DNA of 21,584 nt. Origin: a virus. The stretch spans positions 1-21,584 of the IMG/VR virus record IMGVR_UViG_3300042385_000707; one strand, given 5' to 3'. Below, in pieces: positions 1-21,584 of this stretch. Each line of letters opens with the position of its first letter. Within the stretch, counting starts at the first letter, position 1. Made by a program: the position numbers and the translations under genes. The notes below the pieces were generated by a model, which was not told where the DNA came from, ran no database searches, and saw only the letters and a program-made list of their open reading frames with translations.

Positions 1-548
1 GGACCAGTGTAGTCCATATTGTGCGCGTGTTCCATCAAAAGTCCTTTGAGACCACATGCTATACCGACATCAACATTTTGCTTTTTGTCTTCTACCCAAA
101 TATGATCAGAATACCGTGAACCGTACAGTGATAGTACCTCGTCCTTATCAGCACCGCAATCAAGAAACACAACTTCCTTAAATGTATTCGGTCCGAAAAT
201 CTTAGATAGATTTCTCTCTCGCAACTTCTGAGCGTGAGGATCTAATGACAAACTGGTAATTGCAATAAACTGATACTGGTATTTTTCGTGCAGCATTTTA
301 ATGTAGTACTGTGCATCACGAAGAGGAGGCAAGAATCCTACCGCTGCCGATTCATTAAACGTCCTTATGAGAGACTTTGCTTTTGGAAATTCCACATTGT
401 ATTGTATTGCTACACTGTAATTGTCCTTGTCTACCAATTCGTGTCCATGTACGGACATCCAAGTGTGAAAGCCAAACTCCCAGTCTAGACAAACTCCATC
501 TACGTCCGTCAATATTATTTTTTCTTTTCCGTTCTTCATCATACGCAT
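1..548 (-). CDS. HAD-superfamily phosphatase, cut by the left window edge
   Basis: This reading frame runs without a stop from an ATG at 548 to base 1, so its C-terminus lies outside the window. The N-terminus carries the HAD motif I, ILTDVDGV (Asp15 nucleophile, Asp17), then a serine/threonine motif II in IAITSLS. Near the edge is a motif IV-like WVEDKKQNVDVG followed by GLKGLLMEHAHN. The spacing suits a small HAD phosphatase or 5'(3')-nucleotidase-like enzyme; such genes are common in T4-like marine phages, where a role in nucleotide turnover or nucleic-acid end processing is suspected but usually unproven. ATGs at 548, 542 and 539 are all possible; an AGGA lies about 12 bases before the first. 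The 44-base gap to the upstream stop is unusual for this genome, and an overlapping frame with a better ribosome binding site fills it (see findings). The HAD fold is clear; the substrate is unknown. Confidence 0.8.
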   Translation of the reverse strand, partial: MRMMKNGKEKIILTDVDGVCLDWEFGFHTWMSVHGHELVDKDNYSVAIQYNVEFPKAKSLIRTFNESAAVGFLPPLRDAQYYIKMLHEKYQYQFIAITSLSLDPHAQKLRERNLSKIFGPNTFKEVVFLDCGADKDEVLSLYGSRYSDHIWVEDKKQNVDVGIACGLKGLLMEHAHNMDYTG

Positions 549-592
549 TTTCTATATTTTTCCTGTAATTTTGCAACTCTTGTCGCTGTCTG

Positions 593-1108
593 CTACTGGG
601 CATCACATGTAGCCTCTAATATCTTACACTCAATGTCCCAATTGATTTTTTTCATGGTTCTTGGTGAAGTGTTTTTAGCCTTAACAAAAGTCATGCCTAG
701 ATTGTTTTTAATGTAATTTTTTGACATTGGATACTGTGAAGACCATGCTTCTTTTTCCCATGGAAGTTTAGAGTACGCGACATCAGAATAATCTACACCC
801 ATCCAGTAGGACTTGTAAGACTTGTTTACCAGTTCACGATTGCTATATTGTTTTACGTGTACCAATTCATGTGCTAAAAAAGACAAGTAATCAAACAAAG
901 TACCTCGGTTGTGCAACTCGACATGAAATTGATCCCTGTCTTCATGAGTACAGTAACCAGCAGCATTTTCTATTAGAGTATTTCGAATGGTAATATCTAT
1001 GTTTAGAGTTCTTTTGCGCGGTAGTAATTGCTTAATAAAAACACGGGCCGCTTCATCAGTGACTCGTTGCTGTGTTTTAGTACCGCCTTTGATATAGATA
1101 TTAATCAT
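593..1108 (-). CDS. HExxH zinc metallopeptidase-like protein
   Basis: A 171-aa protein with a classic zinc-protease helix, FLAHELVHVKQY (His80, Glu81, His84). About 35 residues later comes PWEKEAW, whose Glu118 or Glu120 could be the third zinc ligand in the gluzincin manner. No signal peptide is visible, so it would act in the infected cell. Family knowledge: small HExxH proteins of SprT-like or similar type are frequent in tailed phages, mostly with unknown targets. The ATG at 1108 was chosen over a longer frame because TGAGGT stands 6 bases before it and it overlaps the upstream stop by 8 bases. It belongs to the run of small genes behind the tandem promoters near 2 kb. The protease motif is certain; that it is an active protease, and its substrate, are inference. 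Confidence 0.78.
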   Translation of the reverse strand: MINIYIKGGTKTQQRVTDEAARVFIKQLLPRKRTLNIDITIRNTLIENAAGYCTHEDRDQFHVELHNRGTLFDYLSFLAHELVHVKQYSNRELVNKSYKSYWMGVDYSDVAYSKLPWEKEAWSSQYPMSKNYIKNNLGMTFVKAKNTSPRTMKKINWDIECKILEATCDAQ

Positions 1109-1460
1109 CGTCAACCTCACCAAAATAGGTAGTACCAATTTGCAAGAAACGCTTGCCTTCTATTTTGAGAATGCGATATTTACCAGATGAACCTACCTCA
1201 CATGGAGCATTTCTATCAAAAACCTTTTCTTCAATAACATTACGCGCAAGCATATCAAAAGATATGAGTTTATCACTTCGCAAAATATTGCTCAATGTAG
1301 TAGATTTGAAGTTAACAATCTTGCGATTGGTATCAAATCTTTCCAAGATAGATTTGGCATTTGCCAATTCATGACGATCCATACCATTTGACATTTCCCA
1401 ATTCGAAAGGCGCGAACCAGTCAGAGAGGTTGTAGCACGAGCACTAAAAGAATCAAACAT
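1101..1460 (-). CDS. Unknown 119-aa phage protein
   Basis: I do not recognise this protein. It is soluble-looking, mixed charge, with no membrane segment, no cysteine pair and no obvious catalytic motif. The N-terminal third reads MFDSFSARATTSLTGSRLSN and the C-terminus ends in an acidic GEVDDD. The ATG at 1460 is preceded by GAGGA at about 6 bases, a strong ribosome binding site. It overlaps the genes on both sides by 8 bases, so it is part of one operon with the metallopeptidase downstream and the small genes upstream. A real gene on the grounds of packing and translation signals; function open. Confidence 0.7.
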   Translation of the reverse strand: MFDSFSARATTSLTGSRLSNWEMSNGMDRHELANAKSILERFDTNRKIVNFKSTTLSNILRSDKLISFDMLARNVIEEKVFDRNAPCEVGSSGKYRILKIEGKRFLQIGTTYFGEVDDD

Positions 1461-1668
1461 TATATTTCCTCACACCAGATTCAATTTGATCAGAATAACC
1501 TTGCATATAAAGGGCAATATCACCTTTGCTCATATGCAGTTGTTCAACGATGGCGGAAGTGTAAGTCTCACCTACAAAATAGTGAGGAATCGGATCGCGA
1601 CCATAGTAACCATCTGCTGAACCACGATCATAAGGACCACCGTGACGCTTGTTTATTTTTTTCATCAT
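1453..1668 (-). CDS. Small conserved-looking Gly/Tyr-rich protein
   Basis: A 71-aa basic N-terminus (KKINKR) is followed by HGGPYDRGSADGYYGRDPIPHYF, a glycine/tyrosine/histidine-rich stretch of a kind I recall from small proteins of marine T4-like phages; no function is known to me. The second half (SAIVEQLHMSKGDIALYMQGYSDQ) looks like a helix pair and resembles the small domains that close such proteins. The start at 1668 was chosen because GGAG lies 6 bases upstream and the ATG overlaps the previous stop as TAATG. The alternative ATG at 1665 is also possible. It sits in the operon driven by the tandem promoters. Confidence 0.7.
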   Translation of the reverse strand: MMKKINKRHGGPYDRGSADGYYGRDPIPHYFVGETYTSAIVEQLHMSKGDIALYMQGYSDQIESGVRKYNV

Positions 1669-1946
1669 TACATACTCCAATAAGTTTCAGAAGAAGGATT
1701 ACAACACCAAGGTGTGTCATGATCTATTTCAACATCTTTGCCTGTCATCAAATTCTTAACAGTTCTTTTAGCGGGACACCATTCGTATCTCCAACCTTGA
1801 TCTGGCGAATACATATCAAAGTACGCAGCAACAATACCACGCATTTGATTATCATCCTTTGCCATTATTGACATTGTAGTGAACAAGCGGTCACCCGTTT
1901 TTGTACGGTGATCAGCTTTGAAAACTTGTAAAGTGTATTCGACCAT
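1668..1946 (-). CDS. Small unknown protein, first gene behind the tandem promoters
   Basis: A 92-aa protein starting YTLQVFKADHRTKTGDRLF and ending NPSSETYWSM. The pattern (a beta-strand opening, a central amphipathic helix, two adjacent cysteines near the end in WCCNPSSE) is similar to small proteins of marine T4-like phages, but I know of no function. The ATG at 1946 has GAGG 7 bases upstream. Promoter P1 would give a leader of about 27 bases, so this is the first translated gene of the leftward small-gene operon. Promoter position suggests early expression (inference). Confidence 0.72.
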   Translation of the reverse strand: MVEYTLQVFKADHRTKTGDRLFTTMSIMAKDDNQMRGIVAAYFDMYSPDQGWRYEWCPAKRTVKNLMTGKDVEIDHDTPWCCNPSSETYWSM

Positions 1947-1979
1947 GTTAATCCTCTGTGTTTTTCAGTTTATACAAGT

Positions 1980-2008
1980 ATTATACACTAGTTTTTTGAA
2001 AAAGTCAA
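1980..2008 (-). promoter_or_regulatory. Sigma70-type promoter P1
   Basis: On the minus strand TTGACT (2008-2003) is separated by exactly 17 bp from TATAAT (1985-1980). The predicted start is near 1973, about 27 bases before the ATG at 1946. The -35 box lies in a 51-bp repeat shared with P2. Confidence 0.85.
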
Positions 2009-2050
2009 GCATTATTTGAAATTTCTTTTACTAATGAAATCAATGACTTA
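2000..2050 (-). repeat. 51-bp direct repeat, copy 1 (promoter-upstream element)
   Basis: It matches the copy at 2114-2164 at 47 of 51 positions by eye. On the minus strand it carries the -35 box at its downstream end and an A/T-rich upstream arm, so it may serve as an UP-like or extended promoter element. It also encodes the last residues of a tiny reading frame. Confidence 0.9.
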
Positions 2051-2079
2051 CGGTTTGTGTGCATTTTTGCTCTTTTCAT
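2005..2079 (-). CDS. Possible 24-aa micro-ORF between promoters P2 and P1
   Basis: A minus-strand ATG at 2079 (or 2064) opens a frame that ends ...RKSLISLVKEISNNA at a TGA overlapping the P1 -35 box. It would be transcribed only from P2. The ribosome binding site is weak (AGAG before the second ATG; none before the first). The other repeat copy keeps the same C-terminal frame (…SLISLTKEISNNA), and its four base differences change only one codon, from Val to Thr. That is suggestive of coding, but the copy has no ATG. Too short to be sure. Confidence 0.22.
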   Translation of the reverse strand: MKRAKMHTNRKSLISLVKEISNNA

Positions 2080-2093
2080 CAGTTTATGCGAAC

Positions 2094-2122
2094 ATAATAA
2101 CATGGTTTTTCTGAAAAGTCAA
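2094..2122 (-). promoter_or_regulatory. Sigma70-type promoter P2
   Basis: On the minus strand TTGACT (2122-2117), 17-bp spacer, TATTAT (2099-2094). It lies 114 bp upstream of P1 with an almost identical -35 and upstream region, giving a tandem pair. Confidence 0.75.
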
Positions 2123-2164
2123 GCATTATTTGAAATTTCTTTTGTCAATGAGATCAATGACTTA
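2114..2164 (-). repeat. 51-bp direct repeat, copy 2
   Basis: Second copy of the element at 2000-2050, with four substitutions. It ends next to the late promoter of the opposite-strand cassette. Confidence 0.9.
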
Positions 2165-2180
2165 TAGGTGTTATTGTTTA

Positions 2181-2188
2181 TATAAATA
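2181..2188 (+). promoter_or_regulatory. T4-type late promoter TATAAATA
   Basis: A perfect TATAAATA box lies 28 bases before the ATG at 2216. By T4 late-promoter geometry transcription would start near 2194, leaving a leader of about 22 bases that contains AAAGGAG. No -35 box is visible, as expected for late promoters read with the phage sigma/clamp system. Confidence 0.75.
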
Positions 2189-2215
2189 GTGTATAAAAAC
2201 AAAGGAGTTACAAAA

Positions 2216-3328
2216 ATGGCGTATACTTATGTCCCTAAGAGTGAAAAAGAGCTTAGGACGAAAACACTACATAGGCAATACTTCGATGGCATTGTGGCCT
2301 TGATGGAATACTTTGCCAAAACGAATCCATCGGTAAACGATCCGATCGTATTACACGATTCCGAGGCAGGTGATATAAAAGTAACCCGAAGACTCTCAGG
2401 GCTTGACCTAAAAAAGATTAAAAAAGAGATAGGAGCACCGTCACTTAAACTTTCTTGGGGTGAAGGCAGCAGAAAGGTTGGAGGAACTACTGCCACCGTA
2501 AATAAAGGAATAAAGTTTGAAGTTGATCTTGTAAGAGATATTAATCTCTACATAAAAGGCGAACCTATTAGAGATACAAAAAACGATAAGTTCATTAAAG
2601 AGTTTGTTGCTTACTATAAATTAACCTATCTAGACAAAGTTCTTCCTATGGGCGAATTAAACCAAAAGAGACCTCTACAGTTTATGGGTAATGAGGTGTT
2701 CATTGGAGGCAGAGATTTTAACATAGGTGCCACAGTAACAGACGTAACAGTAGAGGGAGCAACAAAAGCTGGAGGAAGAAGTCTTAAAGGAAAAACTATT
2801 TACCTTTCATTGAAATTTGGTCCAACAGTGACATTTGCTAACCCAGGTATTTCTACACTATTTCCAGAAAGAGAATTTAAGACTGGGAAATTTACTGGTA
2901 CTAAGGGTAAAGCTCTTTTGAAAATGCTAGGACTTGATGAAGCTAAATTTATAAAAACATTCAATGCTTATGCTAACAATACTTCTATGAATAAGTTTAA
3001 AGAAGATGTTACACAAAAGATGGATCAAGCATCCTTTCAAAACTTCTTAAAGAGTGGTATAGGATATGGTTATCATATGGTACATCTTTTAGGTCAGAAC
3101 ATCAAAGATAACGAAATGACCAAAGATTATTTAACAAAAGCAACAAAGGTAACTAGGGCTATTGCTTATTATGGTGGAGTGAGCGGAGGAGGTACCGGTC
3201 CTGTGACCGCCAAAAGAATTGATATTATCATAACCACTCCTGTATACACATTTAAAATTAATCTTAGAAGTAAGTCAGCCGGTAAAGTGTATCCTACTCA
3301 CTTGATGATTGATTATTCTTATGTCTAA
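2216..3328 (+). CDS. Possible PD-(D/E)xK-type nuclease, opposite-strand cassette gene 1
   Basis: A 370-aa protein that I cannot assign firmly. Features consistent with a restriction-endonuclease-like core are KGIKFEVDLVRDI (residues near 92-104, possible first acidic helix), IGATVTDVTVEG (acidic strand) and then KTIYLSLKFG (residues near 198-207), where SLK stands in the place of the usual (D/E)xK. A GLDEAKFIKTFNAY helix and a C-terminal FKINLRSKSAGKVYPTHLMIDY follow. No membrane segment or signal peptide is seen. The ATG at 2216 is preferred over an in-frame GTG at 2189 because AAAGGAG stands 8 bases upstream and the GTG would overlap the late promoter. The next gene overlaps it by 8 bases (ATGTCTAA). 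The opposite orientation, own late promoter and NUMOD3 partner suggest a mobile nuclease cassette. Nuclease assignment is inference. Confidence 0.6.
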   Translation: MAYTYVPKSEKELRTKTLHRQYFDGIVALMEYFAKTNPSVNDPIVLHDSEAGDIKVTRRLSGLDLKKIKKEIGAPSLKLSWGEGSRKVGGTTATVNKGIKFEVDLVRDINLYIKGEPIRDTKNDKFIKEFVAYYKLTYLDKVLPMGELNQKRPLQFMGNEVFIGGRDFNIGATVTDVTVEGATKAGGRSLKGKTIYLSLKFGPTVTFANPGISTLFPEREFKTGKFTGTKGKALLKMLGLDEAKFIKTFNAYANNTSMNKFKEDVTQKMDQASFQNFLKSGIGYGYHMVHLLGQNIKDNEMTKDYLTKATKVTRAIAYYGGVSGGGTGPVTAKRIDIIITTPVYTFKINLRSKSAGKVYPTHLMIDYSYV

Positions 3329-3824
3329 ATCCTATTTTATTTTCAATACTACCACTGGATATTATCTAGTAGAGTCCAAAGACGTAGACAAGATTCCTAA
3401 ACCAAGAGAATTGATTAGGAGAGCTTCTGCGGTTGAAGTATTGCGTGAATTCGCTGCAAAACAAGGCATTGTATTTTCTGTTGATAAAGCAAGAGCTAGA
3501 ACCAAACACACTGAAGAAACCAAAAGAAAAATTGGTGAGGGAGTCAAAGAGGCACACCCTCACAAAGATGGTTTAACAGAAGAACATAAAAAGAAAATCA
3601 GCAAGAACCACACAGGAAAATATCGAGGTGAAGATAATAACATGTATGGGCGTAAACAAAAACTGACAACTAAACTAAAAATGTCACAGAAAAGAAGACA
3701 AAGGGTGCCTTACAAATATATATGTGGACCTAATGGTAAAGTAACCTCTATTCCACACACCGACCCTGTGCCTGACGGTTATCAGTTAGGCACAAAGTAC
3801 GACCCTTATCGAATTATCGAATAA
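3321..3824 (+). CDS. NUMOD3 DNA-binding-module protein (homing-endonuclease-associated)
   Basis: A 167-aa basic protein with two nuclease-associated modular domain 3 motifs: HTEETKRKIGEGVKE (residues 63-77) and LTEEHKKKISKNHTGKYRGE with NNMYGRK (85-112), followed by a degenerate third helix (KLTTKLKMSQKRR). NUMOD3 units bind DNA and are normally fused to GIY-YIG or HNH homing endonucleases. No GIY-YIG or HNH nuclease motif is visible here; the first 60 residues form a small unknown domain. There is no ribosome binding site, and the ATG overlaps the upstream stop by 8 bases, so translation is probably coupled to the preceding gene. The longer in-frame start at 3309 is internal to that gene and less likely. 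Its 3' end overlaps the facing GNAT-like gene by 11 bp. Confidence 0.8.
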   Translation: MSKSYFIFNTTTGYYLVESKDVDKIPKPRELIRRASAVEVLREFAAKQGIVFSVDKARARTKHTEETKRKIGEGVKEAHPHKDGLTEEHKKKISKNHTGKYRGEDNNMYGRKQKLTTKLKMSQKRRQRVPYKYICGPNGKVTSIPHTDPVPDGYQLGTKYDPYRIIE

Positions 3825-4320
3825 AATACTCAAAGCTATTCGATTCTTCATTATCACTTATCAATTTAGCTCCATGCTTTAAATGAAATTTAGTAGCCGC
3901 AGGAGTTTTAGGTGACATTGTTACTATTCGTGGCCAAAGACTGATATTGATAGTAGAATAACTTTCTTTAACACTAGCAATAAACTGTCTAAGAAGTTCT
4001 GAACCCATGCCAGGAGCATATGACCACAACGTATAAGGTGTTATGAAAAAATTAGTCTTATCAATTGGACTAATATTATAATTAAGAAGATCGGCTCCAG
4101 TTCCCTTTTGCAATTGTTCTTCATTAACAGGTGCAGCGTAACCATAAGACACACACATTATTGCTAGTATCTTTTCACCTTCTTTCAAAGCAAATGTTTT
4201 TTTACCTGGACCCACTCTGTCGTAAACCGAGATATTTGGTCGCACAACATCGTCTTTAATATAAGGTTGAAGTTCTTGCATTGATAGTGTTATCACTTCT
4301 TTTTTAACAGTATTAATCAT
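3814..4320 (-). CDS. GNAT-like acyltransferase family protein
   Basis: A 168-aa protein with the general layout of GNAT N-acetyltransferases. A central strand, LAIMCVSYGY, is followed by FFITPYTLWSYAPGMGSELLRQFI, where GMGSELL could be the acetyl-CoA-binding turn and helix. After a short strand comes PKTPAATKFHLKHGAKLISDNEESNSFEYF, the usual closing 'A..F..K.GA' segment. The Q/RxxGxG/A signature is not clean, so acetyl-CoA binding is inferred. The start at 4320 has only a weak GGTAA upstream and follows the previous gene by 14 bases. It is the last gene of the leftward run from the 6.9 kb promoter and meets the plus-strand NUMOD3 gene tail to tail. The target is unknown. Confidence 0.6.
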   Translation of the reverse strand: MINTVKKEVITLSMQELQPYIKDDVVRPNISVYDRVGPGKKTFALKEGEKILAIMCVSYGYAAPVNEEQLQKGTGADLLNYNISPIDKTNFFITPYTLWSYAPGMGSELLRQFIASVKESYSTINISLWPRIVTMSPKTPAATKFHLKHGAKLISDNEESNSFEYFIR

Positions 4321-4334
4321 AATAAATTTACCAA

Positions 4335-4838
4335 TTATACTAGTTGCAATTTCTTAGTAGTTTTAGACTTTTTCTTAGTTTCGGGTTTGTTATATTCAGT
4401 GATACCTAATCCAGGTAACAATGATTCCAATTCAGGATACAGTTCAAGCAACGTACCATCTTTGACTGCTGTTAGAATTTTAGCCTCTTTGTGATGCACT
4501 GACTCTAAAATGTTTACCCATTGTGCTTCACGTTTCACTGTGGACAATTTGCTCATATTACTATTCGGAATAATAAATCCTTTTATTCTACGCCATTCTA
4601 GTTGCAAAGAAGTCTGCCCCATGCCATCTGGAATGTCTTCTTGTAGTTTAGTAATATCGGGCATACCTTCAGGCAGATTCCAATCCGGTTTTTCAGCACC
4701 GACACCGAGACGAACAATAGGTACGAGTGCTTGATTTGTTGCTGCCCATTCTTTCAATCTTTTAATTTGTTCAGGTACAGTGGGCGCTTTAAATACCCAT
4801 GTAAACCCTTCATCAGTTTGTCTAAATTTTATCACCAT
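4335..4838 (-). CDS. Conserved marine T4-like phage protein (DUF6433-like)
   Basis: A 167-aa protein with the stretches TNQALVPIVRLGVGAEKPDW, LPEGMPD...QEDIPDGMG, LEWRRIKGFI and ELESLLPGLGITEYNKP, ending in a lysine-rich tail (KKKSKTTKK). I recall this pattern from a family found only in marine T4-like phages (possibly DUF6433); no biochemical role is known to me. The basic tail suggests contact with nucleic acid (inference). The start at 4838 was chosen over a TTG at 4850 because GGAGA precedes it at a good distance. It follows RNase H by 15 bases, so it probably belongs to the replication operon. Confidence 0.7.
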   Translation of the reverse strand: MVIKFRQTDEGFTWVFKAPTVPEQIKRLKEWAATNQALVPIVRLGVGAEKPDWNLPEGMPDITKLQEDIPDGMGQTSLQLEWRRIKGFIIPNSNMSKLSTVKREAQWVNILESVHHKEAKILTAVKDGTLLELYPELESLLPGLGITEYNKPETKKKSKTTKKLQLV

Positions 4839-4853
4839 TGTTCTCTCCAATAA

Positions 4854-5759
4854 TTAAAAATCACCAATAACATCCATCATTCCTTTCATTTTGTTTTTAA
4901 TAAAATAATTTAAAAGTTGACTTCTGTCACCGTTTTGTTGTTTTACATAACTATGTATAATAGCATCTTTAATGTCTTGAGGAGTTTTGGTTAGATCAAC
5001 CAGCATTTGATTGCGATTATATCCATGAGACATGTCTGATGTTATCCATTCGGAAGGTGATTTTGATTTCCATTCTTCCAACAAATTCTTACGAATCGGT
5101 TTTTGACGAATGTTATTCACGAACGAATCATCAGGTGATAACATATTAGGTATGCCATCTCCCTTATCACCTGTGATAATGTGTTCCATGAGAACACGGG
5201 AAGCAGATTCTTTTATCTTAATCCACTTTTTAAATGCAGGTGAATATTGTTTTACATTAGACCATTTTTGCAACTGATTAAAATCATGGTCGCCACTGAT
5301 AATCAAAAAAGGCACTGATGATGAGTCCTCAAACATATTATCAGATTCACCCATTGTCTGACTATACTCAGCAAGTGTACCAATAACATCATCCGCTTCA
5401 GCACCGTCTACATCAATAACCGGATAAGGAAAATACTCTTCTAATTCACTTTTAATAATAGATAGAGAATTGAATATGGTACTCCAATCAAATTTTGATT
5501 CTTCTCTCTCTTTTTTGCGACTTGCTTTGTAGTATGGAAAAACTGTGCGTCTCCAATAATGCCTGTTGTCACATGCAATAACGAGTTCACCAAATTCAGC
5601 ACCAAATTTTGTGCGATATGAGCGTATGGTATTAATGATCATGTGTCGCAACAGAGGCAAGTCTACTTCAATGTCAGTGTTAGAACCAAATCCAACATTG
5701 CTCATAAAAGTAGCAATAGCTACCTGATTAAAGTCTATAATTATAATACCCTTATTCAT
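4854..5759 (-). CDS. rnh: T4-type RNase H / flap 5'-3' exonuclease
   Basis: A 301-aa protein close in size to T4 RNase H (305 aa), which removes RNA primers and short 5' flaps from lagging-strand fragments. The FEN/PIN-like acidic residues are present in order: Asp9 in IIIIDFN; Asp64 with basic partners in ACDNRHYWRR; Asp116, Asp118, Glu121, Asp123 and Asp124 in IDVDGAEADDVIG; Asp157 and Asp159 in ISGDHDFNQL; Asp198 and Asp201 in TGDKGDGIPN, the helix-hairpin-helix region. The ATG at 5759 overlaps the upstream stop as ATGA and has GAGGG 7 bases before it. The C-terminus (LLNYFIKNKMKGMMDVIGDF) may contact single-stranded DNA-binding protein, by analogy with T4. Assignment is firm. Confidence 0.93.
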   Translation of the reverse strand: MNKGIIIIDFNQVAIATFMSNVGFGSNTDIEVDLPLLRHMIINTIRSYRTKFGAEFGELVIACDNRHYWRRTVFPYYKASRKKEREESKFDWSTIFNSLSIIKSELEEYFPYPVIDVDGAEADDVIGTLAEYSQTMGESDNMFEDSSSVPFLIISGDHDFNQLQKWSNVKQYSPAFKKWIKIKESASRVLMEHIITGDKGDGIPNMLSPDDSFVNNIRQKPIRKNLLEEWKSKSPSEWITSDMSHGYNRNQMLVDLTKTPQDIKDAIIHSYVKQQNGDRSQLLNYFIKNKMKGMMDVIGDF

Positions 5760-6838
5760 TTTATTACCCTCAATAAAATCATTGAAGGTTGTACCCGAGT
5801 CTTGACTGGATATTTTTTACTTCGTATTTTATCTGCAAGTGTATGTAAACCATTTTTACGACAGTCTACCAATTGTTTAACTATATCTGCTGCACGGACT
5901 GTTTTTTCGTAGGATTTACTAGTTGAATAATTGTCTATGGCTGTACCCTTTACTCCTAAAGTATTTGCATACTCTGAAGCGTACACACCAATGCGTTTAC
6001 GATTGACATCATATACCCACACTTCACTAGCACCTATAATCTCAACAGGATTAATTGAAGTCAGATTCAACTCCACATCTTGTTTAGTATATTTTAACTT
6101 ACTCACAAGTTTGTTTTTATCAACAGGCTTTTTTCGTTTAATTCGTACAATTTTTTTAACCTGTTTAGTTTCAGAAAGCCCAATCACAATGCCATCGAAA
6201 AAGGCAAGTAAATGTTTCAGAGTAGACTTTTTAACATGAGAATAACCTTCAATTAAGTCTGTATCTGTTCCTTCTGCCAATTCTTTAAATTCTATAGCAA
6301 ACCTGTCTACAATTTCAACTGCCTTATTTATTTCAGCAGCATTTAAATTATATGATAATACAAAATCTTTATAATTTGTAATCTGTGTACCACCAATAAT
6401 CTTTTCTATACTATCATCAATGGCAATAGCAAATTTATTAAGATTCTCACGAATGTTTACAACTTTAGGTGCCTCTTCTTTTTCTTCAATACACAAAGAC
6501 GCCTGTTTTAGCCAAACAAGTTTTTGTTTTTTCATAAAGTTTAAAACGGATTCAGGAAGCCAACCCAGTTTATTCCAACAGAAAAAATATTTAGACATAC
6601 TATAGAATGCAGACTCTGGAAGAACAGAGATAGAAGTTATATCTTGTTTGTCCCAGTTTTCTTTCATCCACTTTTTAAGTGGGGCAATACCTGCTTTGTC
6701 TTGTATCTCATAATGAACAAAATACAGGCAGTGTTGTAGTGCAGTGTCTCGCTCTGAATCGTCAGTCAGAATTTTGTATTCTGCCCATTTGGGTTCTGGC
6801 AATACGTATGTACTGCGTGATCTTTTAACTATAGCCAT
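5756..6838 (-). CDS. Unknown 360-aa conserved-type phage protein
   Basis: I do not recognise a catalytic family. The protein is basic and mostly helical in its first two thirds, has a lysine-rich stretch (VKKIVRIKRKKPVDKNK), and then a beta-rich segment SEVWVYDVNRKRIGVYASEY followed by LGVKGTAIDNYSTSKS and a basic C-terminus. That last segment (a 'WVY..K.RK.G.Y' strand pair then 'VKGT') recurs, as I recall, in hypothetical proteins of marine T4-like phages. The ATG has a perfect AAGGAG at 7 bases. It is the first gene behind the promoter at 6868-6896 and overlaps the RNase H start by 4 bases, so a role in DNA metabolism is plausible, but this rests on context alone. Confidence 0.7.
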   Translation of the reverse strand: MAIVKRSRSTYVLPEPKWAEYKILTDDSERDTALQHCLYFVHYEIQDKAGIAPLKKWMKENWDKQDITSISVLPESAFYSMSKYFFCWNKLGWLPESVLNFMKKQKLVWLKQASLCIEEKEEAPKVVNIRENLNKFAIAIDDSIEKIIGGTQITNYKDFVLSYNLNAAEINKAVEIVDRFAIEFKELAEGTDTDLIEGYSHVKKSTLKHLLAFFDGIVIGLSETKQVKKIVRIKRKKPVDKNKLVSKLKYTKQDVELNLTSINPVEIIGASEVWVYDVNRKRIGVYASEYANTLGVKGTAIDNYSTSKSYEKTVRAADIVKQLVDCRKNGLHTLADKIRSKKYPVKTRVQPSMILLRVIK

Positions 6839-6867
6839 TTAAGGACTCCTTTAGTGTTTACTTATAT

Positions 6868-6896
6868 AGTATAACAAAGAAATACCTATTTGTCAA
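6868..6896 (-). promoter_or_regulatory. Sigma70-type promoter for the RNase H operon
   Basis: TTGACA (6896-6891), 17-bp spacer, TATACT (6873-6868) on the minus strand. The start would fall near 6861, about 23 bases before the ATG at 6838. The -35 box overlaps the last codons (…ELDK stop) of the preceding gene. Confidence 0.85.
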
Positions 6897-7401
6897 GCTC
6901 TTTTAGAAAGTTTTCAACACTGATTTCATTGGGAATTTCAGGAATATCTAATGAATTAACACCTATAACCCTGCGAATAGGGTATTTTTTGGATAGATAG
7001 ATGAGGTTGTTAATCCACAGACTCCAGTTTGAAGGGGGAACATGAGGTCCATACACTCTACCTTGTTGACAATCAAATCCCAACAGGTCTATTTGAGTGG
7101 CGCCCAAACTAATAGCTAACCCTATAGCAGCATTGCCACTACTGTTATTTTGCATAAATTCGGGAGAGTGCCAGTTTTTCTTAGGTTTCAATCCTGTTTC
7201 AACCAAACTTAAATGCCTATAATACACAATACCAGGATACTCACTATTGTGTATTTCTTTTAACATCTTAATATCAACTGCACACAAATAATGTGGGCAA
7301 TACTCAAGATATAATTCATTACATCCTATCAATATACCGGATATCTTATCTAAAGGAATAGGGGTCCTAGAGACCCCGTTTCCTATCACCGTTACTTTCA
7401 T
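6886..7401 (-). CDS. DUF115/sialyltransferase-like Rossmann-fold protein
   Basis: A 171-aa protein that begins MKVTVIGNGVSRTPIPL, a glycine-rich Rossmann-type opening. Then come GCNELYLEYCPHYLCAVDIKM (an aspartate after the second strand), NSSGNAAIGLAISLGATQIDLLGFDCQ and a C-terminal helix. This order (GNGxSR, GCN, AVD, SGxxAixxAixlGxxxixLlGxD) is typical of the DUF115/MptE-like and CST-type sialyltransferase group, which binds nucleotides or nucleotide sugars. In phages such proteins are mostly uncharacterised. The start overlaps the upstream stop as ATGA, and no ribosome binding site is visible, so translation is likely coupled. It is the last gene of a three-gene operon from the 7.9 kb promoter. 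The fold is likely; the substrate is unknown. Confidence 0.65.
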   Translation of the reverse strand: MKVTVIGNGVSRTPIPLDKISGILIGCNELYLEYCPHYLCAVDIKMLKEIHNSEYPGIVYYRHLSLVETGLKPKKNWHSPEFMQNNSSGNAAIGLAISLGATQIDLLGFDCQQGRVYGPHVPPSNWSLWINNLIYLSKKYPIRRVIGVNSLDIPEIPNEISVENFLKELDK

Positions 7402-7622
7402 ACAAAAGATTTGATAGAATCAATCCTTACTGAGCGCCATGCTTGCTTGTCTGTATCAAATACGACTAGATTTGATGCAGGTATAGCGCGTTTGCCTTCA
7501 GTGGCAGGGACAACACTTTCTAGTAGTGTTGCATTCATCACACGTTCAGTACCATCTACCTTAGTAAAGGTAATTGTGCGAGTACCTGTACGCAATTGCT
7601 GAATATATTGATCTTTAATCAT
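7398..7622 (-). CDS. Small SH3-like beta-barrel phage protein (WYL_2/DUF2693-type)
   Basis: A 74-aa protein that is almost all beta-strand: TGTRTITFTKVDGTERVMNATLL, then NLVVFDTDKQAWRSVRIDSIKSF. I recall this 'TFTK.DG..R.M..TL ... V.D.....WRS.R.d.I' pattern from short SH3-barrel proteins of T4-like phages (possibly the DUF2693/WYL_2 family), which are thought to bind nucleic acid or protein partners. The ATG at 7622 was preferred to the ATG at 7634 because GGAG lies 6 bases before it, whereas nothing precedes the other. It lies between the Sm-like gene and the Rossmann protein in one operon. Confidence 0.68.
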   Translation of the reverse strand: MIKDQYIQQLRTGTRTITFTKVDGTERVMNATLLESVVPATEGKRAIPASNLVVFDTDKQAWRSVRIDSIKSFV

Positions 7623-7633
7623 ATCACTCTCCA

Positions 7634-7906
7634 TTATAAAATAATACCACTTGTCATTTTACGGTATGCTTTCTCTACATCATCATTTGTTGGTGTTATA
7701 AACACAACACCTGAAGCAAAGAATTCTACTTCAGCGGGATTTTCACGCCCACTAATAGCAATGCCTCTAGCAAAACCCATACCTTCTCCTGCATGAATAA
7801 GCATACGAGGATCTTTTAGTTTAATTCTGCTATCAGTTTGATCTGCTAACTTGCCAATAAACTCTCCCGCAGGAGTTACTACTGACACAACATCATTGAT
7901 TTTCAT
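7634..7906 (-). CDS. Small Sm-like beta-barrel protein of unknown role
   Basis: A 90-aa protein beginning MKINDVVSVVTPAGEFIGKLADQTDSRIKL, which has the strand-turn-strand look of an Sm/Hfq-like or Tudor-like barrel ('V.V.TP.GE..G.L....D..I.LK.P'). It continues with a loop (AGEGMGFARGI) and a strand pair VEFFASGVVFITPTND before a C-terminal helix. Such small barrels in phages may bind RNA or a host RNA-processing factor; this is inference only. AAGGA stands about 10 bases before the ATG. It is the first gene behind the promoter at 7937-7965. Confidence 0.68.
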   Translation of the reverse strand: MKINDVVSVVTPAGEFIGKLADQTDSRIKLKDPRMLIHAGEGMGFARGIAISGRENPAEVEFFASGVVFITPTNDDVEKAYRKMTSGIIL

Positions 7907-7930
7907 AATATTTGTTTCCTTTTTTGATTG

Positions 7931-8329
7931 TTACTCATTGTATATGATATTTTCAAATAAGTCAAGCTGTTCTTCATCAATACTGGTTAATTTTTTAGGT
8001 GTCCAAGTAATAGGAACAAAACTAGAAAGTGGTTCCTTGTTTAATCTTATATTTAACATAGAGTTTAAACAATTTGGATCATGCCGCTGTTGCCATTGCA
8101 GTAAAAACTCTTGCATCTTAGCATGAGATTTTTTCTCATAAATTGCAATAGTTTCTTTTTTAAGTTCACCTTCAAACTCTTTAACATAGGCAGAGCTTCC
8201 ATAATATTTTTCATATAACTTTTCAGTTTTACCAGAGTAACCGATATAATATAAACCAGACGGAAAATATGTACAATATACTCTATGAATTGGTTTTATT
8301 TTCGGTTTTTTCTTCTTTACTACTATCAT
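7931..8329 (-). CDS. Free-standing GIY-YIG endonuclease
   Basis: A 132-aa protein with a GIY-YIG nuclease core: VYCTYFPSGLYYIGYSGK (Tyr18, then Tyr28-Ile29-Gly30), KYYGSS (residues 41-46), a probable catalytic glutamate in AKMQEFLLQW (Glu74) and a closing asparagine in NCLNSM (Asn89). The usual separate DNA-binding region is missing or reduced to the last 40 residues. Three in-frame ATGs exist (8344, 8338, 8329); 8329 is favoured because GAGGA lies 8-9 bases before it. The gene starts inside the 3' end of the preceding 61-aa gene and has its own late promoter and an RNA hairpin around the ribosome binding site, as in T4 homing endonuclease genes. Its 3' end carries the -35 and -10 boxes of the next operon. 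Nuclease family likely; homing role inferred. Confidence 0.78.
   Translation of the reverse strand: MIVVKKKKPKIKPIHRVYCTYFPSGLYYIGYSGKTEKLYEKYYGSSAYVKEFEGELKKETIAIYEKKSHAKMQEFLLQWQQRHDPNCLNSMLNIRLNKEPLSSFVPITWTPKKLTSIDEEQLDLFENIIYNE
7937..7965 (-). promoter_or_regulatory. Sigma70-type promoter for the small-barrel operon
   Basis: TTGACT (7965-7960), 17-bp spacer, TACAAT (7942-7937) on the minus strand. It lies entirely within the last codons of the GIY-YIG gene; the start near 7930 gives a leader of about 24 bases. Confidence 0.8.
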
Positions 8330-8468
8330 TAAGTACATCCTCATTATTAGATGTACTATTTATGACTTTATTTTTACTGAATATCAGATCCCAGTTGTCG
8401 CTAAACTTTTGTTTATCTACTTTGCGTTGGGCGCTGCCTTTACCGCCCGACCACTGACCCTGTACCAT
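8283..8468 (-). CDS. Small basic phage protein with a 3' end overrun by the GIY-YIG gene
   Basis: A 61-aa protein starting MVQGQWSGGKGSAQRKVDKQ and continuing FSDNWDLIFSKNK. A short 'GGKGS..R...F..NWD.IF.K' protein of about 35-40 residues is, as I recall, common in marine T4-like phages. Here the frame runs on through a low-complexity Ser/Asn/Glu/Lys tail (STSNNEDVLNDSSKEEKTENK) that overlaps the late promoter, hairpin and first codons of the GIY-YIG gene by about 47 bases. The ATG at 8468 has GAGGA about 11 bases upstream and follows the zinc-ribbon gene by 2 bases. Function unknown; the tail may be an accident of the nuclease gene's arrival. Confidence 0.65.
   Translation of the reverse strand: MVQGQWSGGKGSAQRKVDKQKFSDNWDLIFSKNKVINSTSNNEDVLNDSSKEEKTENKTNS
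8332..8357 (-). promoter_or_regulatory. RNA hairpin over the GIY-YIG ribosome binding site
   Basis: On the mRNA, AGUACAUC (8357-8350) pairs perfectly with GAUGUACU (8339-8332) around a 10-base loop. The GAGGA ribosome binding site straddles the loop and the 3' arm, 2 bases before the AUG at 8329. Transcripts coming from upstream would fold it; a transcript from the late promoter would begin within the 5' arm and could not. Confidence 0.8.
8357..8364 (-). promoter_or_regulatory. T4-type late promoter CATAAATA
   Basis: One mismatch from TATAAATA. It lies 28 bases before the ATG at 8329, the same distance as in the plus-strand cassette. The predicted start is near 8351-8352. Confidence 0.68.
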
Positions 8469-8470
8469 TT

Positions 8471-8662
8471 CTAGTCGTATCCTCTTTCAAATTGCAATTG
8501 ATCATCCAATTCATCACCCTCTTCAGAAAATTCAAAATCAAATTCTACACCACAAAAAGTACAATAGTAAGGATCGTCTGAACTATTTTCTTCATCATAG
8601 GTGATCATAAAATCTGAACCACAATTATTGCAATAATGATCTATTGTTTTTTTACTTGACAT
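8471..8662 (-). CDS. Small zinc-ribbon protein
   Basis: A 63-aa protein with two CxxC knuckles, YCNNCGSDF and YYCTFCGVEF (Cys11, Cys14 and Cys34, Cys37), about 20 residues apart, which should bind one zinc. The rest is very acidic (EEGDELDDQLQFERGYD). Zinc ribbons of this size in phages may bind nucleic acid or host RNA polymerase, but nothing in the sequence decides between these. The ATG at 8662 has AGGAG 7 bases upstream and lies 22 bases inside the end of the dCMP deaminase gene, so the two are co-transcribed. Confidence 0.78.
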   Translation of the reverse strand: MSSKKTIDHYCNNCGSDFMITYDEENSSDDPYYCTFCGVEFDFEFSEEGDELDDQLQFERGYD

Positions 8663-9051
8663 ACATTTACTCCTGCTTTGAATAAAAATTCTTTACCGCT
8701 TCCCTTTGAAGCCTCGTAATCATTTATATAGTACACTTCTTTTATGCCTGATTGATATATTAATTTAGCACATTCGATACAAGGAAAATGAGTGACATAT
8801 AGTGTCGCACCGTCACTTGATTCCGTTGACCTACATAACTTCATAAGAGCATTAGCTTCTGCGTGTAATACTTCTGGTTTAGTCTTACCATCTTCCTCAC
8901 ATTCATTAGACCATCCAGAGGGTGTGCCATTATATCCTATAGACAAAATGCGATTGTCTTTAGTAATGACACACCCAACTTTCAGTTTATTGGCAGTAGA
9001 AAGATTTGCTGTCATATTTGCAATATCTGCATAATACAATTGCCACTTCAT
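8641..9051 (-). CDS. cd: dCMP deaminase
   Basis: A 136-aa zinc-dependent deaminase that converts dCMP to dUMP, feeding ThyX for dTMP synthesis. The zinc site is complete: His63 and Glu65 in VLHAEANAL, and Cys91 and Cys94 in PCIECAKL. The upstream GYNGTPSGWSNECEE segment is the typical substrate loop of phage and bacterial dCMP deaminases. It is shorter than T4 Cd (193 aa) but complete. The ATG at 9051 overlaps the nrdB stop as ATGA, with GGG nearby; a longer TTG start at 9060 is less likely. The coupling to nrdB fits a nucleotide-supply operon. Confidence 0.93.
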   Translation of the reverse strand: MKWQLYYADIANMTANLSTANKLKVGCVITKDNRILSIGYNGTPSGWSNECEEDGKTKPEVLHAEANALMKLCRSTESSDGATLYVTHFPCIECAKLIYQSGIKEVYYINDYEASKGSGKEFLFKAGVNVCQVKKQ

Positions 9052-10019
9052 GCTGCCCAAATATCACCCCACTCACCAGTCAATGCACCGCGAGCATAAT
9101 CAGTACTTTTATTTTCAAAAAAGTTTGTATGCGTAGGTGCATTTATCATAGATTCTACCCACAGAAGTGGATTCTTTTTAACTTTAAAAATACCTTTAAG
9201 CCCCAAAGAAATCAACCGCCTGTCGCAAATATATCTAATGTAAGTTTTAACTTCTTCAGGAGTTAATCCTTCCATTGGTCCTATTGCAAATGCTAGATCA
9301 ATAAATTTATCTTCTAGCTCAACCATCTTCTCAGCAATAGTATATATCTTTCCTTTGAGATCATCGTTCCAGATACCAATATTTTCATTAATATATTCAC
9401 GGAACAGTTTGATCATATTCTCTGCGTGTAGTGTCTCGTCAACAATACTCCAGGTAATGATTTGTCCCATGCCTTTCATTTTACCGTGACGAGGAAAATT
9501 CAACAGCATAATAAAGGAACTGAACAATTGCATACCTTCAGTGAAAGCAGAAAACGCAGCAATATTTGTTGCTACTGATTCAACTGTTCCATTTGAATTT
9601 GACATGTCAATAAAATATTCATGCTTATCTTTCATAGCTTCATATTCTAGAAATTCAGAATAAGTAGACTCAGGCATGCCAAGTGTCTCAATAAGGTGAG
9701 AATATGCTGCTATGTGAAGAGCTTCTCTTGCAGCAAATCCTGCAAGCATCATTCTTATCTCAGGTTGTTTAAAATAAGGCAAATAGTTATTTACATAACC
9801 ACCTGCCACATCAATATCACCTTGTGTGAAGAATCTAAATATATGAGTAAGAAATGATTTTTCTTCACTTGTAATTTTGTTTTTCCAATCTTTCACATCT
9901 TCTGCCATATTGACTTCAGTGTGCAACCAATGAGATTGTTCATGCTTTAACCAAGCATCATATGCCCAGGCATAATTAAAGGGTTTAAAATAAGAACGCT
10001 CTTCTGTTAACTTTGACAT
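9048..10019 (-). CDS. nrdB: Ribonucleotide reductase class Ia, small subunit
   Basis: A 323-aa R2 protein that holds the diiron-tyrosyl radical for NrdA. All ligands align with E. coli NrdB spacing: Asp68, Glu99, His102, the radical Tyr106 (HIAAYSHL), Glu161, Glu195 and His198 (DETLHAEN). The C-terminal tail DYARGALTGEWGDIW carries the tyrosine and acidic residues that dock onto NrdA. The ATG at 10019 has only a weak AAGAG upstream and a 71-base gap before it, which includes a GATAAATA box. Because the metal ligands and tyrosine are all present, this is an ordinary class Ia subunit, not the tyrosine-lacking class Ic type. Confidence 0.96.
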   Translation of the reverse strand: MSKLTEERSYFKPFNYAWAYDAWLKHEQSHWLHTEVNMAEDVKDWKNKITSEEKSFLTHIFRFFTQGDIDVAGGYVNNYLPYFKQPEIRMMLAGFAAREALHIAAYSHLIETLGMPESTYSEFLEYEAMKDKHEYFIDMSNSNGTVESVATNIAAFSAFTEGMQLFSSFIMLLNFPRHGKMKGMGQIITWSIVDETLHAENMIKLFREYINENIGIWNDDLKGKIYTIAEKMVELEDKFIDLAFAIGPMEGLTPEEVKTYIRYICDRRLISLGLKGIFKVKKNPLLWVESMINAPTHTNFFENKSTDYARGALTGEWGDIWAA

Positions 10020-10070
10020 TAATACTATCTCTTTAAAATTATTTTTATACCCAGCGAATGATGGGAACTA

Positions 10071-10078
10071 TATTTATC
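10071..10078 (-). promoter_or_regulatory. Weak late-promoter-like box GATAAATA before nrdB
   Basis: One base off TATAAATA, 52 bases before the nrdB ATG, in one of the few real gaps of this region. It would let nrdB and the dCMP deaminase be re-expressed late. The match could be chance in AT-rich DNA. Confidence 0.35.
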
Positions 10079-10090
10079 ATATTTAATTTT

Positions 10091-10723
10091 TTACTCATAC
10101 ATAACCGTATCAGTATCACCTAGCGCCCATTTTGGATTATGTTCTACAACATATTTTTTTGTTGCAACTTTAAAATCTGGAAACAGTAATTCTTTAGGAT
10201 TGCTTGCTGCGTCAAAGAATATACAACGATTATTTGGTTGCGCTGAATACTGTCCATTATCAAGTTCAATAAAATTATATGATTTGTGATCTTCAGGCCA
10301 TTCAGTATATGTTAAGTCCATAACGTTATGATCTGGAGCAGCATGATCCACTGTAAACATGTAATTACCTTGATACCAATTTTTATCTTTTGCATAAAAT
10401 TTGCCAGTAAGGTTCTTGAGAAAAACTTTTTGAACCACTGTCATATCATAACCCAAACAATCCCATATTTGCAAATGATCTAGAGGCAAAAATTTATACG
10501 GATTCAAATTATGATTTCTGCTAACATATGCACTCAATGGTAGTTTGTCGTACAATGCACCATATTCTGGTAAGTAAGATTCAATTCGAAATGCTTGCCC
10601 TCGAATAGATTTAATACTTACCCAAATGCACGGAACATATTCACCATGTCCTTCTTTAAAATCATAGAGAAATTCTTTTCTAATCCAACAGTGAACTGGT
10701 GGTATATTTGCTACTAAAAACAT
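10091..10723 (-). CDS. Unknown 210-aa protein between nrdA and nrdB
   Basis: Not recognised at the level of function. The sequence is rich in aromatic residues and looks like a single globular domain: PVHCWIRKEFLYDF, then GEYVPCIWVSIKSIRGQAFRIESYLPEYGALYDKLPLSAY, LQIWDCLGYDMTVVQK, and a loop-rich C-terminal half (NYMFTVDHAAPDHN). Proteins of this look lie next to nrd genes in marine T4-like phages, as I recall, so a link to reductase expression or assembly is possible but unproven. The ATG has AGGAG 5 bases upstream, and that AGGAG overlaps the nrdA stop region, so the gene is translated with nrdA. Confidence 0.72.
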   Translation of the reverse strand: MFLVANIPPVHCWIRKEFLYDFKEGHGEYVPCIWVSIKSIRGQAFRIESYLPEYGALYDKLPLSAYVSRNHNLNPYKFLPLDHLQIWDCLGYDMTVVQKVFLKNLTGKFYAKDKNWYQGNYMFTVDHAAPDHNVMDLTYTEWPEDHKSYNFIELDNGQYSAQPNNRCIFFDAASNPKELLFPDFKVATKKYVVEHNPKWALGDTDTVMYE

Positions 10724-10731
10724 TTAAACTC

Positions 10732-12534
10732 CTAACCTTCACATGCTAAACAAGTACTATCTTCTATGAGTGTAGTCATATTTGTTTCTTTAATAATGTC
10801 CCTTTCAATTTTTCTAGACACTTTGTCTGCTTTACCAATCTTCTCAGAACGGCAGTAATAAAGTGTTTTCAGACCAGACTTCCATGCTAAGAAGTGTACG
10901 AGATGCAAATATTTTTTATTCACATCTGGTCTAAAAAATAAATTCAATGATTGCCCTTGATCAATATATTCTTGACGCTTAGATGCATGATCAACTATCC
11001 AACGCTGATCTATTTCCATAGCTGTTTTAAATACATTCTTTTCATCTTCAGTTAAGAATTTCAACTGTTGACAAGAACCATCGTTTGAAATTATTGACGA
11101 CCAGATTTCGTCTTCTGTCTGTTTAGTTTCCCCAGCTTCAATCTTACTTTGAATAAGACCCACCAAATTTCTATTTTTATTGAGATAAGACCCAGATAAT
11201 GTATCTTGTCTGTAAGCATTAGCCCTATACGGTTCGATGCTAGGACTAGTGTTTCCCATAATGATGCTGCTTGATGCGTTTGGTGCGATTGCCATGACAT
11301 GGCTGAATCTTCTTCCTGTTCCCTTTGCATCAGGAGCTTCGCCTCTTTCTTGTCCGAGTTCCAAATTGACTTCATCAAGTTTAGTCCTAATATATTTAAA
11401 CATTCTCACATTGGCACTAGTGGCTTGCCAACTTTCCCAAGCAAACATATGTTTTTGTAAATATGCATGATAACCTAAAGCACCAATACCAATACTTCTC
11501 TCGCGTGATGCTGAATATTTAGCGCGAGAAACTTGATCAGGAGCATTATCAATAAAATACTGTAACACATTATCTAACATTTCAGCTATATCTTTTAAAA
11601 ATCTTGTATTCTTAGACCAAGAATCATAATATTCTAAATTTACCGAGGACAAACAACATACTGCTGTTCTATCTTTATCTGTTGGCAAAATAATTTCTGA
11701 GCAAAGATTTGACTGGTGAATTTTTAAACCGAGTTTCTTTTGAAACTCTGGTAGATGTTTATTACTAGTATCAATATAATGAATGTAAGGTTCACCAGTC
11801 TCCATTCTTAATTCTAGTATTTTCTGCCATAACTCTTTAGCTGATACTGTTTCTCTTATTTCACCTGAATGAGGATCACACAAATTCCAACCATCATCCG
11901 CAGTAGGATCAGACATGCATCGTTCAATCAATTCCATAAAGCGGTCTGAAATGTTTACTCCATGATGTAAGTTCAAACATCTTACATTCTGATCGCCCGT
12001 TGGCTTACGCATCTCCAAAAACATAACTATGTCTGGATGATTAATATCAAGATAAGTCGCATAAGAACCGCGTCTAGTTCTACCCTGTCGATAAGCAAGG
12101 CATGATGCATCATAAGTTTTAAGGTGTGGCATTACTCCTACTGATTTATCATCTGTAGAGCGAATACCAAATCCGATACCTACACCACCGCCAAGCATAC
12201 TGAGCCAATTTGTTTCTGAAAGGTTATTAACCAATCCTTCCGCAGTATCATCTATGTAATTTAAGAAGCAACTGATCGGCATTCCCTTTTTTGATCTTCC
12301 AAAAGAAAGAATAGGGGTTGAATAAGACAGCCAATGATCGCTTGCATAATTATATAAACGTTGCGCGTGTTCCAAGTTACTAGCAAACCTTGTACTAACA
12401 AAAGCAAATCGTTCTTGAGGAGAGGTTTCATCCTCTCTCATATAACTTTCTTGCAGTCGTTGGATGCCTAACTTATCAAATAATTTATCTTTTGATAAAT
12501 CAATTTGAATCCCTAAATATTCTTTTTTTGTCAT
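10732..12534 (-). CDS. nrdA: Ribonucleotide reductase class Ia, large subunit, without ATP cone
   Basis: A 600-aa NrdA that reduces NDPs to dNDPs together with NrdB. Active-site features: Cys89 in PISCFLNY, the NLCSE box (Asn276, Cys278, Glu280), a second cysteine in AVCCLSSVNL (Cys293 or Cys294), radical-transfer tyrosines Tyr559-Tyr560 in LKTLYYCRSEK, and the redox tail CLACEG at the C-terminus. E. coli NrdA is 761 aa; the missing part is mainly the N-terminal ATP cone that senses dATP, because the catalytic 'ETPQER' region starts here by residue 37. Loss of dATP feedback fits a phage that needs high dNTP supply. AGAGGA lies 6 bases before the ATG, which overlaps the thyX stop as ATGA. Confidence 0.96.
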   Translation of the reverse strand: MTKKEYLGIQIDLSKDKLFDKLGIQRLQESYMREDETSPQERFAFVSTRFASNLEHAQRLYNYASDHWLSYSTPILSFGRSKKGMPISCFLNYIDDTAEGLVNNLSETNWLSMLGGGVGIGFGIRSTDDKSVGVMPHLKTYDASCLAYRQGRTRRGSYATYLDINHPDIVMFLEMRKPTGDQNVRCLNLHHGVNISDRFMELIERCMSDPTADDGWNLCDPHSGEIRETVSAKELWQKILELRMETGEPYIHYIDTSNKHLPEFQKKLGLKIHQSNLCSEIILPTDKDRTAVCCLSSVNLEYYDSWSKNTRFLKDIAEMLDNVLQYFIDNAPDQVSRAKYSASRERSIGIGALGYHAYLQKHMFAWESWQATSANVRMFKYIRTKLDEVNLELGQERGEAPDAKGTGRRFSHVMAIAPNASSSIIMGNTSPSIEPYRANAYRQDTLSGSYLNKNRNLVGLIQSKIEAGETKQTEDEIWSSIISNDGSCQQLKFLTEDEKNVFKTAMEIDQRWIVDHASKRQEYIDQGQSLNLFFRPDVNKKYLHLVHFLAWKSGLKTLYYCRSEKIGKADKVSRKIERDIIKETNMTTLIEDSTCLACEG

Positions 12535-13199
12535 TGTAATTCCTCTACTGCCTCAGCCACATCTGGGAAATGTTGCTTGATAATATCCCAGCACTTTATA
12601 GCTATATCTGAATGTTCTTTTTGAGTTCCGTTTTTACTTCTTAATTGATAATAATGAATCCAACTTCTCAATGTTCCTGCCATGTACAAGGTAGTTTCAG
12701 TATTGCCTTCTGGTAGTACTGCTCTTGCTTGTTCTTTTGCAATACCGTTTTCTAAAGCCCATTCGTAAACTTCATTAGCTTTACGAATAACTTCGTGTTG
12801 TTTCATATTCCAATTTTCTTTAAGGTCTCTATCATCAGTAACAACAGAATTTTGTCTATTTTTATTGTCTTGTAACCTAGCTTCACGATCAATAAAATTA
12901 GAAGATTTAGCATATCGTTGACTAAATTCTTGAAAACTAAAACTACGGTGACGCAATATCTGTCTAGATATGTCGCGAGTAGTGGTAATCTCCATTGTTA
13001 TGGAAACCATCTCAAAAGGGCTCCAATGACTATGTTTTATGAGATATTTTAATAGTTTTGGTGCTGTTTCATCATTAATTTGATTACTTGGATTACTCAC
13101 ACGTGCAGCATATGCTATTAGTTGATTTGCAGTAAAGCAACCGGTCATTGCTGATGGTGTTGTCATCCCAACAAGTACAACATTAGGTTTTAACAACAT
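12531..13199 (-). CDS. thyX: FAD-dependent thymidylate synthase
   Basis: A 222-aa ThyX, which methylates dUMP to dTMP using methylene-tetrahydrofolate, NADPH and FAD. The ThyX signature RHRSFSFQEFSQRY is intact (Arg83-His84-Arg85, Ser93, Arg95), as are HSHWSPFE (residues 56-63) and the ARAVLPEG and RSWIHYYQLR segments of the C-terminal half. ATGs at 13214, 13205 and 13199 are in frame; 13199 fits best because GGAG lies 9 bases upstream and the primase stop overlaps it as TAATG. T4 itself uses the unrelated Td enzyme, so this is the marine-phage version. A perfect promoter inside the primase gene may boost expression. Confidence 0.95.
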   Translation of the reverse strand: MLLKPNVVLVGMTTPSAMTGCFTANQLIAYAARVSNPSNQINDETAPKLLKYLIKHSHWSPFEMVSITMEITTTRDISRQILRHRSFSFQEFSQRYAKSSNFIDREARLQDNKNRQNSVVTDDRDLKENWNMKQHEVIRKANEVYEWALENGIAKEQARAVLPEGNTETTLYMAGTLRSWIHYYQLRSKNGTQKEHSDIAIKCWDIIKQHFPDVAEAVEELQ

Positions 13200-14224
13200 T
13201 AACATTTTCTCCATTCTGTAAATTGTAGTTCAGCTTCAAGGCCCTGAAAAGTATTATCAGTGATTATACTTATAATTTCCTGCGATGTCAACCCTGAAAT
13301 TATCATATCATTTATATCTTTTTCTTCAATTATATCAGGCCATAAACATACTCTATTGCCTGCCTTTATTTGTTTGTGTATCAAGGAACAAATCTCTTTG
13401 TTTCTTGGTTGATTATCATATACCATCGTGAAATAAGTCAATCCTAACTTATCTATCTTACCAAAAGCTGAACCAACTGCTGCTATTGAATTTGGTATGA
13501 ACAAACTGTCAATAGGACCTTCTACCACATACACTTCTTTATTGGTGTCAACAACATCAAGACCGAACACAGTAGGGTCATTCTCTTTTATTTTCAGATT
13601 TATATATCTTAATTTTTCACCACGAATACCTCGTAATGCTAAACCTATCAATTGCCCGTCTGGGCGAATAAAGGGTAAAGCAATTCTTGGCTGTTTGATA
13701 TTTAGTGCTTCCGTATATTTGGTATTTAATTGTGAAAGTGTTCGTATATCGTCAACATAATACAGTCTATGAAATTGATCCTCAGGTATCATTCTTTTCT
13801 TTACATACTGCACTGCTTCGTGATCAGCCGGCAATGTATCAATTCTGTCCATGAGATTATCAATCAAACTTGAGGGTTTATTAAACTCAGGTTTAAAGTC
13901 AAAAGCATACTCTGGATTTTTTGTTTTCTTAGGTTCAGGTTTATCATCTTTTTTTACAAATTTCTCCATGATATATTCTTTGTACAAAAGAGAATCAATT
14001 TGTTCTATGAATTTACCAAGGGTAGTACCATATTCACAATTATGGCAACGATAAAACATATCATTGTCTTTTCGATACAAATAGCCACGAGTTTTATTTT
14101 TTTTGTTTTCAGAATCACCACATACTGGGCAACGAAAATTAAACAAATAATCGTTTTTTTTCTGGAATCTATTCAGTTTCACTGAAATCATTCCGATGTA
14201 TTTGAGATCAATATATAGAGACAT
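13199..14224 (-). CDS. 61: DNA primase, T4 gp61 type
   Basis: A 341-aa primase that makes RNA primers with the replicative helicase (gp41). The N-terminal zinc ribbon is RCPVCGDSEN...YRCHNCEYG (Cys32, Cys35, Cys60, Cys63), with spacing and neighbouring residues like T4 gp61. The TOPRIM domain follows: Glu235 in VYVVEGPIDSLF, Asp270 in MVYDNQPRN and Asp304 in the LWPDIIEEKDINDMI region. The start at 14224 (MSLYIDL) is the closest match to the length before the zinc ribbon in T4 gp61; an ATG at 14242 is in the same frame. Only GGG followed by a run of T precedes it, so the ribosome binding site is poor. It is the first gene of the replication/nucleotide operon. Confidence 0.92.
   Translation of the reverse strand: MSLYIDLKYIGMISVKLNRFQKKNDYLFNFRCPVCGDSENKKNKTRGYLYRKDNDMFYRCHNCEYGTTLGKFIEQIDSLLYKEYIMEKFVKKDDKPEPKKTKNPEYAFDFKPEFNKPSSLIDNLMDRIDTLPADHEAVQYVKKRMIPEDQFHRLYYVDDIRTLSQLNTKYTEALNIKQPRIALPFIRPDGQLIGLALRGIRGEKLRYINLKIKENDPTVFGLDVVDTNKEVYVVEGPIDSLFIPNSIAAVGSAFGKIDKLGLTYFTMVYDNQPRNKEICSLIHKQIKAGNRVCLWPDIIEEKDINDMIISGLTSQEIISIITDNTFQGLEAELQFTEWRKC
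13263..13291 (-). promoter_or_regulatory. Internal sigma70-type promoter before thyX
   Basis: TTGACA (13291-13286), 17-bp spacer, TATAAT (13268-13263): a 12/12 consensus match inside the last 30 codons of the primase gene. The start near 13256 gives a leader of about 57 bases for thyX-nrdA. It lacks the GC before the -35 box seen in the other phage promoters, so a chance match is possible. Confidence 0.55.
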
Positions 14225-14261
14225 AAAAACAAAAAAACCCATAAGTGTTAGTTACAGGTTT

Positions 14262-14290
14262 ATTATATTACAATTTAGTTATTTTGTCAA
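14262..14290 (-). promoter_or_regulatory. Sigma70-type promoter of the replication/nucleotide operon
   Basis: TTGACA (14290-14285), 17-bp spacer, TATAAT (14267-14262): perfect consensus on the minus strand. The -35 box overlaps the TGA stop of the coiled-coil gene. The start near 14255 precedes the primase ATG by about 31 bases. Confidence 0.9.
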
Positions 14291-14760
14291 GCAAATGATG
14301 TTAAGAAATTTCTAATTTCGGGCAGAAAAATACCAGCAGCAATTAATATACCAACCATAATCCAACGCCATCTTTCTAGCGTTTCAATTCGTTCTTCCAA
14401 TTTATTATCTTTTTCTAACATGTGTATTTTTAAATCTTGTATAGCATGTAATACTTTGTCTATTTCCTTAGACATTTTTTCTTCTACTTCTCTACTAGTT
14501 GAAGTTACTCTAGAATGTAAATCTTTAATATCATCCTTTACTCTACCATCACTAATTTCCATTCTATTTTTTACACTCTCAAATTGAAGATCATTTTCTT
14601 GTAATCTTCTTTCGTGAACTGCCAATATCTGACTTACATTGGTAGAAACATTAGTGATTTTTTCTAATGTTATTTCTAATTTTGAGAATAGGTGCGCTAT
14701 TTGCCCTATTTCATTTTTTACTATGGCAAGTTCTGTCTCTAAAGACTTAACGGTAGACAT
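14287..14760 (-). CDS. Coiled-coil protein with C-terminal membrane anchor
   Basis: A 157-aa protein with about 125 residues of heptad-rich helix (for example LETELAIVKNEIGQIAHLFSKL and EEKMSKEIDKVLHAIQDLKI), then ETLERWRW and a single hydrophobic segment WIMVGILIAAGIFLP near residues 133-147. This is a tail-anchored layout, with the coiled coil presumably in the cytoplasm. I recall the same layout ('TVK.LE.EL...K.E...I...L...IEK') from marine T4-like phages, role unknown; a link to the cell envelope at lysis or to virion assembly is conceivable. The ATG overlaps the upstream gene by 14 bases and has only a weak GAAG. Its stop lies in the -35 box of the next operon's promoter. Confidence 0.75.
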   Translation of the reverse strand: MSTVKSLETELAIVKNEIGQIAHLFSKLEITLEKITNVSTNVSQILAVHERRLQENDLQFESVKNRMEISDGRVKDDIKDLHSRVTSTSREVEEKMSKEIDKVLHAIQDLKIHMLEKDNKLEERIETLERWRWIMVGILIAAGIFLPEIRNFLTSFA

Positions 14761-15289
14761 CTTTCTTCTTTCTTCTGCGTATCATTGGCATTAATCTAGG
14801 ATCAACACCTGGTTCACCTTTTGCACCAACACCAATGCCAGCGATACTACCACCACCAACTGCATTAGCTGCCATTTCTTCTCTGAAAGTTTTAAATGTT
14901 AAAGTATTACGTTCAAGTAGAATAGACTCTGCAATAATTTTTTCATCAGTTTCATACATATCTAATAAAGCATTGATATCTTCAACTGTGTATGTATTAA
15001 AATCTTTTGTGCTATGTTCTCTTAGTATAGCAAGAGCAGCGGTTAAAGTCAATAAGCGTTTAGAAGTTCTATCAGGAGATTTCATTAAAGCATATTGTAT
15101 TTTAAATATTAAACGATTAAGAATGGTATATGATTCTAATTCTTGAGCGCCTGTAGGTTCTTTTATTTTTTTACCATTGGCGTCAATGATACCATAATTA
15201 AAGGCATCAGAATTTTCGATAGGGGTTGTTAACATTTTCAATATTTTGAAAACTATTAAACTGTCTACAAGTCTACCTTCGTTTATCAT
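14747..15289 (-). CDS. Conserved-type marine phage protein, 180 aa
   Basis: A helical N-terminal domain (INEGRLVDSLIVFKILKMLTTPIENSDAFNYGIIDANGK, then ESYTILNRLIFKIQYALMK) and a helical middle, followed by a flexible C-terminus: FREEMAANAVGGGSIAGIGVGAKGEPGVDPRLMPMIRRRKKK. The arrangement 'TP...DAF..GIID..G' with a 'F.E....N..GGG.IAG.G....G.PGV' tail matches, from memory, proteins encoded beside structural genes of marine T4-like phages; no function is known to me. The ATG directly follows the stop of the previous gene (TAAATG), with GAGA upstream. It is probably virion- or assembly-related by position. Confidence 0.7.
   Translation of the reverse strand: MINEGRLVDSLIVFKILKMLTTPIENSDAFNYGIIDANGKKIKEPTGAQELESYTILNRLIFKIQYALMKSPDRTSKRLLTLTAALAILREHSTKDFNTYTVEDINALLDMYETDEKIIAESILLERNTLTFKTFREEMAANAVGGGSIAGIGVGAKGEPGVDPRLMPMIRRRKKKDVYR
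15024..15052 (-). promoter_or_regulatory. Possible internal promoter in the 180-aa gene
   Basis: TTGACT (15052-15047), 17-bp spacer, TATACT (15029-15024). Same spacing as the other promoters but without the GCTTGAC context and about 260 bases before the next start. May be chance. Confidence 0.25.
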
Positions 15290-15667
15290 TTAAAGTTCTC
15301 TAAGTTTTTTAATTAAATCTTGATTTAATGGTATATCTGTTTCTTTTATACCTTTTGTCACTACAGTTTCTAACGGCATTCGGTGTAGATATACTAGATA
15401 CGTTTTCAATTCAGGCCAATAAGATTTTTCTAATTTAAAAAATAACATGTCTGTGGTAGCATCACCGAAAAGATTATACAATACTACTAAATGATTTAAT
15501 ATCAATCTTTCAACTGATTCATTTTCATCTTTGTACCTATTCAATAATCTTTTTACATATTTAAATCTTTTTAGATCATCTTCTAATTCATCAATTCCCA
15601 TTGAACTTGGGTTGTGATAATGTTTTATCGCATAAATTAAAAAATTATCATCATTCAAAACAATCAT
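15290..15667 (-). CDS. Conserved-type marine phage protein (DUF7207-like)
   Basis: A 125-aa helical protein: NDDNFLIYAIKHYHNPSSMG, DLKRFKYVKRLLNRY, ERLILNHLVVLYNLFGDATTDMLFFKLEKSYWPELKTYLVYLHRMP. This 'F..YA.KHY.NP ... RFKY.KRLL.RY ... ERLILNHL..LYN.FG' pattern is one I recall from small proteins beside the structural genes of marine T4-like phages (possibly DUF7207); function unknown. The ATG at 15667 was chosen over a longer frame because AGGA lies 6 bases upstream, directly after the stop of the 146-aa gene. Confidence 0.75.
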   Translation of the reverse strand: MIVLNDDNFLIYAIKHYHNPSSMGIDELEDDLKRFKYVKRLLNRYKDENESVERLILNHLVVLYNLFGDATTDMLFFKLEKSYWPELKTYLVYLHRMPLETVVTKGIKETDIPLNQDLIKKLREL

Positions 15668-15675
15668 ATAATGTC

Positions 15676-16116
15676 CTAAGAAACTACAGCAGTACCTCCA
15701 ATGAAATACCATTTGCTATTAGTATATAGTAGTGTCGCAGATTTACCGGCAGCACTAAAAGCTATACTTCCTTGTACATCAGCATCAGTGAGTGTTAATG
15801 TATGCCCACCAGTATTGGCGATCATAATAATTATTTTGAGTTGACCTTCAGAACCAGCAGCGATGGTTAAAGTACCAGAACCGCTTGGATTTGAAATTTT
15901 AGTCAAATTTGTAGCAACAGATATTGCACCTGCTGCTGTTATAGTATCAGAATCTTGTATTTGTATCTTATCAGTAAATACAACAGGTGTAGCCACTGAA
16001 GCAAAAAAATTAGCTACAGTAATTTTTTTGCTTGTGCTTGATTGTACAAGATATAATGTATCAGAAGCAGCGGCTGTAGTAGCCGCTGTTAATTCTGAAA
16101 GTTTTGCATCTGCCAT
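15676..16116 (-). CDS. Probable virion structural protein (fibre/decoration-like)
   Basis: A 146-aa protein opening MADAKLSELTAATTAAASDTLYLVQ, a common start of phage tail-fibre and virion-attached proteins ('L.EL.......DTLY.V'), followed by beta-rich Gly/Ser/Thr/Ala sequence (GSGTLTIAAGSEGQLKIIIM, GHTLTLTDADVQGSIAF) and a C-terminal strand pair LLYTNSKWYFIGGTAVV. No enzyme motif. It follows the 514-aa beta-rich protein by 14 bases, with AAGGT about 10 bases before the ATG. A trimeric adsorption or decoration element is the best guess; which virion part it belongs to cannot be told. Confidence 0.65.
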   Translation of the reverse strand: MADAKLSELTAATTAAASDTLYLVQSSTSKKITVANFFASVATPVVFTDKIQIQDSDTITAAGAISVATNLTKISNPSGSGTLTIAAGSEGQLKIIIMIANTGGHTLTLTDADVQGSIAFSAAGKSATLLYTNSKWYFIGGTAVVS

Positions 16117-16130
16117 AATTTACTACCTTA

Positions 16131-17675
16131 TTAGTCAGGGAACTGAATATCATCAGCAGCATCACTGGTGATGCCATTTTTTGATAACGCACATAAAACT
16201 TCATACTGAATACGACCTGCTCTTGCACCAGTACCAACAGTGCGTTTTACCCAACCAACGTGTGATGCTGAAGTACCTGTTTCACCAGTACCCTTAGCAG
16301 CAGTTGCAGTTGCTTGATCAGCAGTTGCTTGAATTTCAAAATACTGAGCACTATTACCAGTTCCAGAAATCAGAACGATTGTAAATGGCGTATATGTTAG
16401 ACCAGTTGGTGTACCCGCAGTTGTAGTAATTGCAGAACCAGCGTCAGTGGTTAGTGTGAAACCAGTCACAGATGGCGATGTACCAGTAACAGCAGAAACA
16501 GTATAGATAGTTCCTGTTGTATAATCAGTAATTGTTCCAGTGCCGCCTAGTGTACCAGTAATTCTAATACGATCACCCGCTGCTAGAGTTGTTGCAGTAC
16601 AAGTAAATTCGCCACCAGTTCCAGCGATAACAACACCAGCGAGAGCGGTACGACCAGCAGCAGCGGCCGCTGATGCAGCAAGGCGGAAAGTGCCAGCAGC
16701 CAAACCAAGAGCAGATACGAAATACTCAGTATCATCAACCAAGCCTGTGATAGCTGTGCCTGCACCAACTTTAAAATACTTAACTGATTCAGCAGCAACT
16801 AAGCCGTGTGTAGCATATGCGATTTGCTCAGTAGCGATTGTAACACTACCTGTAGGAATAACACGACGAGGTTTAGCAATAGCAACAGTTGGTACAGTTT
16901 CATATGATGAACCAACGTTTGTTACTGTGACTGCCGTTACTAATCCACCCGCGATGGAAGCAGTTGCAGCAGCAGAAGCGCCACCACCACCAGAGAAAGT
17001 AACTGCGGGAACTTCAAGGTAACGTGCGCCGCCTTGAATCAGAGCAACTGAGGTTACATTATCACCACCTGAACCAATTTCAGTAGTATCAACACCAAAA
17101 ACATTGCTAGACAGAGTATTTGAATCTGATGCAATTGATTTCGGTTTTTGACTAATTGTAAAGCCTTCACCACTAAAAGCAGTCAGAGTTGTAACAGGAT
17201 TTGCGTTTATAACAGTAGCAACAGTATCACTTGCAACTGCAATTGCAATCATTTCTTGATTGCCCACACGCACAGTATCTCCAACTGAAAGTTCAGGAAT
17301 AAAATTAGTGCTAGAGCCTGTAAGAGTCCCGCGACCGTAATTTAAACTTAATGTGAATGTATGTGAAGCGCCACTGCCATCAGTTGATGCAATTATAGTA
17401 GGATTATTGTGCAACGCACCTGCTTCTGTAGCAGCAACGCTGAAAGTATCAGTAGTTACGTTAGTTACAAAGTAAGTGTCACCATCAGTCAAACCGACTA
17501 CTTGAGTGCCGCCGCCATCTGAATATGCAACAGGATCACCTAGTTGAAATGGGTGTGCTGCTGAAGTATAAACACCAGCAGCATGTGCTGTGGCGCCGTT
17601 GAATGTGATAGACGGCGCGGTAAGAGTTACTGTGCCGTCTGAAGTTGTATCGTCTTTTTTGCCCCAAGCTGACAT
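16131..17675 (-). CDS. Large beta-rich Gly/Ala/Thr virion protein
   Basis: A 514-aa protein with low sequence complexity. It starts MSAWGKKDDTTSDGTVTL, an opening I associate with a structural protein family of marine T4-like phages. Inside are two related modules: HPFQLGDPVAYSDGGGTQ...GLTDGDTYFV...TFSVA (residues about 41-80) and HGLVAAESVKYFKVGAGT...GLVDDTEYFV...TFRLA (about 290-335). Between them lies a 'YLEVPAVTFSGGGGASAAATA...GSSYETVPTVAI' unit of the type seen in fibre repeats. The base composition is richer in G+C than its neighbours because of Gly/Ala codons. AAAGGAG stands before the ATG, which overlaps the upstream stop as TAATG. Structural role is well supported; the exact virion part is not. 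Confidence 0.72.
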   Translation of the reverse strand: MSAWGKKDDTTSDGTVTLTAPSITFNGATAHAAGVYTSAAHPFQLGDPVAYSDGGGTQVVGLTDGDTYFVTNVTTDTFSVAATEAGALHNNPTIIASTDGSGASHTFTLSLNYGRGTLTGSSTNFIPELSVGDTVRVGNQEMIAIAVASDTVATVINANPVTTLTAFSGEGFTISQKPKSIASDSNTLSSNVFGVDTTEIGSGGDNVTSVALIQGGARYLEVPAVTFSGGGGASAAATASIAGGLVTAVTVTNVGSSYETVPTVAIAKPRRVIPTGSVTIATEQIAYATHGLVAAESVKYFKVGAGTAITGLVDDTEYFVSALGLAAGTFRLAASAAAAAGRTALAGVVIAGTGGEFTCTATTLAAGDRIRITGTLGGTGTITDYTTGTIYTVSAVTGTSPSVTGFTLTTDAGSAITTTAGTPTGLTYTPFTIVLISGTGNSAQYFEIQATADQATATAAKGTGETGTSASHVGWVKRTVGTGARAGRIQYEVLCALSKNGITSDAADDIQFPD

Positions 17676-19795
17676 TATTCTTCTCCTTTGAGTTTTTCTT
17701 GTATTAAATTATTAAGTTCTTTGTAAGCAACAATCTTTTCTCTAGCGGTGCCTTCTACAATTGTCTTACGCAATATTTGTATTTGTTCATCGACATCTTT
17801 CTTTAAAGGAGCCATGCCTCTCTGAGCTCCAGCAGATTTCATATCTCTTTTTGCTAATTTCTTAACAGATTTTTCAGCGGCACCACTTTGTACTCTGTCA
17901 GCAGCTCTTGCAATCATTCTTAATCTTTCTGCTTTCTGTGCAGGAGTCATTTCTTCAAATGTAAGTTCAGCTTCTTCTTTTTTGACACTAACAGACGGTG
18001 ATGATTTAGGTTTTGAATAATAGGATTTACGCTTTTTTCCATCTTCGTTTCCTAATTCGTGTTCCATTTCTTTACGTTTGAATTCTTTTTTGCTCATTGA
18101 ATCATATGAACCATAATAGTCATCGTTTTCATCCATGCGCCCATTAGATGCAAGTCTTTCTTTGCGTCTTTGTGCGGCAAAGTCAGCACCTTGTGGTTGT
18201 TTTTTCTTTGCTCTAAGAAGTTTAAAATCATGAGCATCAACTTTGCCATTTTTGTTAGCATCTATTTTGTGTTGATTGCCTATCAATTCGTTTACTGATT
18301 CAACTTCTTCTTTCTTTGTTGAATTACTTTTTATTTTATTCAACGCAAGATTTAAGCCATCAACTCTTTTTTTAGTAAATTTATTTTCAGCTCCAACCTT
18401 TTTGACATAAGATGACATGGTTGGTGTTGATAGTTCATCAATCTGTTCAACTTCTTCCTTTAGACCATACTTCTTTTTATACCAGTCAGGTGTTCCACTT
18501 GTTTTGCGGAAATGTCTTACTGTTGCAGAATCATTTGCTTGGTCACGATACTTGTTTTCAGCAGTAGTATTATGTGACTTCATTGCTTCTGCTGCTGCAT
18601 GTGCATCTTTTGCAATGCCAACTAATTCAGCATTGGACTTTTCATGATACGCATGACCTTCTAATGGATGACGTTGTGAAGGACGACCTTCATCAAGTTC
18701 AACTTCTTCTTTCTTCATTCCAGGCGTTGTCATCTTAGCATGTTTACGAACAGCATGTTCTGGACTATCTGCATAAACATGATAGGGCTGATCTTTCTCA
18801 CCAGTTGTTTTTGGATTATCTTTAACAGCGTTACCATTTTTAACTGCATAACGGTGTTGATAACCAACCTCGTCTTCATCAAGTTCAATTTCTTCTTTCA
18901 TTGATTTCCAACTGCCGCCCATTTCTTTATATTTTTTTGCTGCCCAACCATTAGCATACGCTGAAGGATAAACATCAAACTTAGCTTTAGCTTGTGATTT
19001 AGCTTGTGCCCATTTTTCAGGACTTGTTGGTACATTTTTTTCATCAAGTTGTTCAATGTCAGTTTCAACATTTTCATTTTGTCTTTTAAGTACTGCTTTT
19101 ACTTGAGGATGATCTGACAAACCAGGTTTAAGTTTTTCAATGGCGTTTACTGCACCAGTCATATCACCTTTTTTGTAACGTTTATCTGAAGCAATACCGA
19201 CAGCTTGTTTTACTTTCACATCTTCTTCAATGTCAGACAAGTCATTATCGCTAGAGGCAGAATCTACAACAATAAAAAACTCTGCCTTTTTGTCTTCAGG
19301 CAAATCTCTAATATTGGTAACACCGTATAATTCTAATGCAGCTTCAAACACTGCTTGATAGGTATTATTGATTGCTAATAAATCTTCATCCAATCCAGCT
19401 TTTCTTTTTTCTTTTTTTACCGCAGCAGGAAGAAGTTTAAATCTTTCTTTTTTATCGGCAGCTCGTACTCTAAGTTTACGTTCTGTTTGTTTTCTATGTT
19501 GCTCTTCTTCTTCAGGATTGTCAAAGATTTTAACACCATTATTCACGGTGATTTCCTCCGTTTGATATTTTGATTTTTGTGTATGTAATTTTGCCCGGTT
19601 AAAAACAGTAGTATCATTTAACATAATACTTGTCAAATTGTCCATATACTTAGATATTACTTCCCTTTCATTTGGCAATAATTGTTTACCCATACTAAGG
19701 TTTTCTAAACCTTGAACTAATATAGGAAGTTTATTGCTAGGGACAATGCCTAGGCGAACTAACTGTTCTAATCTCTGTTTTTCTATTTTTTCCAT
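17675..19795 (-). CDS. 706-aa charged modular protein, possible head/virion-core protein
   Basis: A very hydrophilic Lys/Glu-rich protein. The first 70 residues form a helical domain (KQRLEQLVRLGIVPSNKLPIL). Later modules include AKFDVYPSAYANGWAAKKYKEMGG (near residue 275), a repeated linker of the form KKEEVE(L/S)(D/N)E seen five times (ELDE, ELDE, QIDE, SVNE, LTFEE), and an EF-hand-like loop DANKNGKVDAHD at residues 512-523. The 'FDVYPSAYAN' module recurs in marine phage proteins. The [IL]xE linkers resemble sites for a T4 gp21-type prohead protease, suggesting a core or internal head protein, but this is inference. The ATG at 19795 has no ribosome binding site; a TATAAATA box ends 5 bases before it. 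Confidence 0.68.
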   Translation of the reverse strand: MEKIEKQRLEQLVRLGIVPSNKLPILVQGLENLSMGKQLLPNEREVISKYMDNLTSIMLNDTTVFNRAKLHTQKSKYQTEEITVNNGVKIFDNPEEEEQHRKQTERKLRVRAADKKERFKLLPAAVKKEKRKAGLDEDLLAINNTYQAVFEAALELYGVTNIRDLPEDKKAEFFIVVDSASSDNDLSDIEEDVKVKQAVGIASDKRYKKGDMTGAVNAIEKLKPGLSDHPQVKAVLKRQNENVETDIEQLDEKNVPTSPEKWAQAKSQAKAKFDVYPSAYANGWAAKKYKEMGGSWKSMKEEIELDEDEVGYQHRYAVKNGNAVKDNPKTTGEKDQPYHVYADSPEHAVRKHAKMTTPGMKKEEVELDEGRPSQRHPLEGHAYHEKSNAELVGIAKDAHAAAEAMKSHNTTAENKYRDQANDSATVRHFRKTSGTPDWYKKKYGLKEEVEQIDELSTPTMSSYVKKVGAENKFTKKRVDGLNLALNKIKSNSTKKEEVESVNELIGNQHKIDANKNGKVDAHDFKLLRAKKKQPQGADFAAQRRKERLASNGRMDENDDYYGSYDSMSKKEFKRKEMEHELGNEDGKKRKSYYSKPKSSPSVSVKKEEAELTFEEMTPAQKAERLRMIARAADRVQSGAAEKSVKKLAKRDMKSAGAQRGMAPLKKDVDEQIQILRKTIVEGTAREKIVAYKELNNLIQEKLKGEE

Positions 19796-19800
19796 AATAG

Positions 19801-19808
19801 TATTTATA
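19801..19808 (-). promoter_or_regulatory. T4-type late promoter TATAAATA, leaderless arrangement
   Basis: A perfect TATAAATA on the minus strand lies only 5 bases before the ATG at 19795. By T4 geometry transcription would begin at or next to the A of that ATG. Confidence 0.65.
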
Positions 19809-19867
19809 ATTTATAATTTCTATAGAATTATAAAATATGAAAAATTTAGCAATAAATTTAAAGATAA

Positions 19868-20680
19868 TTATTTTTTAACTTTAAATTTTACAGATTTTTG
19901 TGAGCTGGATCTAACTGGAGAAGCTGCCTTGTATTTTTTAGACTTTTGTGGTTTTCTATTTGATCTACTTTTCATACGACTAAGTTCCATTTTACGCATC
20001 TTAGGTAAAATACGAACAGCAAATCGTTGAATAAGAGGTTGATACATACCAACAAGTTTTTCAAGGCGAGCTTTTTCTGCTGGTGCCATAGAAGACCTAT
20101 CTCTACCCTTCAACAGTCTTTTATACACCATTGATCTTGCGCCGCGAGTTGCTCGTTTTTTCAAACGGTCTGGTGCTGCACCGCGTCTGAGTGCAATACC
20201 TCTTGCTACTTTGAGTTTCTGTCTGTTTTTGCGGGCATTGAATCTACGTTTCATTCTACCTTGTATTGACAACACTTCATCAAGACCTTGTTTATCTACA
20301 ATGTCAACATCGTCCATGTCAAAATCGTCCCAATCAACAATGGAGTCTGAATCATCAATGTCATCTTCATCAAAGAAACCATATTCTTCCATGTCTTCTT
20401 CGTCCATAGAATCTAATTCATATTCTATTTCAGCAATATCATCTTTTGATAATGGTTGTACATAAAATATTTCAGCATTTTTAGCATTATCATTTTTATA
20501 TTCAGTTTTTGTTTCTGCTGCTTCTGTTTCTTCTTTAAATTTGGCAACAGTTTTTTTAGGATTCTTTTGTCCAGGTGTAACATCTTTCATGTATTCAGTG
20601 CCAGCGGGTGTTCCCCAATCCATGACACCCATGTCAGAGTTATATTTTATGGCTTCTAAAAATTGTTTTAGTGTTTTCAT
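19868..20680 (-). CDS. Acidic/basic two-part protein of marine T4-like type
   Basis: A 270-aa protein in three parts. The N-terminus MKTLKQFLEAIKYNSDMGVMDWGTPAG resembles tags at the start of several marine phage virion proteins. Residues about 90-128 are extremely acidic (DEEDMEEYGFFDEDDIDDSD, then DWDDFDMDDVDIVD). After LDEVLSIQGRMKRRFNARKN the remaining 130 residues are extremely basic and helical (RKNRQKLKVARGIALRRG, KKRATRGARSMVYKRLLKG, ending in KKYKAASPVRSSSQKSVKFK). I recall this 'LSVQGRMKR...RRAKR.AR...YK...KG' domain as common in marine T4-like phages, without known function. The basic half could bind DNA inside the head. The start overlaps the upstream stop as ATGA. Confidence 0.7.
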   Translation of the reverse strand: MKTLKQFLEAIKYNSDMGVMDWGTPAGTEYMKDVTPGQKNPKKTVAKFKEETEAAETKTEYKNDNAKNAEIFYVQPLSKDDIAEIEYELDSMDEEDMEEYGFFDEDDIDDSDSIVDWDDFDMDDVDIVDKQGLDEVLSIQGRMKRRFNARKNRQKLKVARGIALRRGAAPDRLKKRATRGARSMVYKRLLKGRDRSSMAPAEKARLEKLVGMYQPLIQRFAVRILPKMRKMELSRMKSRSNRKPQKSKKYKAASPVRSSSQKSVKFKVKK

Positions 20681-21573
20681 TTTTCCAGTTTTTTACGTTT
20701 TGCACCTAAGTAGGCAGCAATTGCCATTTTTCGGCGCTGAGATGATGAAGCTCCTTTAAATTGAGGAGCATCAGATTTACCAAAGTCTCTTATATATGTT
20801 CCCATACCATCATTCGGATTCAGTCTTTCAAGTAAAGGGCATCCTGTAATATAATCAATATCATCTTCACTTATCTTTCCTTTGCCAAAATTAGATACAT
20901 TAATCGGTTCTCCTTTTCTTTCAGGATCTGGATCATATTTTCTTTTAGCGCGGACAGCAGATGCTCTTTCTTTTTTACTAAGAGAAGCTCTTTTTTCTTT
21001 TGACATGCACTTGGGTTTAGGTTCACCAGGTTCTCTCGCGCATGGACCAACCGCTTCACCTTTACTATTAATTCTTTTCCAATCACCTTCAGGGTGTTCT
21101 TTATCAAACCACTTACGCAAATCTTCTTTCATATCTTCGTCTGTGGCACCCATTGTATTTTTGCGACTAGTGCCTTCCATGTAAGCGTACAGAGACTCCA
21201 TATCTGAATGAACTTTAGAAAGTTTATTTTGATACCATTCTTCTACTTTAACACCACTCAATATCAAATTCATGATTTTTTCAGAAGCATAAGAAATAAA
21301 ATGAAGTTGCGTATGTGCCATATCATTTTTTTCTTCAGTGTCATTATACTCACTTTCTTTAATATTATTTTTGCTTTTGTAGTGAGAAACTAAATCACGA
21401 GTATTAACTCCAGTATGACCTGAAGCTACAATAGCTGCATAATATTCAACACCGTGCTTACGCTCAGTTTTTCTTTTCATTAATGATGAAAGTGTGTCTG
21501 CTGCAAGATCATAATTTTTTTTGTGCAGCAAATATCTGCCGAGTAAACCAGATTCCTTAACACAATTATTCAC
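20677..21573 (-). CDS. Modular protein with Cys/Lys DUF6321-like domain, 5' end uncertain
   Basis: The N-terminal 60 residues (CVKESGLLGRYLLHKKNYDLAADTLSSLMKRK, then EYYAAIVAS) look like a helical-repeat start. The middle holds a four-helix segment (HTQLHFISYASEKIMNLILS). Then follows a basic module: DLRKWFDKEHPEGDW, a PCAREPGEPKPKCMSK cysteine pair, and KKERASAVRAKRKYDP. This resembles a family I recall from marine phages (DUF6321-like) and sits beside the related modular 706-aa protein. The C-terminus ends in AIAAYLGAKRKKLEK. A GTG at 21573 with GAGG 7 bases upstream is a credible start, but the frame is open to the window edge, so the protein may be longer. Role unknown; virion-associated by position. 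Confidence 0.62.
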   Translation of the reverse strand: MNNCVKESGLLGRYLLHKKNYDLAADTLSSLMKRKTERKHGVEYYAAIVASGHTGVNTRDLVSHYKSKNNIKESEYNDTEEKNDMAHTQLHFISYASEKIMNLILSGVKVEEWYQNKLSKVHSDMESLYAYMEGTSRKNTMGATDEDMKEDLRKWFDKEHPEGDWKRINSKGEAVGPCAREPGEPKPKCMSKEKRASLSKKERASAVRAKRKYDPDPERKGEPINVSNFGKGKISEDDIDYITGCPLLERLNPNDGMGTYIRDFGKSDAPQFKGASSSQRRKMAIAAYLGAKRKKLEK

Positions 21574-21584
21574 GAGGCGTCCTC

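Follow-up and report, generated by a model that had tools for sequence, protein, structure and literature searches.

Organization of the nuclease locus

The window, that is, the whole 21,584-nucleotide stretch of viral DNA that was analyzed, carries on its minus strand a gene for a GIY-YIG-like nuclease of 132 residues (7931-8329). In minus-strand order, its leader runs through C8364, ATAAATA (8363-8357), GTACATC (8356-8350), TAATAATGAG, GATGTACT (8339-8332) and TA to the ATG start codon (8329-8327). C8364 and ATAAATA make up a T4-type late promoter box, CATAAATA (8357-8364), which occupies positions -13 to -6 relative to +1 in T4 (PMC1524935). This spacing places the predicted late transcription start on the sixth base past the box, 8351.

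The last base of the box also opens a hairpin, identified by folding and covariation. Its 5′ arm, AGTACATC (8357-8350), is perfectly complementary to the 3′ arm, GATGTACT, and U8349 adds a ninth pair with G8340. RNA reading through from upstream is predicted to form this 9-pair stem with an 8-nt loop, together with a 5-pair outer helix in which GTCAT (8366-8362) pairs with 8329-8325 and, in the window version, covers the AUG. The Shine-Dalgarno sequence GAGGA (8342-8338) overlaps the 3′ arm and is partly paired: G8339 and A8338 belong to the perfect stem and G8340 to the wobble pair, and G8342 and A8341 are loop bases. RNA initiated at 8351 according to the T4 spacing retains just UC of the 5′ arm. 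The sequence confirms the original prediction as to the perfect 8-bp repeat, the late box and the start codon, and initiation, which had been expected near 8351 within the 5′ arm, is predicted exactly on that base. GAGGA, which had been put 2 bases before the AUG, is 8 nt away from it; a distance of 2 nt fits the end of the arm. An alternative start at AUG 8344, giving a longer in-frame ORF, was rejected because this ATG is missing in several homologues, whereas the post-hairpin ATG is present in all of them; both this ATG and the Shine-Dalgarno sequence are kept in all relatives with the hairpin leader (class H, see below).

A second minus-strand ORF of 61 residues (8283-8468) spans the late box and the hairpin, with its stop codon 46 nt into the nuclease gene. 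Most relatives with the same box-to-AUG spacing as the window (N = 27) show this in-frame read-through too, ending in the tail INS[T/V]S..E..LDG, and the genes preceding the cassette in such leaders include several unrelated ones. Relatives of the window's upstream protein that lack the cassette terminate elsewhere. ATAAATAGT has one open frame only. The covarying stem bases alter the upstream peptide (INSTSDNEDVLDG / INSVSDDEETLDG / INTTTTDEVVDNG), so that pairing is what is kept, and peptide conservation is excluded as the origin of the repeat.

The window operon (primase, nrdA, nrdB and dCMP deaminase) contains two perfect sigma70-type promoters on the minus strand, one before the primase gene (14290-14262), a candidate source of early read-through RNA, and a second recovered by the promoter scan at 13291-13263. 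No strong terminator appears between these promoters and the cassette in the terminator scan, and the promoters, together with T4 practice, suggest that read-through RNA would be made early. The hairpin was also considered as an intrinsic terminator and rejected, as no T-run follows the stem and the scan does not list it. No Rfam family is matched in the window. Homologues of the late sigma factor gp55 are found in three large cassette-bearing contigs (1.6e-55 to 8e-46, with the protein of cultured phage Mosig as query); the window is a 21.6-kb fragment without gp55.

ATAAATA occurs five times in the window against 10.6 expected, and four of the five copies immediately precede a gene start. 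In larger related contigs the motif is oriented along genes and depleted elsewhere. One box (10077-10071, minus strand), about 51 nt upstream of nrdB, suggests that this nucleotide-metabolism gene is transcribed both early and late. The sole plus-strand gene block provides a contrast case (2182-2219), with a late box, an ordinary 27-nt leader, GGAG and no hairpin.

The nuclease family

The nuclease and its relatives comprise 111-132 residues and share invariant VY.TYF...YYIG, K.YEKY.GSS and E/N positions in alignments. The window protein has no Pfam or NCBIfam match; its relative in Pelagibacter phage Aegir matches PF01541 (GIY-YIG) at E 0.046, below the cutoff. The predicted fold (pLDDT 65) resembles many viral GIY-YIG and homing endonucleases with a Foldseek probability near 1, and the best PDB match, a weak one (E 0.25), is UPF0213 entry 1zg2, which we take to belong to a family with the GIY-YIG fold. 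A second AlphaFold run with 17 relatives was poorer (pLDDT 57). We found no separate DNA-binding domain in the protein. The GIY-YIG identity originally assigned to the product is not obvious by sequence; the motif, the relative's weak Pfam match and the fold comparison point to a GIY-YIG-like protein with putative nuclease activity.

Three viral-contig searches place the gene in about 96 contigs, counted as distinct entries across the three lists. A search of bacterial and archaeal genomes returned none, and no cultured carrier of the cassette is present among 50,697 phage records, in which the only matches are distant relatives from phages Aegir and Kolga. At least nine upstream and at least four downstream gene clusters flank the cassette. 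So many different neighbors are as expected of a mobile gene, for which homing is a putative route. The order of box, hairpin, Shine-Dalgarno sequence and AUG moves with the gene among these neighbors.

The leaders fall into three types. Class H contains the box, hairpin, Shine-Dalgarno sequence and AUG, with 20-30 nt from box to AUG. In class S, 4-5 nt separate the box from the AUG, and both hairpin and Shine-Dalgarno sequence are missing. The third type, represented by a few leaders (L054, L072 and L238), lacks a late box close to the gene start. Leaders of class S or of the box-free type, without the hairpin, are found in a quarter to a third of the relatives.

Covariation of the stem and accessibility of the ribosome-binding site

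Compensatory changes in the two arms, which the original prediction had proposed to look for in homologues, are readily seen. Across 14 distinct class H leaders of full length, pairing of the stem persists through two-sided changes at five of its eight pairs. Paired cells amount to 98.2% compared with 81.5% after shuffling, and the covariation score is 0.58 versus 0.25 after shuffling and at most 0.25 when slid. Natural arm pairs include GTACATC/GATGTAC, GTGTTTC/GAAACAC, GTGTATC/GATACAC, CTACTACC/GGTAGTAG and GTACAC/GTGTAC. Leaders L226 and L227 have matching flanks and differ by a swap of both arms. The shorter-looped class H leaders (L124, L146, L159, L175, L182 and L244) also pair.

Inverted repeats of at least 8 nt with a spacing of up to 30 nt number 95 in the window, so the 8-bp repeat alone means little. 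The 111-nt leader folds with z = -2.8 relative to shuffles. Accessibility was computed as the predicted energy required to open the ribosome site in early (read-through) RNA and in late-start RNA. Mean unpaired probability over four Shine-Dalgarno bases was rejected for this purpose because its noise masked the difference between the two RNAs, even in the case of T4 soc. For the window, opening costs 13.4 kcal/mol in read-through RNA and 3.3 kcal/mol in RNA starting at 8351, a gap of 10.1 kcal/mol. A gap as large is reached by 1 in 1000 shuffled leaders, or 2 in 1000 with GAGGA kept in place. Unlike the repeat alone, the combination of box, hairpin and ribosome site exceeds chance.

Among 24 distinct class H leaders the mean drop from early to late RNA is 8.2 kcal/mol, and it is greater than 4 kcal/mol in 23; L155 is the lone member without a predicted change. 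The same script recovers the same layout in segB, I-TevI, e and gene 49 of T4, and the drops for the T4 controls are 8.7 (I-TevI), 11.7 (segB, from 17.3 to 5.5), 11.2 (e), 13.8 (gene 49) and 2.0 kcal/mol (soc). Marine-phage late genes with comparable box spacing show mean drops of 2.2-4.0 kcal/mol. The claim that late RNA would escape the hairpin agrees with these values, for the window and the T4 controls alike. The claim that the hairpin traps GAGGA stands in terms of the predicted opening cost, but the motif is only partly paired.

Predicted leaderless late genes

Homologues that keep the box and lack the pairing arms, a combination that the original prediction had regarded as adverse, do occur as class S, yet these leaders also lack the Shine-Dalgarno sequence and have the box 4-5 nt from the AUG. 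In our reading, class S does not refute the hairpin switch, since without a Shine-Dalgarno sequence there is no site to hide. The box-N4/5-AUG spacing predicts a 5′ end at the A of the AUG, i.e., a leaderless late mRNA. We read class S as a second route to late-only expression, by which late RNA would be translatable from its AUG and read-through RNA would have no ribosome site.

The box-N5-AUG arrangement without a Shine-Dalgarno sequence is not limited to the nuclease. In Mosig it is found in 6 of the 38 genes with a box within 80 nt of the ORF start, contig G001 has eight such genes at N4-5, and four other contigs have two each at N5. Permuted motifs give an average of 0-0.85 per genome, and none of the T4 genes has box-N5-AUG. 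Counted over whole records, ATAAATA-N5-ATG occurs nine times in HTVC008M, eight in Mosig (seven exactly at annotated gene starts) and four in Melnitz, as opposed to one to three in cyanophages (the control level), none in KVP40 and two each in RB49, RB69 and T4. Across pelagimyophage-like genomes the box-N5-AUG arrangement is enriched.

The window contains one such gene, encoding 706 residues (17675-19795, minus strand), in which exactly 5 nt lie between late box and AUG (19807-19795) and a Shine-Dalgarno sequence is lacking. The G003 and G005 orthologues, about 52-64% identical, keep N = 5 with a different spacer sequence. The tail-tube gene (L266:7393-7974, plus strand; N4 site in L261) has a hairpin leader in G005 and box-N4-AUG in G001. 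Nuclease leaders likewise alternate between classes H and S, even where the upstream gene cluster is identical. We consider it plausible, at somewhat below even odds, that pelagimyophage-like phages use two interchangeable late-only leaders, hairpin or leaderless, on the same genes, and that the leaderless form is regular there and not in T4. The literature searched yielded no published report of hairpin control or leaderless expression of late genes in marine T4-like phages, and the placement of late boxes at exactly 5 nt from the AUG in pelagimyophage-like genomes is apparently unreported. Cultured phages, among them Mosig and HTVC008M, make leaderless late translation open to a direct test.

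Other genes with a late box and hairpin

The gene for a small protein with an EF hand and a transmembrane segment combines the box with a hairpin over the Shine-Dalgarno sequence in every late-box copy examined (G003, G004, G005, L281, L282, L284, L290 and L335). Loci with this layout include L270:8927-9247 (minus), L275:5157-5465 (plus) and L267:19359-19697 (plus). Most homologues of this protein are in operons without a box. A Seg-type homing endonuclease gene (phrog_314; L270:14873-15667, minus) has AAAGTACATA paired with TATGTACTTT downstream of the late box, which buries the AUG itself. A holin-like gene (phrog_3427, E 3e-4; L273:1838-2299, minus) combines the box with a strong start hairpin (-10 kcal/mol), reminiscent of T4 lysozyme control. 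The occurrence of box and hairpin on these EF-hand, Seg-type and holin-like genes indicates that the device is in general use in these phages.

Probable function of the hairpin

The arrangement is real and conserved, and it most likely works as a late-promoter/hairpin switch of the kind used by T4, carried here by a new, widespread marine gene family. Early RNAs from the primase/nrd operon would carry both arms and form the hairpin, which would hide the ribosome-binding site and, in the window, the AUG as well. Late in infection, RNA polymerase with gp55 would initiate from the CATAAATA box at about 8351, and the transcript, having two bases of the 5′ arm, would form no hairpin and leave GAGGA and the AUG exposed. 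We infer a late 5′ end, with low early and high late translation. Covariation, the shuffle test, T4-like energetics, gp55 in carriers and the many neighbors all argue for a timing role, and we consider it likely that the mobile GIY-YIG-like gene carries a switch for the timing of its own expression, in the form of a late promoter built into a hairpin.

Three other explanations were weighed against this one. Ribosomes translating the upstream ORF (8283-8468) could open the hairpin, such that nuclease expression tracks the upstream gene instead of being confined to late infection. The ORF does cross the hairpin in the same frame in nearly all leaders with N = 27, where the upstream genes include several unrelated ones; however, an end 46 nt past the AUG is ill suited to reinitiation, and the ribosomes on this ORF would themselves cover the Shine-Dalgarno sequence. 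Moreover, the hairpin is equally kept where the upstream gene stops short of it (L124, L159, L175 and L244), and coupling leaves unexplained why a late box is fixed at the 5′ arm. We regard such coupling as unlikely. Early melting by these ribosomes could still occur, and it is the main uncertainty about the "strictly late" expression originally proposed.

The inverted repeat could alternatively act as DNA, either as an operator that lets the nuclease repress the late promoter of its own gene or as the remnant of a target site. The operator of I-TevI overlaps its late promoter (PMC2988022), as the repeat overlaps the late box here, but several observations make a DNA site quite improbable. At least seven arm pairs occur among proteins that are 72-85% identical, with complementarity retained; 4 of 14 leaders have G-U at pair 13-26, which breaks the dyad symmetry of DNA and not RNA pairing; and the loop length differs between classes (L159, L124, L180 and L236), which would shift the phasing of a dyad. 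Chance, or an RNA-processing hairpin with no timing role, gains some plausibility from the abundance of 8-bp inverted repeats in this AT-rich DNA. It is very hard to reconcile with the covariation, the shuffle test and the recurrence beside many different neighbors, and we give it little credence.

Comparison with known systems

In T4 the late box and hairpin of e, soc and gene 49 block translation of early read-through RNA (PMC3014915). For I-TevI, with a late promoter, and for I-TevII and I-TevIII, with another internal promoter, only RNA from that promoter escapes a hairpin that sequesters the Shine-Dalgarno sequence (PMC2988022, PMC3014915). The earlier attribution of the device to I-TevI, e and soc is correct by these reports, and the layout of e and I-TevI is seen with our script. 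The genes e, soc and gene 49 differ from the nuclease in not being mobile cassettes, and e and soc are not nuclease mobile elements. I-TevI, I-TevII and I-TevIII are intron-encoded and not translated through, and I-TevI additionally autorepresses by binding its promoter.

The free-standing setting, which the original prediction had singled out, was already known from T4 segB and Aeh1 mobE (PMC2988022). PMC2988022 and PMC3014915 present mobE as a free-standing endonuclease of the nrd operon with a hairpin sequestering its Shine-Dalgarno sequence; it differs in belonging to the HNH family, in being embedded in nrdA and in residing in an Aeromonas phage. What the present locus adds is that the T4 trick of timing by RNA start site forms a portable cassette in a nuclease family of uncultured marine T4-like phages, with comparative support of a sort that few T4 examples have.

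T4 segB, a free-standing GIY-YIG homing endonuclease gene with this device (PMC2988022), is much alike: it shares the CATAAATA box, the hairpin over the Shine-Dalgarno sequence and the order of box, hairpin, Shine-Dalgarno sequence and AUG, with 22 nt from box to AUG. The segB protein is larger, at 221 residues versus 111-132 here. The segB gene follows tRNA genes, whereas the hairpin here is often inside the coding frame of a neighbor. In segB the bases up to and including the AUG have the CATAAATA box itself as their pairing partner. The 5′ arm of the marine leader begins at the last box base and does not use the box, which leaves the arms free to drift and covary. Finally, in contrast to segB and the other T4 cases, an alternative leader of leaderless type exists in these marine phages.
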